Shown in pieces: positions 1-64,000 of a stretch of DNA of 64,000 nt (positions are counted from its first letter, which is position 1; every line of letters starts with the position of its first letter). The stretch comes from a virus. The position numbers and the translations under genes were made by a program. The stretch lies in IMG/VR virus record IMGVR_UViG_3300032288_003949, positions 1-64,000 of that record. The stretch is one strand, 5' to 3'. The notes beneath the pieces are model-generated. The model saw only the letters and a list, made by a program, of their open reading frames with translations, was not told the DNA's origin and made no database searches.

Positions 1-30
1 CCTCCGGCCCGTTCTGCAGATACTGCCCTG

Positions 31-423
31 TTACTCAGCGTCGGTTGCTTCTGCCTCAGCCTTCTCGTCAGCCTTCTTCGACTTCTTGGCCTTCTTTTCG
101 GGCTTGGGAGCAGCCGGTGCCTTACCGAGATCCTCGGCGGCGACAACATCCTTGACAGCGCGGCCATTCTCGTCCTCGTAAACGAAGACGACATGGTCGC
201 CACGGAGCGTTGCGGAGAGAATCTCCGACTCCACTCCGGCAGCCTTCGCCACTGCACCGAGATCCACATCTACATCCTCGGCCTGCTGAAGCTGCGCCTG
301 TCCCAGATCCCCCTGATAGCGGGATCGGGTGCTCTTAATCAGAGCATCAGCGTTGCCTGAGCCACTGCCGATCTGGTCAGCCAGTTCAGCAGCGGCGGCA
401 CTTGCGTCATTTCCTGCGGGCAT
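31..423 (-). CDS. Small Lys/Ala-rich protein downstream of the capsid gene
   Basis: A 130-residue protein, the last gene of the capsid operon visible here, 27 bases after the major capsid protein stop. A strong ribosome site (CAGGAGGTGATGATTC) precedes the ATG. Residues 1-50 are Ala/Asp/Gln-rich, the middle (about 50-100) could be a small folded domain, and the last 30 residues are a Lys/Ala/Glu tail. Its position suggests a head accessory or head-tail connector protein, but I recognise no family. The gene is certain by ribosome site and context; the function is unknown. Confidence 0.8.
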   Translation of the reverse strand: MPAGNDASAAAAELADQIGSGSGNADALIKSTRSRYQGDLGQAQLQQAEDVDVDLGAVAKAAGVESEILSATLRGDHVVFVYEDENGRAVKDVVAAEDLGKAPAAPKPEKKAKKSKKADEKAEAEATDAE

Positions 424-450
424 GAATCATCACCTCCTGAGTGCTCGCCC

Positions 451-1512
451 CTAGGCGACAACACTCCTGTAGACAGCACGGGGATCGACGACGGCAACTC
501 CGAAGTCCAGACGGACCTTGAAGTCGACGGAATCGAGTTCCCAAGTATAGGGATCGTCCCCGCTACCAGCTGCTGCACGAGCCTCTGGGTTCTTGAGGAA
601 CACGCTCGGCTCCTCGCGACCGTTGAGGAAGCCAACAGCGAATCCAGTCACATCGCTGGGGTCGGCGAACAGGTACCAGTCGTTCGCGTCGCTCCAGTAC
701 GGATCCCTGACGACCGCGTCGTTCGGCAGGATTCCAACGAGGGGGTTCATGTTCCCCTTGTCGAACACCGAAGAAGCGGAGTCGTTAATGGTGGTTCCGG
801 TCTGCTGCGAGCGGATGATCCGGTTCGCAATCAGCTCCAGAGTCACATTCTTGACAGCCAGCGTGCGCGGGCGGACAACAATGCGACGACCGTCATCGTC
901 AGTCTGGCTCTCCAGGGTGCTGATCGCCGTTGCCAGCGAAGCCTCCGAGAGTGCGGTGGTGACAGTGTTGCTTCGCGATGAGTGGAAGGTCGCCACTCCG
1001 TCAGGAGCGGTCGGGTTCGACTCAATGAACGCGATGATGGTTTCGGTGACGAACACTGCAGCGGAGTAGCCCATCTCAGACGGGTTGTCCCTGAGCAAGG
1101 CACCAGAGTCATCGTTCACGATGGCCTGACGGGTGATGCTGTAAGTCCCGCCGTAGGTATCGATGATGAGCTCTGCGTTGTCCCGCTCACTGCGGTTCAT
1201 CTCCGGATACTCGCCGCCGTCACCGACATATCCAATGCCAGTTACGCCGTTGAGACCCCTGATGCGACGAGCGCGGAAGTCGTTAACCGACTCAACGCGT
1301 CCGTAGCGCCTGTACTGGGGCTCCACCTTGGTGTAGCCGTTGTAGACGCTGGTGCTGACGGGGCCGTAGAGGAAGGACGGGAAATCCGCCTTCGTCTTGG
1401 CCTCGGCCAGATCCATCTCGCCTGACTCGGCCTTCTGCATGAGGTCGTCGCGGTAATCCATGTATGCCTCATACAGGAGTACTGGGCGACCGATTGTTCC
1501 GAACTTGGACAT
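451..1512 (-). CDS. Major capsid protein (Mu gpT-like)
   Basis: A 353-residue shell-forming protein. It lies directly after a protease/scaffold gene and a decoration gene, the standard order of a head operon. The N-terminus (about 1-50) is helical and charged. The central part carries the 'YGGTYSITRQAIVNDD' type segment seen in Mu gpT-like major head subunits, followed by a 'RTLAVKNV' strand and a C-terminal 'DFKVRLDFGVAVVDPRAVYR' type strand. Start ATG follows GGAGAGGACTGAATC. The family assignment rests on recall of these motifs; the capsid role is strongly supported by gene order. Confidence 0.85.
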   Translation of the reverse strand: MSKFGTIGRPVLLYEAYMDYRDDLMQKAESGEMDLAEAKTKADFPSFLYGPVSTSVYNGYTKVEPQYRRYGRVESVNDFRARRIRGLNGVTGIGYVGDGGEYPEMNRSERDNAELIIDTYGGTYSITRQAIVNDDSGALLRDNPSEMGYSAAVFVTETIIAFIESNPTAPDGVATFHSSRSNTVTTALSEASLATAISTLESQTDDDGRRIVVRPRTLAVKNVTLELIANRIIRSQQTGTTINDSASSVFDKGNMNPLVGILPNDAVVRDPYWSDANDWYLFADPSDVTGFAVGFLNGREEPSVFLKNPEARAAAGSGDDPYTWELDSVDFKVRLDFGVAVVDPRAVYRSVVA

Positions 1513-1532
1513 GATTCAGTCCTCTCCGAGCC

Positions 1533-1910
1533 TTACGGCTTCAGATCGAGGTCAATCCGAACCTGATTGGTCGGGGTGCCTCGTTCGTTTTCGATTTCCA
1601 CAACTCGACCGAAGGCGGTGTTACCCGCAGAAGTCTCGGTCAGGGCGTTCGCGCTGGTGATGTAGATGGCCTCGCCTACGGCGAATCCAGCTACCTCTGC
1701 TACCTGCACGATTCCCTTTGTGATGAGGAAGTAATCCTCATCGTCTTCAATGGTGCTCGCATCAGCAATCGTGCTGTCGAATCCTGGCGAGACCTGCTTG
1801 ACGGCGATTCCCACGAAGTTGCCCTCCTTTACCGGCTTGCCATGATCGATGGCTGCCGAGGCGGTCGTGTTCGTGACATAAACGCCGCGTCCTGGCCTGT
1901 TATAGGGCAT
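1533..1910 (-). CDS. Short head decoration protein (DUF2190-like)
   Basis: A 125-residue beta-rich protein. Its start codon overlaps the stop of the protease gene (TAATG), so translation is probably coupled. It is homologous end to end with the protein at 50067-50756: both begin MPY, share a 'GIAVKQ...GFDS.IAD' block and a 'F.VG.A.....' block, and end in the same 'VDLDLKP'. Such capsid decoration proteins bind the outside of the shell. This copy lacks the roughly 100-residue insert of its paralogue. Confidence 0.8.
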   Translation of the reverse strand: MPYNRPGRGVYVTNTTASAAIDHGKPVKEGNFVGIAVKQVSPGFDSTIADASTIEDDEDYFLITKGIVQVAEVAGFAVGEAIYITSANALTETSAGNTAFGRVVEIENERGTPTNQVRIDLDLKP

Positions 1911-3115
1911 TAGACGCTCTCCTTCTCGTTGTTTCCGTATGCCTGCTCTGGGTCAATCCCAGCCTCCTCCAAGAACTCTTGGAAGAAGGGCTTCTCCACT
2001 GGAGCCGGAGCAGCTTCGCCGTCTGTGTCAGACGGACCCTGATCCTCAACTCTGGTGGGCATGACCTCCGCGAGAAGCTCCTTCGCCTCGCGGATATCGC
2101 CTTCCACGCTCTCACGGAGAGCGTCAACGGCAACCTTTTCCTCGGTGTCCTGCTGGTCAAGCTTTGCAGTCGGCTCATCGCCTTCCAGCTGATACTCAGC
2201 CTTCAGCTTCGCCTCTGCCTTGCTCGGCAACGCGGCCTCCGAGATGATGGTGTGAGCCTCGTCGCGCAGGTCACGGAGCTGAATCAGACGCTTCGCGGAC
2301 TCAGCAACCTTGGTTGCCTCCTCCAGCGCGTCCTTCCGTGCCTCCTCGCGAGCCTCGGCGCGGGCCTCCTCCAGCTGCTGCTGGTGGCGCTCGGCCTGCT
2401 TCTTGATCGCAGCCTGAGTTCTCTCAGCTACGATCTCGTTGACAGCCCTAGACGCGCCGCTATTCGGGTCACGCAGGGCCTCCTCTAGCTGCTTCACGAT
2501 GTCGCCTCCTTCGGCGTTGTCGTCGGTTTTCTCGTCGCCTTCAGCTACGAGACCCTCAATGAGATCTGCGACGCGGCCACCTGCTCCGCCTTCGCTGACC
2601 CAATCCACAGAGCCAGGGGGGTTCTGCCTGATCCCCTCGACTACCCAGACCTGCTCTCCGCCCTCATCGGTCGGATGAACCTCGGTTGCCTTTGCTCTGA
2701 TGGAAGCTTCAAGTAGTTCGGGATCCTCTTCGATCAGCTTCTTGACCTGACCGACAGGCTTCACCTTGGCGACTACTGCGCCCTGTCCGAAGCGACCCTC
2801 TGCTGGCACGGAGTCATCCCACCAGCTCTCCAGGATCCTGCCGCCGAGATCGCGGATGCTTCGGGGCAAGCCGCCAGCGGCCTTCTTCGCTTCGGGGCTC
2901 TGGTGGTCGATATACATCTTCCAGCCAGTAAAAACATCGGCGTTCTCCCGCAGCATGTCCGGCGTGTACTTGTGCCTGCCGAGTCCCTGCCCAATCGTGG
3001 GACGAATTACATGGATCAGAACCGTCCCGTCGCCTTGGAGCGCAGTTGGGCGGGAAGCGAGCGCTTCCTGCAGCTCAAGAGCGGCGGTGTCGTGTACTTC
3101 GGTAGTTGTGGCCAC
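1910..3115 (-). CDS. Capsid maturation protease fused to scaffold
   Basis: A 401-residue protein with two parts. Residues 1 to about 190 look like a head maturation protease: 'MYIDHQ' supplies a candidate catalytic His and 'GSVDWVSEGGAGG' a candidate Ser, as in many actinophage maturation proteases. Residues about 205-330 are a long Glu/Lys/Arg/Gln coiled coil typical of a scaffolding domain. The C-terminus ends in an acidic Pro/Ala linker and a 'FFQEFLEEAGIDPEQAYG' capsid-binding-like tail. Translation starts at GTG with a weak ribosome site. It is the best candidate for the enzyme that would cut the MxSP linkers of the giant proteins, which is inference. Confidence 0.82.
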   Translation of the reverse strand: MATTTEVHDTAALELQEALASRPTALQGDGTVLIHVIRPTIGQGLGRHKYTPDMLRENADVFTGWKMYIDHQSPEAKKAAGGLPRSIRDLGGRILESWWDDSVPAEGRFGQGAVVAKVKPVGQVKKLIEEDPELLEASIRAKATEVHPTDEGGEQVWVVEGIRQNPPGSVDWVSEGGAGGRVADLIEGLVAEGDEKTDDNAEGGDIVKQLEEALRDPNSGASRAVNEIVAERTQAAIKKQAERHQQQLEEARAEAREEARKDALEEATKVAESAKRLIQLRDLRDEAHTIISEAALPSKAEAKLKAEYQLEGDEPTAKLDQQDTEEKVAVDALRESVEGDIREAKELLAEVMPTRVEDQGPSDTDGEAAPAPVEKPFFQEFLEEAGIDPEQAYGNNEKESV

Positions 3116-3209
3116 AAGGAAAGCCTAAGAACGATCTGTAGCTCCGCCACAATCGGACTTTTGCGACGCTCTATAGCGTTTCAGGCTAATTGTCGTGGCG
3201 CACGACAGT
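3116..3209 (-). promoter_or_regulatory. Leader of the capsid operon with a palindromic operator
   Basis: A 94-base gap before the protease GTG. It holds a perfect inverted repeat TGTCGTG-GCG-CACGACA at 3191-3207, with a further half-site TTGTCGTGG just upstream (3214-3222). On the minus strand GACAATTAGCC...CTATAG sequences could serve as a promoter. A related palindrome (TGTCGT-N5-ACGACA) lies upstream of the DUF932 gene at 21312-21328, so one regulator may act at both sites. Confidence 0.45.
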
Positions 3210-3704
3210 TTAGTTGTCGTGGCCCGCCTGATTCATGGCGAGTTGAAGTGCGTCGGAGAATGGACCTGCCCGTGCCGCGCTTTTCTCCCATTTCACGATC
3301 TCTGGATGCTCACCACTGCGGTCGATATCGGTTACCCATAGCTCTTGCCGTCCCGCTTCGCAGACCTGGACCATGAGTATTTCCTTGCGATCTGGGTGTT
3401 CTCTTGGCAGCGGGCCGTCTTTCGCCTGCGCTGGGTCGAGTGTCCATGCCATCTGGATCCGCGCCACGATGTTGGCGTTCATTTCTATCAGCGCGGCGAT
3501 GATCGTCGGCAAACCTTCTTGCTCCATAAGGCTCCTGTCGCCCGTGTCGGGATCGACAAGTGGCAGCAGGCAGAAACCTGCAGGCGCGTCGATGAGCAGA
3601 ATCGGCAGCCAGTCATGTTCTGGTGGCAGGTTCTCGCCTGCCGCTTCCGCTCGCTCCAGCGCTGCGTCACGGAAGTCTTCGAATGTCGGCGGCTGCTCAG
3701 GCAT
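3210..3704 (-). CDS. Hypothetical protein after DNA ligase
   Basis: A 164-residue protein whose ATG lies inside the last codons of the ligase gene (8-base overlap), so the two are co-translated. It has a helical acidic N-terminus and a beta-alpha middle ('LPILLIDAPAGFCLLPLV'), with no signal peptide or membrane segment. I do not recognise the family. Coupling to the ligase suggests a DNA-related accessory role, but context is the only evidence. Confidence 0.75.
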   Translation of the reverse strand: MPEQPPTFEDFRDAALERAEAAGENLPPEHDWLPILLIDAPAGFCLLPLVDPDTGDRSLMEQEGLPTIIAALIEMNANIVARIQMAWTLDPAQAKDGPLPREHPDRKEILMVQVCEAGRQELWVTDIDRSGEHPEIVKWEKSAARAGPFSDALQLAMNQAGHDN

Positions 3705-4647
3705 CGATTACGCACTCGGCTGCAGGCTTGTCATCGCGGAGCTTGGCGAATTGCGGGTGCCGGAATCCGCCTGTGGGCATGATGCCCATGTGCTTTATTT
3801 CGATGACCTTGCCGAGCCATGCGTCGGGGTTGTCGGTCATGTGCTGGCGGGTCGTCATGTCCATGCCGCTGCACCGTCCCGTTTCGATCAGGTTGCCCTG
3901 CTGGTCGTATTGGCTGAAGATCACCGCTCCGACCATTCCGGCGAAGCCGTTCTCGCCAGGTTTGAAGCCTGTGACCACCACATCGATGTTGTCTTGCGGC
4001 TTAATCTTTGTCCAGCCGCCCCCGCGCTGCCCGCTTGCGTATCTCGCGGTCGTGTCCTTTATGACCATGCCTTCGAATCCTTGGGCGAGCAGGGCTTGCA
4101 CCGACTCGTCGTTTACTTCGACCTGCGGCACTAGCTGGATGCGATTCAGGCTGATCTTGTCGAAGAGCCGCTCCAGCAGGTCGCGCCGCTTTGTGTATGG
4201 CAGGCTTCTTGCGTCGATGCCGCCGTGTGCGATCAGGTCGAAGACCATGTAGGTGATTTTCTCGGACTTCGCGGCTGCCTTCGCCGTGCTGGATCCCAAG
4301 ACGCTCTGGACGGTTCCCCAATCGTGGGTCACTTGGCCGTCTTCGATGGTCAGGGCAACGGCTTCGCCGTCCAGCCATGTCCCTGTTGGCAGGTGTTCGC
4401 CAAGCTCGGCTTCGATCATGGGCAGGCTGCCGTCGTGTGACTTCGCGCTCCGCGTGTAGAGGTGGACTCCGTCGTCGGCGATGTGGGTCAGGAGTCGCCA
4501 GCCGTCAAGCTTCGGCTCGCCCACATATCGCGGGTCGGAGAAGTTGTCGGGACTCATGCCCTTCTTGAGCGCCTCGGCGTTCTGTGCCAGCTTCTCTGGG
4601 CTGGTCGGTGCTGCGTATTTCTGGGGTGCTGCGGTCGTGGTAGCCAT
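3697..4647 (-). CDS. ATP-dependent DNA ligase
   Basis: A 316-residue nucleotidyltransferase that seals DNA nicks using ATP. Motif I is 'EPKLDGWR' (Lys is the AMP acceptor, near residue 45), motif III 'LDGEAVA', motif IIIa 'YMVFDLIAHG', motif IV 'EGMVIKD' and motif V 'GWTKIKP'. A C-terminal OB-fold region of about 100 residues follows. The upstream in-frame ATG is rejected because the -10 element (TATGTT, minus strand, 4675-4680) and the CAACCGACCAAGGAG leader lie between it and this start. The gene is divergent from Ku, which suggests joint use in end joining or genome circularisation. Confidence 0.93.
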   Translation of the reverse strand: MATTTAAPQKYAAPTSPEKLAQNAEALKKGMSPDNFSDPRYVGEPKLDGWRLLTHIADDGVHLYTRSAKSHDGSLPMIEAELGEHLPTGTWLDGEAVALTIEDGQVTHDWGTVQSVLGSSTAKAAAKSEKITYMVFDLIAHGGIDARSLPYTKRRDLLERLFDKISLNRIQLVPQVEVNDESVQALLAQGFEGMVIKDTTARYASGQRGGGWTKIKPQDNIDVVVTGFKPGENGFAGMVGAVIFSQYDQQGNLIETGRCSGMDMTTRQHMTDNPDAWLGKVIEIKHMGIMPTGGFRHPQFAKLRDDKPAAECVIDA

Positions 4648-4806
4648 GTCTCTCCTTGGTCGGTTGCGCGATAGAACATAGCACATCTGGCGTATGCTAA
4701 AACTGGTGCGGTTTGGCGGCGGCGATTCATTTCTCAGTCTCCGACACTTCTGCCGCCGGATCTGCTACGATGTATCGCACAGTGCAATCCGATCAAGGAG
4801 GAAGTC
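4648..4806. promoter_or_regulatory. Divergent promoters of ligase and Ku
   Basis: The minus strand carries an extended -10 TGC-TATGTT (4675-4683) followed by the leader CGCGCAACCGACCAAGGAG for ligase. The plus strand carries TGC-TACGAT (4763-4771) followed by a GTGCAATCCGATCAAGGAGG leader for Ku. The two leaders are of the same type, so the pair is probably expressed together. Confidence 0.65.
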
Positions 4807-5634
4807 ATGAGGGGAACCCATAGCAATCTAGTCGTCACCACAGTGACGGACGAGGCCACTGGCGAGGAGCGCCCGCTGTTCGCCTTTCCTGTCCAGATCT
4901 GCAAGGCTGTCGACAACAAGGAGGTCAGGTTCGACCGCCGTGCGCCTTCGGGCGGCGAGGTTGAGCAGCTTTACCGTGACTCGGTCACGGGCGAGATGCT
5001 CAAGAGCGGCGATCTCATTCGGGGCATCGCGACTGGGGATTCGTTCCAGCAGATTCCCGATGAGCAGATCAAGGCCATCGACGAGGCTCTCGCTTCCAAG
5101 GAGATCTGCGTTGAGCGCACGGTCGACTTGGACGATGTGCCGTTTGAGCGTGTGACGGGGTGCTACTTCGTGCAGGTTCCCGCCAAGGGCGGGGCGCACA
5201 AGTCCTACCGTCTGCTCTACGAGGCCCTTCAGGGGTCGGATGGTCAGTCGGCAAGGGCGCTGCGGGTCAAGTATGTCCCGCGCTCCCGTCAAAAGCTGGC
5301 TGTCATCTACGCCGACACCAAGCTGCAGTGCCTGATGCTGGTCACTCTTGACTACGCAGCGGCAGTGCGCGAGCCGGACGAGCAGGTGCTGTCGCATCTG
5401 CAGGCCGATGTGTCGCCGGAGATGGTCGGCAAGGCGCGGGCTGTCGTGGACGCGCTGGACTCGGAGGATCGTGGCGGCTGGGATGCGCCCATCGACGAGA
5501 CCATCGTTCGCCGTCAGGAGTTGGTCGAGGCCGCTCTCGCTGGCGAGGGCATCGAGGTTCCGGACGCCGCTCCGGCGCTGGATGCCAACACCGAGGTTGA
5601 GAACATGCTGGAGGCTTCTCTCGCTTCCCTGTAG
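4807..5634 (+). CDS. ku: Ku-like DNA end-binding protein
   Basis: A 275-residue homologue of bacterial Ku, the homodimeric ring that threads on DNA ends and recruits a ligase in non-homologous end joining. Recognisable Ku features are the N-terminal 'FPVQICKAVDNKEVRFDRR' type strand, the central 'VERTVDLDDVPFERVTGCYFVQVP' segment leading to 'KGGAHKSYRLLYEAL', and the C-terminal 'QKLAVIYADTKLQCLMLVTLDYAAAVR' barrel strand. Length matches the Ku core with only a short acidic C-terminus. Mycobacteriophages Corndog and Omega are known to encode Ku. Here a ligase lies divergently next to it. The start is fixed by AAGGAGGAAGTC. Confidence 0.88.
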   Translation: MRGTHSNLVVTTVTDEATGEERPLFAFPVQICKAVDNKEVRFDRRAPSGGEVEQLYRDSVTGEMLKSGDLIRGIATGDSFQQIPDEQIKAIDEALASKEICVERTVDLDDVPFERVTGCYFVQVPAKGGAHKSYRLLYEALQGSDGQSARALRVKYVPRSRQKLAVIYADTKLQCLMLVTLDYAAAVREPDEQVLSHLQADVSPEMVGKARAVVDALDSEDRGGWDAPIDETIVRRQELVEAALAGEGIEVPDAAPALDANTEVENMLEASLASL

Positions 5635-5655
5635 TTTCGGGTTCTCCTCCCCGAA

Positions 5656-5688
5656 GACGAAGCCCCGCCATGTGCGGGGCTTTCGTCG
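5656..5688 (+). terminator. Terminator between Ku and SSB
   Basis: Stem AGCCCCGC / GCGGGGCT with loop CATGT, followed by TTTCGTC and flanked by GACGA/TCGTC that lengthens the stem. It lies between two convergent genes and can serve both directions. Confidence 0.75.
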
Positions 5689-5704
5689 TTCTGGGGGGTC
5701 TTGC

Positions 5705-6115
5705 TCAGAAGGGAATGTCGTCTGTGGATCCCGACGGTGCGGCTGGTGCCGACACGGGGATATCCGAGGTGTTTCCGTTCTGTGACGCGCCTTCCTTGCC
5801 GCCCATGAATGCGACATTGTCGGCGACGATCTCTACCGCCTGCCGCTTGCCGTCATCTGACTCCCACTCGCGCCAGCGGAGCTTGCCTGTGATGGCAACC
5901 TTGCGGCCCTTGCTCATGTATTGGGCCACATTCTCGCCCTGTGATCCCCAGATGGTCACATCGAAGTAATTCGGTGCGTCCACCCACTGATCGCCCTGTT
6001 TCCTGCGGGCGTTGTTGGCGATCCTGAGCTTGCAAACCGACCCGCCTTGGGTCTGCTTGAGCTCTGGGTCGCGTGTCAGGTTGCCTGTGATGGCAACCGT
6101 GTTTATATCCTGCAT
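5705..6115 (-). CDS. ssb: Single-stranded DNA-binding protein
   Basis: A 136-residue OB-fold SSB. It begins with 'INTVAITGNLTRDPEL', has the 'GRKVAITGKL..REWE..DGKRQ' strand pair, and ends in the acidic protein-interaction tip DDIPF after a Pro/Ala/Ser linker. It coats single-stranded DNA and recruits replication and repair partners. It converges with Ku. Start follows AGGAGGCCCC upstream of the ATG. Confidence 0.93.
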   Translation of the reverse strand: MQDINTVAITGNLTRDPELKQTQGGSVCKLRIANNARRKQGDQWVDAPNYFDVTIWGSQGENVAQYMSKGRKVAITGKLRWREWESDDGKRQAVEIVADNVAFMGGKEGASQNGNTSDIPVSAPAAPSGSTDDIPF

Positions 6116-6167
6116 GGGGCCTCCTTCTGGCCGGTGTTTTCGGGCAGGTTACTACGCGGGGCGGTCG

Positions 6168-6899
6168 CTAGAGCGACTCAATCACATCTATTGCGAGATA
6201 TCCTGTGCTCGGATAGGTCTGGATCACGCCGCTGTCGGTGATCGTGATCTCTGCGTCGTAGATACCTGGAGTGTCAAGGTCGCCTGATGTCCACGGGACT
6301 CGGATGAGCCCTTCGTCGGCATCTACCAGCGAGATTGCTCTCGTCACGCTCTTGCGCGTCGTGTTGGTCGTGGTGATGGCGATGGCTGGGCTGCTGCCGC
6401 CTGTCAGGGAGCTGGTTGCGGTCAGGGTAGGCACATCGGTTCCGGTGAGTGTTCCGCCGAAGGTGATCACCCAAGGCCCGCCAGCGGATCCAGTCACGGT
6501 CAGGTCGCCATAACCGATGGTTCCGAGTTCTTCAAGCTCGTTCTTGACGGTCGTCGCGCTCGCGTTTTTTGCGATGGCATCGGTAGTGTCGTCAAGGAAG
6601 GTAAGCGTGAAGGTTCCGCCTGTCGGGGATCCGCTGATCGTTATGGTCTGCTGCTCATCTTCGCCTTCGCGCTGAATCATGGAGAAGGTTCCGGTCGCGC
6701 CCGTCAGGTCGACGGGGTTAGAGCCCTCGCGCAATTGCAAGTCCAGCGGTTTGTTGTCTCCTGTCTTTACCTGATACATCTGCGTGTCCTTAGTCTCTTG
6801 GAAGATTGCTACAGCGGCCTGCAAGGTGATTGTCGCATGAGTTCGGTCTGGCTCCACGATGTTTGCGGGCTGATTCTCTGGAATGGCGTAGAGCGTCAT
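6168..6899 (-). CDS. Baseplate BppU-like protein with inserted beta module
   Basis: A 243-residue protein. Residues about 41-80 ('MYQVKTGDNKPLDLQLREG...VDLTGATGTFSMI') and 190-240 ('PGIYDAEITITD...YPSTGYLAIDV') look like the two halves of a BppU-type N-terminal immunoglobulin-like domain. Between them is a roughly 90-residue module ('GGTFTLTF....NASATTVKNELEEL.TIGYGDLTV') that also occurs in the long decoration protein at 50067-50756. The start is supported by an ATGA overlap with the gene upstream. It is probably a baseplate or other virion surface protein. Confidence 0.65.
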   Translation of the reverse strand: MTLYAIPENQPANIVEPDRTHATITLQAAVAIFQETKDTQMYQVKTGDNKPLDLQLREGSNPVDLTGATGTFSMIQREGEDEQQTITISGSPTGGTFTLTFLDDTTDAIAKNASATTVKNELEELGTIGYGDLTVTGSAGGPWVITFGGTLTGTDVPTLTATSSLTGGSSPAIAITTTNTTRKSVTRAISLVDADEGLIRVPWTSGDLDTPGIYDAEITITDSGVIQTYPSTGYLAIDVIESL

Positions 6900-7147
6900 T
6901 CGTCACTGCCGTTCCTTCTCATGATTATCCAGCCGCGTCCGAGAATGGCTCCGACTGCTGCGAGCATGACTCCGTGGATCTCGGCGGGTGCCGAGTAGGT
7001 CGTGCTGAAACTGTCTACGGTCACCGAGATCGCCCAGACGATGGTGACGACACCAGCAATGAACATCGCGAGCGGCCCGTGATGCTCGGCATCAGTGCGT
7101 CGTCTGTCTGCGATCCGGCGTTGCGGCTTCTTAGGCGGTTTCGGCAT
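6896..7147 (-). CDS. Small protein with two membrane helices (holin candidate)
   Basis: An 83-residue protein with a very basic N-terminus (KPPKKPQRRIADRRR), a helix at about 27-45 ('MFIAGVVTIVWAISVTV') and a second at about 58-75 ('GVMLAAVGAILGRGWIIM'). The start lies one base after the TGA of the preceding membrane gene and the stop overlaps the next start by ATGA. Two small membrane proteins in a row in a late operon are compatible with a holin/antiholin pair, but topology is the only evidence. Confidence 0.7.
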   Translation of the reverse strand: MPKPPKKPQRRIADRRRTDAEHHGPLAMFIAGVVTIVWAISVTVDSFSTTYSAPAEIHGVMLAAVGAILGRGWIIMRRNGSDE

Positions 7148-7306
7148 TCATGCCGACCTTCCGCCTGTGACCACACCGAGAATTACTCCGGCGACCAATC
7201 CGATGGCGCTCGCTACGATGTCAATGGTGTTCGGAGCCGCGACGATCACAATCGCGACGGCGGTCAAGATGAGCAGCAAGCCCGCTTTCCCTTCAATGGT
7301 CTGCAT
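7148..7306 (-). CDS. 52-residue membrane protein (holin candidate)
   Basis: A short gene whose ATG overlaps the TAA of the 3786-residue gene (TAATG). It encodes 52 residues starting MQTIEGKAG, with two hydrophobic helices (about 9-24 and 29-47) separated by 'APNTID', and ends in GGRSA. Translational coupling on both sides makes it very likely real. The role could be a holin or small membrane protein; there is no family evidence. Confidence 0.7.
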   Translation of the reverse strand: MQTIEGKAGLLLILTAVAIVIVAAPNTIDIVASAIGLVAGVILGVVTGGRSA

Positions 7307-10300
7307 TACTGACCTTGCTTTGCCCTGAGTCGGTCGATGAGTTCTTGCCTTGACAGTTCGGTGTTCGGCGAAACGCCAAGTGCGTAGATGAGTTCGGAGG
7401 TGCTCATCTGATCGTAGGCCCCTTCATCCGCCTTGGCCATCGCCTCTTCTTCGGCTGCGCTCATTTCAGGCTGAACCTGTCCCATGCCGTCAAGCGGGCC
7501 GCCCATTGGAGATGCCATGGATTCGCTGTCACCTCTGAAGGCTGGGTTATTCTCCAGCTCAACACCGATCTCGCGGTATGCAGCATCAAGGTTCTGCCTT
7601 GCCCGAGTGATATTCTCTACGGGTGCGGCGTTGCTCACTTCGTAGTCACGGAGTTCGTCCCAAGCTGCACGGAGGTTGGCCTTAATCGCTGTCTTGGATG
7701 CCTCTGACCACCTAGGGTTGTCATCAAGGGCCTTGGAAGTCTCGTCCATTCTTGCCTTAATTGCATCTGCGTTAATGAACTGGCCGTCGTTCTCTAGTGC
7801 CGTGTCAAGGGTAAGCGCTGCTGTGTAGAGCGGGATGCGGTAGCTGTCACCGGCGAAGGTTTCGATTCCACCCGCCGTAAAGATGGATGCGGGATCGACG
7901 CTCTTGTTGAATCCGCTGTATCCGCCGTCGTACACTGGACCTTCGCCGTCGCCGATCTCTCCGGCGGGTGATGCCATCGGCTCCGCGCCTGTTGCCTTGA
8001 GCACTGCGGCAACGGTCTGCGGCGACTCGTTTTCGACATCGATGTCCACGCCCTTCTGTGCCAAGTCTCCGAGTGCAGCGATTACCTGAGCGCCATCCCA
8101 ACCGCCGCCAAGCTCCGATGCCACATTTGCGGCAGACTGTTCGAATGCCACTTCACCTGCTGCAATGGCAGCATCTTCTGGGGACATTCCTTCATCCACG
8201 GCAGGCACGGGCGCAGGTTCAGGCGTAGTCTCCGGCGTAGGTGCATCTTCGGTTCCGATGTTGCCCTTAATCGCGTCGTAGATGCCCTTTTCGCTCTCTG
8301 GCAGGTCAGCTACTGGTGGAGCTACTGGTGCGGCTCCAGGCTGGTATTGCGGCATGTCGACTTCTGGCAGGTTTATGCCACGCGACTCGGCTACTTCGGT
8401 GATCTTGGCCCATGCATCTGGGTCGGCTGCTGCGAAGGTCTGTCCTTCGTAGTTTGTGTCCGTCATCTGGTTAATCAGACCGAGCAGCTTGTCGTTGTTC
8501 ATCGCCTTAATGTTGCGGATGTTGCCCTTCGGAGACCTGGCGGGACTCGCGGTAGTGCCGTCCTGCGCCCAGTTTGCCACGGCCTTCTTGTTGGGCTTAG
8601 CGACCTTCTCCTTTGGAGTCGGCGCGGCTGGTGCTGCGGCTGGTGCTTCTGGTGCTGCGGCTGGTGCCTGTGATGGCAGATACTTCGGGTCAGACTCTGG
8701 CAGCGCGGAGCGTCGACCGTATTCCTGATTGACACGCTCCCATCCGTCTGGATCGATGGTGGCAAAGTCCTGCATTTCTTCGTAGAGCGGCAGGAACTTC
8801 TCGTTCTTCATCGCCTTGACATTCCGGATGTTGCCCTTGGCGGAGCGGATGGGCGAGCCAGCAGCGTAGGCGTCAAGGCCTAGCTTCACGCCTTCGACGG
8901 CCTGCTGGGTTGCGTCGTTGGGCTCTACACCAGCTGCTTCAAGCTCGGCTGCCTTCTCGTCGGTGTTCGGGACGAAGGTCGCGTCGACTTCTTCAGCGTA
9001 GTCGGGGTGCATGCCGCCAGTGCTGCGCGGAGCAAATCTCCAGTGAAGTATTCGCTTTGTTGGGCTGTGCGGCTTGCCAACCTCGGCATCGGGGTGCGGA
9101 TCGTCCTGAATAATATTTCCATCCGCATCAACAGGTTTAGCGATGTACCACTTGCCTTCTTTGTTGGTCGCTCGGTGAAGAACATAGGTGTAGCCGCCTA
9201 CATCGGCAAACAGCGTTCCGGCTGGCATCTGGTGCATCTCAACGGCATCGAGGTTGTCGGAGTAGTTGGCGGGGAGATCGACTGTCGACGCTGCGACCGG
9301 CGATGCCATGCCCTGCTCGTATCCGGCGAGTTCGTCGGGCCGGACTGCGGTCAGGTCGGCGAGCGAGAAGACATCCTTGTCATTGACAAAGCCCGCGAAG
9401 ACTTCTTCTGTGTAGTTAGTGCCAAGGAACTCTGGATCCTGTGAAGCGAGCGAGTCCAGCGCGTCTGCTACTTGGACGGTCACTGCGGCTGCGCGGTCAG
9501 GCGAAAGGCTCTCGGCTGCTACGGGGCCTTCGGAGTAGCCGTGCGCGATGGTCGGTTGACCTTCACCCGACTTAATCACGGTTCCGTGCGGCATGTAGAC
9601 ATTCCGACCCTCTGCAACCTGCTTCACTCGCGCCTTGTGTTCGATGGCAGCAGGCGACTTCATGCCGACTGGCACTGGCTGGTTGACTCTTACGCCGTCA
9701 AGCTGTCCATTCTCTACGCGCTTCAGGTCTTCTGCTGTAAGCGGACGAATCGTGTTCTTCGTCGTATGAACGGTCGGAATGCTTCGATGCAGGTAGCTGC
9801 GTGGAAGCTCGGTGTATGTGGTGCCGTTGGACAGCAGGATTTCTTGCGATGGGAAGGCCCGCTCTGGCATGTTGGGCGAGTCGACAGGCGTAATATCTTC
9901 AAGTGCAGCGCCCTCGTTCCCAGGTTGCATCGTGGCAGGATCCGCCGGTCGTGCGCGGTCGCGCTCGGCTGCGATGACATAGTCGAACGGGCTTTCCATG
10001 CCCTTCGGCTTCCATTCTTCCACCGTGAAGGTGCCGCCCGCTTCAGCGTCGCCTGCCTGTCCGTAGCCAATGGAGCGCCAGACAGGATTTGCCGCTGGAT
10101 CGTTGTCGCCTCCAAAGTCAATGTCAACATCGCCGTAGGTGTCGCCAGTAGCCGAAGGGGTGAGATTGCCCAAGGCCGCCTGTAGAGCATCAAAGCGAGC
10201 CAAGTCGCTAGTCCAACCTTCGTCTATGTTTTCTATCTCTACATCGATTTTGAAGGCTTTTCCGCCCGCCGTAATAATCATAGGCGTGTCGTCAAATTCG

Positions 10301-13300
10301 TCTTGGGGGCCGTCAAGAAGTTGAATCCCTAGACTCTCTGCCACATCGCTGTCGGCGTTCAACACCTGCCCTTGGATATCCTTCGTTGAGACAGGCAGGA
10401 TCGCGGGCGATGCCATGCCCGTGCCTGTTACTGCCCAATGCGGCAGGTCCTGTTCGCCCGTCGGGGTATCGACTACAACGCGCTTACTGGTCGCGGGCTG
10501 CTCGTATCCGATGACATCTTGGCGAAGGTCGCCCCCGCTGGTATCTGGGTCAACTGGTTGGTCGTAGTAGCGTTTAATCGTGCCTGTGGACCCATCGGGA
10601 AGCAGCACCGTTGAGCCAATTGGCCGCTCTGGTGTCGCGGGCGATGCCATGCCCCGAGCTTCTCCCTGCGACTGCAGCAGGTCTTCTCTGACTTCGATGA
10701 TCTGACCAGTTCCGGTGAGCTGGATGTCGTAGTAGTCGATGGGCCGTGAGCCGTCCATCTCGCGGCGGCTGCTGAGCACGATGCCGTCGTTCCCGCTCCA
10801 CGAGACTGCTTCGCCTTCTGCGTAGACCTTCGCCATGGAGATAGGCGACTGCATTCCGTCACCGCTCAGGACGCTTGCCGCCCGTTCAAGCAGGTCTGCC
10901 GCAGTCTCGCTCCGAGCGGTGTCAAGGACAACTCCCCTTTGCAGCTTCTGTCCAATGTCAAGAGCTTCGTTAGGGTTATCAGGGTCAATCTGTTCAAGCA
11001 TGTTGAGAATGACGGTTCCTACCACTTCCCGTCCGTTGCGATCAAGGTTGCCCTGCCGCAGTGCCTGTGCGTATGGGATCTGATTGGGCGACTGCATCGC
11101 ATTGGGAGAAGCCATGCCTGCGGGCTCTGCACCCTGCTCGGTGACCAGTTGGTAAAGGGCGTTGCCTACTACTTCGCTCTTTTCCAGATACTTGTCGTCC
11201 ATCTCTGGCAGGTCTTGGCGACGCTGTATTTCCTGAACGATGGCGGTTACGCCGTCTTGGTCAATCTGCTGTGCGTTGGCCTGTTGCATGGCTACTGCTA
11301 CCAGCTTCTCATTGTTCATGGCACCGAGATTCCGGACTCGGCCTGAGCCAGAGCGGATCGGTGAGACGCCTACTAGATCCTGTCTCTGCGCCCATGCTGG
11401 TGACTGCATGCCGCTGAGTCCCTGCGAGACGGCCTTGTTTCGCTTGCCTGCGGTGCGCCTAAGTGCTCGGTCTGAAATCGGCTTAAATGCAATCTGTTTT
11501 GCTTCAAAGTAAAGCTTGGCGGCGAGCTGTCGATCCTTGGCATTGAGCTGCTCTTGGTTCTTAAGTGCTCTTGCAATTCGCAGGATCTCGTTCTCGTCGC
11601 CCGTGAGTCCTTCCTTGCGGCGCACATTGTCGATCAGTATTCCTGAGCTCTTGTTTGCCAAGCCGCCGAAGCCCTTGGCATATTCGTCGGCATCTCGCTT
11701 GATGATTGCCGCTTTTGTGCGGCCACCGCCTGCGGGCGATGCCATTCCGGTCGGAATATCACCCGCAAGGACTTCATCTATTGCAGCCGTCATCTCGGAA
11801 ACGAGGCGTTGCACCTTTTCTTCGGTGATATCTGGATCTGTCTTCAGCGCCTCAAGATCGGAAAGGATGCCAAGGAATCGTTCTCCCCCTGTCTGGGAGA
11901 CCATCAGGACATTCTTGAGCGGGATAATTTCCGCATCAAGTTCGTCCTTGGCCTGCGCCACGCTTTCAGCTGACGGCTCTAGGCTATTGAGGGTGTTGCG
12001 GGCTCGGTATATGCCCTGAAGGGACTTGTATTCGCGTGGCGGAGCGCCCCATCCTGCGGGCGATGCCATGCCGCCGCTAATGCTCTGGAATTGAACTGAG
12101 CCACCAAAGTCTCCCTTTAGTGCCTTCTCTGCTTCGGTTTGAACCTGCATCGGCTCGTCCCTGAGCGCGATGTTGGAGAAGGCCACGACATACCCTTCAT
12201 CGTCCCTAACTTCTGCGCCGCCGTCGGGATATACGCTGACATAGCCTCCGTCAATTTTCTTCGTCGCGGAGTAGTTACTGCCAGGGGTGTCACGACCGAT
12301 ATCCCATCCGGTTCCGGCCCAAACCTCCAGAGCCCGACCAGCTTCTGGGCTATCCCCGCCAAACTTCTCCGCCATGGCCTCAACCTTTGTCGGGCCGCCT
12401 GCGGGCGATTCCATCATCGGCTCGTCGTCGTAGAGATCGTCCTCTTCGTAGAGATCGTAGTCGTCGTCTTCGTCGGTTTCGATGGTGATGTTGCCGATGC
12501 GGACCTGCCCTGAGTCGTCGTCGAATTCGACGGAGAAGGAGTTATCGAAGGTGACTCGCTGCATGCCACGCGGTGTGGGCTGGCCCTCTCCGGCTGGGAC
12601 CACACCGAGTAGTCCTGCGTCGACCGAGTAGCTCTTGCCGTCTGAGCCTGTGTAGGTGCCATCTCCGTATGCGGTGCCGCTCGCGGTGAACGCTGGGCCT
12701 TGCATGATCTTTGCGCCGTAGTTCAGCTCGTCGAAGCCTTCTGATGAGTCAAGCGCTTCTGTCCATGCGTCGCCATCGAAGGCGTAAGCTGGATCACCGA
12801 CGAAGTAGTCTCCTGCTGGCAGAAGGTCGGATGTCCGGCGCTCAACGATTCGCCGTTGCTCAGGCGTGAGATCGGCGGGCGATGCCATACCTCCCCTCCA
12901 GTTCCGGTCGAACCAGTCATCGACTTGTCGCGGCGAAATCACGCCTTGAGCCTCTGCGTATTCCAGGGCTGCTGCGACAACATGGTTCCACCATTGGTCG
13001 TTGACCATTGCTTCGGCTTGTTGCTCAAAGCTACCTGGGAAGTCGCCGCCATCATCCAGGCCGTAGCCTTCTACAACCGCATCGTCATACAGGATGTTCA
13101 GCACCTCATCCGTACTGCCGAACTCCGGAAGCTCGTCGATCTTCTTCATGACGAAGTCGGCTGTGGAAGAATCGAGCCCGATCATATCGAAGGCTGCTGC
13201 AAACGGGCTTCCCTCAGCTCCGACCGACCGCAACATTTCAGCTGCTTTTTCGGGATTGCGGCCTCGCTTGCCCCATCCATCGTTCAAGACGCTTACAGCG

Positions 13301-16300
13301 GGCGATGCCATGCCACCCTTTAGAGCGTTGTTATCGACTGCCCACTTGTAGACGCGCTCGCCGACTTCTGTATCAGTCGCTGCGCTGTCTGGGTAGCGGG
13401 CTTTAATGTCCTCAAGTAGCGGATCGATCTCATCTTCGCTGATTCCACCCTGCTTTTCAGCAGCTTGTCGGAGCGCTGCTCCAAGATACTTATTGGCTTC
13501 ATCCGCGTCCTTCCCTAGGAGCGCAAAGTCGTCCGAGTCATACGGCACTGGCTGTGCAGGGGTAGGAGTAGCCTTCATCGCTGCGGCTGATGCCGCTGCC
13601 TTTGCGCGACGAGCTTCTTCTTCGTCGCTTGGAAGTATCGCTGTTTTCTCGTAATCTACGAGATCGAGTTTGCCCGTGCCAAGTGCATAGTCATATGCCT
13701 GATCTCGCACCACCGTGTCGCTGGACTCGCTGAACGGTAGGGCCTCCAGGCCAGTCTCTAGCTCATCAGATGTAGTGTTGGGCGGCAGGTCGTCGATGAA
13801 TTTCTTGACCGCCATGTCGCCCTCGGCTGAGAACATGCCGAACTGTCCTCGGAACTCATCACCCTCGCCGCCGTAGATTCCCTCGGTAGCCTTTGCCAGC
13901 TCAGCCGTATAGTTATCGACATTGTCGGTGGGGATTGCAACTCGTGATTTCCAGGTTTCCTGTGCGTCTGCAATTCGCTCGCCGTAGGCGTAGCGGCGGA
14001 GCTCATCAGTTCCAGCAGCCTCATCGATGGCAGATCGTGTCGCGTCGTCGAGCCCATCGTACTTGGCTTTCAACTGGGCGCGGTTCTGCTGGTTGAAGCC
14101 GTATACGGGCGATGCCATGCCGGATGCTGCGAATCTCTCTTGGCGCTTAACCGCATCGTCCATCTGCCGCTCGCGGAGACCCTGATCTCCACCCACACCT
14201 GGAGTTTCGAACTTGAGCTCGTCGACCTGACTGTCAAACTCGGCCTGCGAGAGCCTTCCGGCTTGGCGATCCAATATCAGCGAGAAGACTTGTTCTTCGA
14301 AGTCTGCGAGCGCCTGTGCTTCCTTCTCAGCTACGATTCGATCTTCTTCATCAAAGGAGCTTGGGCCTACTGGCGATGCCATGTTGGATGGATCCTGCTG
14401 ATACCAGAAGTCAGCCAGGGTGTCTTTTGCAAATGCGCGCAGGTCATCGACCGGCGTATCCTTGACCAGAACACCATCGGAGAACTCGTCGTTCGGCTCT
14501 AGGCCATCAAACCGCTGAAGCCAGTCTCGGAGCTTTGCTTCATCAGCGGTGTCTATGCCCTTGTTACCACCAATGGCCTTCCATGCTCGCTCGTAGGTGC
14601 TTCCAGGCTCCACGCCTGTAGGTGACGCAGGCGATGCCATACCGGTAGGGCCCTCTGGATCATCGGGGTCTGCGACATCAAGGGTCATGAAGATTTCTTT
14701 TCGCAAGTCTGGAATCGCGCCCTCATAGTTTGCGTCCATCGCATTGGGATCGAGCGCATCCAGAATCTTGACCATTTCGTCAGGCGTATAGGAGGTGGTG
14801 TTGCGCTTCAAGCTTGGATCCCTTGGCTTCCAGCGTGGGCTCGGAGATCGAGTGGTTCCGAGTGCGTCGAATCCTGGCACTGCATCGCGCAAGATTTCAA
14901 GGTCAGCGTCGGTCCAGGTCCATGAGTTGTTGCGGCTCAGAGAGTCTGCGATTGCGGCCTTGACGGATTCTGCAGATTCATAGTCGCTGGGCGATGCCAT
15001 GCCGCTCTGCATACCGAAGCCGCGATACAGGTCCTGAAGCTCCGCGACAGCGTTCCGTCGCTGCTCAGGTGTCATGTCTTTCGTGACATCGCCAATTTTT
15101 TCGCGTAGCGCGAAGGCATCAGCAGGGGGGAGCTTCGCTAGTGCTGCGTTAGCCGCATCCATGTCGCCGTATTGAATGCCCCGCGCAGCTTCCTTGGCAT
15201 TGTTCTGAGCCGCGTCGATGGCAGCCTGTGCATCGGATTGCGTAGCGCCCTTGTCTACGAGTCTCTTGACAGCATCTGAGTAAGGGGAATCGCCTGCTGG
15301 CGATGCCATGCCCTCGGCCTGTGCCTCCAGGCGGGCCACAAGCTGATCGCGTAGGCGCTCCTCGGCATCGTCACGATACTTCTGTTTTTCAGCGTCCGAC
15401 AGCTTGTCGTAGTCCTTGCCGTCGTCATAGGCCAAGTCGTATGCGTCGTCCTCAACCTCTTTCGCGTATCGCTCGTCATTCATCTTCTCAAGTTCGTCGG
15501 GACTCGGATTCATGAATTGCGAAGCGTCTGGTTCATCAGCGACTCGCATCGCATCGATTTCTTGCTGCGTGTTCGGCGATGCCATGCCCTTTTCGTCGGT
15601 GTAGAGTTCGTATTCCGCGCCGATGCGGTCGGCCATTGCCTTCATTGTTCTCGCTGCGAATTCGTTGTTGTTAACTCCAAAGATGAGAGCGTCTTCCACA
15701 GGCTTTGCTACGCCCTTCACGCCCCGAAGCTCTAGGCCCGTGACCTTGCCGTCTTCGACGGTAATTGAACCCTCTGGTGTGTAATCTGCGCCGAGATACT
15801 TGACCTTCAGGTCATCTGGAAGTTCTGTGACGGCAGCGGGCGATGCCATGCCGGAAGCCTTCTTGTAGGCATCTGGCATCGCATCGATTTGTTCCTGCGT
15901 CATCTGCCTGCCGGTTGAGAACCGCTTGGAGAATTCATCGCGAGACATGCTCTTGGAGACGGTCGGCTCAAACGGACCAGCGGTCTGGGCTGGAGCGGTT
16001 CTACTTCCAGGCCGCAGATCGGCATCGTCCTGTCTGTCCTTGCCATCAGTCCACTGGGTGTTCGGCGATGCCATACCGATGCCGCGCTCAAACTCGCTGG
16101 ACTTGGATCCTGGAGCCTCCATGTCGCGCTCATCCTGCTCCATCTTGGCGAGCTTGGCCGCGTCGGAAGCGGTTCCCTGTGCGCCTCTGTTGAGCGTCAG
16201 CTTCCGCCCGTTAGCCAGCCTAATGCTCTTGCCGTCAGGTTCAATCTTCCCGCGTGTGCCTGCAAGGTCGACGCTATCTCCAGGCCGCAGCACCCGCCCG

Positions 16301-18666
16301 CGCCCCTTGGGTGCGAAGGTGCCGTCAGCAAGCCTCTTAATGGATGCGATCCGCGATGCGCTCCAGCCACCACGGTTCCCGCCGATGCTGCGGAGCCCGC
16401 TCATAGCCGCGCCACGGAGACGATTGTCGATGCTCGCCTCCTGCAGTTCTATATTCGGATACCGCTTCTTGACAGCGGCTCGCACCTTAGACTTTTCTTC
16501 GGGTGTGCCGAACTGAGCTACGCGAGCAAGGGCGTTACGGGCATGCGCCTCGTCATGGATTGGGTACTTCCGCTCAGACGGGAAGACGAATGCGCTTTCG
16601 GGGAGAGCCTTCTTTTCCTTGTAGGAGAGCTTGGCCTCTTCCATCTCCGGCGGCTCTATCAGTGCGATGATGGGGTTGTTGGGTGAGCCGCATTCGGGGC
16701 AGTACTTCTCGTCACCCTCTAGCTCAGCGCCGCATGAGCACTTCTCGCCCTCGCTCCAGCCACAGTTCGGGCAGTAGGCATGGTCGCCCTTGCCACAGTC
16801 GCAGGTTTCTTTGCCTTCCTGCTCGTAGCCTTCCTTCTCGTAATCTCCCTTGCCGCCCTTCTCAATCTTCACCTCGACTTCGACCTTCATGCCCTCTTGC
16901 ATGTCGGACATTTCGGACTCCCAGTCATCGCAGAGCATGTTGGGGCCTACGGAGTGATCACCGTGCTTCGTGCATTTCCCGTTCTCGTAGTACTCGCAGG
17001 TTTCACAGCGCATGTCTCCAGCGCGGGCCTCGCGTAGGTTCGGCGGACCCTCTGGTGCAGCGACTGCATTGCCGTCTGTTGCGGCCTCTGCGTCGCCTGC
17101 GTCAGACATGGCATCTTCCCGCAGGTTCTCCCAGTCAGGCACGAAGGCTTCGCGCATGTTGAGCGGGCGGCCAGCAGGACGCTTGGCTCGGTCTAGCAGG
17201 AAGTTCATGTCTTTCTTAGTCATCTCTCCCACCGGCTTGCCCATCTTGTCTTGCATCGCGGCTGCGGTTTGTGCGCCGACAATGCCGTCCACCTGCAGAT
17301 TGTTCATCTGCTGGAACTGTCTTACGGCGGCCTCGGTTGCAGAGTCGAACTTGCCGGAAGCATTTTGCATTCCCAGATCCTTCTGGACACCGCGAACCGC
17401 TGCGCCCTTTGAGCCAACGGTTATCCACCTTCCGCCGCGTCCTCTTGGGTGCTTCTTCTCAAACTCAGGGTCTTCCACCTGTCCACGGGGATTGCCCTGC
17501 TTATCGTAGGCAATCTTGCCACCTGGCCCCATGCGAGCGTTGCGCCACTTGGCGTAGGAGCTCAGCGCTGGGGATCCGCCAGCGGATTCTTCCAGCTGGT
17601 CGTTGGAAACCTTGCCGTTGAGCTTCTTCTGGGTCTTAGGTCCGGCTACGCCGTCTGCCTTGAGTCCGATGCGGCGCTGGATTGCCTTGAGTGCTCGCTC
17701 AGTATGGATCCCGAAGACGCCATCTACGCCCGCATCGCCGACGCTTGCCTCCATGATCCAGAGCTGGGCCTGAAGCTTGGCAACGGCTTCTCCCTCCGCC
17801 CCACGCTGGAGCGACTCCTGCATCTGCGCTGCGGCCATGTTGTCGACAAGGTTCGGATACTTGCGCCCTGCCTTCTTCGCCCGTGCCTTCGCAGCGGCCT
17901 TCTGCTTATCGGTCAGCTTCTTGCCCTTCTTGCCCTTCGGGTTCTTCTTCTCCCACGGCGGCGTGTCTTCTGCCATGTCGCCTTCGCTGAGCTGTCCGAA
18001 GGACTCTGCAAGTGCGCGAAGCTCGTCGACTTCGTCAGCGAGCAGGTCGGCAACCTTCTTCATATCGCGGGGCTCTGCTGCGGGGCCACCAAGCCGTCCG
18101 ATCTTGACTGACTCCGACAGGTCTGCCTCCATGAGCTCAATCGCCTTCTTGACGATCTCCTGCTTACCGACTGTCTTCGGCTCGCGGAGCAGCGGGAGCA
18201 TGCCTTCGGCGACGATGAGCCGCTTCTTGACGAGTTGTCCGATCTCCTTGGCGACCTTGTCATCGCAGTGCATCTCCATGAGATCGTCGGCTGCGGTCAG
18301 ATCAAAGGCCTCTTGGAGTTCTGCTGTTTCCTTCAGAGACTTGGCTGCGGTCTTCGCCTTGGACTTGGCTCGCTTGGCCTCCCAAGATGCGACAGCGGCA
18401 CAAGCCTTGGCGCGGGTCGTGGGCTTCAGGTCACCGCCGTTCCAGTTCTTTCCGGTTGAGCACCAGCGCTTTGTCGTGGCGACGGCGGAAGCGATGGCCT
18501 GACCGATGGGCCGCCCGCGCTCGTAGTGCATGTGCTTTGCGATCCGTTCGATGTAGCTCGGAAGACCGCCCGTCTTGTCCACCCAGTTCTGCTTGCCAGG
18601 GACACGCTCCAGATCGGGATAGACCCGACTGCTTACTTCTTGGAGTTCGTTACGAGAAGGTGGCAC
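7306..18666 (-). CDS. Giant 3786-residue multi-module virion polyprotein
   Basis: Starts at GTG. The N-terminal part (1 to about 864) holds a domain beginning 'PGKQNWVDKTGGLPSYIERI' known from phage structural proteins, two peptidoglycan-binding repeats (about 285-355 and 422-480), Cys-rich zinc ribbons (about 553-575 and 622-662) and a DUF6582-like 'YPIHDEAHARNALARV' segment. From residue 865 on, about 25 short modules of 60-270 residues are separated by MxSP linkers, with the Met near residues 865, 940, 1028, 1120, 1223, 1343, 1429, 1517, 1786, 1927, 2085, 2200, 2308, 2420, 2518, 2524, 2605, 2673, 2751, 2890, 3002, 3120, 3564 and 3717. A 60-residue module occurs three times. No stop or frameshift interrupts the 11.4 kb. 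It is probably a processed internal or accessory virion protein. Confidence 0.85.
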   Translation of the reverse strand: MPPSRNELQEVSSRVYPDLERVPGKQNWVDKTGGLPSYIERIAKHMHYERGRPIGQAIASAVATTKRWCSTGKNWNGGDLKPTTRAKACAAVASWEAKRAKSKAKTAAKSLKETAELQEAFDLTAADDLMEMHCDDKVAKEIGQLVKKRLIVAEGMLPLLREPKTVGKQEIVKKAIELMEADLSESVKIGRLGGPAAEPRDMKKVADLLADEVDELRALAESFGQLSEGDMAEDTPPWEKKNPKGKKGKKLTDKQKAAAKARAKKAGRKYPNLVDNMAAAQMQESLQRGAEGEAVAKLQAQLWIMEASVGDAGVDGVFGIHTERALKAIQRRIGLKADGVAGPKTQKKLNGKVSNDQLEESAGGSPALSSYAKWRNARMGPGGKIAYDKQGNPRGQVEDPEFEKKHPRGRGGRWITVGSKGAAVRGVQKDLGMQNASGKFDSATEAAVRQFQQMNNLQVDGIVGAQTAAAMQDKMGKPVGEMTKKDMNFLLDRAKRPAGRPLNMREAFVPDWENLREDAMSDAGDAEAATDGNAVAAPEGPPNLREARAGDMRCETCEYYENGKCTKHGDHSVGPNMLCDDWESEMSDMQEGMKVEVEVKIEKGGKGDYEKEGYEQEGKETCDCGKGDHAYCPNCGWSEGEKCSCGAELEGDEKYCPECGSPNNPIIALIEPPEMEEAKLSYKEKKALPESAFVFPSERKYPIHDEAHARNALARVAQFGTPEEKSKVRAAVKKRYPNIELQEASIDNRLRGAAMSGLRSIGGNRGGWSASRIASIKRLADGTFAPKGRGRVLRPGDSVDLAGTRGKIEPDGKSIRLANGRKLTLNRGAQGTASDAAKLAKMEQDERDMEAPGSKSSEFERGIGMASPNTQWTDGKDRQDDADLRPGSRTAPAQTAGPFEPTVSKSMSRDEFSKRFSTGRQMTQEQIDAMPDAYKKASGMASPAAVTELPDDLKVKYLGADYTPEGSITVEDGKVTGLELRGVKGVAKPVEDALIFGVNNNEFAARTMKAMADRIGAEYELYTDEKGMASPNTQQEIDAMRVADEPDASQFMNPSPDELEKMNDERYAKEVEDDAYDLAYDDGKDYDKLSDAEKQKYRDDAEERLRDQLVARLEAQAEGMASPAGDSPYSDAVKRLVDKGATQSDAQAAIDAAQNNAKEAARGIQYGDMDAANAALAKLPPADAFALREKIGDVTKDMTPEQRRNAVAELQDLYRGFGMQSGMASPSDYESAESVKAAIADSLSRNNSWTWTDADLEILRDAVPGFDALGTTRSPSPRWKPRDPSLKRNTTSYTPDEMVKILDALDPNAMDANYEGAIPDLRKEIFMTLDVADPDDPEGPTGMASPASPTGVEPGSTYERAWKAIGGNKGIDTADEAKLRDWLQRFDGLEPNDEFSDGVLVKDTPVDDLRAFAKDTLADFWYQQDPSNMASPVGPSSFDEEDRIVAEKEAQALADFEEQVFSLILDRQAGRLSQAEFDSQVDELKFETPGVGGDQGLRERQMDDAVKRQERFAASGMASPVYGFNQQNRAQLKAKYDGLDDATRSAIDEAAGTDELRRYAYGERIADAQETWKSRVAIPTDNVDNYTAELAKATEGIYGGEGDEFRGQFGMFSAEGDMAVKKFIDDLPPNTTSDELETGLEALPFSESSDTVVRDQAYDYALGTGKLDLVDYEKTAILPSDEEEARRAKAAASAAAMKATPTPAQPVPYDSDDFALLGKDADEANKYLGAALRQAAEKQGGISEDEIDPLLEDIKARYPDSAATDTEVGERVYKWAVDNNALKGGMASPAVSVLNDGWGKRGRNPEKAAEMLRSVGAEGSPFAAAFDMIGLDSSTADFVMKKIDELPEFGSTDEVLNILYDDAVVEGYGLDDGGDFPGSFEQQAEAMVNDQWWNHVVAAALEYAEAQGVISPRQVDDWFDRNWRGGMASPADLTPEQRRIVERRTSDLLPAGDYFVGDPAYAFDGDAWTEALDSSEGFDELNYGAKIMQGPAFTASGTAYGDGTYTGSDGKSYSVDAGLLGVVPAGEGQPTPRGMQRVTFDNSFSVEFDDDSGQVRIGNITIETDEDDDYDLYEEDDLYDDEPMMESPAGGPTKVEAMAEKFGGDSPEAGRALEVWAGTGWDIGRDTPGSNYSATKKIDGGYVSVYPDGGAEVRDDEGYVVAFSNIALRDEPMQVQTEAEKALKGDFGGSVQFQSISGGMASPAGWGAPPREYKSLQGIYRARNTLNSLEPSAESVAQAKDELDAEIIPLKNVLMVSQTGGERFLGILSDLEALKTDPDITEEKVQRLVSEMTAAIDEVLAGDIPTGMASPAGGGRTKAAIIKRDADEYAKGFGGLANKSSGILIDNVRRKEGLTGDENEILRIARALKNQEQLNAKDRQLAAKLYFEAKQIAFKPISDRALRRTAGKRNKAVSQGLSGMQSPAWAQRQDLVGVSPIRSGSGRVRNLGAMNNEKLVAVAMQQANAQQIDQDGVTAIVQEIQRRQDLPEMDDKYLEKSEVVGNALYQLVTEQGAEPAGMASPNAMQSPNQIPYAQALRQGNLDRNGREVVGTVILNMLEQIDPDNPNEALDIGQKLQRGVVLDTARSETAADLLERAASVLSGDGMQSPISMAKVYAEGEAVSWSGNDGIVLSSRREMDGSRPIDYYDIQLTGTGQIIEVREDLLQSQGEARGMASPATPERPIGSTVLLPDGSTGTIKRYYDQPVDPDTSGGDLRQDVIGYEQPATSKRVVVDTPTGEQDLPHWAVTGTGMASPAILPVSTKDIQGQVLNADSDVAESLGIQLLDGPQDEFDDTPMIITAGGKAFKIDVEIENIDEGWTSDLARFDALQAALGNLTPSATGDTYGDVDIDFGGDNDPAANPVWRSIGYGQAGDAEAGGTFTVEEWKPKGMESPFDYVIAAERDRARPADPATMQPGNEGAALEDITPVDSPNMPERAFPSQEILLSNGTTYTELPRSYLHRSIPTVHTTKNTIRPLTAEDLKRVENGQLDGVRVNQPVPVGMKSPAAIEHKARVKQVAEGRNVYMPHGTVIKSGEGQPTIAHGYSEGPVAAESLSPDRAAAVTVQVADALDSLASQDPEFLGTNYTEEVFAGFVNDKDVFSLADLTAVRPDELAGYEQGMASPVAASTVDLPANYSDNLDAVEMHQMPAGTLFADVGGYTYVLHRATNKEGKWYIAKPVDADGNIIQDDPHPDAEVGKPHSPTKRILHWRFAPRSTGGMHPDYAEEVDATFVPNTDEKAAELEAAGVEPNDATQQAVEGVKLGLDAYAAGSPIRSAKGNIRNVKAMKNEKFLPLYEEMQDFATIDPDGWERVNQEYGRRSALPESDPKYLPSQAPAAAPEAPAAAPAAPTPKEKVAKPNKKAVANWAQDGTTASPARSPKGNIRNIKAMNNDKLLGLINQMTDTNYEGQTFAAADPDAWAKITEVAESRGINLPEVDMPQYQPGAAPVAPPVADLPESEKGIYDAIKGNIGTEDAPTPETTPEPAPVPAVDEGMSPEDAAIAAGEVAFEQSAANVASELGGGWDGAQVIAALGDLAQKGVDIDVENESPQTVAAVLKATGAEPMASPAGEIGDGEGPVYDGGYSGFNKSVDPASIFTAGGIETFAGDSYRIPLYTAALTLDTALENDGQFINADAIKARMDETSKALDDNPRWSEASKTAIKANLRAAWDELRDYEVSNAAPVENITRARQNLDAAYREIGVELENNPAFRGDSESMASPMGGPLDGMGQVQPEMSAAEEEAMAKADEGAYDQMSTSELIYALGVSPNTELSRQELIDRLRAKQGQ
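7508..16084 (-). repeat. Dispersed 15-17 base repeat encoding G-M-A-S-P-A linkers
   Basis: On the plus strand the unit reads GCGGGCGATGCCATGCC (minus: GGCATGGCATCGCCCGC, encoding GMASPA). Close or exact copies occur near 9300, 10400, 10640, 11735, 12060, 12880, 13300, 14110, 14370, 14630, 14990, 15300, 15575, 15840 and 16065. Looser copies (GMQSP, GMKSP, MESP) are near 9660, 9990, 10850, 11095, 11405 and 12410. All are in the same frame of the giant gene, at irregular 200-800 base spacing. Confidence 0.85.
8355..11380 (-). repeat. Three copies of a 60-residue protein module
   Basis: Within the giant protein, segments near residues 2432-2495, 3272-3330 and 3375-3440 share the pattern 'SP.RS..G..RN..AM.N.K...' followed by an Asp-rich helix and 'DP/QDG...I..E...R...LPE.D..Y'. 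The first is about 840 residues from the second; the second and third are nearly adjacent. The module is likely a small alpha-helical domain duplicated within the gene. Confidence 0.75.
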
Positions 18667-18712
18667 TGTGCGAATGCTAAAGGTTGTGGCTCAGGGTTCC
18701 CGAAAATGACTT

Positions 18713-18985
18713 TCAGCGTGTCGCCCTAGCTGCGAGCGCGTCGATGAAGCGTTCGATGTCGATCCGATTGCCCTGATCGTGGTAGCAATCGTCCCAGACC
18801 TTCTTCGTAGAGATTAGTGCGTCTTTCCATTCTTGGCGGCTCTGCTTATCGTGCGGCCAGCGGACTCGTTGAAGGGCGATTTTCCACGCATGCTCAAAAG
18901 AGATTTGCCGCCCCTTCATGGCGACAAGTTCCTGAAGCAACTGTTGTGGTGGTGTCGGCCTAGTCTTTCTCGCTGGTGTTGGCAT
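18713..18985 (-). CDS. Hypothetical protein
   Basis: A 90-residue basic helical protein ('FEHAWKIALQRVRWPHDKQSRQEWKDAL'). The ATG at 18985 lies inside the 3' end of the preceding gene (26-base overlap). No family is recognised. It lies between the Nudix gene and the 3786-residue gene, so it may be a small head or assembly factor. Confidence 0.65.
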   Translation of the reverse strand: MPTPARKTRPTPPQQLLQELVAMKGRQISFEHAWKIALQRVRWPHDKQSRQEWKDALISTKKVWDDCYHDQGNRIDIERFIDALAARATR

Positions 18986-19160
18986 CGGCCCCGCGCATCT
19001 GAACCTGCGCGTCGCCCCTGTAGGTTGCAATGGCTGCCATCATCAGTCGCAGTTCCCGTTCAATCGCAGCGAGGGAGCGATCCCGTTCGGCGGGATCCGC
19101 GAGAGATGCCTGCTGGACCTCGATGAAGTTTCGGAGAGCTGTTACTTCGGGCAGTGACAT
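18960..19160 (-). CDS. Hypothetical small helical protein
   Basis: A 66-residue protein, almost entirely helical ('LRNFIEVQQASLADPAERDRSLAAIERELRLMMAAI'), ending in an acidic tail. It sits 15 bases after the Nudix stop and overlaps the next gene. Function unknown. Confidence 0.65.
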   Translation of the reverse strand: MSLPEVTALRNFIEVQQASLADPAERDRSLAAIERELRLMMAAIATYRGDAQVQMRGADANTSEKD

Positions 19161-19175
19161 GGCTCGGAGTGTGAA

Positions 19176-19727
19176 TCAGCCTTCGGACGGAATGATCTGT
19201 TCGACGATCCGGCGGTCTTGCTCATGGGTGAGCAGCTTCATGGCTTCTGCGGGCTCCACCCAGCGAAGCTCGTCGACTTCTTCGTTGGGCTGAAAGGCAT
19301 CCATCTCGTTTGGCCGCATCAGGAAGTATCTGACGATCTTCTCGTCGTTGACCGACGGGTTGAGTTCTCTGGTCGGCTCGGCGCTGATGCCCGTTTCTTC
19401 CAGGACTTCCCGCACTGCGGTCTGCTCGGCTTCTTCGTCGGCTTCTGGTTTGCCCTTCGGCAGCGACCAGTCGTCCTGTTTCGTTCGATGGATGACGGCG
19501 ATCTTCGGCATGTCGCCTTCTTCGTCTAGGACTACGCCACCTGCGGATGTTTCGGAATCTACTCCCGTCGGGATGTCTGAGCGATACAAACTTCTAGTGG
19601 CCATCCAGATCGTGGCATCGTCACCACCAATCTCAGCCGCCGCACGAACAGCGGCGCGAGATGCCATATCCCATCTCGCTCGCTGTTCTGGCGTTGTCAC
19701 ATACTCGGGATAGCTTCGCTCCGGCAT
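19176..19727 (-). CDS. Nudix hydrolase
   Basis: A 183-residue protein. Residues 1 to about 55 form a helical extension. The rest is a Nudix fold with the box 'GKPEADEEAEQTAVREVLEETGI', matching G-x5-E-x7-R-E-x2-E-E-x-G, preceded by 'DDWSLPKGKPE'. Nudix enzymes hydrolyse nucleoside diphosphates linked to another group; the substrate here is unknown. An upstream in-frame ATG is rejected because it lies inside the previous gene, while ATG 19727 has a GAAGGG ribosome site. Confidence 0.88.
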   Translation of the reverse strand: MPERSYPEYVTTPEQRARWDMASRAAVRAAAEIGGDDATIWMATRSLYRSDIPTGVDSETSAGGVVLDEEGDMPKIAVIHRTKQDDWSLPKGKPEADEEAEQTAVREVLEETGISAEPTRELNPSVNDEKIVRYFLMRPNEMDAFQPNEEVDELRWVEPAEAMKLLTHEQDRRIVEQIIPSEG

Positions 19728-19737
19728 GCCCTTCAGA

Positions 19738-20181
19738 CTACCGCCCTTCGCCGATGTTATCCAGCCAGTCCTCCAGCGCCCTTTCGTCGCTGAGTTCCCA
19801 TCGGTCGTCTTCACCTTCGCGGTGAATGTCCAGCAGTGTTGCCCAGACCTCGTGGTAGAGATCGGCCCGCTCGCGGTTGCGCTTGGCTACCGCGTTCTTG
19901 AAGTTGCCGTAGTCGATCTCGGTCATGAGTCGCAGGCTGAGTTCCATCCATGCCTGTCGCGGCACGATGAGCCGCCAGTGGTAATCAGCCTGTGGTGTAT
20001 GCACGATCTTGTCGGTGTCGAAGCCGTCGACGCTGGCCGACTTGTAGTCGCGCCTCACTGCATCGGCGAGTTCGCACAGGTTGACCAGATCATCGCGGGA
20101 TCTCGCCCGCACCATCAGGACCTGCAGGTCATCGTTGTGTTCAACCACGCTGTAGAAGCCGTATTTCGTTTGAAGCCACAT
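19738..20181 (-). CDS. Conserved actinophage protein of unknown function
   Basis: A 147-residue protein beginning 'MWLQTKYGFYSVVEH', with 'VRARSRDDLVNL' and 'DYHWRLIVPRQAW' strands and a 'DIDYGNFKNAVA' type motif ('EIDYGNFKNAV' here). This pattern is common in small proteins of actinobacteria and their phages whose function is not established. It is preceded by AAGGAGGAATC. Next gene downstream is the Nudix hydrolase. Confidence 0.8.
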   Translation of the reverse strand: MWLQTKYGFYSVVEHNDDLQVLMVRARSRDDLVNLCELADAVRRDYKSASVDGFDTDKIVHTPQADYHWRLIVPRQAWMELSLRLMTEIDYGNFKNAVAKRNRERADLYHEVWATLLDIHREGEDDRWELSDERALEDWLDNIGEGR

Positions 20182-20240
20182 GATTCCTCCTTGGGTAATG
20201 TCAGGGACGACAGGATACCCCTGCCGCCCCTAACAGTCAA

Positions 20241-21248
20241 CTAGGCTGCGAGGACCAGTTCCAGACCGCGCTGCTTCAGGTCATGGTCTTCGAAGCTCCG
20301 TGCCATCTGATCGGTTCGCACCGTGTAGCGGCGATACCAGTCGGCATACTCCGCTACCGCGTTGGCCGCGCACCACTTGGTTCCAGGGCTGTTGCCGCGT
20401 GTGTCTCCGTTCGGATTCAGTCCTTCGAAGATGCTCATCAGCATCTCGCGGGACTCCTCGCGGTTCTTGCGGGCCAGTTCGCCGAGGTCATCGATCTTGT
20501 CCAGTCCGAGCAGCGGGCTTACCACTCGCTCGTCGTAGGCATTCGGTGACATCGGGATCTGGGCGAGCTCATCGCCAAGCTTCTTGAAGGCCGCGTCCCA
20601 GTCAAGCGTGAGCTGCATGACCTTTCGTGCCTCGTTGAGCTTCGCGTCCAGATCGCCTGTGTGCCGGAACCTGTAGCTGCGGTTTGCGCTCCCGCGCATC
20701 GCCCAGCCGAGGGTGTTGGCGCAGACTACCCGCACATTGGTCGCTGCGGCGGTGACCGCCATGCTCCCGTCGTGCGAGTTGGCGCAGTAGACATAGCGCA
20801 TCACTTCGTCGCCGCCTACTTCCACCATCTCAGGGATGACCGCGAGCACCCAGACGCGCCTGCCGTTCTGCAGGCTGCCTGCGGTTTCGATCTGGACATC
20901 TGTTCCGAGGACCGCATCCAGCCATGCGAATGCGTCCCTGTTCGGCACGACCTTGTAGTCCTTGCCGACGATGCCGAGAACATGCCGCGTGTCCTGTCGG
21001 ATGTTCGCCATCCATCCATCCACCTGCGTGAGCGTGGACTCTGCTGCTGGCACATACATGCCCTTCTCGTTGTCAGTGACAGGCCCCATCGTGAAGAGTG
21101 GGTGCTGCTCCACTTCCCATGTGAGTCCTGAGAGTTCCAGCGCGTGGTCGATGTCGGACGGGTAGTCGTCCAGCACCGCGCCCAGGCCATGCCAAGGCAC
21201 CTTCCGCACTGAGAACATTGAATCGTGCTGCAGGATTTCGTGACTCAT
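20241..21248 (-). CDS. DUF932 / phage-plasmid-like protein
   Basis: A 335-residue member of the DUF932 family. It has the typical N-terminal 'PWHGLG' motif, 'TLTQVDGWMANIRQDT', 'GIVGKDYKVVPNRDAFAWLD', 'VYCANSHDGSMAV..AATNVRVVCANTL' and the C-terminal 'NSPGTKWCAANAVAEYADW' segment. These proteins occur widely on phages and plasmids, and their role is not settled. Start ATG 21248 (not the longer in-frame ATG) follows GAAAGGAGCAGGAA and an extended -10 (TACAGT at 21281-21286, minus strand). A palindromic operator lies upstream at 21312-21328. Confidence 0.88.
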   Translation of the reverse strand: MSHEILQHDSMFSVRKVPWHGLGAVLDDYPSDIDHALELSGLTWEVEQHPLFTMGPVTDNEKGMYVPAAESTLTQVDGWMANIRQDTRHVLGIVGKDYKVVPNRDAFAWLDAVLGTDVQIETAGSLQNGRRVWVLAVIPEMVEVGGDEVMRYVYCANSHDGSMAVTAAATNVRVVCANTLGWAMRGSANRSYRFRHTGDLDAKLNEARKVMQLTLDWDAAFKKLGDELAQIPMSPNAYDERVVSPLLGLDKIDDLGELARKNREESREMLMSIFEGLNPNGDTRGNSPGTKWCAANAVAEYADWYRRYTVRTDQMARSFEDHDLKQRGLELVLAA

Positions 21249-21330
21249 TTCCTGCTCCTTTCTGGTCGGTTGCACGACACACTGTATCACACATTTCTCG
21301 GAGTCAGAAATTGTCGTGGTGGACGACACT
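21249..21330 (-). promoter_or_regulatory. Promoter and operator of the DUF932 gene
   Basis: Minus strand: extended -10 TGA-TACAGT (21281-21289), then a GTGCAACCGACCAGAAAGGAG leader. Upstream is the inverted repeat TGTCGT-GGTGG-ACGACA (21312-21328), which shares its arms with the palindrome at 3191-3207. Confidence 0.55.
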
Positions 21331-21354
21331 TAGTCCATCAGACCTGTAGTCGCG

Positions 21355-21516
21355 CTAGTAGTAGTCTGTGGCCACGCGCTTGCCGCGTTGCCCGCAGGTC
21401 GCGCAGGCGCTCTGTGCCTCGACCTTTGCCTTCGGGTTAGTCCCATCGATCTCCCAGCGCTTATTGCACTTCTGGCAGACCATCTGGAGCCAAGGCCGCT
21501 TTAGTCGACCCGCCAT
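21355..21516 (-). CDS. 53-residue zinc-finger protein
   Basis: A short gene whose ATG at 21516 overlaps the 3' end of the preceding gene. It encodes MAGRLKRPWLQ, then two CxxC knuckles ('MVCQKCNKRW' and 'SACATCGQRG') and a final TDYY, the pattern of a single zinc ribbon. It could bind nucleic acid or protein. The overlap and Cys spacing make it likely real. Confidence 0.65.
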   Translation of the reverse strand: MAGRLKRPWLQMVCQKCNKRWEIDGTNPKAKVEAQSACATCGQRGKRVATDYY

Positions 21517-21698
21517 CCGCTCTCCCAGAGTTCGTGTTGGCTCTTAAACCTGGCGATGGGCCGTTTCGTGTCGTAGTCGAACACGGTCAGGCCAGCCTGC
21601 TCGCGCAAGTAGCCCAAGAGCATGCCATCTTTCTCTGCCTTCTTCATCGGCAGCATTGGGCGACACGGCCAGAGTGAGGGCTGGTCAATCAGTTCCAT
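21501..21698 (-). CDS. Hypothetical protein
   Basis: A 65-residue protein starting MELIDQPSLWPCRPMLPMKK. It has a 'LREQAGLTVFDYDTKRPIARFKS' beta hairpin. It overlaps the genes before and after it by about 15 bases, as throughout this small-gene operon (21355-22356). Unknown function. Confidence 0.65.
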   Translation of the reverse strand: MELIDQPSLWPCRPMLPMKKAEKDGMLLGYLREQAGLTVFDYDTKRPIARFKSQHELWESGWRVD

Positions 21699-21933
21699 CT
21701 GCGTCGGGATCCGGCAGCCCGTAGTAATCGTGGTGTGCAATTACGCTGGTATCGATCCTAAGCCCTGAGCTCAGTCGCTCTGCTTTCTCCCGCAGGGTGA
21801 TGCCGTCGCAAAACAGATTGGAGCATCCGATGGTCGGCTTGCCAGTCTCGTTGTTAATGATCAGCCACTTGCGCTGCGAGACTGGCTCGGCCTTCCCGCC
21901 GATCTTTCGTTGTGCTGTCTTTCGTTTACTCAA
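21685..21933 (-). CDS. Hypothetical protein
   Basis: An 82-residue protein with a basic N-terminus (KRKTAQRKIGGK), a short beta stretch 'KWLIINNETGKPTIGCSNLFCDG' with two Cys, and an acidic end. It is overlapped on both sides by operon neighbours. No family recognised. Confidence 0.65.
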   Translation of the reverse strand: MSKRKTAQRKIGGKAEPVSQRKWLIINNETGKPTIGCSNLFCDGITLREKAERLSSGLRIDTSVIAHHDYYGLPDPDADGTD

Positions 21934-22120
21934 GGTGATCAGGCTCTCTTTCGATCCACGCTACGGTTGCAATCGCATCGGACAGATCCTTCACTGGGAT
22001 CGCACCAACCTTTGGCTGGGTCGGGTGAATCACCCAGAGTTCCTTGCCGCCGCGATAGATGTAGCTCGCGCCAGACTTGGCTTCAAGGTGGATGCTGCTG
22101 ATCCCTTCCGGAAACTTCAA
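21926..22120 (-). CDS. Hypothetical small beta protein
   Basis: A 64-residue protein ('SGASYIYRGGKELWVIHPTQPKVGAIPVKD'), probably a small beta sheet plus helix. It overlaps the upstream gene by ATGA (22117-22120). Unknown function. Confidence 0.65.
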   Translation of the reverse strand: MKFPEGISSIHLEAKSGASYIYRGGKELWVIHPTQPKVGAIPVKDLSDAIATVAWIEREPDHLE

Positions 22121-22356
22121 TTCATTTCCAGACGAAACTCCATGCAGATGGGCAGGTCTTCCGGCATGTCCTTCGGCACTTCTTCAAGCTCATGCAGGTC
22201 GCCGTTCTGATCTCTGGCAGCGAGCCCATTGTTGGTCGGCACCGTAAAGGTGACCTTCTTGCGGCTGTCGGTCGCTTCCGAGTCCCGCATCTGCATCTGG
22301 GCCTTCAGCGGCTGTCCGTTCTTGTCGACGGTAATCACCGTCGGGCGCGTCATCAT
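22117..22356 (-). CDS. Hypothetical protein, first gene of a small operon
   Basis: A 79-residue protein with a beta-rich N-terminus ('PTVITVDKNGQPLKAQMQM') and an acidic C-terminal third. It is the first gene of the 22356-21355 operon. Start follows AAGGAGAAACC and the GCAACCGACCGAAGGAG leader; the extended -10 TGG-TAGATT (minus, 22385-22393) lies in the end of the preceding gene. A second ATG one codon later is equally possible. Confidence 0.7.
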   Translation of the reverse strand: MMTRPTVITVDKNGQPLKAQMQMRDSEATDSRKKVTFTVPTNNGLAARDQNGDLHELEEVPKDMPEDLPICMEFRLEMN

Positions 22357-22382
22357 GGTTTCTCCTTCGGTCGGTTGCTCAG

Positions 22383-22730
22383 TTAATCTACCACATTACT
22401 GCGGTCGAATCTCCTGATAATCAGAGCAAGGTGCTTGCGCTTCCGCTCTGGGAGGCGGGCAAGTGTCGTCTGATAGTTGAAGCCAAGCTGCCGCATGATT
22501 CGATGTGCTTTTGCCGGACCCACAGATCGGATGCACTCCAGAAGGGACCTGACTTCAATGCCTTCAAGGTCTTTCGGCGGGTCACATATGAGTTCGCCGA
22601 GCTCTCGGATTGTGATATCTCCGCAGCGTATCTCCTGCTTGACATGTGCGCGGTAGTAGCGGACCTTGTTCGCCCCCTTGAGTGCTTTCATTCGCTGCTT
22701 CAGTGCGGCATCCATCTTTACGGCGGTCAT
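22383..22730 (-). CDS. mIHF-like nucleoid DNA-binding protein
   Basis: A 115-residue basic protein. An N-terminal helix (about 5-35, 'KQRMKALKGANKVRYYRAHVKQ') precedes a helix-two-turn-helix-like core (about 65-110): 'LLECIRSVGPAKAHRIMRQLG' then 'LARLPERKRKHLALII'. This matches the order and spacing of actinobacterial integration host factor (mIHF), in which the H2TH binds DNA backbone. mIHF is an actinobacterial family, so it supports the host inference. Similarity judged by eye. Confidence 0.65.
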   Translation of the reverse strand: MTAVKMDAALKQRMKALKGANKVRYYRAHVKQEIRCGDITIRELGELICDPPKDLEGIEVRSLLECIRSVGPAKAHRIMRQLGFNYQTTLARLPERKRKHLALIIRRFDRSNVVD

Positions 22731-22830
22731 TTGACTCCCTTCTCGGTGTTTGCGGGATCACCGTATCACGATTTCTGCGCCGATGTTTCATGCTAGGATG
22801 CCGTCCTGTGCAACCGACCAAGGAGGAACT
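22731..22830. promoter_or_regulatory. Divergent promoters between mIHF-like gene and plus island
   Basis: Minus strand: TGA-TACGGT (22760-22768) then GCAAACACCGAGAAGGGAG. Plus strand: TGC-TAGGAT (22791-22799) then GTGCAACCGACCAAGGAGG. Both follow the shared leader design. Confidence 0.6.
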
Positions 22831-23127
22831 ATGGATACGCGTCTTGCTTCAACCGCTGAGCTTCGCGTGGCGGCGGAACGCTCGCGGGCCGAAGGGTTCA
22901 ATCGTCAGGTGTCCGTGCGTCTGGCTGACCAGCTAGATGTCGACGGCACCCATCTGATCATCCCGCTGATGGTGCATGAGCATGTCGGCGGCGAACTCGC
23001 TGTGCCGCACTTGCGGTGCAAGGTCATGATGAAGCTCACTGGGCGCTCTGCTCCCTACAACGAAGTCGCTGACTTCCGTTGCGATGATGTGGAGTCGTTG
23101 CGGATCGTCCAACAGGACATCGCGTGA
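22831..23127 (+). CDS. Hypothetical protein, first of a tandem paralogue pair
   Basis: A 98-residue protein. It shares with the next gene the N-terminal pattern 'ST.ELR..A..(S/A)(R/K)A.GF...VS..L...LD..G.H(L/I)', followed by a beta sheet. Start follows AAGGAGGAACT. It opens the plus island that ends at 24710. Function unknown. Confidence 0.75.
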   Translation: MDTRLASTAELRVAAERSRAEGFNRQVSVRLADQLDVDGTHLIIPLMVHEHVGGELAVPHLRCKVMMKLTGRSAPYNEVADFRCDDVESLRIVQQDIA

Positions 23128-23462
23128 GCGCCGCGAAGACACGGGTCGTGTCTACCGATGAGTTGCGCGGTCTTGCGGGCTCCGCGAAGGCTTCCGGTTT
23201 CAAGACCACTGTCTCTCCACTGCTGAACCTGGATCCGAATGGCATCCACATTCTCCAGCAGGTCTTTGTCGCTGGCGATGTCGACGACGAGGACATTGAG
23301 GCGCGGATCCGTGCGATTGTTCTTGCCAAGATCTCTGGGAAGGACAAGGCGCATATGTGTCTGGTGGAGGTTCAGATGTCTGATTGGCTGCCACTTGAGA
23401 CGCTGGATCAGTTTGAGGCTCGTAAGGATGCGGCTTCCATGAAGTGGCTGGCCCGTCAGTAA
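23124..23462 (+). CDS. Hypothetical protein, second of a tandem paralogue pair
   Basis: A 112-residue protein starting at GTG, which overlaps the TGA of the previous gene (GTGA). It is a diverged copy of that gene with a different C-terminus ('VQMSDWLPLETLDQFEARKDAASMKWL'). Function unknown. Confidence 0.72.
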   Translation: MSAAKTRVVSTDELRGLAGSAKASGFKTTVSPLLNLDPNGIHILQQVFVAGDVDDEDIEARIRAIVLAKISGKDKAHMCLVEVQMSDWLPLETLDQFEARKDAASMKWLARQ

Positions 23463-23477
23463 TTCCGCTCGCTGTTG

Positions 23478-23511
23478 TGCTACACTGTGTAGCGCAATCC
23501 GACGAAGGAGG
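23478..23511 (+). promoter_or_regulatory. Shared-type promoter/leader
   Basis: Extended -10 TGC-TACACT (23478-23486) inside the perfect inverted repeat GCTACAC-T-GTGTAGC (23479-23493), then GCGCAATCCGACGAAGGAGG. This is one of the clearest copies of the element. Confidence 0.7.
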
Positions 23512-23515
23512 AATG

Positions 23516-23968
23516 ATGTTCGAAGTCAAGGAAGTTGAGAAGCGCAAGCGGACTGACTACCGCAGCTGGCGGGAGTACACCGCGAAGCCTCGGGCGTATG
23601 TGTTCCTCGATGAGGAGACCATCGCTCAGAACTTCGGGGCTCGGTTCAACCGTCCCTACAAGCTCTACCGCCCGCTGGTGCTGAAGGCGCTGGAGGATCT
23701 CGGCATCGAAGGTGCCAAGATCAGTTGGCGGCAGAAGGCTGGCTGCACTTGTGGCTGCTCGCCAGGTTTCGTGATCGATCTGCCTGATGGGATTGAAGAG
23801 GCAAGCGAGTGCTTCGATCTCTACATCAGCGTGTCCGGCCCGCCGACCGAGATCGATGAGGCGGGTGCTTTCCGGCTCGCTCAGCTTATCGGCCCCGAAG
23901 AGGCGCTGAAGGTTCAGCGTGAGACGGAGCGGGCGCTCATCCGCGAGCTTGAGGAGGTGGGGGTCTGA
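23516..23968 (+). CDS. Hypothetical protein with CxCxC motif
   Basis: A 150-residue protein with a basic start (EVEKRKRTDYRSW), a central 'AGCTCGCSPGF' Cys cluster and a helical C-terminus ('EEALKVQRETERALIRELEEV'). The second of two adjacent ATGs is preferred because the first is too close to GGAGG. Its stop overlaps the next start (TGATG). Unknown family. Confidence 0.72.
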   Translation: MFEVKEVEKRKRTDYRSWREYTAKPRAYVFLDEETIAQNFGARFNRPYKLYRPLVLKALEDLGIEGAKISWRQKAGCTCGCSPGFVIDLPDGIEEASECFDLYISVSGPPTEIDEAGAFRLAQLIGPEEALKVQRETERALIRELEEVGV

Positions 23969-24402
23969 TGGGTCAGTATCACTTCGTTTGCAACATCGAC
24001 AAGAAGGAGTATCTGGATCCGCATCGGATGGGTGACGGGCTGAAACTGCTGGAGTTCGGCTGTTCTGGCTCCGGCACGATGCTCGGCTTGGCGATTCTTC
24101 TCGCCGAGCAGAACGGTCGCGGCGGTGGGGATCTGCGCGGCAAGCATGGAGTCATTGGTAGCTGGGCTGGTGACAGGATCACGCTGATCGGCGACTATTT
24201 CGATGCCGATGATCCTGTCGCGGGCGCTCTGCCGGAGACTCCTTGGCAGCAGGACTCTGGTGAGGGGCCTTGGCGCGAGATCTCTGGCGAGGTTCGTGAG
24301 GCACTTCAGGGCGATCAGTATGTCGCCGAGGAGTTGCGGCCTGATATCAAGGCCAAGTACGATGCCATGCTGTCCAGCCGAGAAACGCAGGATCAGTCGT
24401 GA
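23968..24402 (+). CDS. Conserved 'MGQY' family protein
   Basis: A 144-residue protein of a family seen in many bacteria and phages: it begins 'MGQYHFVCNIDKKEYLDPH', continues 'GDGLKLLEFGCSGSGTMLGLAILLA' and has 'GSWAGDRI.LIGDY'. The function is not established. The C-terminal 'QYVAEELRPDIK' also ends the protein at 40698-40985, a shared tail worth noting. Confidence 0.75.
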   Translation: MGQYHFVCNIDKKEYLDPHRMGDGLKLLEFGCSGSGTMLGLAILLAEQNGRGGGDLRGKHGVIGSWAGDRITLIGDYFDADDPVAGALPETPWQQDSGEGPWREISGEVREALQGDQYVAEELRPDIKAKYDAMLSSRETQDQS

Positions 24403-24710
24403 CCACGCTTCAGACAGACACCTTGCGGGCCATTTCCGCCGATTCCTACGAATGGGATTCGGAGGCGGAGGGGAATGTTGGCGCGTCGAAGGGTCGCGGT
24501 TTCATCATTGTGCGGCGGGATGCTCCTGTTAAGGACATCCTGCTCGCCAATGGCCGTCCAGGAGCCGGATCTCCTGTTCTTGCGGAGGTCTGGCTGGAGG
24601 CTCGCGGCGCGATGCGGATCAACTTCACCGTGACGGAAGATCTGGAGGGCATTGACCCGATTGAGTTCTCTGGCCTGCTGGAGCGGGCCGAGAACGAACT
24701 CTGTTCCTAG
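24399..24710 (+). CDS. Hypothetical protein ending the island
   Basis: A 103-residue protein starting at GTG overlapping the previous TGA. It is mixed alpha/beta with 'GFIIVRRDAPVKDILLANGR' and 'MRINFTVTEDLEGIDPIEFSGLLERAENEL'. Its TAG stop is formed by the CTAG (24707-24710) that is also the stop of the converging giant gene. Confidence 0.72.
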   Translation: MTTLQTDTLRAISADSYEWDSEAEGNVGASKGRGFIIVRRDAPVKDILLANGRPGAGSPVLAEVWLEARGAMRINFTVTEDLEGIDPIEFSGLLERAENELCS

Positions 24711-27700
24711 ACTGCGCGGACCCGTCCGTTTGCTTTGACCAGACCCAGCTCGCTGGCGGATCCGTGCAGCTTCCAGACGAGTACCCAGCCGCCCGTCATG
24801 CTTTTGACCTTGACCCACTTGCTCTTGTCGCCCTTCACCGTGAAGTCTGCTCCGTCCGGAAGGTCGCCCACCTTTTCATGCTTATACTTTCCGCCGGATC
24901 CGTAGGCTGACTTGTAGAAGTTCAGCTCAATCTTGGGTGCTGCGGCTACTTCTTCGGCTGTGAAGTTCGGGCCAAGTCCAGGTGTTGTCACTGCTTCCGA
25001 GGTGGCGGTTGGCGGAGGCTCTGAGAACTCTCTGGCCACGCCGTCCAGCGTCAGGTCATCTGTCAGCGGAATGTTCTTCGTTTCGCCTGTGGTCATGTCT
25101 TTTAGGTAGATCTGTTGGCCTGTGTTGTTCTTCTGGCCTATAGCAATTACGGAGAAGGTTTTTCCACCTGCTTCAAACTCCACTTCTGCATAGCCTGTCT
25201 GAGTGCTGTCCACTACATTCTTCAGCAGTTCTCCGCCGCTGGGCTCGGTTTCGCTTGCGGTCGGTTCTTCCAGCACTTCGTTTTCCACAAAGACGCTATC
25301 TGGAACAGTTTCCCACGAGTGCCATGTACTGAAGGAAGTGTCGAATGGGACCATTTCTCCATCGGGTTCAACAAGGTAGCGCCTGAGCTCGCCTTCATAG
25401 TCTGCGTCACCGATCATGAATAGCTCGCCCTTGTAGATGTAATAGGCGTTCGATTCCAAGTTTGTCTTGTCGGCGATGTCGGTCACGGTCATGCCTTGGT
25501 TCGGGGTCATGCTGTCCATGATCATCGAGGTGGGGGTTTCTGGCACCACTTCCTTCTGCTCCTGATATGGGTGCGGAACGGGCTCTGGTGCGGGCGGGGG
25601 GTTCAGCAGTGCGAATGCGTCGACCGGCGCATCTTGGATTAGCCCTTCGTTGAGGCGTTTACCACGGAGGTCGCCGTTCACCGCATAGTTGCTCACGCCG
25701 TCTGTGATGACCGCGTTTGCTCCACTCACTTGGACCGACCACAGTTTGCCGGTCTTGTCTTGGAAGATCGTTCCGACAGTCATCTCGCCGATCTTGTCGT
25801 GCTTATACTTTCCGCCTGACCCATAGGCCGACTTGTATGGCTCAATCTCAGCTTGTGGCAGATCGCTGATCTCGTCGGCGACCGTCACCTTCTCTTGAGC
25901 GACTTCGTTCTCGTCTAAGAGGTCGTAGATTATGAGTCCTGTAGGCGGAGGGTTTGCGCCGAATAGCTTTTCGGTTTCTCCAAGCGTGATTTCGGTAATT
26001 GGCGCTGCTTCTGGCGCTTCTGAGACGAGGATCCGAACCTGGCCTTCGTTATTTTCCTGCACCTTGTAAAACTGCTTTGCGGAGTCGTCGTAGAACACAA
26101 CGCCCACCTTTAGGTTCTTGGCTGGTGCGTTTGCCATGATTCCAGCCGCTGCTTTCGCTTCCTCGTTGGTCAGCGTGGGAACTTGGGTCGTCACTGCTTC
26201 CGGCTGTTTCCACGCTGTCGCTGCCAACTTCGTGTCGTAAAAGAACACCTTGTCTTGTTCAGCGAGCTCTTGAAAGGCATTGTCTACGGTCTTGCCTGTG
26301 AGCAGATCTCCGAGTGTCTCGTTCTTCGTCAGTTTGAATTCGTCGACCACCATAGCGTTTTCAGGACTCACGCTACCCTTTCCGACGGGGCCAGATCCTG
26401 TGTAGTCTTCTACTGAGACCTGTTCGATTATCGCTTCGTCAGGGTCTACGGTTTTCACCTGATACAGCACAACCATGCCGTCGGATGCTCGCTTGTGCTG
26501 TATCACCGTTCCTTCTTTGAGCTCAGCTGCTGGAACCTTTAGGAGCACATCTCCCACTTGCTCCGCTACTTCTTGGGAGATCAGTTTGCCTGCGGTTTCC
26601 GCTTTGGTAACCGGCATGTCGCTCGGCGGAGGCGGCTCTGTGTTTACTGGCGCTCCTGATTTATGGTCTGCTTCTCCAGGAGTTCCGCCCTGCGGTTTCA
26701 GAACGGCTACCTTCTTGGTCTTCGGCGAGCTTCCCTTCTTGCCGTTGTCCATATTCTGCCATTCGATCTTGTTGCCGTCCTTGCCAATCACCTTGTAGGG
26801 GCGGACGGTCTTGCCGGATCCGCCGTGGAACATCTCGCCGATGCTCAGGTTCTGCAGCGTAGTTTCCCCGCTCGGCAGCCACGCTGAGGGGTCGAACAGG
26901 TCTTTCAGCGCTGGGTCATCCGGCGCGAGCTGGACAACGGTGCCGCCTGCGGGCTTGACAGAGACGATTCCATCCTTCTTCACGCTGGTAATCGTGTGCT
27001 TCTTGCCTTGGTAGGCGAGCGTCATCCCCTTTGCGGGCTGCAGGGTTTGACCTGCCACATAGCCCGTAGCTGGGACCAGTCGCGTGGTGGCGAAGTCAGC
27101 ATTTATCGTGCCTTGGATGCCTGTTTCCAGATCGCGAACCGTAAGCCTGTCATCAGAGATGCTCATGCTCGCTGGGACTTGGCTAAGTTCGTATGGTGTT
27201 CCATCGACCTTGAACTTGTCGCCGACTTGCATGTTTCTGATCAGGATCGGATCCTCTGCCGCGAACTGCCAAGCTGCTGGATCCCAGTCTGTCTCATCCT
27301 TTAGCGGCTTGACATTTCCCTTCAGGAAGTAGTAGGTGTTGGCCCCGTCGCCTTCGAAGGCATAGCTGTCGCCGTCGAACATGAGCTTGCCGTCGCTGCC
27401 CTTGACGATCTTGTGGTAGCGCAGGCCAAAGTTGTTGGTCTTATCTGGCCCGATCCAGTAGAGAGTTCCCTTCATTCCAATCATGAAGTCTCCCGCCTTG
27501 ACACCGGCTTCGGCAGCGACTCGCGGTTCTGGTCGACCCTTTTCGTCTACATGTTTGAACGGAAGGTCACCGTGTTTCGCTTTCAGTTGCTCCGGCGTGT
27601 ATGGCTCTCCCTTAATCTCAGGAATGTCTTTGTAGTCGGCGAAGGCTTCAAGGGCTGCCGGTGGCGGCGGCTTCAGGCTCTTTTGAGACATGATGATCTC

Positions 27701-30052
27701 TGGCGGGATAACGATTGGCAGGTCTGCGCCCTTGTCGATGTGTTCGCGCAGTCGTTCTAGCCATGCGCCAGCGCGGGGCTGCTTACTCTCCACCTGCAAG
27801 AACTTTCGTGCCTTTATGCTGAGCTCTGGGAACCGAAAGACCATCGACCGCTTGGGATCGACCTTTACCTGCGGAACGATGGCGATCTCCCTTTCCGACC
27901 CGAACATCCCAAGCCAGTTATTGACCGTCGTTGCCAGAACGATGTGGCGAATTGACAGGGCTGTCGCCACGATGGTGTTTCCGAAGCCGAGAGAAGCATC
28001 GATGTTGAACGACTGGCTAAGGCCGGAGAAGAGCCATCGATCCTTGAACAGCTTTTTCCACCACGCCACATTGTCGTTCGATCCGTGGAAGACCGTCAAG
28101 CTCGGCGAGCGGGTGCGGTTGTAAAGATCCCATGCGTAGAGATCTCGGAGCCGTCCTTGGAGATCCATGCCTTTAGAGCGTTGCTCAAGTGCGCTCTTGC
28201 CACTCTCCCCCGTGCCGGAGAAGCTCGCAAGGGAAAGGGTTCCACCCGATGAGCCCCCGTATTGGCTGTTGTGGGCTTGCTTAACCATGTTGACGATCTC
28301 GCTGTCGAAGTCAGCTTCGATTTCCTTGACCATCTGCTTTATCGGCGCTCCACTCTTCCACTTCCCGAAGCGCTGCATCACATCGATGTAGTGCATCTGC
28401 TCAATGAGCCCGAACTGTTCCCATTGGTCTTCGCTTAGATTGGAGTCCTTGGGCAGCGCCAGCGTGGGATCGTGGGTGCTGGATTCGACATAGGGCTCCA
28501 CCATGCGGACATTGCTCGTTTCGTGCATGGTCTGCTTCCCGCCTGCGACGAGCTTCTTGGGCTTTGCGGGTTTCACGCCGCCAAGTTCGGTCGGTTTGCC
28601 AGGGGTGTCTTTCGGGTCGATTACTCGGACTTCGACCTTCTTCTTGTCGCCGCTTGCTTCGTCCAGCACGACTTTGCCCTGCAGGATGTGAGCTACTTCC
28701 CATTCCTGTCCATCAAGTGTGAGCAGGTCGCCGACCCTTACTTTCTGCCCCGCTTTGCCCGTCATGGTGCTGGGGTAGATCGGGTGCTCTGCGTCTTCGG
28801 TAGCTGTCCAGCCGCCAGCAGGCGACGCCATTCCGGATGGCATGTCCTCCAGCTCAATCGTGCCAATCTGTTGCTCTAACTTATCGATGAATAGAGGCAG
28901 GATCGATTCGATGCCTTCGTTATGTGTAACTGGGATATTGAAGCTCATGAGCTTTCCCCAGTCCCGCCATCTGCTTACGGGATTTTGAAAGTAGTCACGA
29001 ATTTCTTCAGCCGTTGCTTTCAGTGTTATCGATTTAGCGGCTGGACTTGTCTGGAGGAACTCGCGCTCCTTGGCAATCAGTTTCAGAAGCGATTGCCTTA
29101 GACCCTCCGGACCGTCGTAACCCTCCGCTTCTATGTACTGCATAAGAACTGGAAACTTTTGGGCTTCCGTAAAATCTAGGCTCTCCACGAGCTTCATCGT
29201 GGCTGTCGCGGTAGCGGCTTCATCAACATAGAGCTCCAGTTCAAGATCGCGCCGCTCTAGTGTGCCGGTAGCCACCTGAGAGTCTTTATGAAACCAGACT
29301 TCCTCCTCGTTTTGCCGATCTGTTTGCGTAATTAGCGTTAGGGGCTTTCCATAGCCATCTGAGTCCACTCCAATTTCAACAAAGCTCAGGGCGACTATGG
29401 GGCTCTCGCTCCAGCTACGAATCGTTTCTGCGTCTGGTGGCGGCGTTCCGACGGGTTGCCCGCGAAACAAAGTCGGGCTGGGTGCTTTTTGCCGCTGAAG
29501 TTCGAAGTAGAGAGCGGCGGCTGTGCTGTGGGGGTCAAGGCTAGGGTCTATGGCCTCGCCCGCCCTTGCCGTTCCAAAGAAGAAGTGTTCTCCCTCATCC
29601 GCAAGCACCCAGTGCGCCAAGCCAGCTATGACACGAGCTTCATGTAGCTCGTCGGGCGTATAGGCTTTTGCCGCTGGTGATGCCATTGCCTTTTGCATTT
29701 CTTGGCGTATGGTCGTCCGTCTAGAGTTGCGACGGGCGGCATCTTCCTTCGTCATGGCGGGGGTTGCCACACTTCTGGGTAGGCCGCTGGGTGAAGCCAT
29801 AGGCCCAAGCGGAGCTGGGGATGCCATGCCGCGTGGTCTGTCTGGGGTTTCGATGAACCTGCCGCGTCGGTTGCGCGGGTGCAGCATGGGATCGAAGTCG
29901 GCGGTGAACAGGCTCCTGATCACCCGTCCAGCGCGGTTCAGAACGCGACCTTCTTGCAGGTCTATTTCTTCTTGCTCAGTAGCGAGCAGACCAGTAGGGT
30001 CATCTGGTCGCAGGTCTTCCGGCGGCGTAGTGGGTTCTAGACGGATCGGCAC
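24707..30052 (-). CDS. 1781-residue polyprotein with two ART-like domains and beta repeats
   Basis: Starts at GTG. Residues 1-75 end in a 'FDPMLHPRNRRGRFIETP' linker. MxSP linkers have Met near residues 76, 85, 123 and 408. Between 125 and 405 lies an ADP-ribosyltransferase-like region ('TLFRGQP' near 197, 'IRSWSE', 'VALSF'). A second ART-like region follows near 655 ('LTVFHGS', 'LFSGLSQSFN', 'GSEREIAIVP'). The C-terminal 900 residues hold about ten beta modules of 40-90 residues of the form 'l..G..f...G..y.V', including two near-identical 'YKSAYGSGGKYKH.K(I/V)G' units. It is probably a virion effector or structural polyprotein. ART calls are by motif only. Confidence 0.8.
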   Translation of the reverse strand: MPIRLEPTTPPEDLRPDDPTGLLATEQEEIDLQEGRVLNRAGRVIRSLFTADFDPMLHPRNRRGRFIETPDRPRGMASPAPLGPMASPSGLPRSVATPAMTKEDAARRNSRRTTIRQEMQKAMASPAAKAYTPDELHEARVIAGLAHWVLADEGEHFFFGTARAGEAIDPSLDPHSTAAALYFELQRQKAPSPTLFRGQPVGTPPPDAETIRSWSESPIVALSFVEIGVDSDGYGKPLTLITQTDRQNEEEVWFHKDSQVATGTLERRDLELELYVDEAATATATMKLVESLDFTEAQKFPVLMQYIEAEGYDGPEGLRQSLLKLIAKEREFLQTSPAAKSITLKATAEEIRDYFQNPVSRWRDWGKLMSFNIPVTHNEGIESILPLFIDKLEQQIGTIELEDMPSGMASPAGGWTATEDAEHPIYPSTMTGKAGQKVRVGDLLTLDGQEWEVAHILQGKVVLDEASGDKKKVEVRVIDPKDTPGKPTELGGVKPAKPKKLVAGGKQTMHETSNVRMVEPYVESSTHDPTLALPKDSNLSEDQWEQFGLIEQMHYIDVMQRFGKWKSGAPIKQMVKEIEADFDSEIVNMVKQAHNSQYGGSSGGTLSLASFSGTGESGKSALEQRSKGMDLQGRLRDLYAWDLYNRTRSPSLTVFHGSNDNVAWWKKLFKDRWLFSGLSQSFNIDASLGFGNTIVATALSIRHIVLATTVNNWLGMFGSEREIAIVPQVKVDPKRSMVFRFPELSIKARKFLQVESKQPRAGAWLERLREHIDKGADLPIVIPPEIIMSQKSLKPPPPAALEAFADYKDIPEIKGEPYTPEQLKAKHGDLPFKHVDEKGRPEPRVAAEAGVKAGDFMIGMKGTLYWIGPDKTNNFGLRYHKIVKGSDGKLMFDGDSYAFEGDGANTYYFLKGNVKPLKDETDWDPAAWQFAAEDPILIRNMQVGDKFKVDGTPYELSQVPASMSISDDRLTVRDLETGIQGTINADFATTRLVPATGYVAGQTLQPAKGMTLAYQGKKHTITSVKKDGIVSVKPAGGTVVQLAPDDPALKDLFDPSAWLPSGETTLQNLSIGEMFHGGSGKTVRPYKVIGKDGNKIEWQNMDNGKKGSSPKTKKVAVLKPQGGTPGEADHKSGAPVNTEPPPPSDMPVTKAETAGKLISQEVAEQVGDVLLKVPAAELKEGTVIQHKRASDGMVVLYQVKTVDPDEAIIEQVSVEDYTGSGPVGKGSVSPENAMVVDEFKLTKNETLGDLLTGKTVDNAFQELAEQDKVFFYDTKLAATAWKQPEAVTTQVPTLTNEEAKAAAGIMANAPAKNLKVGVVFYDDSAKQFYKVQENNEGQVRILVSEAPEAAPITEITLGETEKLFGANPPPTGLIIYDLLDENEVAQEKVTVADEISDLPQAEIEPYKSAYGSGGKYKHDKIGEMTVGTIFQDKTGKLWSVQVSGANAVITDGVSNYAVNGDLRGKRLNEGLIQDAPVDAFALLNPPPAPEPVPHPYQEQKEVVPETPTSMIMDSMTPNQGMTVTDIADKTNLESNAYYIYKGELFMIGDADYEGELRRYLVEPDGEMVPFDTSFSTWHSWETVPDSVFVENEVLEEPTASETEPSGGELLKNVVDSTQTGYAEVEFEAGGKTFSVIAIGQKNNTGQQIYLKDMTTGETKNIPLTDDLTLDGVAREFSEPPPTATSEAVTTPGLGPNFTAEEVAAAPKIELNFYKSAYGSGGKYKHEKVGDLPDGADFTVKGDKSKWVKVKSMTGGWVLVWKLHGSASELGLVKANGRVRAV
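24716..27440 (-). repeat. Tandem SH3-like beta modules in the 1781-residue protein
   Basis: Successive segments follow the plan 'hydrophobic-x-x-G-x-x-F...G..Y.V' and then 'E.V....G....(Y/L)'. Examples begin 'MQVGDKFKVDG', 'LSIGEMFHGGSGK', 'LKEGTVIQHKRA', 'LKVGVVFYDDSAK', 'MTVGTIFQDKTGK' and 'LPDGADFTVKGDK'. Two of them include the unit 'YKSAYGSGGKYKH' (25800-25840 and 24880-24930). Confidence 0.65.
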
Positions 30053-30072
30053 AGATCCATTGTAATGCCGGT

Positions 30073-30297
30073 TCAGCGCATCGTTCGAAGGAAGTGAGCG
30101 TGTGCCAATTCGTTAGCTGGCACCCTTCCGCAGACTCCCTTGAAGGCCTTCTCTAGCTCGCTGCGCGTGTTAGCGCCCTGTCGCTGCTGGTGCTGGTAAT
30201 AGCGCTTCCACTTCCCGCGCACCACGATATGGCGGGTTGCCCGCTTCTGCTGGTGCTTTGTCAGCGCCCGCTGCCCGCGCTTGCGTAGGATGCTCAC
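30073..30297 (-). CDS. Small basic protein
   Basis: A 74-residue protein of very high Arg/Lys/Gln content ('RKRGQRALTKHQQKRATRHIVVRGKWKRYYQHQQRQG'), probably nucleic-acid binding. It starts at GTG overlapping the TGA of the preceding gene. No family recognised. Confidence 0.7.
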   Translation of the reverse strand: MSILRKRGQRALTKHQQKRATRHIVVRGKWKRYYQHQQRQGANTRSELEKAFKGVCGRVPANELAHAHFLRTMR

Positions 30298-30533
30298 TCT
30301 GGACCGTCCATCAGGCCAGCGTAGAGACTGTCAAACCAAGCTCGCTGCCATTGCAGGATCATCTTGTCGGCCAGCCGCTCTCCGAACTCCTGTGCCAGAT
30401 AGTCATGAAACTGGGCTGCCATCATCGCCCACTGTTTCAGCGATTCTGCGTGTGCGTCGAACCTGCTCTGCGAGAACGCAAGCTCGTCGGCGAGATCGTC
30501 TGGGAGCTTCGGCGGTTCGGGCATCTCGTCCAT
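30294..30533 (-). CDS. Hypothetical helical protein
   Basis: A 79-residue helical protein starting MDEMPEPPKLPDDLADEL, with a 'AAQFHDYLAQEFGERLADKMILQWQRAW' helix. It lies 10 bases after the MuF polyprotein stop and is coupled to the next gene by GTGA. Probably a small head assembly factor; unproven. Confidence 0.7.
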   Translation of the reverse strand: MDEMPEPPKLPDDLADELAFSQSRFDAHAESLKQWAMMAAQFHDYLAQEFGERLADKMILQWQRAWFDSLYAGLMDGPE

Positions 30534-30542
30534 ACAGAAAGA

Positions 30543-33500
30543 CTAGCGCGGGACGGAGACGGCTTGGAGTATGACCGCTCCGTTTTCCTGCAGCACAGCT
30601 TGTATCTGGAGTTTCGTGTTTCGCCCCATCAGCAGAGCACCATCTGGCGCGTCCAAGCCTTCGGCTGCAGGCATCACCACGCTGGATCCAGCTGGTATCT
30701 GGACCTTGACCGCCACAACTCCTGGAGTCGGGGCGAAGTCGGTTTGCAGCGGCAGGTAGGACTTATCGGCCATCCACTCGCCTTCCAAGTCTTCGGGATT
30801 CTCTAGCGGTTCTGGCAGGACTGCCCATGCCGTCATGTCTTCGTCGGTCTTCGACATGGGACTACGGAAAAGCTCGTCTAGCGTTGCGATGGTGTCAGCT
30901 ATTTCTTCTGTTGCTTCTTCTTTCGGGGCTCCTGAGCGGAGATGATCGTCGATTGCCGTTCGGTCGTCTCCTAGGTAGGCTTCCATAGCAAGGTCTTCTT
31001 CCGGTAGTGATGGGAACTCACGCTGTTCGAAGTAGTCGGTGATCTCGTCGCCCTGCAGCGGTTCTGGTATGCCTTCTTCGCCACGCGAGAAGCGCTCTAG
31101 CCATGCCACACGCTCTTTCAGGCTGGTGCGGATCCGCTCGCGCATCGCTTCGTCCTTGAATGGCGCTGCGTCCACGAGTTCGTCAATTCGTTCTGGCGTA
31201 AGGCGTAGTGCCGCGTCTTTTGCTCCGGCTTGCATGCCAGCTTCGGTGATTTCCATGCGGCCATTGGCCTGACCGCGCCCGCTTTGCATCGTCCAGAGCT
31301 CTGTCGGGACCGATCCGAAGCTCTTGCGCTCGCCTTGGGCGCGGAACTCCAGGGTTCCGCCTTGGTCTAGGCGGACAGGCTGGTCGCCGTTCCACAGGAT
31401 GTTGTCTTGTGTCAGACCGATGACATCCCAGTTAGCCAGCAGCGCATCTGCCACGAATCCTTCTGCCAGATCTGCGTTGGGTTCGCTCCAGCGCCTTTGT
31501 TCACCGTCTACCAGCGGGTAGGTGACGGCGATCTGGTCGCCATATGTCGGATGGCGGCTGATTCCTACTCCTGCGTTAGAGACTGTGACTCCCAGATCCC
31601 TATAGATGGCGTTTGCCAACAGTTCGGTTGCTACGCGGTCTGAGTCGCCGCGATATGCCTTGACGAGCCACTTGTTGCCGTCAGGATCCTCTGCGATCCG
31701 TGCGTCGTTGGATCCACCTGCGCCCTTTATGTCCTGAAGTTCGACATCCGTGTATTCGGGTATGCCTTCGACTGGCTCTGGTGGAGCTTCCAGCATTGAG
31801 CGACCTAGGTCGTCTTCTTTGCCCTTGTTGCCCTTGAGCAGGTTGAAGATGTTAGGCGAAGCCATAGGCGAAGCCATCTCTACTGGCGAAGCCATGCTGC
31901 CAGTTCCGAGCAGCCTTTGTGCTCGTTGCACCATTTCATCGACCCGCTGATTCCAGACTTCGCGGGAGGGGCTATCTACTGGGATGATGTTTTTGAGTTC
32001 GTCATGGAAATCTGTATCTGTCGCGATGCGAGTTACCGCTTCTCGTTGACTATCGCTGAGGGTGGCAGGAAGCGACTGCACAAGGGTCGCTCCCGTTCCG
32101 TCTGTGTAACCAAGCTCGCGCTCGCGGATTTTTTCGTATCTTTCGCCTGAACCAAAGCTTAGATCGTGATCGATGGCGTAGAAAACGGTATTGGGAATAG
32201 TTTCGTACTGTTTGTGCACGAGCAGGTTACCCATGTGCCGATCTGTATTGCCAATGATGTCGTCAAGAATAGCGAGATTTTGGAACGCTGGCGAGTTCCG
32301 TGTTTCGTCTTCTTGCAAGTCAAGCACTCCGCTGCCCGCCACGGTTGGCAGTCTTTCCCCGTTTACCTTCAGTTCTTGTTGGATTAGTTCTGGGATCCGC
32401 ACTTGGTCAAGCGATATTTCCCGCTCTTGCTGCCCCTCCAGGCTTCTGAAGGTGGCAAGGTTGTTGTCCCAGTCAATTTCCTGTAGGTAGCCGCGCTCGC
32501 CACCCACATCTACCACCACATTGCGAGTTCTTGGGTTCGTCGGGTTATCTGCCAACCGCTGCTGATTGCCTTCATCTACCTTCTTTAGTGCCGCAAGTGA
32601 CTCTTCGTTGCCGACGAGACGGGTTGCGACACTTGCCACTGGCACTCCAAGGATATCTGCGACCTTTTCGGCGGCTAGGTTGGGGGCTTCATCATGGCCG
32701 TCAACTGTAATTTTCGCGTTAGGTGATCCCCAGTCGCGGTTGTTGTAGAAGGGTCTAACCAAGACATCCGTGTCACCAACTTTCGCTGCTGTGACGGAAG
32801 CGACATCGTAAAAACTTCCCGACTGATATTGCACGGCGATGTCGACGACTCGGTCGGTCAGTTCTTGCTCTGAAATGTTCATCTTTGGCGTTTGGTTCGG
32901 TGACTTCATGCTTTCGACCGCTTGCTTAAACTTCGTGCGCTCTCGCCGGTAGACCGGCGAAGCCATCGCCTGCTCAAACCTTGCCTTATCAGCTGCTAGG
33001 ACATCGTCCATCACGCCTGCTTCTTCTTGGATCTTTCGAATCATGCGGTCGCGATAGCCAGGTTTTCCGCGTTCCTCGGCGGACACTTCGATGACGATGC
33101 GCTGCTCATCGATTGAGTCGGGGCTAAGGATGATTTCTTTTTCCATCAAAGCAATGCTGCGGGTGGTGGGGTTCATCGGTGACTTCTCTTTGTCCATCGC
33201 TTCCACGCGCTTGGCCACATCTATCCCCTTGCCGTTCTGTGTCACATAGACCGTGACCGTAGCGGATCCGTCTGAGTAACCGTGCGTTCCAAAGTGCAGC
33301 CCTTGACCTGGATCTGCCGACCATCCGCGATATCCAGACTCACTTGGCGCTGGCAAGAAGCGGCTCTGGCCCCTGAAAAGAACCTGTCCATCAAAGCTCT
33401 CTCCGTTATTTTCGATCTCCCATGCGAGCGCATCAAGTGCGTCCTGATACTCCGGCTTGGCCTTGGCGCTGCCTACCCAAGCCTGAATACCCGTGTCGAC

Positions 33501-36500
33501 CAGCTCATCGTGTTTCTGCGCGGGTTGGTAGGTGGCGGGCGACCGCATCGCGTCGCCGAGTTCTGCCCTTGCCCGCTCGGTCTGAAGTTCCCGATCTGTC
33601 GGTCTTCCGATGCCCGTTGGTAGTTCGCCGGTTCTCCATCCCCACCTTGGGCTGGTGCGCCGCAGGGTTTCGGCCACGCGGGGGTATCGTTCTACGAGAA
33701 GCTCTGGGAGAAGCACATGAACAGCGAAGTCGACGCGCCTGCTCAGGCCGCAGGGAGAGACTCCGCGCCCGCCGACAACCAGTCTGCTGATCGGGGCGTG
33801 TTCAGCGTCGTCGGCGTGGCTTGTGAGCTTATCCATGTCGATGTCATAGGGGTCTATGCCAATTCCGTTGAGTGCGCCTCTCAGGAAGTTTTCTACCGGC
33901 CCTTGTCCGTCCTTGAGCGCGTCCAGCGACATGCCGCTTGCCACTTCACTCAGCATGGCTTCGTCGCTTCGCAGCCTTGGGCCAACGGGCGATGCCATCG
34001 CACCCTCTGGGCTCTCGTAGAAGTTCTGCAGCGGCTGTGCTGCTACCGCCTGTGCCATGCTCTTGCCGAAGCCGCGATTCGCTTTTTCGACCAGCTCCAT
34101 CCGTTTGTCAAGGGCGTTCTGACGCATCTTCTTGGCAGCAGCGATCAGTTCTTGTGGCCAGCCGAGTTTCCCAGCGGCTTCGTCGATGTCCGGCAGGTCT
34201 TTTTCCAGTGTCCCGCTGAAGGCGCTTCCGAAGGTCGTTTCATCGAAGCGGTATGCCATGTGCTGCCCTAGCTGGGCGAAAAGGTCACCTTCATAGGCCC
34301 GCTTTGGTTCGATGACGGCTGGGCTGGCCATGCCTGTTGCTACCAGCGCCGTTTCAGTGTCTTTCGTGTCCGGCTTGCCGAAGTAGTCGTCCATTGACTC
34401 CGAGAGCACATCGATGGCGCGTTGAAGCGCCTCTCGCATGTTCAGGGTTTCGTCTCCTGCTGGACCTTCGCCAGCCTTAGCGCGTATTTCCTGCAGCTTG
34501 GACAGGGTCTGCTCCATGTCTTCACGACTCGCGTTCTTAATGGCTTTGAGGGGCCCGACGCCGCCGCCGTAATAGTTGTTCCAGGCATGGGATGCGAACC
34601 CGTCAAATTCCGTGTTGTTGGGATCGTCCTGTTGTAACACCGCTGCGATGACTGCAGTGGGCCTCATGAGTCCTTCGGAGTCGTAAAGGGTGTCTTCGTC
34701 TGGATCTGCTGGCACGAAATCTTGGTCAAGCGATGATGCCAGCGTGTCTTGTTCCAGGGTCAGCTGTTCGTCCGACACCTTTTGCTCAGGCTTGTAGCCG
34801 CCGTCTTCTAGGGCTTCTCGGACCTTTGCTCGCAGCCATGTCTCTGCGTTGTCTTCATACTTAACTCCGTCCTTGGTCGGGATCGGACCTTCATCGCCTG
34901 TAGCCAGCAAGATGTCGATGCGCCGATATCCTTCTAGCGAGCCGCCGTCCATAATGAACTCGGCTTCATCCTCGTATTCGTTGACGACTGGATCTGCAAG
35001 CGAGTAGTCTCCCGTTGCCGATGCCCGCGCTTCCATCTCGGTGCGTATCCAGCGACGCTCAGCGGTATTGTAAGCGCCATCTAGATCAGCGTTAGTGTCG
35101 TGGAGTATTTCTTCGACTGCTCCCATCCCATCGGCTTGGAACATTTGCACGAGAGCATCCGCGATCTCCTTGGCGCGGCTGGAGCCAGACTGAGCAGACA
35201 ATATCCAATCCTCTCGTTCTGGGCCCTCTGGCGGGACTTCGATACCGAGTCGTTCCGCCAAGTAAACAATCTCAAAGTCATCAAGATCCGGAAGAGAAAC
35301 ATCGTATCCCTTGGGCGAGGTGATGAATTCCCGAATGATTTCTGCCTGATTTTCATTCCCTATCTTGGATCGCATTTCTTCGTAGCCAGCTTCCCTCGCC
35401 ATCTCTGCCTGTTCAAGCAGATCCTTTATCTCAACGCCCTTGCCGCCCGTGATCTCGTAGAGGCTGATTATCGCCTTGTCTCCAGGGTCCAGGCCGTCCA
35501 CCGCTCCAGCCACGCTAGTTTTTCTTATTCCCGTGCCATCGCGTTTTCTTACTTCGGGGCCGCTGCGGGCAAACTCAAGGGCTGTTTCAAGGCGCTCGCT
35601 CCAGCCACGGATTCGGTTGCCCTTGGGTTCATCGTGCTGGACGGCTTGGCCTCGCCAAAGCAGCCCTTCTTCTGTCTTGTAGGTATCGATCTTCCCGTTA
35701 TTGACTTCCCAGAGCAGGGCATTGACTTCTTCTTCGCTTGAGTTCTTAAGCGCCATGTCTGGGTTTTCCTGCCATCTCTGGACTATCGCTGCCGCCCGTC
35801 GAAGGTGCTCTGGGTCATCTCTGCTCCCTTCGTAGGATGCAGGCGATGCCATTGCCTTGAATTCGTCCAAGGCTGCGTCCGAGGCGAGCTGCCTTGCCAA
35901 GCTCTTTCGATCCTTTGGATCGCCGTCCATTGGGCTTGCCATGCTGCGCGGCCCAACGCGCTGTTCTATGCCTGCGCTTTCAGCATTAGCCAGCCTGTTC
36001 GGTGTGGCATACCGCTTACGAGTTCCATCTGGGCGCTCAATCAGGGCGCTGCCCTTGTCGCCCCTGAACACGACGGATCCGTCGGCGAGTTCCAGCTCAT
36101 TTCCAGGCTGCAGGGCTTGAACCTTCCGGATCAGGGCTCGCTTGGGGTCTGAGTAGCGCCTTGGGTCGTATCCGAGCGGCCCAGATACCTTTTTCGGCGT
36201 AACGCGGTCTTCGCCGCCTAGGATTTTCTCAGTTGTTGTCTTTGGGGCCTTGCGGCTGCGGGTATCGGCCTTTGCCCGCCTGATGTCTGTTACCGCAGAG
36301 TCCTGCCAGCGCTTGACTTGGCCCGTTTGCATGCGAACATCGGCGCTGAAGCCGTTATTGTCGACCGCCACGACCTTTTCCAGAGTGCCGACTTGGATGT
36401 CGCCGTTCTTGGCCTTTATCCGCACCTTGTCGCCTTCGCGGAGCCTGCCGGTGACCTTCTTGCCCCGCAGCGTCTTCTTTCGGGCGCTTCCGACCTTCTT

Positions 36501-38522
36501 AACATCTGCCATGTTCGGGTATCGGATGCTGCGGTCTACGACATTTCCGTTCGCGTCCTTTATCGGCGCTTCGACTGCGATCTGGACTTCTCCCGCTTCG
36601 TCATAGCCCACATCGATGACCTTGCCTGAGAAGGGTTCGGTTCTGCCCCCGACTCTGACTGCATCGCCCTTGCTCCATTCCATCTCTGGAAGCTCAATCT
36701 CAGGTGTGATCACCGCAGCGCCAGGACCACCTGGGTTTACCATGAAGTCAGTTTCCATTTCCCCCTTTGGGCCGCTGCCAAGCTGCTGCAGCATGCCGCG
36801 CACAATGTCTTGGGCTCTCGTTTGGCTTATGCCTTCGGCTTTGGCGACATATTTCGCAAGCTCAGCGATTCGATCTTCAGTTTTCGTGTAGGACATTGAG
36901 AGCCTTTCAAGCAGCTCTTTCCGATCCTCCACAGGCACTTGACCTGTTTCCAGCACTCGCAGGAGTGCGGCTCTCTGCGGCCTGTATGTGCCTTGAATCC
37001 ACTGATCGTCTGGGTTCGCGGCTACATGCCGCAGCAGGTCATAGTCGCCGTCAAGGGCTGCCTGCTCAATCGTGACCATGTGCGCGATTTCTTCTGTGAG
37101 CGCCTCTTCTAGTGCGAACGCAGTCCTATTAGTGGGATCGTTGTATTCCGCCATGCTGATTGAGCTCACAGCGTGGGTCATTTCGTGGTTAATCGTTCGC
37201 AGCGCGTTGTAGTAGTCCGACAGTTCGTTCGGTGTCGGTTCCTGTCCGGCTGCCCGCAGGTCACGCACTCGTTCGATGCTGGCTTGCTCCCATTCCCCGA
37301 TGAAGATGAGCGACGCGCCGTCTTCGCCTAGGTGTTCGCCACCAACACTTGGCAGGTTTGGTTTCTTCTTGTCCCTTTTCTTCGTTCCCCACACGACTGG
37401 CGTAATTTCGCCGCCATACTGCTTCGCAAGCTCAGTCAGTCTGCTTTGAGCGCGTTCCACGGCGGCTGGTGCGCCCCCGTATTGTGCGGCGGCTGTTGCC
37501 ATCTTCGCGAGCGGCCCCTTTCCAGCAGGACTTTTCATCCCATCCTCTAGGTCGGGTGCTGTGATCGTTCTCTGGTTGCCGCGTCCCACCACATTCGGTG
37601 CGTCTGCACCCATGAGCCGTCGCAGGATCTCGGCGAGGCTGACGCGGGGGGCGAAGCCACCACGCTTAGGCATGAACCTTCCGCCCCAAATCGTTCCCTT
37701 CGGGTAGCGTCGGTTCCATTGGAGTTCCATAAGATCTGTCTCGTCGTAGACCTTGGCTTCTGTCAGGTTGTATCTCGCTCGGATCTCTTGAGCACGGGCT
37801 TCGGCATCGGTTGTGTCTGGCAGGGCGGCACCCATGTATCCCATACCGATGGCTTCGTCCCTCGTGAGCAGGTCACATCTGCATCCCGTATGCACGGGCG
37901 GATGTGTCACATCCAGAACGCTCCACGGCCACCATCCGACGGCTGCCATCGCTACGCAGTCCGGCGTGTGCTCCTTGACATTCGGGCTCATGATCCAGTA
38001 GGCCCCATCTGGGCTGAGTTCGCGGACCAGTTCCCTGCGGAGCGTGGCTTGGACGCGGGCAGCCACAGCGTCGTCGTGCTGTGCCATGTATCGTTCTTCA
38101 CGGTCGAAGACTGCATCTACGGCAGCGAGCGGTAGTGGCTTCTGCAGGGCTTCGGGGATGTCGCGCAGGAGTCGCTCGCGCATCTTGTCGATGAAGGCCG
38201 CTTCCCTATCGGCTTCTTTCGCTGCTTCTTCAGCAATCCGCTGATCTGTGACTTCTTCTTCGGTGAACTCTGGTCTTACCACCTGTTCGATCCATCCCGT
38301 GCCGCGCCGGAATGCGACAACGGCAGCCATCAGCGCAGCTATGAGCGATGCGGTTCTGGCCGACTCAGCGCCCGCTTGCGCCAACTGAGCTTCGCCGGTT
38401 GTCTGACCCTTGTCCTTGCGGTTTGCCAGATTTCCGGCGGCTGCTGCCGCGAGTATGGCTTCTGTGTCGTCCTTGGCGCGGTCAATGGCCTTGCGGCTTC
38501 TCTTACTTGCGGACGATGGCAT
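30543..38522 (-). CDS. MuF head protein fused to effector-like modules (2659 residues)
   Basis: Residues 1-290 are a MuF/SPP1 gp7-type head protein with the late 'HTPDCVAMA...PPVHTGCRCDLL' motif. MxSP linkers have Met near 329, 861, 891, 1398, 1509, 1659, 1853, 1872, 2210, 2216 and 2220. Modules between them: a zincin-like domain ('INHEMTHAV', near 447, with 'EEIAHM' later); an ART-like domain (near 954, 'LLWRGQAV', 'RGWSERLETALEFA'); a second ART-like domain (near 1714, 'VLFRGQSRF', 'YRGWSADP'); a HipA/PI4K-like kinase domain (near 2094, 'GNTDRHMGNLL...AIDHDLSFG'); a second kinase-like domain (2240-2480, 'LTQDNILW...RLDQGGTLEFRA'); and a C-terminal ART-like half ('AVKVQIPAGSSVVMP'). It follows the portal gene, where MuF proteins normally lie. 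Confidence 0.85.
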   Translation of the reverse strand: MPSSASKRSRKAIDRAKDDTEAILAAAAAGNLANRKDKGQTTGEAQLAQAGAESARTASLIAALMAAVVAFRRGTGWIEQVVRPEFTEEEVTDQRIAEEAAKEADREAAFIDKMRERLLRDIPEALQKPLPLAAVDAVFDREERYMAQHDDAVAARVQATLRRELVRELSPDGAYWIMSPNVKEHTPDCVAMAAVGWWPWSVLDVTHPPVHTGCRCDLLTRDEAIGMGYMGAALPDTTDAEARAQEIRARYNLTEAKVYDETDLMELQWNRRYPKGTIWGGRFMPKRGGFAPRVSLAEILRRLMGADAPNVVGRGNQRTITAPDLEDGMKSPAGKGPLAKMATAAAQYGGAPAAVERAQSRLTELAKQYGGEITPVVWGTKKRDKKKPNLPSVGGEHLGEDGASLIFIGEWEQASIERVRDLRAAGQEPTPNELSDYYNALRTINHEMTHAVSSISMAEYNDPTNRTAFALEEALTEEIAHMVTIEQAALDGDYDLLRHVAANPDDQWIQGTYRPQRAALLRVLETGQVPVEDRKELLERLSMSYTKTEDRIAELAKYVAKAEGISQTRAQDIVRGMLQQLGSGPKGEMETDFMVNPGGPGAAVITPEIELPEMEWSKGDAVRVGGRTEPFSGKVIDVGYDEAGEVQIAVEAPIKDANGNVVDRSIRYPNMADVKKVGSARKKTLRGKKVTGRLREGDKVRIKAKNGDIQVGTLEKVVAVDNNGFSADVRMQTGQVKRWQDSAVTDIRRAKADTRSRKAPKTTTEKILGGEDRVTPKKVSGPLGYDPRRYSDPKRALIRKVQALQPGNELELADGSVVFRGDKGSALIERPDGTRKRYATPNRLANAESAGIEQRVGPRSMASPMDGDPKDRKSLARQLASDAALDEFKAMASPASYEGSRDDPEHLRRAAAIVQRWQENPDMALKNSSEEEVNALLWEVNNGKIDTYKTEEGLLWRGQAVQHDEPKGNRIRGWSERLETALEFARSGPEVRKRDGTGIRKTSVAGAVDGLDPGDKAIISLYEITGGKGVEIKDLLEQAEMAREAGYEEMRSKIGNENQAEIIREFITSPKGYDVSLPDLDDFEIVYLAERLGIEVPPEGPEREDWILSAQSGSSRAKEIADALVQMFQADGMGAVEEILHDTNADLDGAYNTAERRWIRTEMEARASATGDYSLADPVVNEYEDEAEFIMDGGSLEGYRRIDILLATGDEGPIPTKDGVKYEDNAETWLRAKVREALEDGGYKPEQKVSDEQLTLEQDTLASSLDQDFVPADPDEDTLYDSEGLMRPTAVIAAVLQQDDPNNTEFDGFASHAWNNYYGGGVGPLKAIKNASREDMEQTLSKLQEIRAKAGEGPAGDETLNMREALQRAIDVLSESMDDYFGKPDTKDTETALVATGMASPAVIEPKRAYEGDLFAQLGQHMAYRFDETTFGSAFSGTLEKDLPDIDEAAGKLGWPQELIAAAKKMRQNALDKRMELVEKANRGFGKSMAQAVAAQPLQNFYESPEGAMASPVGPRLRSDEAMLSEVASGMSLDALKDGQGPVENFLRGALNGIGIDPYDIDMDKLTSHADDAEHAPISRLVVGGRGVSPCGLSRRVDFAVHVLLPELLVERYPRVAETLRRTSPRWGWRTGELPTGIGRPTDRELQTERARAELGDAMRSPATYQPAQKHDELVDTGIQAWVGSAKAKPEYQDALDALAWEIENNGESFDGQVLFRGQSRFLPAPSESGYRGWSADPGQGLHFGTHGYSDGSATVTVYVTQNGKGIDVAKRVEAMDKEKSPMNPTTRSIALMEKEIILSPDSIDEQRIVIEVSAEERGKPGYRDRMIRKIQEEAGVMDDVLAADKARFEQAMASPVYRRERTKFKQAVESMKSPNQTPKMNISEQELTDRVVDIAVQYQSGSFYDVASVTAAKVGDTDVLVRPFYNNRDWGSPNAKITVDGHDEAPNLAAEKVADILGVPVASVATRLVGNEESLAALKKVDEGNQQRLADNPTNPRTRNVVVDVGGERGYLQEIDWDNNLATFRSLEGQQEREISLDQVRIPELIQQELKVNGERLPTVAGSGVLDLQEDETRNSPAFQNLAILDDIIGNTDRHMGNLLVHKQYETIPNTVFYAIDHDLSFGSGERYEKIRERELGYTDGTGATLVQSLPATLSDSQREAVTRIATDTDFHDELKNIIPVDSPSREVWNQRVDEMVQRAQRLLGTGSMASPVEMASPMASPNIFNLLKGNKGKEDDLGRSMLEAPPEPVEGIPEYTDVELQDIKGAGGSNDARIAEDPDGNKWLVKAYRGDSDRVATELLANAIYRDLGVTVSNAGVGISRHPTYGDQIAVTYPLVDGEQRRWSEPNADLAEGFVADALLANWDVIGLTQDNILWNGDQPVRLDQGGTLEFRAQGERKSFGSVPTELWTMQSGRGQANGRMEITEAGMQAGAKDAALRLTPERIDELVDAAPFKDEAMRERIRTSLKERVAWLERFSRGEEGIPEPLQGDEITDYFEQREFPSLPEEDLAMEAYLGDDRTAIDDHLRSGAPKEEATEEIADTIATLDELFRSPMSKTDEDMTAWAVLPEPLENPEDLEGEWMADKSYLPLQTDFAPTPGVVAVKVQIPAGSSVVMPAAEGLDAPDGALLMGRNTKLQIQAVLQENGAVILQAVSVPR

Positions 38523-38577
38523 CTCTGCCTATGGTAATGCCGAATACAGCGGCTCCCTTGAACCTGTCTGCCGGTGC

Positions 38578-38612
38578 TGCTACTATGTGTCGCACAGTAA
38601 TCGTAAGGAGGA
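38578..38612 (+). promoter_or_regulatory. Shared-type promoter/leader
   Basis: Extended -10 TGC-TACTAT (38578-38586), followed by GTGTCGCACAGTAATCGTAAGGAGG. It starts the plus island 38617-40083. Confidence 0.6.
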
Positions 38613-38616
38613 AATC

Positions 38617-38766
38617 ATGGGACCAGATTGGTATTTCGATGCGTCTGAGAGGGCAGTGGAGAACCACGACCCCGACAACTACGACGGGCGCGAGTGGGAA
38701 GAGCTGACGGACGAGGAGAAGGACGAGGCCACGATGGACCGAATCACGGATCTCGCCGATGCCTGA
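38617..38766 (+). CDS. 49-residue acidic protein
   Basis: A short acidic protein (MGPDWYFDASERAVENHD...) with a 'WEELTDEEKDEATMDRITDLADA' helix. The start is fixed by AAGGAGGAAATC. It overlaps the next gene by 8 bases. Function unknown. Confidence 0.65.
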   Translation: MGPDWYFDASERAVENHDPDNYDGREWEELTDEEKDEATMDRITDLADA

Positions 38767-38944
38767 TCACACCTTGCTCGTCAAGCTCGGCCCAGATTCC
38801 TACGGCGTGTATGCCGTAGGGCATCCCTTTGCTCAGGGGCCTTATGGCACTCCGCTGCTGTTTCGCGGCACCTTTCTTGAGTGCCAAACCTTCCAGCGCA
38901 CCTACCGCAAGCCGGAAGATCCCAGCGAGCAGGCGGCTGCCTGA
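38759..38944 (+). CDS. Hypothetical protein
   Basis: A 61-residue protein with a beta-rich body ('TLLVKLGPDSYGVYAVG') and a short basic-then-acidic end. Its TGA overlaps the ATG of the next gene. Unknown function. Confidence 0.65.
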   Translation: MPDHTLLVKLGPDSYGVYAVGHPFAQGPYGTPLLFRGTFLECQTFQRTYRKPEDPSEQAAA

Positions 38945-39147
38945 TGGGTGATCTGCTAATCGTCGCGTTTCTGTTCGTGCTGGGTGCTGCCATCGGGTAT
39001 GTAACCATCGGCGCTGCGCTGTTCGTGGTGGCCCTGCCGACCCTTCTGTTCGCCGACGCTGGCGATGTGTGGTATTGGACTTCCAACATCGGCGGCGTGT
39101 GTGGCGCGTTGGTCGCGGTCGCCTTCACTTGGGACATGTGGTGGTAA
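38944..39147 (+). CDS. Small membrane protein
   Basis: A 67-residue protein with helices at about 4-34 ('LIVAFLFVLGAAIGYVTIGAALFVVALPTLLF') and 49-64 ('IGGVCGALVAVAFTW'), predicted to span the membrane two or three times. It is coupled to both neighbours by ATGA/TAATG overlaps. Unknown role. Confidence 0.68.
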   Translation: MGDLLIVAFLFVLGAAIGYVTIGAALFVVALPTLLFADAGDVWYWTSNIGGVCGALVAVAFTWDMWW

Positions 39148-39407
39148 TGGCCAATCCCGTGACATTCGCTCATCCGACCTTCCGCAACCTGCGGCCCGAT
39201 TCGGATCCGCCCGCTCAGGTGGCCGAATGCTCCTGCCTGCGCGATGAGATGCTCGCGGATCCTTGGATCGACCGTGTCACGACGCAGCTTCCCAAGCGGG
39301 GCGGGGCTGCTGTTGTGGTGGGCTGGCAGAAGGAGGGTTCGCGGAATGTTCCTGTGTCTGGCCCGTATTTCGTCACCGAAGACGGTCAGCGTCAGGTGGT
39401 CAAATAG
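39147..39407 (+). CDS. Hypothetical protein
   Basis: An 86-residue protein with a 'VAECSCLRDEMLADPWIDRVTTQ' helix and 'GAAVVVGWQKEG' strand. Its ATG overlaps the TAA of the previous gene. Unknown function. Confidence 0.66.
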   Translation: MANPVTFAHPTFRNLRPDSDPPAQVAECSCLRDEMLADPWIDRVTTQLPKRGGAAVVVGWQKEGSRNVPVSGPYFVTEDGQRQVVK

Positions 39408-39453
39408 TCCGATGTGTGCTGCTGTTACGCTTCGGCGATGCGAAGGAGGAAAC

Positions 39454-39534
39454 ATGGTAATTGTTGATTCACTCATTGTCGTGGGGCTGCTCGCTGCGTA
39501 TGCCCTATTTCTCGTTGGAATGGGAGGTCGCTGA
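39454..39534 (+). CDS. 26-residue single-span membrane microprotein
   Basis: Encodes MVIVDSLIVVGLLAAYALFL then VGMGGR. AAGGAGGAAAC precedes the ATG and the stop overlaps the next start (ATGA). A second 26-residue membrane protein stands at 40621-40701 in the same coupled arrangement, which supports both being real. Confidence 0.55.
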   Translation: MVIVDSLIVVGLLAAYALFLVGMGGR

Positions 39535-39827
39535 TGAATGCTGTCACGGATCTGGCTTGGGCGAGTGATGTTGAAGGCCCGTTCGTCGTGTTGTTGAAGA
39601 ACGGGAAGCAGCAGGTGATTGAGTCCATCGATGGCGGAGGCATGATGCTCGGCGATGAGCCAGATGCTTCTTACGAGGTTCATGCAACCGATGCCGACGG
39701 CGATCCGATCACGATCCTGCAAGCCATGATTGCGGCTGTGATCCAGCAGTCGTCGGGCGAGCAGGTGGAGTTTGGGAATCCGCTAATGGCCACTCATGTT
39801 GGTCATCCGCGAGGGACTCGTGGATAG
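39534..39827 (+). CDS. Hypothetical protein
   Basis: A 97-residue protein ('PFVVLLKNGKQQVIESIDGGG...SYEVHATDADGDPITILQAMIAAVIQQ'), mixed alpha/beta. It is translationally coupled to the membrane microprotein upstream. Unknown function. Confidence 0.68.
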   Translation: MNAVTDLAWASDVEGPFVVLLKNGKQQVIESIDGGGMMLGDEPDASYEVHATDADGDPITILQAMIAAVIQQSSGEQVEFGNPLMATHVGHPRGTRG

Positions 39828-40083
39828 CATCCGCCGAAAGCTCTCTGCGGATTCGCGGCGGATCCTTCGTCGGTTCAGCGCGGATCCGTTGGAGCGGAAT
39901 CTGCGCACCCAGGACGAGCTTTCCGATGCTGTCGCTCTGTCTGCATTCTGGCCTGCGCTCAACACCCTGATGAGTCTCAATCTCGTCCAGTCTGTCAAGA
40001 ATGGGTATGCGCTCACCACCAAGGGCTACGAGGCTTTGGAGGACTTGTCGCGGGAGCGCACCGACCTGCCTTGGGGTCGCTAA
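39820..40083 (+). CDS. Winged-helix-like small protein
   Basis: An 87-residue protein read from GTG 39820, preferred over ATG 39796 because GAGGGA lies 7 bases upstream. It has a basic N-terminus with a repeated 'RR.LSADSRRILRRFSADP' pattern, then 'TLMSLNLVQSVKNGYALTTKGYEALEDL', which resembles the recognition helix and wing of a winged helix. Possible DNA-binding regulator. Confidence 0.6.
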   Translation: MDSIRRKLSADSRRILRRFSADPLERNLRTQDELSDAVALSAFWPALNTLMSLNLVQSVKNGYALTTKGYEALEDLSRERTDLPWGR

Positions 40084-40110
40084 GAGAGAAGCCGCCATTC
40101 GGCGACTCTC
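40084..40110. terminator. Hairpin between convergent genes
   Basis: Stem GAGAG-AA-GCCG / CGGC-GA-CTCTC around loop CCATT. It has no clear T-run, so termination is only likely from its position between converging genes. Confidence 0.4.
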
Positions 40111-40134
40111 CCTGTTCTAGGTCGACCCTTCGCT

Positions 40135-40506
40135 TTAGTCGGCCTGAAACATCTTCTTGAGGACGGACACCGAAGCCTTTTCGGTTTCGGCTTCCTGCAT
40201 GTCCTCGTTCGGCTCCTCGGGCTTGGGCGGAGCTGCTACGCCGCCTGTCGCCACCTGACCCTTCTGGTCACGGTCGATCAGACCGTAGGTGCCAGGACAG
40301 GTGCGAATGAACACCTCTCCGTTCTTCGCAGCCACGCTGAGCTGCGCCTGCATTGTGGCTGCCGGAGTCTTTCCGGTTGCCTTGATGATCCCCCTGCTGA
40401 GGGCTGCTGCTGTGATGTCGGAGGCCCGCATCGGCCCGCCATTCTCGGCGAGTATCCGCTCGGCTGCCTTCTTCATCGTCATTGGCTTTTCGATTGTCGC
40501 TTCCAT
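40135..40506 (-). CDS. HARE-HTH domain protein
   Basis: A 123-residue protein. Residues 8-80 match the HARE-HTH (HB1/ASXL/restriction endonuclease) domain: 'MKKAAERILAENGGPMRASDI', 'AAALSRGIIKATGKTPAATMQAQL' and 'FIRTCPGTYGL'. This domain is proposed to link DNA modification or transcription to DNA recognition. A Pro/Glu-rich tail follows. It is a lone minus gene between two plus islands. Confidence 0.82.
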   Translation of the reverse strand: MEATIEKPMTMKKAAERILAENGGPMRASDITAAALSRGIIKATGKTPAATMQAQLSVAAKNGEVFIRTCPGTYGLIDRDQKGQVATGGVAAPPKPEEPNEDMQEAETEKASVSVLKKMFQAD

Positions 40507-40620
40507 GACACCCCCTTTCGGTCACGACTGTCGCTACACCGTTGCACACCCATGCTCCCAATGTCAAGCGGCTCTATCTGCTATGCTTCGTAGCGCAAGC
40601 AATCTGACCAAGGAGAAACT
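40507..40620. promoter_or_regulatory. Divergent regulatory region
   Basis: Plus strand: TGC-TATGCT (40579-40587) then GTAGCGCAAGCAATCTGACCAAGGAG. The minus strand carries GGTGTAGCGACAGTCGTGACCGAAAGGGGG before the HARE-HTH start; its -10 is not clear. Confidence 0.5.
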
Positions 40621-40701
40621 ATGGGTGGCGTAATCGAAGCTGTTCTGATGGTGATTGGGGTTCTGCTCGGCCTGCTTTGGGCGGTTTGGAGCCGAGCATG
40701 A
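40621..40701 (+). CDS. 26-residue single-span membrane microprotein
   Basis: Encodes MGGVIEAVLMVIGVLLGLLW then AVWSRA, one hydrophobic helix with a basic end. Start is fixed by AAGGAGAAACT; its stop overlaps the next start by ATGA. It has the same design as 39454-39534. Confidence 0.58.
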   Translation: MGGVIEAVLMVIGVLLGLLWAVWSRA

Positions 40702-40985
40702 GTTCGGCGGGCAAAACAATCTGGCTCTGCGTTGTCACGGAGGAATCCTTCAAGGACGGCGAGCAGTGGGTGCAGCTACTCGGCGAGTATTACGGCAAGG
40801 ATGCTTACGACGCGATGCGCTGGGCTGTCAAGGGGCTGGAGCAGGATCTGATCGACCCTGTTGACGGTCGCGAGATCGTGTTCAAGACCCGCGAAGAGCC
40901 TGCCGGTTATCTCGGAATCGGTGTCAGGGAAGTCGCAGAGTATGTCGCTGAGGAGTTGCGGCCTGATATCAAGGACGAGGACTAG
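40698..40985 (+). CDS. Hypothetical protein
   Basis: A 95-residue acidic protein with an 'AYDAMRWAVKGLEQDLIDP' helix and a C-terminal 'EYVAEELRPDIK' shared with the MGQY protein at 23968-24402. It stops at the CTAG (40982-40985) that also stops the portal gene. Unknown function. Confidence 0.68.
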   Translation: MSSAGKTIWLCVVTEESFKDGEQWVQLLGEYYGKDAYDAMRWAVKGLEQDLIDPVDGREIVFKTREEPAGYLGIGVREVAEYVAEELRPDIKDED

Positions 40986-43027
40986 GAGTAGTCGTCGCGG
41001 ATTGGGTCGGCTGCGTCGCGGAGGGCCTTCTTTGCCTTCTTGCGGCGCTTGCGTAGCTGCTCTCTCGCCTCTGGTGACAACCGCTTGGCGGCTCCTGTCT
41101 CTTGCGGCAGGTCAGCGCGGGTTGCCGCTTCCATAGCCTGCTCAGGTGGCGGGGATCCCGTCGGTGCCGCTTCTGCTTCTCCTGTCGGGATCGGTGCGGG
41201 CGGCACGGGCGGGTTCTCAGGCGGCGGGGCTTCTTCTCCCATTCCCATCCCACCCTGCTGGGCCTGCAGTGCCGCCATCGCCGGATCTTCATAACCTGGC
41301 GGGTAGACCTTCTCAACAACCTGTGCGGGGTCTTCCATTTCCAGTCCTTCGCCCAGTGCTACGGCCAGAAGTGTGCGGCTGAGCTCTAGGTTCGTGCCGT
41401 TCGGGTCGAAGGTTCTAGCGATTGTGGAGACAGAGTTCACGAGGTCGCTCATCATTCGCCTGAGCGGGTTCGGAAGGCCGAAGTCGTAGCTCAGATCGCG
41501 CTTCCGTTCTTCTAGCTCGGCTTCTTCAGACTTCGGGGCTTCGGGCGCTCCGAGTTCTGTGGCAGCGTCCATCTCGGCTTCTTGGACAGGTGTCAGCGGG
41601 GTTCCGCCGACCGATTCCATGCCTGTAGCCTCTGGCGGTGCCTCTGAGGTTCCTTCCTTTTCCATCTCCTTCTGCTTCTCGGCCCATTCTTCGTCGTCTA
41701 GCACTTCGCCGATGCGCCCTGCCTTGACCGCTTCTTCGATTACGCGGTCGATGAACCATCTGAATAGCTGTTCGAAGACTTCCTGTCTGCTTTCGACGGC
41801 CTTGAGCACGGGAAGCTCCATGCTGGTCGCGGTAGCGAGGTTCGCTGATCCGATGTCTCCGAGATAGTGCTGCGGGAAGTGAGTTGCGGCGCTGATCTGA
41901 CTCCGAATCATCTGGCCGTCGACATTCGCTCCGGCGGATCCCGAGTCCAGCTTGAAGGATTCGTGTTCTACGCCTTCATTCTCGGTGATGACCGATGCGC
42001 TGCGCGGGCCGATCAGATAGTCCTCGCCCGATGTGTCGACGGTGCGGCCTAGCTCTCCCCGCTTGGACAACACCTGTGTGGCGAGTTTCCGCACCTGATT
42101 CGGCGTTCCCTTAATCTTCCGTTTCATGACAAACGCTGCCGCTGCCTTGGCCGCGTCGACCCGCGACTCCATCAGCGAATTGAATGCATTGGACCAGCGT
42201 AGGACTCGGTGCATGGTCGGGTGGCCGAATGCCATCTCGCCAGTCTTGTTAATGGCGATGTGGTAGACCCGACCCTTGCCCATCTTGTTGGCGGGCGGCT
42301 TCATACCGCGTCCATTGGGCTCGTTGCTCCAGTGCTGGTAGTAGAGGATCCGCTCGCCGCGAAGTCTGTCCAGATCTGCGTCGTAGGCTGGGACATCGTT
42401 CTGGTAGTCCCACTTAATGTGTTTCCGGCGGCTCACATAGTAGATGATCCTGCGCCGGTTCTCTGGGTCGCGCACCACATTCTCCACGGAGTCGTGGTCA
42501 AGCATGCCGAGCTTTACGCGCCCGTCTTGCCCTGTGAACATGAGCACGAAGAGGTTGCTCTGGAGCGATAGGTCGGTTCCGAGTGCCATCTGCGCTGGGT
42601 AGCTGGTCAGAATCAGCTGATTGTCTTCGTCATTCCACGCTTCGTCGATGATCTCCTGAACCTTGGGATCCCTAGCCTTCGGCGATGGCACTCCGCGACC
42701 GAGGGTGAAGTCGTTCATGAGATCGACGGCTGCTCCTAGCTGCGGATCCTGCTGCCATGCGACGCGGGACTGCTGCACGAGCTTCCGGCGCTGCACGGCC
42801 TGCATGTCCTGCTCGTTTCCGCCGAGGTAGTCAAGGCTCTGCCACGCCAGCAGGTCAAGCTCCTTGCGGAGCGTCCGGCGTTCTATAGCTTCGGCTTCAA
42901 GCAGGTCAAGCTTCTCGTCTTCGACTACCCTCGCGCCCGAGCGCGTTGCCGCTGCTTCGGCTATCCGACGGAAGATGCCGCCGCTCTCAGAGCTTTCGGC
43001 TCCTAGATCTGTCGGATCATCTGACAA
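40982..43027 (-). CDS. Portal protein
   Basis: A 681-residue portal (DNA packaging and ejection channel at the capsid vertex). Evidence: 'VDLMNDFTLGRGVP' near the N-terminus, 'LSLQSNLFVLMFTGQDGRVKLGMLDHDSVENVV', the 'HWSNEPNGRGMKPP' loop, the long helix with 'RSQISAATHFPQHYLGDIGSANLATATSMELPVLKAVESRQ', and 'LFRWFIDRVIEEAVK'. The last 180 residues are Pro/Glu-rich and end in a Lys/Arg tail. Length and the following MuF gene fit. Translation starts at TTG with GGAGAAGACA upstream. Confidence 0.9.
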   Translation of the reverse strand: MSDDPTDLGAESSESGGIFRRIAEAAATRSGARVVEDEKLDLLEAEAIERRTLRKELDLLAWQSLDYLGGNEQDMQAVQRRKLVQQSRVAWQQDPQLGAAVDLMNDFTLGRGVPSPKARDPKVQEIIDEAWNDEDNQLILTSYPAQMALGTDLSLQSNLFVLMFTGQDGRVKLGMLDHDSVENVVRDPENRRRIIYYVSRRKHIKWDYQNDVPAYDADLDRLRGERILYYQHWSNEPNGRGMKPPANKMGKGRVYHIAINKTGEMAFGHPTMHRVLRWSNAFNSLMESRVDAAKAAAAFVMKRKIKGTPNQVRKLATQVLSKRGELGRTVDTSGEDYLIGPRSASVITENEGVEHESFKLDSGSAGANVDGQMIRSQISAATHFPQHYLGDIGSANLATATSMELPVLKAVESRQEVFEQLFRWFIDRVIEEAVKAGRIGEVLDDEEWAEKQKEMEKEGTSEAPPEATGMESVGGTPLTPVQEAEMDAATELGAPEAPKSEEAELEERKRDLSYDFGLPNPLRRMMSDLVNSVSTIARTFDPNGTNLELSRTLLAVALGEGLEMEDPAQVVEKVYPPGYEDPAMAALQAQQGGMGMGEEAPPPENPPVPPAPIPTGEAEAAPTGSPPPEQAMEAATRADLPQETGAAKRLSPEAREQLRKRRKKAKKALRDAADPIRDDYS

Positions 43028-43346
43028 TGTCTTCTCCTACCTCTGCCGCGTCGCGCAGGATGGCACTTGCTTCCCGATAAGCGCCGCAGGCCCTTTCGCT
43101 GTTCGGAATCTTCTCGGTCTTGGCACATACTCTGTCCAGCAGGTCGGCGCTGGTGTGTAGGAGCATCGTGCGGGGCTGAAAGTCGGCGTTCTCTTGGCGC
43201 TCTTGGGCTCGTCCTTCTTCAAGACCGCGCTCGTAGTTCCGGCGCACGAGTTCCCGCACCATTCTGGTCTGCTCCTTGTCGGTGATGCCGGTTTCGCGAG
43301 CTATCCGGCGGGCATCTGCTGCTACTCTGCGATTATTTGTCGTCAT
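43017..43346 (-). CDS. Hypothetical helical protein before portal
   Basis: A 109-residue helical protein with an Arg-rich start ('NNRRVAADARRIARETGITDKEQTRMVRELVRR'). It overlaps portal by 11 bases, so the two are coupled. An ATG three codons upstream (43355) is an equal alternative. Function unknown; the position suggests packaging or portal assembly. Confidence 0.68.
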   Translation of the reverse strand: MTTNNRRVAADARRIARETGITDKEQTRMVRELVRRNYERGLEEGRAQERQENADFQPRTMLLHTSADLLDRVCAKTEKIPNSERACGAYREASAILRDAAEVGEDIVR

Positions 43347-43530
43347 GGTCGACATTTTCCGGCGTTACCACCTTGTAGCCGAGCAGGTCTGCGTCGCCCA
43401 TCTCCAGTTCTTCCCCGTTGCGGACATTCTCCACGAGCACCGAGTCCCTGCTGGTGCGTTCGATCACCCATAGAAGCCTGCGCCCATCCGTGAGGTAGGT
43501 TCCAGGCAGATGGCTGGGTATTTCTTGCAA
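43333..43530 (-). CDS. Hypothetical small beta protein
   Basis: A 65-residue protein with strands 'GTYLTDGRRLLWVIERTSRDSVLVENV'. TTG start with AAGGTGATACCGA upstream. It overlaps the next gene by 14 bases. Function unknown. Confidence 0.6.
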   Translation of the reverse strand: MQEIPSHLPGTYLTDGRRLLWVIERTSRDSVLVENVRNGEELEMGDADLLGYKVVTPENVDHDDK

Positions 43531-43536
43531 TCGGTA

Positions 43537-43800
43537 TCACCTTGGTCTTGCTTCCGTCGGACTCGTTGCCTTTATCTCGTCGTGGAGTTCTCTTGCTTTG
43601 CGTTCTGCGATTGCCCGCTTTTCCCTTCGCCATATCGGACATCCGATGTATTTTCCGGCGCAGAAGGATTTCAGGCTTCTGGAGTTTTCTGATGCTGTGA
43701 TTGTCTCGCGGGTTATGCGGCACCTGCAGGCCGGACCTTGGATCGTTTCCTGCACAAGCTCTCCCGCTGGGCAGCGAATGATGTTCGGGTCAAGATTCAC
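43537..43800 (-). CDS. Cys-rich, probably zinc-binding protein
   Basis: An 87-residue protein read from GTG 43800. Cys pattern: 'IIRCPAGE...GPACRCRIT...KSFCAGKYIGCPIW', four or five Cys placed as in a zinc ribbon, then a basic helix 'RREKRAIAERKARELHDEI'. A much longer reading upstream in the same frame runs through the opposite-strand tRNA and is not credible. It sits 6 bases before the next gene. Confidence 0.55.
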   Translation of the reverse strand: MNLDPNIIRCPAGELVQETIQGPACRCRITRETITASENSRSLKSFCAGKYIGCPIWRREKRAIAERKARELHDEIKATSPTEARPR

Positions 43801-43850
43801 TTGGTCAAGTGTAATCCCTGAAACGGCGGAGTCGGGGTCTAGGGTTTGGG

Positions 43851-43923
43851 TGCGGCGTGGGGAAGTTGGTATCCCGCTAGTCTCATCGGCTAGAGATCGC
43901 AGGTTCGAGTCCTGTCGCCGCCA
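43851..43923 (+). tRNA. tRNA with CAT anticodon (Met, or Ile2)
   Basis: Cloverleaf by hand: acceptor TGCGGCG / CGCCGCC, D arm GGGA-AGTTGGTA-TCCC, anticodon stem CTAGT / GCTAG with loop CTCATCG (anticodon CAT), variable loop AGATC, T arm GCAGG-TTCGAGT-CCTGT, discriminator A, CCA not encoded. The first acceptor pair is T1:C72, a mismatch. The three G-C anticodon-stem pairs of initiator tRNA are absent, so this is an elongator Met or lysidine-type Ile tRNA rather than fMet. Confidence 0.85.
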
Positions 43924-43976
43924 TTTCGCTCTACTGTGCGGTTTCCTTCTCCGTGCTACATTCCATCGCAGGTATG

Positions 43977-44010
43977 TGCTACTGTGTGTAGCGCAATCCA
44001 CGAAGAGGAG
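43977..44010 (+). promoter_or_regulatory. Shared-type promoter/leader
   Basis: Extended -10 TGC-TACTGT (43977-43985), then GTGTAGCGCAATCCACGAAGAGGAGG. It starts the longest plus island (44017-46829). Confidence 0.65.
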
Positions 44011-44016
44011 GATCGT

Positions 44017-44544
44017 ATGAAGATCTCTGTCAAGAACTACAAGGTCGTCGCCGAGCTGTCCGAAGAGACAGAGTGCTACACGGCGACCATCTACATGGAT
44101 GGGAAGCGCATCGGCAAGGCTTCCAATCGCGGCTCCGGCGGGCCGGACGAGTACCTGTTCGACTCCCGCGAGTTGTCGGACGCGTTCTACGAGTATGCGA
44201 AGGAGTGGGCTGCCAGCGATGCTGTGCAGAGCAACCCGCTCTACCGCTACGAGTTCGATGGTGAGTCTCGCTGCAGCGCCGACGCGGAAACTCTGGTGCA
44301 GGAAGCTTGCGCCAACTTCCGCCGTGTGCGGGATGCCAAGAAGGTCATCAAGAAGGGATATGCCGGTGTCGTGCGGTTGGAGGCGCAGGAAGGCTGGCAG
44401 CTTCTCATCCGCGAGTTCCATCTGCCGGAGGGGTTCGATCCTGCGGAGTGCATCGCTGCCGAGGCTTCGCCGGAGGATGCGGTGTTCGTCTACACGCCGG
44501 AGAACGGCCTTGAGAACAGGAGCGCATGGGAGGTGGTCGCATGA
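44017..44544 (+). CDS. Hypothetical protein
   Basis: A 175-residue protein, with an N-terminal beta sheet ('YKVVAELSEETECYTATIYMDGKRIGKASN') and a helical middle. The longer in-frame start lies upstream of the promoter and is rejected. It heads a coupled run of small genes; the stop overlaps the next start by ATGA. Family not recognised. Confidence 0.75.
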   Translation: MKISVKNYKVVAELSEETECYTATIYMDGKRIGKASNRGSGGPDEYLFDSRELSDAFYEYAKEWAASDAVQSNPLYRYEFDGESRCSADAETLVQEACANFRRVRDAKKVIKKGYAGVVRLEAQEGWQLLIREFHLPEGFDPAECIAAEASPEDAVFVYTPENGLENRSAWEVVA

Positions 44545-44798
44545 GGGGCTGGGAAGGCGCTCAGTTCGCCGTTGCCGATGAAACGCTCCGTGTCGGAGAC
44601 ATGGTTCTGTGGCGCGGATCGTGGGGTCAGGGGATTGAGCAGGAAGCTCGCGTGACCCACATCGACTCCACGCAGAACGGGGAGAAGTATGGGATCCCTG
44701 TCGACGATGTGCGTTGGGGCGAGGAGTTCGTCGTCATTCTTGACAACGGACATTGGGCCTACTCGTATCAGGTGGCCCCTGCCGAGGTGGAATCATGA
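44541..44798 (+). CDS. Hypothetical small beta protein
   Basis: An 85-residue protein ('LRVGDMVLWRGSWGQGIEQEARVTHIDS'), probably an SH3-like barrel. It overlaps both neighbours by ATGA. Function unknown. Confidence 0.7.
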   Translation: MRGWEGAQFAVADETLRVGDMVLWRGSWGQGIEQEARVTHIDSTQNGEKYGIPVDDVRWGEEFVVILDNGHWAYSYQVAPAEVES

Positions 44799-45025
44799 TC
44801 CGCGACAAGACGCAGCTTCTTGAAGATTGCGCGGGCAATCGTTCGGCGGCTGCCCTTCGCATGGCGGCTCAGTTGGTCGAACAGGGCTTCCGGCCCCTTG
44901 AGGCATCGTATGTCGCTGCCGAGGTGTTCGACATCGACTCGTTCGCTGAGCGGCGGCGGCTGGATCGTGCTGTCCAGAGCTTCTCTGAGATGGAGCACCG
45001 CCAGGTTGTAGGTGCTGGGCTATGA
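44795..45025 (+). CDS. Hypothetical helical protein
   Basis: A 76-residue protein made of three or four helices ('AAALRMAAQLVEQGFRPLEASYVAAEVF'). Coupled to both neighbours. Unknown function. Confidence 0.7.
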   Translation: MIRDKTQLLEDCAGNRSAAALRMAAQLVEQGFRPLEASYVAAEVFDIDSFAERRRLDRAVQSFSEMEHRQVVGAGL

Positions 45026-45291
45026 GGCGCGTCGCTCCCAAACCAATCGATCCGTGCATTGAGTGCGGCGAAACCACCGTCGCATTTATCGGCACCAAAT
45101 ATGTCGGCATCGATCGCACTCCTGCCAACGGTGGTTGGCTCTGCGGGGCCTGTGGTGGCTACGAGTGTGACGAGTGCGGCAAGCCCATCGGTGTGGACGA
45201 GGAGGTTCGGGTCGGCGTTGAGCGCCCAACGAATTTCCACGACACTTGCCACGATCCAGAAAAGCATGGCAAGGCCGAATATGGCGCTTGA
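45022..45291 (+). CDS. Zinc-ribbon protein
   Basis: An 89-residue protein with three CxxC knuckles ('PCIECGE', 'LCGACGG', 'ECDECGK') and a later 'HDTCHDPEKH'. This pattern suggests two zinc sites, one treble-clef or LIM-like. It is probably a protein- or nucleic-acid-binding adaptor. Confidence 0.75.
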   Translation: MRRVAPKPIDPCIECGETTVAFIGTKYVGIDRTPANGGWLCGACGGYECDECGKPIGVDEEVRVGVERPTNFHDTCHDPEKHGKAEYGA

Positions 45292-45296
45292 GTTTC

Positions 45297-45328
45297 TGCT
45301 AGTGTGTTGCGACCCGACCAAGGAGGAA
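45297..45328 (+). promoter_or_regulatory. Shared-type promoter/leader
   Basis: Extended -10 TGC-TAGTGT (45297-45305), then TGCGACCCGACCAAGGAGG before the YubB-like gene. Confidence 0.6.
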
Positions 45329-45332
45329 GTTC

Positions 45333-45932
45333 ATGCCTAACCATTGTGAGAACATTCTGACCATCGCTGGCCCTGTTGAGGCACAGCGTGTGTTTCAGGA
45401 GGCCGTGCGCGATGTCGATCCGCCTCGGGAAGAAGACCTGCTTGGCGAAGTGAGCAACAATGAGGAGCTCTGCTTCTCGCTTGAGCGGCTGGTGCCGACT
45501 CCGCCCTTCATGAACGACCATGATCTTGCCAAGCGGCTGGGTCAAAAGCTTGGCGCTGTGAAGCGTGGCCCCGAGATGCTGCCGTCGTGGTATGTCTGGC
45601 GAGTCAACAACTGGGGAACCAAGTGGGACGCTTGGAACGCTTCGTGGCGGGCCGACGACTTCGGGCTGGAGTATCGGTTCACTACGGCGTGGTCGCCACC
45701 GCGTCCTTGGCTCCACACTGTGGCTCAGATCTTTCCCGATCTCAGCTTCGCCATCCGCTACATGGACGAGGGCTACTGCTGTCATGGCTGGGGTGTCTTC
45801 AAGGGCGAGGAGTGGCGCTGTGAAGAGGTGCCGCTTGAGTTCCCCGACAACGCGGAGGACGATGACGCTTACTGGCCGACGATTGGCGACATCTCTGTCC
45901 CGTTCTCGGCCTTCAGCGAGATCGGTGCATAG
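45333..45932 (+). CDS. YubB/Api92-like ferredoxin-fold protein
   Basis: A 199-residue protein of the DUF1281/YubB type: it starts 'MPNHCENILTIAGP', has 'WYVWRVNNWGTKWDAWNA', then 'FTTAWSPPRPWLHTVAQIFPDLSFAIRYMDEG..CHGWGVF'. These proteins are frequent on plasmids and phages and are predicted to have a ferredoxin-like fold; the function is not known. The start is set by AAGGAGGAAGTTC. Confidence 0.85.
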   Translation: MPNHCENILTIAGPVEAQRVFQEAVRDVDPPREEDLLGEVSNNEELCFSLERLVPTPPFMNDHDLAKRLGQKLGAVKRGPEMLPSWYVWRVNNWGTKWDAWNASWRADDFGLEYRFTTAWSPPRPWLHTVAQIFPDLSFAIRYMDEGYCCHGWGVFKGEEWRCEEVPLEFPDNAEDDDAYWPTIGDISVPFSAFSEIGA

Positions 45933-46061
45933 GCCCCCCCCGCGCCGCCAGCGGGAAACGAGGTCTGCACACGCCTGCCGATCCGAAACCGTGCCGCGAC
46001 CCTGTGAAGTGGTGGTGGTTCGGTGCAGATTCACCCTATCCACACCCTGAAAGGAGCTGTT
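45933..46061 (+). other. Intergenic gap with poly-C run
   Basis: A 129-base gap with eight consecutive C (45936-45943) and no shared-type -10. It ends in GAAAGGAGCTGTT for the following gene. I see no hairpin terminator of note. Confidence 0.4.
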
Positions 46062-46829
46062 ATGCCGAAGATCTCTGAGCACGATGTCGATACTGCCTAC
46101 TCCCTGCGGAAGCGGGGCTACTCATGGGAGTTCATCTCTCAGGTGCTGGGGCATTCGCGTGGCGCTCTACACGAAAGGGCGCTGCTGAAGTACCGTCCTG
46201 ATGTGCGGGCCGATGCAGAAGCAGCTTGGGAGAGGATAAGGGAGGCATATGTGGCTGGGGAGCCCAGGGAGCGTCTTCATGAGATTCTGGGTGGTTCTTT
46301 GCATGCCCTACGGGTAGCCATGAGCATGGCGGATCCTGCTTCTCGGAACAGTCGACATGTGATTACGCGGCATCGGGGCAATGACTTCACCGACGAGGCG
46401 ATTCTTGCGGCTGTCAGGGCGTGTGCGAAGGATATTGGCGAGACTCCCAGCGGATCTCAGTATGAGGCTTGGCGGGCCGCTGATCCTGAGCGGCTGAAGG
46501 CGACTCCTGGAGTTGCCACCACAACTCACCGCTTCGAAACCTGGCGGGAGGCGTGTCTCGGTGCTGGGCTCGTTCCCAAGGAGCGCTTCGATGGGGCTGG
46601 TCGGGAGCGATACTGGACATCTGAGCGTGTTGAGGCTGCCCTGCGGGATCTGGCCGAGCGGGAGGGCGGCGAGCTTCCGCCACTTCCCCGCTATCTGAGC
46701 ATCTCTCAGGGGCGCGACGACCTTCCATCTGTTCGGACCATCGTCATGCGCGTCGGAAACTGGGGGCCTGTCCGTTACGCAATCAACAACGGGCTGCCGC
46801 TCAGCGATGTCCGAGTCCCGAAGGGCTAA
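46062..46829 (+). CDS. Homing-endonuclease-associated repeat protein
   Basis: A 255-residue protein. Residues 1-45 look like a helix-turn-helix ('AYSLRKRGYSWEFISQVLGHSRGAL'). Two copies of the homing-endonuclease-associated repeat (HNH_repeat type) follow: 'FTDEAILAAVRACAKDIGETPS...HRFETWREACLGAGL' and 'WTSERVEAALRDLAEREGGELPPL...IVMRVGNWGPVRYAI'. No nuclease domain is seen. Such repeats bind DNA in mobile nucleases, so this may be a nuclease-less derivative or a regulator. Confidence 0.75.
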   Translation: MPKISEHDVDTAYSLRKRGYSWEFISQVLGHSRGALHERALLKYRPDVRADAEAAWERIREAYVAGEPRERLHEILGGSLHALRVAMSMADPASRNSRHVITRHRGNDFTDEAILAAVRACAKDIGETPSGSQYEAWRAADPERLKATPGVATTTHRFETWREACLGAGLVPKERFDGAGRERYWTSERVEAALRDLAEREGGELPPLPRYLSISQGRDDLPSVRTIVMRVGNWGPVRYAINNGLPLSDVRVPKG

Positions 46830-47037
46830 CTTCGCTGGATATCGGGTCGCTGGGGAGTCTCGGTGGCTTTGTGTTGACTGCGCCGAGTCAGAGCACGGTG
46901 CCACAGCCGTCTGGAGCGCTCTACACGGGCTTCCAACCGATACAGGTCTAATCAGTCGTAGTGTCGGTCACATCCTGCGAGAAGCGCCCCTAGAGCGTTG
47001 CCTTCATTGTGATCGGATGTTGTGGGATCTCATCTGA
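46807..47037 (+). CDS. Hypothetical zinc-binding protein
   Basis: A 76-residue protein whose ATG lies in the 3' end of the preceding gene (23-base overlap). It carries 'WLCVDCAES' and 'ERCLHCDRML', two CxxC pairs of a zinc ribbon. The ribosome site is weak. Confidence 0.55.
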   Translation: MSESRRANFAGYRVAGESRWLCVDCAESEHGATAVWSALHGLPTDTGLISRSVGHILREAPLERCLHCDRMLWDLI

Positions 47038-47047
47038 TCTCTGGATG

Positions 47048-47156
47048 TGCTATAATGCGTAGCGCAATCAGTTCGGTCTAAATCAGATCGAAATCGGATG
47101 TCAGGTTTTGGTCGACCCAAGCGACTACCTACTAATCCGATTGAGAGGAGGATCAC
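47048..47156 (+). promoter_or_regulatory. Promoter with perfect -10 and structured leader
   Basis: TGC-TATAAT (47048-47056) is a consensus extended -10, followed by the usual GCGTAGCGCAATC. Unlike the other islands, about 95 further bases separate it from the ATG. They contain AATCGGAT (47092-47099) and ATCCGATT (47136-47143), complementary arms that would form a stem just before GAGAGGAGG. The leader could control access to the ribosome site. Confidence 0.6.
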
Positions 47157-47504
47157 ATGAAGGTGAAAGTACGGCAGTCCGATGGTCAGGTGGTCGATGT
47201 GGATGTCGATTCCCTGCCCGTCGTCAATCCCATTCCCGACTCGGAGCTTGACACTTTTGAGCTCCAGCTTCTTCGGATGTGGGAGCGACACCTTGTGGGA
47301 AGGGTGCGGTTTGTGGAGCGCCCGAAGGAGTTGAAGACGGGTTACTCGGCGAAGGTGGTCTGCGACGACCCCGACACCGAGCTTTTCCTGCCCGCTGTAT
47401 TCCATGCGCGGATTGACGAGCGCACCAAGCGGATCCGTCTGCGGATGCGGCATGCCTGCCGGATCTCTGGCGACGAGGGCGTGTTCGGAGGCACCAATGG
47501 CTAG
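47157..47504 (+). CDS. Hypothetical protein
   Basis: A 115-residue mostly beta protein ('MKVKVRQSDGQVVDVDVDSLPVV...LQLLRMWERHLVGRVRFVERPKE'). It overlaps the next gene by 8 bases. Function unknown; probably co-translated with the metallopeptidase-like protein. Confidence 0.72.
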   Translation: MKVKVRQSDGQVVDVDVDSLPVVNPIPDSELDTFELQLLRMWERHLVGRVRFVERPKELKTGYSAKVVCDDPDTELFLPAVFHARIDERTKRIRLRMRHACRISGDEGVFGGTNG

Positions 47505-48237
47505 TCCTAAGACTCGCTGGGAGTGTCCGAACGGCTGCGGCGCGGTCATGGGGCCGCGTCGCCCCCGCAAGGATGATGTGCGGCGCTACTGCCTGCCCTG
47601 CTCTGAGGAGTCCGGTAGGCTGGTGCAGCGCGTCGCCCCTGTGGTGGAGAAGGAGCGCGAGGCGGCTGCGGAGCGGGCTGCCAAGAAGCGGGCTGCGCGG
47701 GCTGCGCGGATCCGCGAGCGGAAGAACAAGTACACGGCGAGTGGCCCTAGCCCTGTCATGGTGTTTCCGGATGCCGCTGGCGTTGAGCACTCCGTCAACA
47801 TCCCCAAGGAGGTGCTGCGTGTTGCCAAGCGCATGAAGATCCACAAGCGGCTTGGCAGCGTTCAGGTCATTCGGCGCACTCGCGGTCGGGGGCCCAACGG
47901 TATCGGCGGTCTGTGCTACCCGCATGGCGCTCCGAACGGGCCTGCGGGCTGGCATGTCGGCGAGGGCCGCGCTCACATCACCATCTCGGTGTATCGAGGA
48001 GCGAGCTACGAGCGGTTGTGCGCCCTGATTGCCCACGAGGTCGCGCACATCCGGCAGTGCCACCACAAGAAGGCGTTCCGGATAGAGATGGCGCGGACGA
48101 TCTCTGCGGCATATCCAGGCCGCTGCGGTCGGTTGCCTGTCACGACTTCGTCGAGTGCCATGCAGACGGAGGCAGAAGAGCGGATGCGGGCTTGGGCTGT
48201 TGCTCAGGTCGCTGATCAAATCGAACAGGAGGTGTGA
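47497..48237 (+). CDS. Zinc metallopeptidase-like protein (SprT-type HExxH)
   Basis: A 246-residue protein that begins MASPKTRW. An N-terminal zinc ribbon ('ECPNGCG...RYCLPC') is followed by an Ala/Arg/Lys coiled coil (50-85). The C-terminal domain has 'ERLCALIAHEVAHIRQCHHKKAF', an HEVAH zincin motif with a later His, as in SprT/WLM-type DNA-associated proteases. It may act on DNA-protein crosslinks, but this is by analogy only. Confidence 0.75.
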   Translation: MASPKTRWECPNGCGAVMGPRRPRKDDVRRYCLPCSEESGRLVQRVAPVVEKEREAAAERAAKKRAARAARIRERKNKYTASGPSPVMVFPDAAGVEHSVNIPKEVLRVAKRMKIHKRLGSVQVIRRTRGRGPNGIGGLCYPHGAPNGPAGWHVGEGRAHITISVYRGASYERLCALIAHEVAHIRQCHHKKAFRIEMARTISAAYPGRCGRLPVTTSSSAMQTEAEERMRAWAVAQVADQIEQEV

Positions 48238-48238
48238 G

Positions 48239-48418
48239 ATGAACAAGATGGTCGATCACATGGAGGCATGTCTGGCGCATACCTACGAGGTGAAGCTCAG
48301 GGAGCTTCGCGCTCAGCGGTCGAAGGCAGCAACGGCTGCCGAGCGCACCCGTATCGACAAGAGCATCCGCGAGTTTGAGCGGCGGCTCGGCTCCGGCCCT
48401 TCAAGGGGTCGGCGCTAG
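48239..48418 (+). CDS. Hypothetical small basic protein
   Basis: A 59-residue helical basic protein ('EVKLRELRAQRSKAATAAERTRIDKSIREFERRL'). It starts one base after the previous stop and ends at the shared CTAG 48415-48418. Confidence 0.65.
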   Translation: MNKMVDHMEACLAHTYEVKLRELRAQRSKAATAAERTRIDKSIREFERRLGSGPSRGRR

Positions 48419-49167
48419 TTGGAGCAGCGTTGCGAGGAGTTGGCTGTCTTGGCGGTGCCGTCGTCGTAGGTGAAGGTGCCGCTATACAGCCATCTCTTTG
48501 TGGCGCACCTTGCCTTGGCGTAGCTCTGCAGCTTCCCCTTGGCCTTCCATGTCCGGAAGACCTTCGTGCGGAACTCTATGATCGCGCTGCCCAGCGGTAG
48601 GGCTGGGATCGTCACATCCAGCACCTTGCCGTAGCCGCGTCGATTGGCGGGCTTTATTTCTCCCACCAGCGTTGTGCCAAGCGCGACGGCGTTCGTCCAT
48701 GAGTGGAGGACCAGCACGGGGTGTCCGTTGCGTGGCGGCGCGTTGAAGGCGGTGATGCTCGCGTCGAGGATCGTGTCGGTGAAGCCCGCCAGCGCGACCT
48801 TTGCATCTCCTGTCCCTACGATGCTGGTGGGGCAGGCCGCTCTTGCCATCTCTGCGGTGATGCTGTTCAGGTTTGCCCTGCAGACGGGCAGGCCGACGGT
48901 CGTGAACACGAAGTCGTTGTCGAAGAAGACCTGTGCTCTGGTCGCGGCTGCGATCCGTTCTCCTGGAGTCTCGGCTCCTGTGGTGGTCAACACTTCGATG
49001 GCGGTCTTGGTCGCCACCTTCTGCGGGTGTTTCGTCGGGCTTGCGGTTCCCCGAATGGTCTGGGTGTTGGCTAGGGCGCTGGCGGCTGCCATTAGGCCGA
49101 TGATCGCCGCGTAGACGAGCGCCATGCAGCCTACGACCAGCAGCTTGTGCTTAGTTACTTCTCTCAT
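48415..49167 (-). CDS. Secreted protein with host-like C-terminal fold
   Basis: A 250-residue protein with a signal peptide or membrane anchor at about 8-32 ('LLVVGCMALVYAAIIGLMAAASALA'). The mature part has 'GLPVCRANLNSITAEMARAACPTSIVGTGDAKVALAG', then 'ITAFNAPPRNGHPVLVLHSW' and 'VTIPALPLGSAI'. That arrangement recalls abundant secreted proteins of Solirubrobacterales. Paired Cys could form disulfides outside the cell. It overlaps the gene upstream by 17 bases. A host-derived gene within the virion operon is unusual. Confidence 0.75.
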   Translation of the reverse strand: MREVTKHKLLVVGCMALVYAAIIGLMAAASALANTQTIRGTASPTKHPQKVATKTAIEVLTTTGAETPGERIAAATRAQVFFDNDFVFTTVGLPVCRANLNSITAEMARAACPTSIVGTGDAKVALAGFTDTILDASITAFNAPPRNGHPVLVLHSWTNAVALGTTLVGEIKPANRRGYGKVLDVTIPALPLGSAIIEFRTKVFRTWKAKGKLQSYAKARCATKRWLYSGTFTYDDGTAKTANSSQRCSN

Positions 49168-49294
49168 TGTCCCGCTCCCTTCTGTCTTGCTCCATCTGCT
49201 CGGCCCATCCGAGCTTGTGGATGAGCACGATGATCCCAAGGGCATAGAAGACGCCGCCGCTGAACCCGATCATGAAGGGCTCGGCAGCTTCCAT
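49151..49294 (-). CDS. 47-residue single-span membrane protein
   Basis: Starts MEAAEPFM, then one helix 'IGFSGGVFYALGIIVLIHKLGW' and a charged end 'EQDRRERDNERSN'. The ATG overlaps the TAA of the upstream gene, and its end overlaps the secreted-protein start. The tight coupling supports it. Role unknown. Confidence 0.62.
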   Translation of the reverse strand: MEAAEPFMIGFSGGVFYALGIIVLIHKLGWAEQMEQDRRERDNERSN

Positions 49295-50004
49295 TATTCG
49301 TCGTCCCTGACGACGGTTGCGAGCTGTTCGGCGGTCGGTTTCCCACCTGCGGCCCTTGCGACTTCCATTACGGAGCGCAGCAGCGCGGGCAGGTCTTCCC
49401 TTCCCTTGTAGGTCATGTCGTCGATGCTCTCGTCCCATGACGGATCCCATTCGATTCCGGCGATGTAGTAGGCCAGCGAGTCGACATCGCCCTTCTCGGC
49501 CAGCATCCCGATCTCGTCTAGGTATCCCGCCAGCATCCCTTCGTCGATGTCGGGCGTTCGGTCGTAGGCTTCGCTCATCTTCTTGTTGTCCAGCACTTCC
49601 TTGCGTTTCCGCGCCTTCGCAGCGATGGCCTGTGCCGCTTCCCTTGTCTTGGGGACGGGTTCGCCCCATGCGTTTGCCATGAGCGCGAGTCTGGTCGGTT
49701 CGCCCTTGTCGTCGACCATCGGCCCCTTCGGGTTGGAGTAGAAGCGCGTTGCCCAGCTGATCCAGCGGCGCTTGTCTCGGTCGCTCGCTTCGCTGTAGTT
49801 CTTGACTCCAGGCCGGATGTTCTGGCCTTGGGCCTTCAGCGATCTGCGACCCGCAGCGTTCAGGCCGCCCTTCGGGTTCTTGCCCTTCTTGGTAGTCCAG
49901 GCTTCGGCTTCTTGCAGGATCTGCTCTAGCTCGGTCGGCGCAGGCTCTCTCTCGGTTACTCCGAGCCTGTCGATCAGCGCGTCGTATGCCGTTGCCTTGT
50001 CCAT
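49294..50004 (-). CDS. DUF6321-like phage protein
   Basis: A 236-residue protein. Residues 38-95 match a segment known from phage proteins: 'KKGKNPKGGLNAAGRRSLKAQGQNI..GV' and 'RRWISWATRFYSNP', with a KR-rich 'AKARKRKEVL' helix. The C-terminal half is acidic and helical. Likely a DNA-binding or virion-associated small protein; the family's function is not established. Confidence 0.7.
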   Translation of the reverse strand: MDKATAYDALIDRLGVTEREPAPTELEQILQEAEAWTTKKGKNPKGGLNAAGRRSLKAQGQNIRPGVKNYSEASDRDKRRWISWATRFYSNPKGPMVDDKGEPTRLALMANAWGEPVPKTREAAQAIAAKARKRKEVLDNKKMSEAYDRTPDIDEGMLAGYLDEIGMLAEKGDVDSLAYYIAGIEWDPSWDESIDDMTYKGREDLPALLRSVMEVARAAGGKPTAEQLATVVRDDE

Positions 50005-50066
50005 GTCTCTAGGCTAGGCAGGCTTCGGGCAGTCCGGCGTTCGGACTGCTTAAGGTTTCCTAAGCG

Positions 50067-50756
50067 CTAGGGCTTGAGGTCGAGGTCGACTCGGCAGTAG
50101 CCTGAGCGGACGCCGCGATCTGGCTCGGTGCTGGAGGTCTCTACGACCGTTCCGAGGACGACTCCTGTGCTGGTGCCGCCGCCTGTGGTGGTGGTGACGA
50201 CTGCGGTGCCTGCTCCGCCTGTCAGCGATCCTGCGTTGGTCGTGAGCTGCGCGACATTGGTATCGGCCAGCGCTCCGCCGAAGGTGATCGTCCAGTTGCC
50301 CGCGCTCGGCTTGGCTACGGCGACATCTCCTGCGCCGATGTTGCTCAGCGCTTCCAGCGCAGTGTCTAGGGTCGCGGCGCTTGCGTCCCATGCGATTGCC
50401 GAGGTGGTCTGGCCGCTGAAGGTGAGGGTGAAGGTGCCGCCGGTTGCGTCGACCACGAGGGCCTGCACTTCGTCGGTGACATTGTCGCTCTGCAGGGCTC
50501 CTGTGGTGCTGTTGACAAACAGCGCGGTGCCGACCGAGAAGCCGCCTGCTACTTCGGCGACGCCTGTGTTCTGGAGGTAGAAGTCTTCGCCGTCGGCGAT
50601 CACATCTTGGTCGGCGATGAGCGAGTCGAAGCCGACGCCTTCCTGCTTCACGGCTATTCCGGCGACATTTTCTTCGATCACGGCGGTGCCGTGAGTGTAA
50701 TCTCCGCCGGAGGAGTTGTCCGTGTAGATGCCTTTGCCTTGTGTTCCGTAGGGCAT
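50067..50756 (-). CDS. Long head decoration protein with inserted beta module
   Basis: A 229-residue paralogue of the protein at 1533-1910: same start (MPYGTQGKGIY), same 'VAGIAVKQEGVGFDSLIAD' block and same end 'RVDLDLKP'. Between about residues 100 and 200 it carries a Gly/Thr-rich insert ('GGTFTLTFSGQTTSAIAWDASAATLDTALEAL..IGAGDVAV') also present in the BppU-like protein at 6168-6899. The insert may protrude from the capsid surface. Confidence 0.8.
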   Translation of the reverse strand: MPYGTQGKGIYTDNSSGGDYTHGTAVIEENVAGIAVKQEGVGFDSLIADQDVIADGEDFYLQNTGVAEVAGGFSVGTALFVNSTTGALQSDNVTDEVQALVVDATGGTFTLTFSGQTTSAIAWDASAATLDTALEALSNIGAGDVAVAKPSAGNWTITFGGALADTNVAQLTTNAGSLTGGAGTAVVTTTTGGGTSTGVVLGTVVETSSTEPDRGVRSGYCRVDLDLKP

Positions 50757-50815
50757 GCGGCAATCCTACGCTTCTTTTTTGCGACCCTTCGATTCGGACT
50801 TTCCGCGTCCGTATG

Positions 50816-50849
50816 TGCTACACTGTGTAGCGCAATTCGACCTAGGAGG
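50816..50849 (+). promoter_or_regulatory. Shared-type promoter/leader
   Basis: Extended -10 TGC-TACACT (50816-50824) within the palindrome GCTACAC-T-GTGTAGC (50817-50831), then GCGCAATTCGACCTAGGAGG. Same sequence as at 23478 over the first 23 bases. Confidence 0.7.
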
Positions 50850-50854
50850 TTCGT

Positions 50855-51076
50855 ATGAGCACGAATGAGAAGCTCGTCGTCTACATGACGCCGGACAGTC
50901 AGGAGTTTGCTCTGCAGCTTGCCCGCAAGCAGTTGGAGAGCGTGACCGCGAGGGCGGAGATGCAGAAGCGCTGCCTGCCGACCATGACGGAAGAGGGGCA
51001 TCGGCTCGCTGCCGAGGCTTCCGATCTGGCGTTCCTGATCAAGGACCTGGAGTCGGCTTCTGGGGAGGTGGTCTGA
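50855..51076 (+). CDS. Hypothetical helical protein
   Basis: A 73-residue protein, largely one long helix ('ALQLARKQLESVTARAEMQKRCLP'). Its TGA is followed at once by the next ATG. Unknown function. Confidence 0.7.
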   Translation: MSTNEKLVVYMTPDSQEFALQLARKQLESVTARAEMQKRCLPTMTEEGHRLAAEASDLAFLIKDLESASGEVV

Positions 51077-51421
51077 ATGTCCGAGGGCGTTCTGTTCACT
51101 CCACGCATCTCCGTGCATGCCAAGGGCAAGTTCGCTGGTCTGCAGATCCGCGAGATCGACGACAAGCGCATCGTGCGGGTCAACATGGAGATCAGCAAGG
51201 CCGACCGTGCCGCGCATGGCGCTCTCTCCGAGGGCGAGTCCTGCGATGTGACCGATATCCCGACGGGTATCGTGGTGCGGGTCAGGCCCGCAGCCTGTGG
51301 GCTGGATTGCTTCTGCGATGCGGAGATCACTCGCGTCGTCGACAATCCGTTCGCGGTTGTTCAGGAGGCCAAGGCTGACCACGCTCTCGCTCGTCGCAGC
51401 GCGGAGTTGGCTGCTCGCTGA
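51077..51421 (+). CDS. Hypothetical beta protein
   Basis: A 114-residue protein with alternating short strands and a Cys pair 'ACGLDCFCD'. It follows the previous gene with no gap. Unknown function. Confidence 0.7.
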   Translation: MSEGVLFTPRISVHAKGKFAGLQIREIDDKRIVRVNMEISKADRAAHGALSEGESCDVTDIPTGIVVRVRPAACGLDCFCDAEITRVVDNPFAVVQEAKADHALARRSAELAAR

Positions 51422-51430
51422 GCTGCTTTC

Positions 51431-51502
51431 TGCTACCCTACGCAGGCTGCAAGTTGCGGGGGTGATGAGCAGCACGATTGCCCGCTTCGGCGGGCTTTCG
51501 TT
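51431..51502 (+). ncRNA. Candidate short RNA between promoter and terminator
   Basis: An extended -10 TGC-TACCCT (51431-51439) is followed after about 40 bases by the intrinsic terminator GCCCGC-TTCG-GCGGGC-TTTCGTTT (51480-51502). A start near 51446 would give an RNA of about 55 nt with no ribosome site or reading frame of note. It could also be the terminator of the preceding genes. Confidence 0.4.
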
Positions 51503-51515
51503 TGCCTTCGGCCTG

Positions 51516-51655
51516 TGCTACACTTCTTCGCAGACGACTAGCCCGCCTGAGCCTTGTGTTCGGCGGGCAGTCGCCGTTCTGGGCAGATTCTTTCCATCTC
51601 CCTGTCAGGTTTCGGCCTTCTGGTGCGACTCATGTGTGTCAACTACCTAGGAGGT
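51516..51655 (+). promoter_or_regulatory. Promoter and long leader with GC hairpin
   Basis: Extended -10 TGC-TACACT (51516-51524), then about 125 bases before the ATG at 51660. The leader has a 7-bp hairpin GCCCGCC / GGCGGGC (51541-51568) and ends in CCTAGGAGG. The usual GCGCAATCCGAC leader is missing here. Confidence 0.5.
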
Positions 51656-51659
51656 TCTC

Positions 51660-51920
51660 ATGACGGGATGGTGGGATGTGCGGTATCAGGGCGGCGGTCG
51701 GATCTGGGAGGAGTCGCGGGTGCAGGAGTGTGCCGCTCTCGTCCAGCAGCTGTCCGATGCCTTCGGCGAGCTTGGCTGGGAGATGCCTAACGATCTCGCG
51801 GCTGTGCTCGATGGCGGTTCTGTCCATGACAAGATGGAGGCGCGGAATGCCCTTGTGGAGTTGGTCGGGGCGGTTGCCCGCTACCGCTCTCGCATGGATG
51901 TCGCCTATCGGGGTCGCTAG
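51660..51920 (+). CDS. Hypothetical protein
   Basis: An 86-residue protein starting MTGWWDVRYQGG, helical for the rest ('CAALVQQLSDAFGELGW'). Start is set by AGGAGGTTCTC; the stop is the shared CTAG 51917-51920. Unknown function. Confidence 0.7.
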   Translation: MTGWWDVRYQGGGRIWEESRVQECAALVQQLSDAFGELGWEMPNDLAAVLDGGSVHDKMEARNALVELVGAVARYRSRMDVAYRGR

Positions 51921-52162
51921 AAGCGCTTGACAAGTCGGGGCTCGGTGATGCTTTTGAGCTCCGGCCTGTCGATGTGCCTTGGCCAGCGGTTCTCCATCGC
52001 GCCGAACACGGCCCCTAGCAGCAGCAGGGCTTCGTTCAGGTGTTGCATGGCTCCGCTTTCCAGCACTCCGGCGGCTATCGTCGGGTCGCTTTCCATCAGA
52101 TCCACTAGCTCGGCAGCGTCGGCTAGGTCTTGGCTCGGCTTCGGTTCTTTCATCCTGTCCAT
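51917..52162 (-). CDS. Hypothetical helical protein
   Basis: An 81-residue protein with an acidic N-terminal half and a hydrophobic 'LNEALLLLGAVFGAMENRW' helix. Start follows AAAGGAGCAACCG. It is the only minus gene between two plus transcription units. Unknown function. Confidence 0.65.
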   Translation of the reverse strand: MDRMKEPKPSQDLADAAELVDLMESDPTIAAGVLESGAMQHLNEALLLLGAVFGAMENRWPRHIDRPELKSITEPRLVKRF

Positions 52163-52170
52163 CGGTTGCT

Positions 52171-52220
52171 CCTTTCTACCTTCATAGAAGGTCGCTTGCG
52201 CTGGATTGTGTCACCTTCGG
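52171..52220 (-). repeat. Conserved upstream element, copy 1
   Basis: The segment with AGAAGGTCGCTTG...TGTCACCTTCGGTTTC closely matches 58032-58081 (AGAAGGTCGCTTG...TGTCACCTTCGATTTC). Both lie just upstream of a minus-strand gene with a plus promoter on the far side, so this is likely a promoter/operator unit. Confidence 0.55.
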
Positions 52221-52247
52221 TTTCTCGGTGTCGCGCTACACTTCGTC

Positions 52248-52641
52248 GCCGGTCTATGCTAAGATGCCTTTCAGAGTCGCGGACAGGGTTTCACGCAGAG
52301 CGACAGATGGCGAGAGGGTTTAATCACTTGTCCGGCCTTTCGTCCCCCACCATGTTGGGGTATTCACGCGGCGCAACCGCATGGGGTTAGTGCGTCGGGG
52401 TTCGGTGCCACCCACGGAAGGCATCGGGACTAGGTGGCCAACCACCTTCGCCCGACCTGTCGGTAACGCAGATGGGTCTTGGCTGGGGCGGGTCGCTTAC
52501 TTCTCTCGGCGGCCCGCCCTTTTCGTTGCGCTTGTCGCAACCGATGTGTTCGTCACCACGCCGGAGGTTGCGGCGCGGGGCCACATCGCCTGATCCGCTT
52601 CATCGCGCTTCGCATCTAGGCCCGCTTCGGCGGGTCTTTTT
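52248..52641 (+). ncRNA. Candidate structured RNA of 370-390 nt
   Basis: It lies between a phage-type promoter (TGC-TAAGAT at 52257-52265, or an earlier TACACT at 52236-52241) and an intrinsic terminator. Hairpins on paper: GGGCGGG/CCCGCCC (52486-52519), GTTGCG-CTTGT-CGCAAC (52525-52541), AGGTGG-CCAA-CCACCT (52432-52447) inside CGGG/CCCG, CCCCA/TGGGG (52345-52360), long-range CGGACA/TGTCCG (52280-52334) and GATGCCTTTC/GGAAGGCATC (52263-52272 with 52416-52425). No ribosome site or good reading frame is seen. tmRNA, RNase P and group I core motifs are not visible. Class unknown. Confidence 0.6.
52621..52641 (+). terminator. Intrinsic terminator of the candidate RNA
   Basis: CCCGC-TTCG-GCGGG followed by TCTTTTT. 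The T-run is only on the plus strand, which sets the direction of the upstream RNA. Confidence 0.8.
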
Positions 52642-52650
52642 GCGTCTGCG

Positions 52651-54375
52651 CTAGTAGTCCAGCGGGTCGCGGCTAAAGCCAGGGTCGTAGGTTTCGACGA
52701 AGCTCGCGTCTGCGGTCAGGTTCACCACATCTAGCTGGCTCGGCTCCCAGTCGTAGCGGTCTTGGAAATCGTATGTCTCGCCTTCCAGCGCGGTGTCGAC
52801 GCTCTGCTGGAATAGCCAGCACTGCAGGGCCAGCGTGTCGTAGGCTTCGGCGAAGGCATAGTCGTCTGCCCTGACGCTCTGGTATTCGACGGTATGCCCG
52901 AATGCCGTTTCGACGGTCACGCGGCTCATCGCTTGTAGCTGGTCGGTGTAGCCCTTCGGCTTCTCTGTTGGCAGCAGGTTGCGCTGTTGCCTTATCGCGT
53001 CGAATGTGGCATCTAGGATCGCGGTGCGCTTCACGCCTGCGGTTCTCATGTCTGGCTTCGGGTCGAATACCGTCTGGCTGCGGCTGGTGATGAAGTGGGC
53101 GAGGTAGACGCGGCCAGGGAATCGTTCAGCGAATGCTCGGCTCAGGCGTTCTTCGGGGGCGTGGTCGATGCATGCCATGTTCACGCCATACCGCTGCATT
53201 AGCTCTACGAGCATCCCGAAATCGTCCACTTCGCCGATCCACAGGGCCCGCTTGCGGGGTAGCCCTTCGGTCGGCAGGGTGTAGGCGCTTATGCGGACAT
53301 TCAGGGCCCTTACGCTTGCGACATCCACGCCCATCGTCACCAGATCGCACTGCGGCACTTCCATGGCTTCCAGCGGTATGTCGTCGCGGCTGGCTGCGGC
53401 GATGGCTTCATCGCTTAGGCGGTTATCGTCCGGCGCATAGGCTTCCGCGAGGTCTTTGTTGTAGTGGACGGTGATCTCGTTCGGGTTCGTCTTGTTGTGG
53501 GCTTCGATGATCGGTCGCAGGTCTAGGTTCGGGACCACTAGGCGTGGGATGTGGTAGCCCCGTATGTCTCGGTCGGTGTGTTCGGCTACCCATTCGCCCT
53601 TCGCGGGGTTCAGCACCTTGTGGCACTTGGCGCAGACCAGCTCGGCGGTGTCGGTGTCGACATTGGCGGTGTAGGACAGCGTCTGGTGGTCGCCGCAGCC
53701 TTCGCATTTCACCATCCATTGGCGCTGGTCGCTTCGCTCATACAGCGCGTCAATACCGAATCCTGGAATGCTGGGGACGCCTACCCGTCGGATGAGCCCG
53801 TTCTGCGAGCCCGATATTCGGCGTTCAGCGTCGGGGATATTCTCCTGCCGCAGCGTGTCATATTCGTCGAGGCATAGGACATCCGCGTCGACCGCGTCCA
53901 GATCGTCTTTCGATTCGCTTCCACGGGCGTAAAGCCAGCCGAGCCCGATCTGTTTCAGGCCTTTGTTGTTCACATAGCCCTGCGGGATCCGCTCACGGAG
54001 GTAGGGCGAGCCCATGATGGCGGCCTTTATCCGTGCGTCGGCGAAGTCATACATCTGCTGGCGCTTCGGGAAGATATACAAGGCGTTCTTCCTGCCCGTG
54101 TCAGCGTGGTAGAGGGCCCATCTCAGGAGGTAGGTGCTCACGCCTACCTGCGTCGCCTTCTTTATCACGATCTCGCGGTCATCGGCCCCTGATTGGTCGT
54201 ATAGCTCGCGCTGGAAAGGGAATCGGTCGAAGTCCAGGGTTCCGGCCTTCGGCTCCGGCACCTGTAGGGCCCAATCGTGGAAGCTCTGCTTCTGGCCGGT
54301 CAGCTCCGCATATTTCTGCCGTAGCAGCTCGCCAAATGCGTCTGCCGGTGCCATGTTCGCTGTCGGGTCTTCCAT
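52651..54375 (-). CDS. terL: Terminase large subunit (GpA-like)
   Basis: A 574-residue DNA packaging motor and nuclease of the lambda GpA type. ATPase: 'FQRELYD' adenine motif, Walker-A-like 'KKATQVGVSTYLLRW' (near residue 74), Walker B 'VDADVLCLDEYD'. A zinc ribbon follows ('CEGCGDHQ...CAKCHK') as in GpA proteins. The nuclease domain begins at 'LVTMGVDVAS' with later acidic residues such as 'RADDYAFAEAYD'. Full length. It is the anchor of the virion gene order. Confidence 0.92.
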   Translation of the reverse strand: MEDPTANMAPADAFGELLRQKYAELTGQKQSFHDWALQVPEPKAGTLDFDRFPFQRELYDQSGADDREIVIKKATQVGVSTYLLRWALYHADTGRKNALYIFPKRQQMYDFADARIKAAIMGSPYLRERIPQGYVNNKGLKQIGLGWLYARGSESKDDLDAVDADVLCLDEYDTLRQENIPDAERRISGSQNGLIRRVGVPSIPGFGIDALYERSDQRQWMVKCEGCGDHQTLSYTANVDTDTAELVCAKCHKVLNPAKGEWVAEHTDRDIRGYHIPRLVVPNLDLRPIIEAHNKTNPNEITVHYNKDLAEAYAPDDNRLSDEAIAAASRDDIPLEAMEVPQCDLVTMGVDVASVRALNVRISAYTLPTEGLPRKRALWIGEVDDFGMLVELMQRYGVNMACIDHAPEERLSRAFAERFPGRVYLAHFITSRSQTVFDPKPDMRTAGVKRTAILDATFDAIRQQRNLLPTEKPKGYTDQLQAMSRVTVETAFGHTVEYQSVRADDYAFAEAYDTLALQCWLFQQSVDTALEGETYDFQDRYDWEPSQLDVVNLTADASFVETYDPGFSRDPLDY

Positions 54376-54377
54376 CT

Positions 54378-54569
54378 CTACCTACCGTATCGGTCAAGCG
54401 CTCGGCGAAGGGCGTTAACAGGTGCCACTACGGGGCTCTCAGCGGCGTTCTGGCGGCCTTCGGTGGCCGTTCTGCTATGGACACGCCTAGCGTTCCTGAC
54501 GGGCGCGGTTTCGCGGTATGTGGCGACGCGCTTCTGGCGCTGTCGGCGGGCTCTGATCCGGCGCAACAT
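54378..54569 (-). CDS. Possible small Arg-rich protein
   Basis: A 63-residue reading frame of extreme Arg content (MLRRIRARRQRQKRV...). It ends 2 bases before the terminase start. No ribosome site is seen, and such composition can arise from a non-coding frame, so this is tentative. If not coding, 54376-54610 is an intergenic region with the GATATCC repeats. Confidence 0.3.
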   Translation of the reverse strand: MLRRIRARRQRQKRVATYRETAPVRNARRVHSRTATEGRQNAAESPVVAPVNALRRALDRYGR

Positions 54570-54594
54570 GTCGTCATCGTAGCGGCGGTTCCCA

Positions 54595-54624
54595 GGATAT
54601 CGGGAGGATATCAGCGAGGATATC
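54595..54624. repeat. Three GGATATC direct repeats
   Basis: GGATATC at 54595-54601, 54606-54612 and 54618-54624, with 11-12 base periodicity (about one helical turn). They lie between the terminase gene and the 3' end of the preceding gene. This iteron-like array next to terminase could be part of a packaging site. Confidence 0.55.
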
Positions 54625-55198
54625 CACGCCTACGGGCCGACATAGCTGCGATAAGACCACGACATAGTCGGCGAAGGGCCCGCATGAGTCTTCTCCCAGG
54701 GCTCGGTTCAGCGGGCTCATAGCCGATAGCCGCAGCGGTCACGCCTGTGTTCCATGATTGCACCTTCGGCATATCGGGCAAGAGTCGGCGGTAGAGCGCG
54801 TCATAGTCTTTATTGGGCTCGGCCAAGCGCTCGTCATTCTCCTGCCAGAGCCGGTCAAGAGTCTCACGATCTTCCCGTTCTTCACGCCTGTCGGGGTCAT
54901 TTGCCTTGTGCCAGCTGTCAAACAGGTCGCCAAGAGCTTCCAGCTTCCGTTCAAGGCGGTGCCAAGAGTCGTCATAGTCGGCTGTTAGGGCGGTGATAGA
55001 GCTGGCGCAAGCGATACGGATCCGCCCTTTCAGCACATCTTCGTCGGGCTCTACGACAATCCCACGATAGTCGGGCCAGTCTAGGCGTGAATGGTCGGCA
55101 GGGTTCAGCAGGATAGCGGTGGGCTCGTCACCACAGAGCTGTTCGTGCCGGTCAAGAGCTCGCTGGATAGCTTCAAGATAGGACGCTTCTGTGCTCAT
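54611..55198 (-). CDS. Hypothetical helical protein
   Basis: A 195-residue protein: N-terminal helix, 'TAILLNPADHSRLDWPDYRGIVVEPDED' alpha/beta part, a long charged helix ('ERKLEALGDLFDSWHKANDPDRREEREDRETLDRLWQEN') and an Arg-rich end. It overlaps the preceding gene by ATGA. Unknown function; position is compatible with a packaging accessory. Confidence 0.72.
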   Translation of the reverse strand: MSTEASYLEAIQRALDRHEQLCGDEPTAILLNPADHSRLDWPDYRGIVVEPDEDVLKGRIRIACASSITALTADYDDSWHRLERKLEALGDLFDSWHKANDPDRREEREDRETLDRLWQENDERLAEPNKDYDALYRRLLPDMPKVQSWNTGVTAAAIGYEPAEPSPGRRLMRALRRLCRGLIAAMSARRRGYPR

Positions 55199-55383
55199 AT
55201 CTTTTCTAGTTTCACGCCTAGACCGGCGGCATTGGGCTGATCAAGGGGCCCAGATAGCCGGTAGCTGCCGTTCTCAGTGCTCACGATGAGCTCCCAGGAG
55301 TCTTCGGTGAGTGCAGCGCGGGTGATCACGCCCGAGCTCAGCTCTTTCCAGTGCTGCAGCAGCGCCTTTCCCTGGGACTTCAT
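55195..55383 (-). CDS. Hypothetical small protein
   Basis: A 62-residue protein with a basic helix then strands ('SWELIVSTENGSYRLSG'). Coupled to the following gene by ATGA. Repeats lie upstream (55388-55493). Unknown function. Confidence 0.62.
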   Translation of the reverse strand: MKSQGKALLQHWKELSSGVITRAALTEDSWELIVSTENGSYRLSGPLDQPNAAGLGVKLEKI

Positions 55384-55387
55384 CGCA

Positions 55388-55493
55388 ACACCTGGCGCAA
55401 ACCTGGGACAACCTGGCTCAACCGGCTCAAACTCTTCATACCGGCGTGATAAACGGCGATACCCTGTCGATACCAGCTCTTACCCTGTCGATA
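55388..55493. repeat. Direct-repeat region upstream of the packaging-side operon
   Basis: TACCCTGTCGATA occurs at 55460-55472 and 55481-55493, starts 21 bases apart (two helical turns). Just downstream on the minus strand are three ACCTGG repeats (55390-55415). The 131-base gap 55384-55514 is otherwise without a gene. It may be a regulator-binding region. Confidence 0.5.
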
Positions 55494-55514
55494 ACTGTCG
55501 TCCGGCACGACCAT

Positions 55515-55961
55515 TTAGGGCTTACGGGCCTGACATAGCGGGTTATTCTTGTTCCGGATCTCAGCTGCCGCAGCTTCTTGCTCAAAGGGGCTCTCGTCGT
55601 AGCCGTCAGGCTTGCGGGTTTCACGCCTAGAGGTGCTCAGGCTTTCGCTCAGCGACGCTTCATAGGCATCGCAGAACAGGGCCCCAGACCTGTAGCGTTC
55701 CCGCTGGAGAGCGTGGGTCAGCTCATGCCACAGCGTCTTACCCGCGTCTTCCGTGCTCAGGTAGGTGCTCATGGATATCTGATGGGCGCGAGTTGGGCTG
55801 CGGCGCTGGAAGCACAGGCCCAGATACTGGCCACTGGTGCGCTTCTGTGCGGTGATGCGGATCTTCACGGGGTGTTTTAGCCCCATGGCCTTACATGCGC
55901 GTGACAGGGCTTCACGGTCGATGTCCCATGCCCGCTTGTGTTTCTTCTTAGGCCCCGTCAT
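55515..55961 (-). CDS. HExxH zincin-like protein
   Basis: A 148-residue protein with 'DAGKTLWHELTHALQRERY', an HELTH zinc motif, followed by 'FCDAYEASLSES' whose Glu could be the third ligand. The N-terminus is Lys-rich (TGPKKKHKRAWD). Resembles small phage metallopeptidases of unknown substrate. Start ATG 55961 overlaps the upstream gene. Confidence 0.72.
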   Translation of the reverse strand: MTGPKKKHKRAWDIDREALSRACKAMGLKHPVKIRITAQKRTSGQYLGLCFQRRSPTRAHQISMSTYLSTEDAGKTLWHELTHALQRERYRSGALFCDAYEASLSESLSTSRRETRKPDGYDESPFEQEAAAAEIRNKNNPLCQARKP

Positions 55962-56154
55962 GGTCGTGACCACGCGAGCGGTAGTAGTTTTTGTTCCAGA
56001 GATACGGGGTTTCCCACGGCGACCGGCTGTCACGCCGGTAGCGCACGACCGTGCCGGTCAGCAGGCGCTCATGGCCGCAGCGACAGATCGCATGAGCGTC
56101 GCCCAGCTCCGTGATGGACAGCTTCCATTCGTGCCGGTGCGCGTCAGTGGTCAA
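55948..56154 (-). CDS. Hypothetical zinc-binding protein
   Basis: A 68-residue protein read from TTG 56154, which has GGGGGAAGCGG upstream and lies downstream of an extended -10 (TGG-TATGCT, minus, 56187-56195). An upstream ATG at 56196 would precede that promoter. It contains 'DAHRHEWKLSITELGDAHAICRCGHERL', a His/Cys cluster like a small zinc finger. Confidence 0.6.
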   Translation of the reverse strand: MTTDAHRHEWKLSITELGDAHAICRCGHERLLTGTVVRYRRDSRSPWETPYLWNKNYYRSRGHDHDGA

Positions 56155-56235
56155 ACCGCTTCCCCCCCAAAAAGGGACGGGACACAAGCATACCACATTG
56201 AGCGACAGAATGTAGCGCGGCCTGCATGTTCCCGT

Positions 56236-56913
56236 TCACTCCCCTTCCCGACCGAGATCGACCGCGTCGCGGTCTTCCACGACTTCGGCTTCCACCACTT
56301 CTCCGGCGGGGAGTTCTTCGGCGGTGCCTGCCAGCACCTTGTCGGCCTGCCCTGCCGCCGCTGCCAGCACTCTGATGAGTTCGGGGGTCAGCATGTTCTC
56401 CCGCTCTAGGGCTTCGTAGATCTGGCGGCTCAGGTTCTGTTGGCTCACATGGACATTGAGCTCTTGCGCTTCTTGGGGCAGCACTCCTGCCTGCTGTAGC
56501 CACTTGCCCTTCTGTATCAGCGCGTTTATGCGACCGAGCACTGCCGAGACTCGGACGCTTCCCTTCTCCCTTGCGGCGACGGCTGCGATCTCGGAGATGC
56601 CAGCGTCGATCTGGGCAGCGATGTCTTCGATGACTTCGACGGGATCCAGCTCGCTGATGCGGGTGCCTTGGTCACGCATGCCCTTGACGATGCGGGTGAC
56701 GGTGTCGGGGGTCAGGCCGTAGGTCTGGGCTAGGTCGTAGCGGTCGATGCCCCGCAGGTGCGCTCGGTAGATTTCGATGTCCCGCTGGACATGCTCGTAT
56801 CTGTCTCCGCCCTTCGCGCCCTTGTCGCTCGGCCCCAGGTCTGCGATTACATCGGCGGTGTCCTTCTCCCGCTGTGCCTTCGTTCTCGGCTTCCCTGTCG
56901 GCGGCTTTTCCAT
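56236..56913 (-). CDS. Putative terminase small subunit
   Basis: A 225-residue protein with an N-terminal basic region, a helix-turn-helix ('RYDLAQTYGLTPDTVTRIVKGM', near residues 58-80) and long helices ('EVIEDIAAQIDAGISEIAAVAARE', 'SAVLGRINALIQKGKWLQQAGVL') then an acidic Glu/Val tail. HTH plus oligomerising helices upstream of the large subunit is the usual small terminase layout. The gap of five genes to terL and lack of family-specific motifs leave doubt. Confidence 0.55.
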   Translation of the reverse strand: MEKPPTGKPRTKAQREKDTADVIADLGPSDKGAKGGDRYEHVQRDIEIYRAHLRGIDRYDLAQTYGLTPDTVTRIVKGMRDQGTRISELDPVEVIEDIAAQIDAGISEIAAVAAREKGSVRVSAVLGRINALIQKGKWLQQAGVLPQEAQELNVHVSQQNLSRQIYEALERENMLTPELIRVLAAAAGQADKVLAGTAEELPAGEVVEAEVVEDRDAVDLGREGE

Positions 56914-56950
56914 GCCATCAGTCTGACATCGGTTCCGGCGTTTCGGCGTT

Positions 56951-57376
56951 CTAGTTTTTCTCCCTGACCGTCCAGTGGCTCCCGTCGGCTATCCGCCCGA
57001 TGGTGCGCGGTGAGACATTGAACACTTCCGCCACCTTTCGCTTGCTCATTCCCTTTGCGATGGCTCTCTGAGCGCGTTTGCCCATCATCGGTGTCAGTCG
57101 GCTGTGGCCGTTCAGGTAGCTCTGCTCGGCTCGGTCGACTGGTCGGTGGTGTCTCGGTCGGACGCACAGTTGGGTGCCGCAGTCCTTGTGGAGTATCTGC
57201 CCTTCTGGGACCTTGCCGTTCTCCTGCTCCCACGCATACCGTGCGGCGGTGGTGTTGCTCGTAGCGGTTCGTCGAATGGGGACTCCGTTTCCATCAGTGT
57301 GGCCTGTCCAGATCCAGCAGCCGCAGGCTTCGGCGTTGTAGCCGTCCTGCTCGGTTGTGGCTGGTCGGTGTGGCAT
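56951..57376 (-). CDS. HNH endonuclease with HTH
   Basis: A 141-residue protein. 'ACGCWIWTGHTDGNGVP' and 'TAARYAWEQENGKVPEGQILHKDCGTQLCVRPRHH' match the HNH_3-type phage nuclease fold with a zinc-binding Cys set. The C-terminal 'AIAKGMSKRKVAEVFNVSPRTIGRIADGSHW' is a helix-turn-helix for target recognition. Either a free-standing homing nuclease or a packaging-linked HNH. Confidence 0.85.
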   Translation of the reverse strand: MPHRPATTEQDGYNAEACGCWIWTGHTDGNGVPIRRTATSNTTAARYAWEQENGKVPEGQILHKDCGTQLCVRPRHHRPVDRAEQSYLNGHSRLTPMMGKRAQRAIAKGMSKRKVAEVFNVSPRTIGRIADGSHWTVREKN

Positions 57377-57605
57377 GTGGGGCGTATGGTAGCCTGCGTG
57401 TCGCCTTCCCTGTTGTTTCTCCTTGGAGTGGGAAGGTGGATTGCCGACTTATGGCTCCGTTCCCCTTTTCTTTCGGCTTGGGGTTCGGGGCCATTTGTCG
57501 TCCATGAGGTTGCTCGGCGGTTTTGGTCGACAGTTTCCATGCGGTTCTGTCCCTTGTTCGGGGTAGCGTTCATGGTCGATGGACGCTGTTCGATCTCATG
57601 TCTTC
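57377..57605. other. Intergenic region without clear gene
   Basis: About 230 bases with no strong reading frame. Nothing certain is visible apart from GTATGGTAGCCT near 57388, a weak -10-like sequence on the plus strand. Confidence 0.4.
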
Positions 57606-57764
57606 ATGTCGGCTTCGGCGGCGCTCGGTGTGCTGGAGCGGGTGCTGCGCTCGGCGAGCGCTCCCGATCTGGCTATGCGGGTTGCGTGGATGCAGCAGGA
57701 GCTTCGGGCTATTCAGGCCGAGCTCGGTTCCCCTTCGCGTAATCTTTCCAGCGACCAGCAGTAG
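57606..57764 (+). CDS. Possible small helical protein
   Basis: A 52-residue amphipathic helical frame (MSASAALGVLERVLRSASAP...AWMQQELRAIQAELG) with coding-like composition, but no ribosome site. It overlaps the converging gene by 56 bases. Tentative. Confidence 0.35.
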   Translation: MSASAALGVLERVLRSASAPDLAMRVAWMQQELRAIQAELGSPSRNLSSDQQ

Positions 57765-57996
57765 CGGCGTTCTTTCGGGCGGTGCTGGTGTCCACGCCTA
57801 GCTGATCTCCCCACTTGGCAGCGAGGCTGAACACGGCTTCGATGGCTTCCATCTCGGCAGCGAGCCGTGCCATGTGCCTGCGGCGGCGGTAGCCGAGCCG
57901 TGCGCGGTCGGCCTTCCACAGTGTCTTCGTGACTCGGAGGCTGAGGCGCGTGGCGCATCCGGTCAGTCGGGCGTAGTGGGCGTATGTGATTTCCAT
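57709..57996 (-). CDS. Hypothetical basic helical protein
   Basis: A 95-residue protein, helical with a basic centre ('KADRARLGYRRRRHMARLAAEMEAIEAVF'). Start follows GAGAAGGAGCAATCAC and the ACCCGACCGAGAAGGAG leader. Unknown function. Confidence 0.65.
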   Translation of the reverse strand: MEITYAHYARLTGCATRLSLRVTKTLWKADRARLGYRRRRHMARLAAEMEAIEAVFSLAAKWGDQLGVDTSTARKNAATAGRWKDYAKGNRARPE

Positions 57997-58141
57997 GTGA
58001 TTGCTCCTTCTCGGTCGGGTTTCTGTCGCTCTGTCCTATTAAGAAGGTCGCTTGTGGTCGACTTTGTCACCTTCGATTTCGGTGGCTTTTGTCGGCTGGA
58101 TCTGCTACGCTTGTTAGCGCAATCCGACGAGGAGGTATCTG
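57997..58141. promoter_or_regulatory. Divergent regulatory region, repeat copy 2
   Basis: Minus side: element 58032-58081 nearly identical to that at 52171-52220. Plus side: TGC-TACGCT (58103-58111), then TTAGCGCAATCCGACGAGGAGG for the gene at 58142. Confidence 0.6.
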
Positions 58142-58513
58142 ATGGCTACTGTTCAGGAGAGGCACAACCGCGAGACTGGCTCGCTGGTCACGGTGGAGCG
58201 GGTATCGGCTGGCTCGGACCAGCGTCCCTTCTACACCTGCACCTGCGAGCACGACCACGGCGCTCGCCACTGCGACACGCTGGCCGAGGCTCGGTTCATG
58301 GCGGCTCGCCCGTCCCAGTGGTGTGCCGACTGCGAGGCCGAGGTTCGCCACGCGGTTGAGATGGCGCTGTGGAACGAGTTCGATCTCACGCCCGACGACC
58401 CGTCTGGCCGGATGTTCGGCGGCAGGCCGCTCGGCGATCTCAATCTCTGGGATCTGGAGCGGTCGCTCCGTGCGGCTCGCGCTCGGCGTGAGCGTGACCG
58501 CGTGGCTGCCTGA
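58142..58513 (+). CDS. Hypothetical Cys/His-rich protein
   Basis: A 123-residue protein with 'FYTCTCEHDHGARHCDT' and 'WCADCEAE', six Cys and several His, likely zinc-binding, then a helical Arg-rich end. Start set by GAGGAGGTATCTG. Unknown function. Confidence 0.7.
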   Translation: MATVQERHNRETGSLVTVERVSAGSDQRPFYTCTCEHDHGARHCDTLAEARFMAARPSQWCADCEAEVRHAVEMALWNEFDLTPDDPSGRMFGGRPLGDLNLWDLERSLRAARARRERDRVAA

Positions 58514-58609
58514 GCTTCGCTTGCATCTCTGTTTCGGCGGCGCGTCCTTCGGGGCGCGTTTGTCGTTTGCAGGGTTTTTCCGTCCGGCGGGCGGTTCAGG
58601 CTTCCATCT

Positions 58610-59857
58610 GTGGCTGGCAAACCGAAGTACGACTATCCAGACCGTGACGAGCTTGTGCGCCTTCTGCGCGAGCTTGGCGGTCAGTATCAGGTCGCTCAGG
58701 CTCTTGGGATCCCGCGTCCCACGCTGCAGCACCACCTGACGAAGCTCGGCATCCAGCGCGACGAGTATCTGCCTGCCAAGACTCTGGTCGCCAAGGTGCC
58801 TGATGGTGCCAGCGGCGATGCCGAGGTTTCGCGTGAGGAGATCCTGGAGCAGCGCGTCAAGGAGCTGGAGTCGCAGGTTCGGCGCGACCGCAAGGTCGAG
58901 GTCATGGACGAGCGTATTGCTCAGGCGATTGAGGCTTCGGCGGCTGTTTCCCTGCCGGTCTACAATGCAGCGCGGCCTACTCGTCGGGCGGCGACCAAGC
59001 GGTCGAAGGCTGCCGAGCATGAGTTTGTCTTGCTCTGGTCGGACACGCATGCTGGCGAGGTCGTCAGCGCGGAGGAGACCAATGGCCTGAACCGCTACAA
59101 CTGGGACATCATGTGGAAGCGGCAGGAGCGGATGCGCGAGGCGGTGCTGTCTTACCGCGAGAACCGTCCGTATCAGGTCGACCGTCTTCATGTTCTCGCG
59201 CTCGGTGACATGCTGTCTGGCAACATCCACGACGAGCTTGAGGCGACCAACGAGATGCCGTTCGCTCAGGCGACCATCGACTTCGCTGTGGAGGGCGCGT
59301 CTTGGCTGGCCAGCTTCGGCGAGTCTTTCGACTCCATCCGCTTCTCCGGCGTTGTCGGCAACCATCCACGCGCCCATCGTAAGCCACGCGCCAAGCACTC
59401 GTTCGACAACGGCGACTGGCTGGTCTACTCGGCGATGAAGCAGCTTCTCGCGGGCAACGATCAGGTGGTGTTCGATGTGCCTAAGTCTTCGCAGCACCTT
59501 GTGGAGGTCTGCGGTCGGCAGATTCTCCTGTTCCACGGCGACTCGGTGCGTTCCAGCATGCCAGGAGTCCCTTGGGGCGGCGTGATGCGGCGGGTGAACT
59601 CGCTGAATGCGACCTATGGTGCCGATGGCCGTCCTATCGACATGTTCACTTGTGGCCACTTCCATTCGGCTGCGTTCGTGCAGTCCGATGCGGGCCAGAT
59701 CGTGATGAATGGCTCGGTGAAGGGCGTTGACGAGTATTCGCTGAAGGCGTTCGGCGGCGGGCGACCGCCCCAGCAGCTTCTTCTCACCTTCCATCCACGC
59801 TATGGTCTGACCGATATGTCGCTCCTTGACCTTGACGACCCTGCCGACTCCGCATGA
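58610..59857 (+). CDS. Metallophosphoesterase with N-terminal HTH
   Basis: A 415-residue protein starting at GTG. Residues 8-55 contain 'ELVRLLRELGGQYQVAQALGIPRPTLQHHL', a helix-turn-helix. A coiled coil (75-100) links to a calcineurin-like phosphoesterase: 'LLWSDTHAGE', 'LALGDMLSG', 'GVVGNHPR', 'LLFHGDS' and 'CGHFHSA' supply the metal ligands D-x-H, G-D, G-N-H, H and G-H-x-H. It probably cleaves nucleic acid or nucleotides near a bound DNA site. The ribosome site is weak. Confidence 0.88.
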   Translation: MAGKPKYDYPDRDELVRLLRELGGQYQVAQALGIPRPTLQHHLTKLGIQRDEYLPAKTLVAKVPDGASGDAEVSREEILEQRVKELESQVRRDRKVEVMDERIAQAIEASAAVSLPVYNAARPTRRAATKRSKAAEHEFVLLWSDTHAGEVVSAEETNGLNRYNWDIMWKRQERMREAVLSYRENRPYQVDRLHVLALGDMLSGNIHDELEATNEMPFAQATIDFAVEGASWLASFGESFDSIRFSGVVGNHPRAHRKPRAKHSFDNGDWLVYSAMKQLLAGNDQVVFDVPKSSQHLVEVCGRQILLFHGDSVRSSMPGVPWGGVMRRVNSLNATYGADGRPIDMFTCGHFHSAAFVQSDAGQIVMNGSVKGVDEYSLKAFGGGRPPQQLLLTFHPRYGLTDMSLLDLDDPADSA

Positions 59858-60276
59858 CTCAGCGCAACCGCGACTGGGAGGGCCAGTTTCTCGATCACGC
59901 TGCGCGAGCTGCGGGGCTGTCCGGCGCTCCAGCGGAGCAGTTTCGCGAGCGCGTCTGGGCTCGGATGGACAAGGGGGCGGCTGATGACGGCTCCGACGAC
60001 GGTTTCTGGCGGCGCGGCTTTGAGCGCGTGGTCGATGAGGGTCGGGTTGAGGCTGAGGACATCGCTGCCTACTGTCTCGGTGCGGCTCAGGTCATCGCTG
60101 CTGCCGATGTGGACGACGAGGTGATTCACACGATTCGGCTCCACTTGCAGGAGGCTGTCTCCGCTTCGCTTCGCGCATGGTCGCATCTGGATGTGGCAGT
60201 GGGGCTGTTCGAAGACTCCCGCGCTGGTCGGCGTGTGGCTATCCCGCGACCGAGGGCGATCTCCGATGGTGCCTAA
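59854..60276 (+). CDS. Hypothetical protein
   Basis: A 140-residue helical protein ('FLDHAARAAGLSGAPAEQFRERVW', 'EDIAAYCLGAAQVIAAADVDDEVIHTI'). It overlaps the metallophosphoesterase by ATGA, so they are probably made together. No family recognised. Confidence 0.72.
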   Translation: MTQRNRDWEGQFLDHAARAAGLSGAPAEQFRERVWARMDKGAADDGSDDGFWRRGFERVVDEGRVEAEDIAAYCLGAAQVIAAADVDDEVIHTIRLHLQEAVSASLRAWSHLDVAVGLFEDSRAGRRVAIPRPRAISDGA

Positions 60277-60487
60277 GCCAGCGTCGGCTGTCGATCAGGG
60301 CATGCGCGATGTGGCTATCTCGGCTGGTATCGCCATCGACCACGCGGCTGTGGCGCTTCAGTATGCGGAGGAAACTTGGCGTGACAACCAGCGCGAGGCC
60401 GCGTTGGAGAAGGCCATGGCGCTCCTTGAGCAGGCGTTGGCCGATCTGCGTGAAGCCCGCGACGCGCTAGACGCGGCGCTCAGGTAG
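60266..60487 (+). CDS. Hypothetical helical protein
   Basis: A 73-residue protein of two or three helices ('GIAIDHAAVALQYAEETWRDNQREAALEKAMALLEQAL'). Its ATG lies in the end of the preceding gene. The stop overlaps a converging gene by 21 bases. Function unknown. Confidence 0.68.
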   Translation: MVPKPASAVDQGMRDVAISAGIAIDHAAVALQYAEETWRDNQREAALEKAMALLEQALADLREARDALDAALR

Positions 60488-60694
60488 CTTCATCCATCCG
60501 CGTTCCACGGCGGCAGCGATGGCTGTCTCCAGCCGTGACATCGGCCATCCGAGGTCGGCTGCGACGGCGGCTCGGTTGGATGGGCGGTTGCGGTGCTGTG
60601 CTACCAGCGTGGCAGCGAGCAAGCGGCGGATGTCCGGCTCGCTTTCGTCGTGCCTGAGTTCTTCCAGCTTGGCGAGCTTCTCGTCGTCGGTCAT
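60467..60694 (-). CDS. Small winged-helix-like protein
   Basis: A 75-residue protein: acidic helix, then 'AAVAADLGWPMSRLETAIAAAVERGWMKL', a winged-helix recognition pattern. It overlaps the ParB-like gene upstream by ATGA and ends the operon. Confidence 0.68.
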   Translation of the reverse strand: MTDDEKLAKLEELRHDESEPDIRRLLAATLVAQHRNRPSNRAAVAADLGWPMSRLETAIAAAVERGWMKLPERRV

Positions 60695-61311
60695 GCGTCG
60701 TGGACCGCTTCGAATATCCGTTGCGCTTGGTCTTCTTCGTCTTCGCTCTTTAGTAGCTCACGGATCCGCAGCGCCTGTTGCGGGGTAGCGACCACGGTGA
60801 TCGGGACACCTTGCTCTTTGGGCTCTGGCGGTGTGGTATCGACCTTCGGCGCTGGTGGCTCTAGGAAGTCTCCGAGGTCTAGGTAGTCGCGTAGCTCGCT
60901 GGCATCCATGCTCAGGCGCTTGCTCATCTCTTTGCGGTCGACGCGCTGCGCGAGGTCGGCAAGCAGGTGCGCGAGCTTTATCGGGACGAATTGCCCACGG
61001 AGCCGGTTCATCGTAATCATGCGAATCTGCGCGTCGGTTTCGCCCGAGTCGTCGATCACGCATGGCACGGTTTCGGCTCCGAGTTCGCCGAGCGTGAGCC
61101 AGCGGTGTTCTCCGTCGATGATCCTGTAGCGGATGGCGGGCCGGTCTTCTGTCTCGGCGACTGGCCGGACGAGTATCGGCTGGACGAAGCCCCGTTTCGT
61201 GATGTCTTCGCGCAGCGCTCCGAGGGTGCGGTCGTCCATTTCGTTCGGGTTCTCTGGATCCGGCTCTATGTGGTGAATCGGTATGTCGGTGACTTGTATC
61301 TTGGCTTTCAC
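60691..61311 (-). CDS. ParB-like protein, copy 1
   Basis: A 206-residue ParB/Srx-superfamily protein. GTG start overlaps the methyltransferase TGA (GTGA). Domain: 'IHHIEPDPENPNEMDD', 'GFVQPILVRPV', 'YRIIDGEHRWLTLGELG' (the GEHR box of ParB N-domains), then 'ITMNRLRGQFVPIKLAHLLADLAQRV' and a HTH-like 'EMSKRLSMDASELRDYL'. Homologous along its length with the copy at 62291-62929. Confidence 0.87.
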   Translation of the reverse strand: MKAKIQVTDIPIHHIEPDPENPNEMDDRTLGALREDITKRGFVQPILVRPVAETEDRPAIRYRIIDGEHRWLTLGELGAETVPCVIDDSGETDAQIRMITMNRLRGQFVPIKLAHLLADLAQRVDRKEMSKRLSMDASELRDYLDLGDFLEPPAPKVDTTPPEPKEQGVPITVVATPQQALRIRELLKSEDEEDQAQRIFEAVHDA

Positions 61312-62294
61312 TTCGCTCCCATTAGCAGCAGTTCGTCGCCATCGGGGTCGTGTTCGGTCTTCAGGGCGCTCAGGTGTTTGTGGTCTAGCGACTTCCAAGC
61401 GGGTTCGCGTCCTGCGTCGCGCATCATATCGCTGATCGCTTCGGGGTCGGCTCCGCGTCCCATGCTGATGACCACCAGCGGTATGTTGTCGGCGGCGGTG
61501 AAGGCATCCTGCAGCAGCTTCCATCCATCTTCGGCTGACCAGTCGCTGGGCTCGGCGGGGTATTCGGGGTCTAGCAGGTGATTCACGCCCGCGTAGACCT
61601 GCTCGTAGGCCAAGGTGCCAGGGTATGGCGGGTCTAGGTAGGCGATGTCAGCGTCGACATTGGCGAGAAATTCGACCGCGTCGCCCTGATACATGCGGTT
61701 GTCGAGTCCGTTGTCGAATACTCCGGCGTTCAGCGTGTCGGCTGCCTTGACTGCCATCGCCAGCGGCTTGCCTGTTCGCAGCAGTTGCGTTGCCTGCCCA
61801 GGAGTTAGCTCGTCCCACTCCCGTCGTCCGGCTGCCATCGTCGGTATTCCCCAAGAGGACATGCTCAGCGCGAGCCGTGCGATCCACGCTCGGAGGAGCC
61901 AGCGAGTCATTTCCTGCGCTTCCCTTTCGGCGGCGACTATGGTGGCCAGCACCTGTCGGCATTCGGTCGGGATGCTCAGTTCTTTTTCGTCGGGCATGTC
62001 TTCGATGGGTTCATGCTCCAGCGCGGTGGTGATCTGTGCGGCACTCAGCGTGATTCGCTTGTTTTCGATCAGCGCCTTGCCTGTGGCGACCGAGATCGGC
62101 CCCATGTCGTTGCCTATCACTCGGTATCCCAGCGCCTTGCCTGCCATGCTTACGGCTGCTCCGCCCATGAAGGCATCGGCGAGCGTGGCTCCTGGAGCTA
62201 CTCCGTAGTCGTCGGCTATCACGCGCATTATCTGGCGGGCGATCTGCCGCTTGCCGCCGAGGTATGGCGGGACTGCTCCGAGGTATCGCTTCAC
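61308..62294 (-). CDS. D12-class adenine-N6 DNA methyltransferase (Dam-like)
   Basis: A 328-residue methyltransferase. Motif X 'VPPYLGGKRQIARQI', motif I 'LADAFMGGAAVSMAGKALGYRVIGND' for S-adenosylmethionine, and catalytic motif IV 'YLDPPYPGTLAYEQ'. The middle holds a target-recognition helical part. It methylates adenine in DNA; the site is unknown. Its start overlaps ParB copy 2 and its stop overlaps ParB copy 1. It may protect phage DNA from restriction. Confidence 0.9.
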   Translation of the reverse strand: MKRYLGAVPPYLGGKRQIARQIMRVIADDYGVAPGATLADAFMGGAAVSMAGKALGYRVIGNDMGPISVATGKALIENKRITLSAAQITTALEHEPIEDMPDEKELSIPTECRQVLATIVAAEREAQEMTRWLLRAWIARLALSMSSWGIPTMAAGRREWDELTPGQATQLLRTGKPLAMAVKAADTLNAGVFDNGLDNRMYQGDAVEFLANVDADIAYLDPPYPGTLAYEQVYAGVNHLLDPEYPAEPSDWSAEDGWKLLQDAFTAADNIPLVVISMGRGADPEAISDMMRDAGREPAWKSLDHKHLSALKTEHDPDGDELLLMGAK

Positions 62295-62929
62295 TCAGCT
62301 TGCTCCAGCAGGCTGATAATGGCAAGCGCTCGGCTCTCGGCTCCGGCTTCGATCTGGGTCTGGATTGCCTGTTCGACCATCTCCGCTTCGCCTGCGGTGA
62401 ATTTCCATGTCAACACTTCGGGCGCGTTCTGGGCTTCGTGCATCATCGATGCGGCGAGCCGTTCGTCGACATCTTCGCCAGCGTTTTCGACGGCTCTGGC
62501 GCTCTCGTATTCAGCTTCGTCCATACCGAGCCGTTCTCTGAGCTCGGTTTCGTCCATCTGCTCAGCGAGCTTGGCCAGCACCTTGGCGAGCCTGACTGGG
62601 ACGAATTCGCCGCGCAGTCGGTTCATCGTCAGGAGTCGCAGGCGGGCATCGTCTTCTCCTGCGTCGTCAATCACGCATGGGACGGTTTCTGCATCCGCGT
62701 CGCGCAGCACCTTCCATCGGTGTTCGCCATCGATGATTCGGTAGCGGCCTTCATGTGGTCGCACCAGCACGGGCTGAACAAAGCCACGCTGCAGGATGTC
62801 GGCTCGGAGCGCGTCCAGCAATTCGTCGTTGACGGTGTTCGGGTTCGCTGGATCCGGCTCGATGTCTTTCGTCGGCAGGTCGACCACTTCGACCGACGAT
62901 CTCCGCATGGATTCGATGCTCTCCGACAT
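62291..62929 (-). CDS. ParB-like protein, copy 2
   Basis: A 212-residue paralogue of copy 1: 'TKDIEPDPANPNTVND', 'GFVQPVLVRPHEG', 'YRIIDGEHRWKVL', 'LTMNRLRGEFVPVRLAKVLAKLAEQM' and 'LRERLGMDEAEYESA'. Its C-terminus ('EVLTWKFTAGEAEMVEQAIQTQIE') is longer than that of copy 1. Start ATG 62929 is chosen since the upstream reading overlaps the previous gene in a non-coding-like frame; the ribosome site is weak. Confidence 0.85.
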   Translation of the reverse strand: MSESIESMRRSSVEVVDLPTKDIEPDPANPNTVNDELLDALRADILQRGFVQPVLVRPHEGRYRIIDGEHRWKVLRDADAETVPCVIDDAGEDDARLRLLTMNRLRGEFVPVRLAKVLAKLAEQMDETELRERLGMDEAEYESARAVENAGEDVDERLAASMMHEAQNAPEVLTWKFTAGEAEMVEQAIQTQIEAGAESRALAIISLLEQAE

Positions 62930-63003
62930 TCTCTGGATGTTAGCGCGTCGTCTTTCGGCAAAAGCGAAGGGCGCTTTCGCGCCCGTCGCGGGTGCTGCTG
63001 CGG

Positions 63004-63255
63004 CTAGATGGTTTCTAGCTGCTGGGCGGCTGCGAGGTATTCGGCTTCCCACATTCCGATGCCGAGGCCGCTCCACTGGATCTCGTTGCGCTCCAGTCCG
63101 TCGATGCTCTCGTCCAGCCTGACCGACACGAGGCCGTAGTCGGTGTCGTGGTCGACAACCGTGCCTTCGGCTCCGGCTGGCGCGTCTGCCACATCGCGCT
63201 GCACTTCTTCTGTGAGCCTGACGCGGGTGCCTACTGTGATTTCGCTCATTTCCAT
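63004..63255 (-). CDS. Hypothetical SH3-like small protein
   Basis: An 83-residue protein ('ITVGTRVRLTEEVQRDVADAPAGAEGTVVDHDTDYGLVSVRLD'), a pattern typical of small SH3-like barrels. Start ATG follows AAGGAGAACACC. It is the first gene of the ParB-methyltransferase operon. Confidence 0.75.
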   Translation of the reverse strand: MEMSEITVGTRVRLTEEVQRDVADAPAGAEGTVVDHDTDYGLVSVRLDESIDGLERNEIQWSGLGIGMWEAEYLAAAQQLETI

Positions 63256-63360
63256 GGTGTTCTCCTTCTCTCTTGGGTTGCTCCAAGAGCATACCACATC
63301 GCGCTACATTTCGTCGCTCGTCTATGCTACAGTGGTTGAGCAATCAACGAGAGGAGAATC
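63256..63360. promoter_or_regulatory. Divergent promoters
   Basis: Minus: extended -10 TGG-TATGCT (63288-63296). Plus: TGC-TACAGT (63325-63333), then GAGCAATCAACGAGAGGAG. The stretch CGCGCTACATTTCGTCGC..GTCTATGCTA closely matches the promoter region of the candidate RNA at 52231-52261. Confidence 0.65.
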
Positions 63361-63570
63361 ATGAGGGACGATGGTGGATTCAACCGCGACGAGGTGATCA
63401 GCACCAACCTGCGGCTCACCCAAGCGCAGGCCGAGGTCTTGGTCACGGCGCTCCGCCGCCACGAGCACACTTGCCGCGAGCTTTACACGGCGGACGGCGA
63501 TGACGAGGCTGAGGTGGCTGGCGGGATTCTGGCCTTCGTGTATGCCGCTCGCGAGGGCTACGGCTGCTAG
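63361..63570 (+). CDS. Hypothetical small helical protein
   Basis: A 69-residue protein ('LRLTQAQAEVLVTALRRHEHTCRELY'), helical and acidic. Single-gene plus unit closed by a terminator at 63596-63620. Function unknown. Confidence 0.7.
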   Translation: MRDDGGFNRDEVISTNLRLTQAQAEVLVTALRRHEHTCRELYTADGDDEAEVAGGILAFVYAAREGYGC

Positions 63571-63595
63571 GTAGCCACCTTTTCGCTTCACTTTC

Positions 63596-63620
63596 GGGTC
63601 GCCTTCGGGCGGCCCGTTTG
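63596..63620 (+). terminator. Plus-strand terminator
   Basis: GGGTCGCC-TTCG-GGCGGCCC (8-bp stem with one G-T pair) followed by GTTTG. Confidence 0.65.
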
Positions 63621-63625
63621 CGTTG

Positions 63626-63673
63626 GAGGAAAGAAGCCCGCGCCAAGTGAAGGGAGTCTCGGCACGGGCTTCT
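63626..63673 (-). terminator. Minus-strand terminator of the lysin operon
   Basis: Arms AGAAGCCCG / CGGGCTTCT with an inner GCC/GGC and a 16-base loop; on the minus strand the stem is followed by TTTCC. It lies just after the transglycosylase stop. Confidence 0.6.
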
Positions 63674-63704
63674 GTCTGGTCGACTCTAACAGGCCGTCAG
63701 GCGG

Positions 63705-64000
63705 TCAGCCGCTGCATCCCCATCCCCAGCCGACGCTGTTCCACAGGTTCTGGGCCACGCGCATCTGCTCGCGCCACGGCGCATCTCCTGCGTTGTCGTG
63801 CTTTGAGATGTAGCGACCGTTTGCCTTGCGGCGGAATGCATCCCAGCTCGTCGTGTAGAAACCGAGGCCACCTTCGTAGGTCGGGCCTTGGACTCGCCAA
63901 TTGACTCCGCCGTAGCCGCTTCCAGGCTGCTCGCATCGGCCTACCCGAAGCCACACATCGTGGTTCGGGGGCAGGAGCATGCGGTGCGCCTTCTTCCACT
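63705..64000 (-). CDS. Transglycosylase / Rpf-like lysin, N-terminus outside window
   Basis: The 3' 98 codons of a gene running past the window edge. 'WLRVGRCEQPGSGYGGVNWR', 'PTYEGGLGFYTTSWDAFRR', 'WREQMRVAQNLWNSVGWGWGCSG' form a resuscitation-promoting-factor/transglycosylase fold, with E of 'GRCEQPG' as the likely catalytic acid. It would cut peptidoglycan for host lysis or entry. The preceding 'WKKAHRMLLPP' is typical of the domain. Supports an actinobacterial host. Confidence 0.83.
   Translation of the reverse strand, partial: WKKAHRMLLPPNHDVWLRVGRCEQPGSGYGGVNWRVQGPTYEGGLGFYTTSWDAFRRKANGRYISKHDNAGDAPWREQMRVAQNLWNSVGWGWGCSG

What the first reader, a model, noticed from the sequence alone, without database searches (positions are those of the whole stretch)
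52248..52641. Structured RNA of about 370-390 nt between a phage promoter and a terminator
At least five perfect hairpins and two long-range helices lie between a TGC-TAAGAT promoter and CCCGCTTCGGCGGG-TCTTTTT. No credible reading frame or ribosome site is present. It sits beside terminase, where packaging-related RNA is conceivable. It does not look like tmRNA, RNase P or a group I intron.
Basis: partly seen in the sequence, partly recalled or inferred. Interest (0 to 1): 0.8.

Follow-up and report, generated by a model that had tools for sequence, protein, structure and literature searches.

The report
ORF-less phage transcript beside terminase
The stretch next to the phage's DNA-packaging gene is most likely a short, unremarkably folded transcript with its own promoter and terminator, followed by the broken tail of a small gene, and not one large new structured RNA.

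Summary
The promoter, the final terminator and the lack of a credible reading frame are real; the single 370-390 nt structured RNA is not supported. The promoter (52232-52265) is a phage-specific element: a near copy at 63300 drives an ordinary 69-aa gene. The strongest "hairpin" (52486-52519, then TTTTCGTT) is a terminator: its GGGTCGC...GCGGCCC signature occurs only twice in the 80.9-kb record, the other copy ending that same 69-aa gene. So the transcript probably runs ~52272-52525 (~250 nt). The remaining ~110 nt are the last 20 codons of a small gene (LVATDVFVTTPEVAARGHIA*), intact in two other phages, plus its terminator. Before the internal terminator the RNA folds no better than shuffles (z -0.76). 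The whole stretch (z -2.7) is matched by about 7% of random stretches of this phage. No relative was found in Rfam, annotated phages, plasmids, or pattern scans of IMG/VR and GTDB genomes. The nearest relative by terminase (77% aa) has an unrelated ORF-less promoter-terminator unit in the same place; more distant ones have genes there. Packaging RNA is unlikely because the terminase is GpA-type with a nuclease domain. Most likely an ORF-less gene cassette, possibly an untested sRNA, fused to a gene relic.

The parts
52232..52265 (+). Phage promoter: TACACT (weak -35), 17-bp spacer, extended -10 TGC-TAAGAT; start of transcription expected near 52272
   Evidence: Near copy at 63300 before a 69-aa gene with a ribosome site; weaker copies at 43952 and in L003 before genes. 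The -35 is poor by the sigma-70 consensus.
52272..52485 (+). Body of the ORF-less transcript
   Evidence: No coding signal; fold z -0.76, 19% of shuffles fold as well; no relatives
52486..52527 (+). Internal intrinsic terminator: 11-bp stem, 12-nt loop, tail TTTTCGTT
   Evidence: GGGTCGC...GCGGCCC occurs only here and in the terminator at 63595 of the 69-aa gene that carries the same promoter
52531..52593 (+). Gene relic: last 20 codons (LVATDVFVTTPEVAARGHIA, stop TGA) of a small phage gene; N-terminal part absent from the record
   Evidence: 15 of 16 residues identical to a 74-aa ORF of L007 (43 of 45 nt, both changes synonymous) and 14 of 19 to an 80-aa ORF of L003; no N-terminal part found by tblastn
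52618..52641 (+). Second intrinsic terminator (8-bp stem, TTCG loop, TTTTT)
51917..52162 (-). Divergent 81-aa gene sharing the intergenic promoter region
   Evidence: Coding score strongly positive in this frame
52651..54375 (-). Terminase large subunit (GpA ATPase and nuclease), convergent with the transcript
   Evidence: PHROG 675 E 6.5e-91; PF05876 E 2.9e-28, PF20454 E 1.1e-5
63300..63617 (+). Reference cassette: same promoter, ribosome site, 69-aa ORF 63361-63570, same terminator signature

Best explanation
The locus is an ORF-less copy of the phage's standard small-gene cassette (promoter, insert, terminator), joined by a rearrangement to the 3' tail of a neighbouring small gene. RNA polymerase should start near 52272 and stop mainly at 52520-52527, giving a transcript of about 250 nt with no translated frame; read-through would reach the second terminator at about 52641. 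The transcript is either a by-product of a cassette that lost its gene, which I think likelier, or a regulatory RNA of unknown target. It does not depend on a compact fold and is not a packaging RNA. Shown: shared promoter and terminator sequences, lack of coding signal, gene relic, ordinary folding. Inferred: transcription itself, the start and stop points, and the loss of function.
For: Promoter element shared with the 69-aa gene cassette at 63300 and in weaker form with 43952 and L003. Terminator signature found exactly twice in the record, here and after that same 69-aa gene. Gene tail 52531-52593 matched by intact ORFs in L007 and L003, the latter fetched through the terminase and not through this segment. 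No N-terminal part in the record. Non-coding body. Fold z -0.76 before the internal terminator and about 7% background frequency of the whole-stretch z. No relatives found. In L003 the same slot holds a promoter-terminator unit with no evident frame and no significant similarity; in L004-L006 it holds genes.
Against: Two related phages both having an ORF-less promoter-terminator unit at this spot hints at a kept function, whatever the sequence. A weak collinear alignment with the L003 unit (P about 0.10) leaves distant homology open. The gene tail is very well preserved (95.6% DNA identity to L007 over 45 nt), which is odd for an old relic. No expression data exist here.
Confidence: 0.62

Rival explanations
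1. A functional phage small RNA of about 250 nt, strongly transcribed during infection, that acts by base pairing or protein binding, comparable in kind to the abundant non-coding transcripts of mycobacteriophages D29, L5 and StarStuff.
For: Own promoter and terminator, no frame; L003 has an ORF-less unit in the same slot. Such phage transcripts exist and can be very abundant (PMC5712189).
Against: No conservation found; no better-than-shuffled pairing with start regions of 52 predicted phage genes; no excess structure.
Confidence: 0.23
2. A single structured RNA of about 370-390 nt spanning both terminators, with long-range helices, a new class.
For: MFE fold of the whole closes a multibranch structure, z -2.7, 0.7-1% of shuffles fold as well.
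Against: About 7% of random stretches of this phage do as well; scrambling only the internal terminator lowers z to about -1.9 and the body alone scores -0.76; the 3' third contains a gene relic; no homologues.
Confidence: 0.07
3. A short translated leader or small protein (TTG at 52328, 20 aa, or ATG at 52381, 70 aa whose last 20 residues match the conserved tail).
For: GAGAGG ten bases before TTG 52328; the 52381 frame has near-neutral codon scores towards its 3' end and ends in the conserved tail.
Against: The similarity of that patch to known leaders is not significant (P 0.26); no ribosome site before 52381; a phage-type terminator lies inside the frame; no family match.
Confidence: 0.06
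4. A packaging RNA comparable to phi29 pRNA.
For: Only position beside the terminase gene.
Against: GpA-type terminase with a detectable nuclease domain, whereas pRNA presence goes with nuclease-less phi29-type ATPases (PMC7672431); the relatives' slot holds other things.
Confidence: 0.02

Closest known systems
Abundant non-coding transcripts of mycobacteriophages D29, L5 and StarStuff (PMC5712189)
   Same: Phage transcript with its own promoter and without a credible frame; function largely unknown
   Different: Those are seen by RNA-seq and Northern blot and similar in several phages; here transcription is only predicted and no homologue is known. Right genome end there, beside terminase here.
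Small-gene cassette at window 63300-63617 of the same phage
   Same: Promoter 28 of 34 letters identical; terminator signature GGGTCGC...GCGGCCC followed by a T-rich tail
   Different: Has a ribosome site and a 69-aa ORF; the present unit has neither
phi29 pRNA
   Same: Phage RNA encoded in a genome with a packaging ATPase
   Different: No Rfam match, different terminase type, no conservation
Small phage protein of L007 (74 aa) and L003 (80 aa); weak HTH_67 similarity in L003 only, below cut-off
   Same: The C-terminal 16-20 residues are encoded at 52531-52593
   Different: The first two thirds of the gene are missing in the window

Membership tests
Large structured RNA class (of the GOLLD, ROOL or OLE kind, or any Rfam family) | Match to a covariance model | tested here: not met
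   No match at gathering score; best weak match rsmX 25 bits against a cut-off of 56
Large structured RNA class (of the GOLLD, ROOL or OLE kind, or any Rfam family) | Folding stability clearly above genomic background | tested here: not met
   z -2.7 for the whole but 7.5% of random stretches reach -2.5; body z -0.76
Large structured RNA class (of the GOLLD, ROOL or OLE kind, or any Rfam family) | Covariation in homologues | not testable with these tools
   No homologue found; forced alignment with the L003 unit is not significant
Phage small RNA / ORF-less transcription unit | Promoter and intrinsic terminator | tested here: met
   both repeated in a genuine gene cassette of the same phage
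Phage small RNA / ORF-less transcription unit | No translated frame | tested here: met
   Codon scores without coding signal in the transcript body; no convincing ribosome site
Phage small RNA / ORF-less transcription unit | Detected transcript | not testable with these tools
   No expression data
phi29-type packaging RNA | Rfam similarity, and phi29-type ATPase without nuclease | tested here: not met
tmRNA, RNase P RNA, group I intron | Rfam or ARAGORN match | tested here: not met
Small phage gene of the L003/L007 type (pseudogene) | Conserved C-terminal motif TDVFVTTP with stop shortly after | tested here: met
Small phage gene of the L003/L007 type (pseudogene) | Intact N-terminal part | tested here: not met
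   tblastn of both full proteins against the whole record finds only the tail

The most novel reading that the evidence does not exclude
A kept, positionally conserved but fast-evolving phage small RNA encoded against the terminase 3' end in this phage lineage (window and L003), whose function depends on being transcribed or on short pairing and not on a conserved fold.
Probability: 0.13. Interest if true: 0.5.

Novelty: new member of a known kind. Interest (0 to 1): 0.2.

Why it matters
It shows how a promoter, a terminator hairpin and a gene relic lined up end to end can look like one large structured RNA in GC-rich phage DNA. If the transcript is real, it adds one more phage non-coding RNA without known function, and the L003 comparison gives a simple test of whether such units are kept by position.

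Tried and rejected
Rfam at gathering and relaxed thresholds: nothing above cut-off. DNA similarity in phages and plasmids: only chance matches. Pattern scans of IMG/VR and GTDB genomes with translations of the RNA used as probes: only the coding tail matched; L008 is a short chance-like match. These scans need exact 24-nt degenerate words and can miss all but close homologues. Terminase relatives: ten loci in the wider search; blastn of the RNA against all fetched loci found no copy. Homology between the RNA and the L003 unit (P about 0.10) or another L003 non-coding stretch (P 0.97): not supported. Decay of the 63361 gene (P 0.065) or of a standard leader (P 0.26 or more): not supported. Antisense pairing to phage gene starts: no better than shuffles. 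Trans-located 5' part of the broken gene: not in the record. Literature search for terminase-linked phage RNAs gave nothing closer than the D29/L5 transcripts.

Full report
Where it lies. The window is part of an 80,925-base virus record. The stretch lies between an 81-aa gene on the minus strand (51917-52162) and the terminase large subunit, also on the minus strand (52651-54375), so its transcript would run head-on against the end of the terminase gene.

Promoter. The TGC-TAAGAT -10 is real and belongs to a longer element. CGCGCTACA(C/T)TTCGTCGC..GTCTATGCTA is found in full twice in the record, at 52232 and 63300, and in weaker form at 43952 and at several places in the related contig L003. 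The copies at 63300 and 43952 stand directly before a ribosome site and an ATG. By the generic sigma-70 consensus the -35 is too weak to be called. The repetition is the evidence.

Internal terminator. The strongest hairpin of the 'RNA', GGGCGGGTCGC-(12 nt)-GCGGCCCGCCC at 52486-52519, is followed by TTTTCGTT. The core GGGTCGC...GCGGCCC occurs only twice in the record: here, and as the terminator of the 69-aa gene at 63361-63570, the same gene that carries the near copy of the promoter. The unit 52232-52527 is therefore bounded like that cassette.

Gene relic. 52531-52593 reads LVATDVFVTTPEVAARGHIA and a stop. In L007 a 74-aa ORF ends ...LIATDVFVTTPEVAAR..., with 43 of 45 bases identical and both differences synonymous. 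L007 was fetched with patterns from this very frame, so that match alone could be a selection effect. L003, however, was fetched through the terminase and independently encodes ...LVETDVFVTTPAVAEHGSI... in an 80-aa ORF with a ribosome site and its own promoter. The motif TDVFVTTP is invariant in all three. The N-terminal two thirds of the protein are nowhere in the window's record. This part of the 'RNA' is thus the tail of a broken gene.

Coding potential of the rest. Codon scores trained on genes of this phage are negative in every + frame from about 52200 to 52450, and no minus frame there reaches the level of real genes. There is no convincing ribosome site. The best candidate, TTG at 52328 after GAGAGG, gives only 20 aa, and the resemblance of that patch to genuine leaders is not significant.

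Structure. The whole stretch folds at -169 to -176 kcal/mol, z -2.6 to -2.7. Three checks take most of the weight from this. Of 120 random 374-nt stretches of the same record (12 shuffles each), 7.5% have z of -2.5 or lower. The body before the internal terminator has z -0.76. Scrambling only the internal terminator brings the whole to about -1.9. Strict hairpins of 5 or more pairs number 5 against 2.8 expected (P about 0.10). A 200-nt scan completed only for about the first 30 kb of the record found other places with far lower z.

Relatives. No Rfam family, no DNA similarity in 50,697 phage and 72,556 plasmid records, nothing by pattern scans of IMG/VR and GTDB genomes (these reach only close relatives). 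The nearest relative by terminase (L003, 77% aa) has at the same place and on the same strand a consensus promoter, about 170 nt without a frame and a terminator, with fold z -1.1 and no significant alignment with the window unit (P about 0.10). In L004-L006 the terminase is followed by genes.

Function. No pairing with phage gene starts beyond shuffles. A packaging role is not favoured: the terminase is of the GpA type with a detectable nuclease domain, while the authors of PMC7672431 note that pRNA goes together with loss of the nuclease. The nearest known kind is the abundant ORF-less transcript of mycobacteriophages D29, L5 and StarStuff (PMC5712189), as an analogy only; the host of this phage was not determined.

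Verdict. A predicted promoter-terminator unit without a gene, about 250 nt, joined to a gene relic; not shown to be a structured RNA. Low interest unless a transcript with an effect is found.

Noticed in passing
L007 about 5755-5800, 6070-6130, 6405-6451: Mini tRNA-like elements (acceptor-like stem, short hairpin, T-arm with GGTTCGAGTCC) appear repeatedly between small genes; one gives a weak mascRNA-menRNA match (29 bits, E 0.058). They could be RNase P/Z processing signals between phage genes.
   Followed up: no
L003 7725-7897 (-): ORF-less unit of about 170 nt with promoter TTGACT-17-TACAGT and a terminator, at the 3' end of terminase; same slot as the window unit but without significant sequence similarity.
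   Followed up: partly
L003 9540-9670 and 4360-4513: Pairs of promoter-like sequences facing each other about 100-130 bp apart over related non-coding sequence (CCGGAGAnC...CCCCCT), possible overlapping antisense transcripts.
   Followed up: no
window 52186-52224 and 58042-58080: 85% identical 39-nt repeat in two divergent intergenic regions, probably shared divergent promoter parts.
   Followed up: partly
window 201-400 (-), 5901-6100 (+), 11101-11300 (+): Much stronger folding than shuffles (z about -7, only 20 shuffles each); gene content there was not examined.
   Followed up: no
window 43851-43923 (+): Phage tRNA-Met (CAT), directly upstream of another copy of the phage promoter at 43952.
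   Followed up: no
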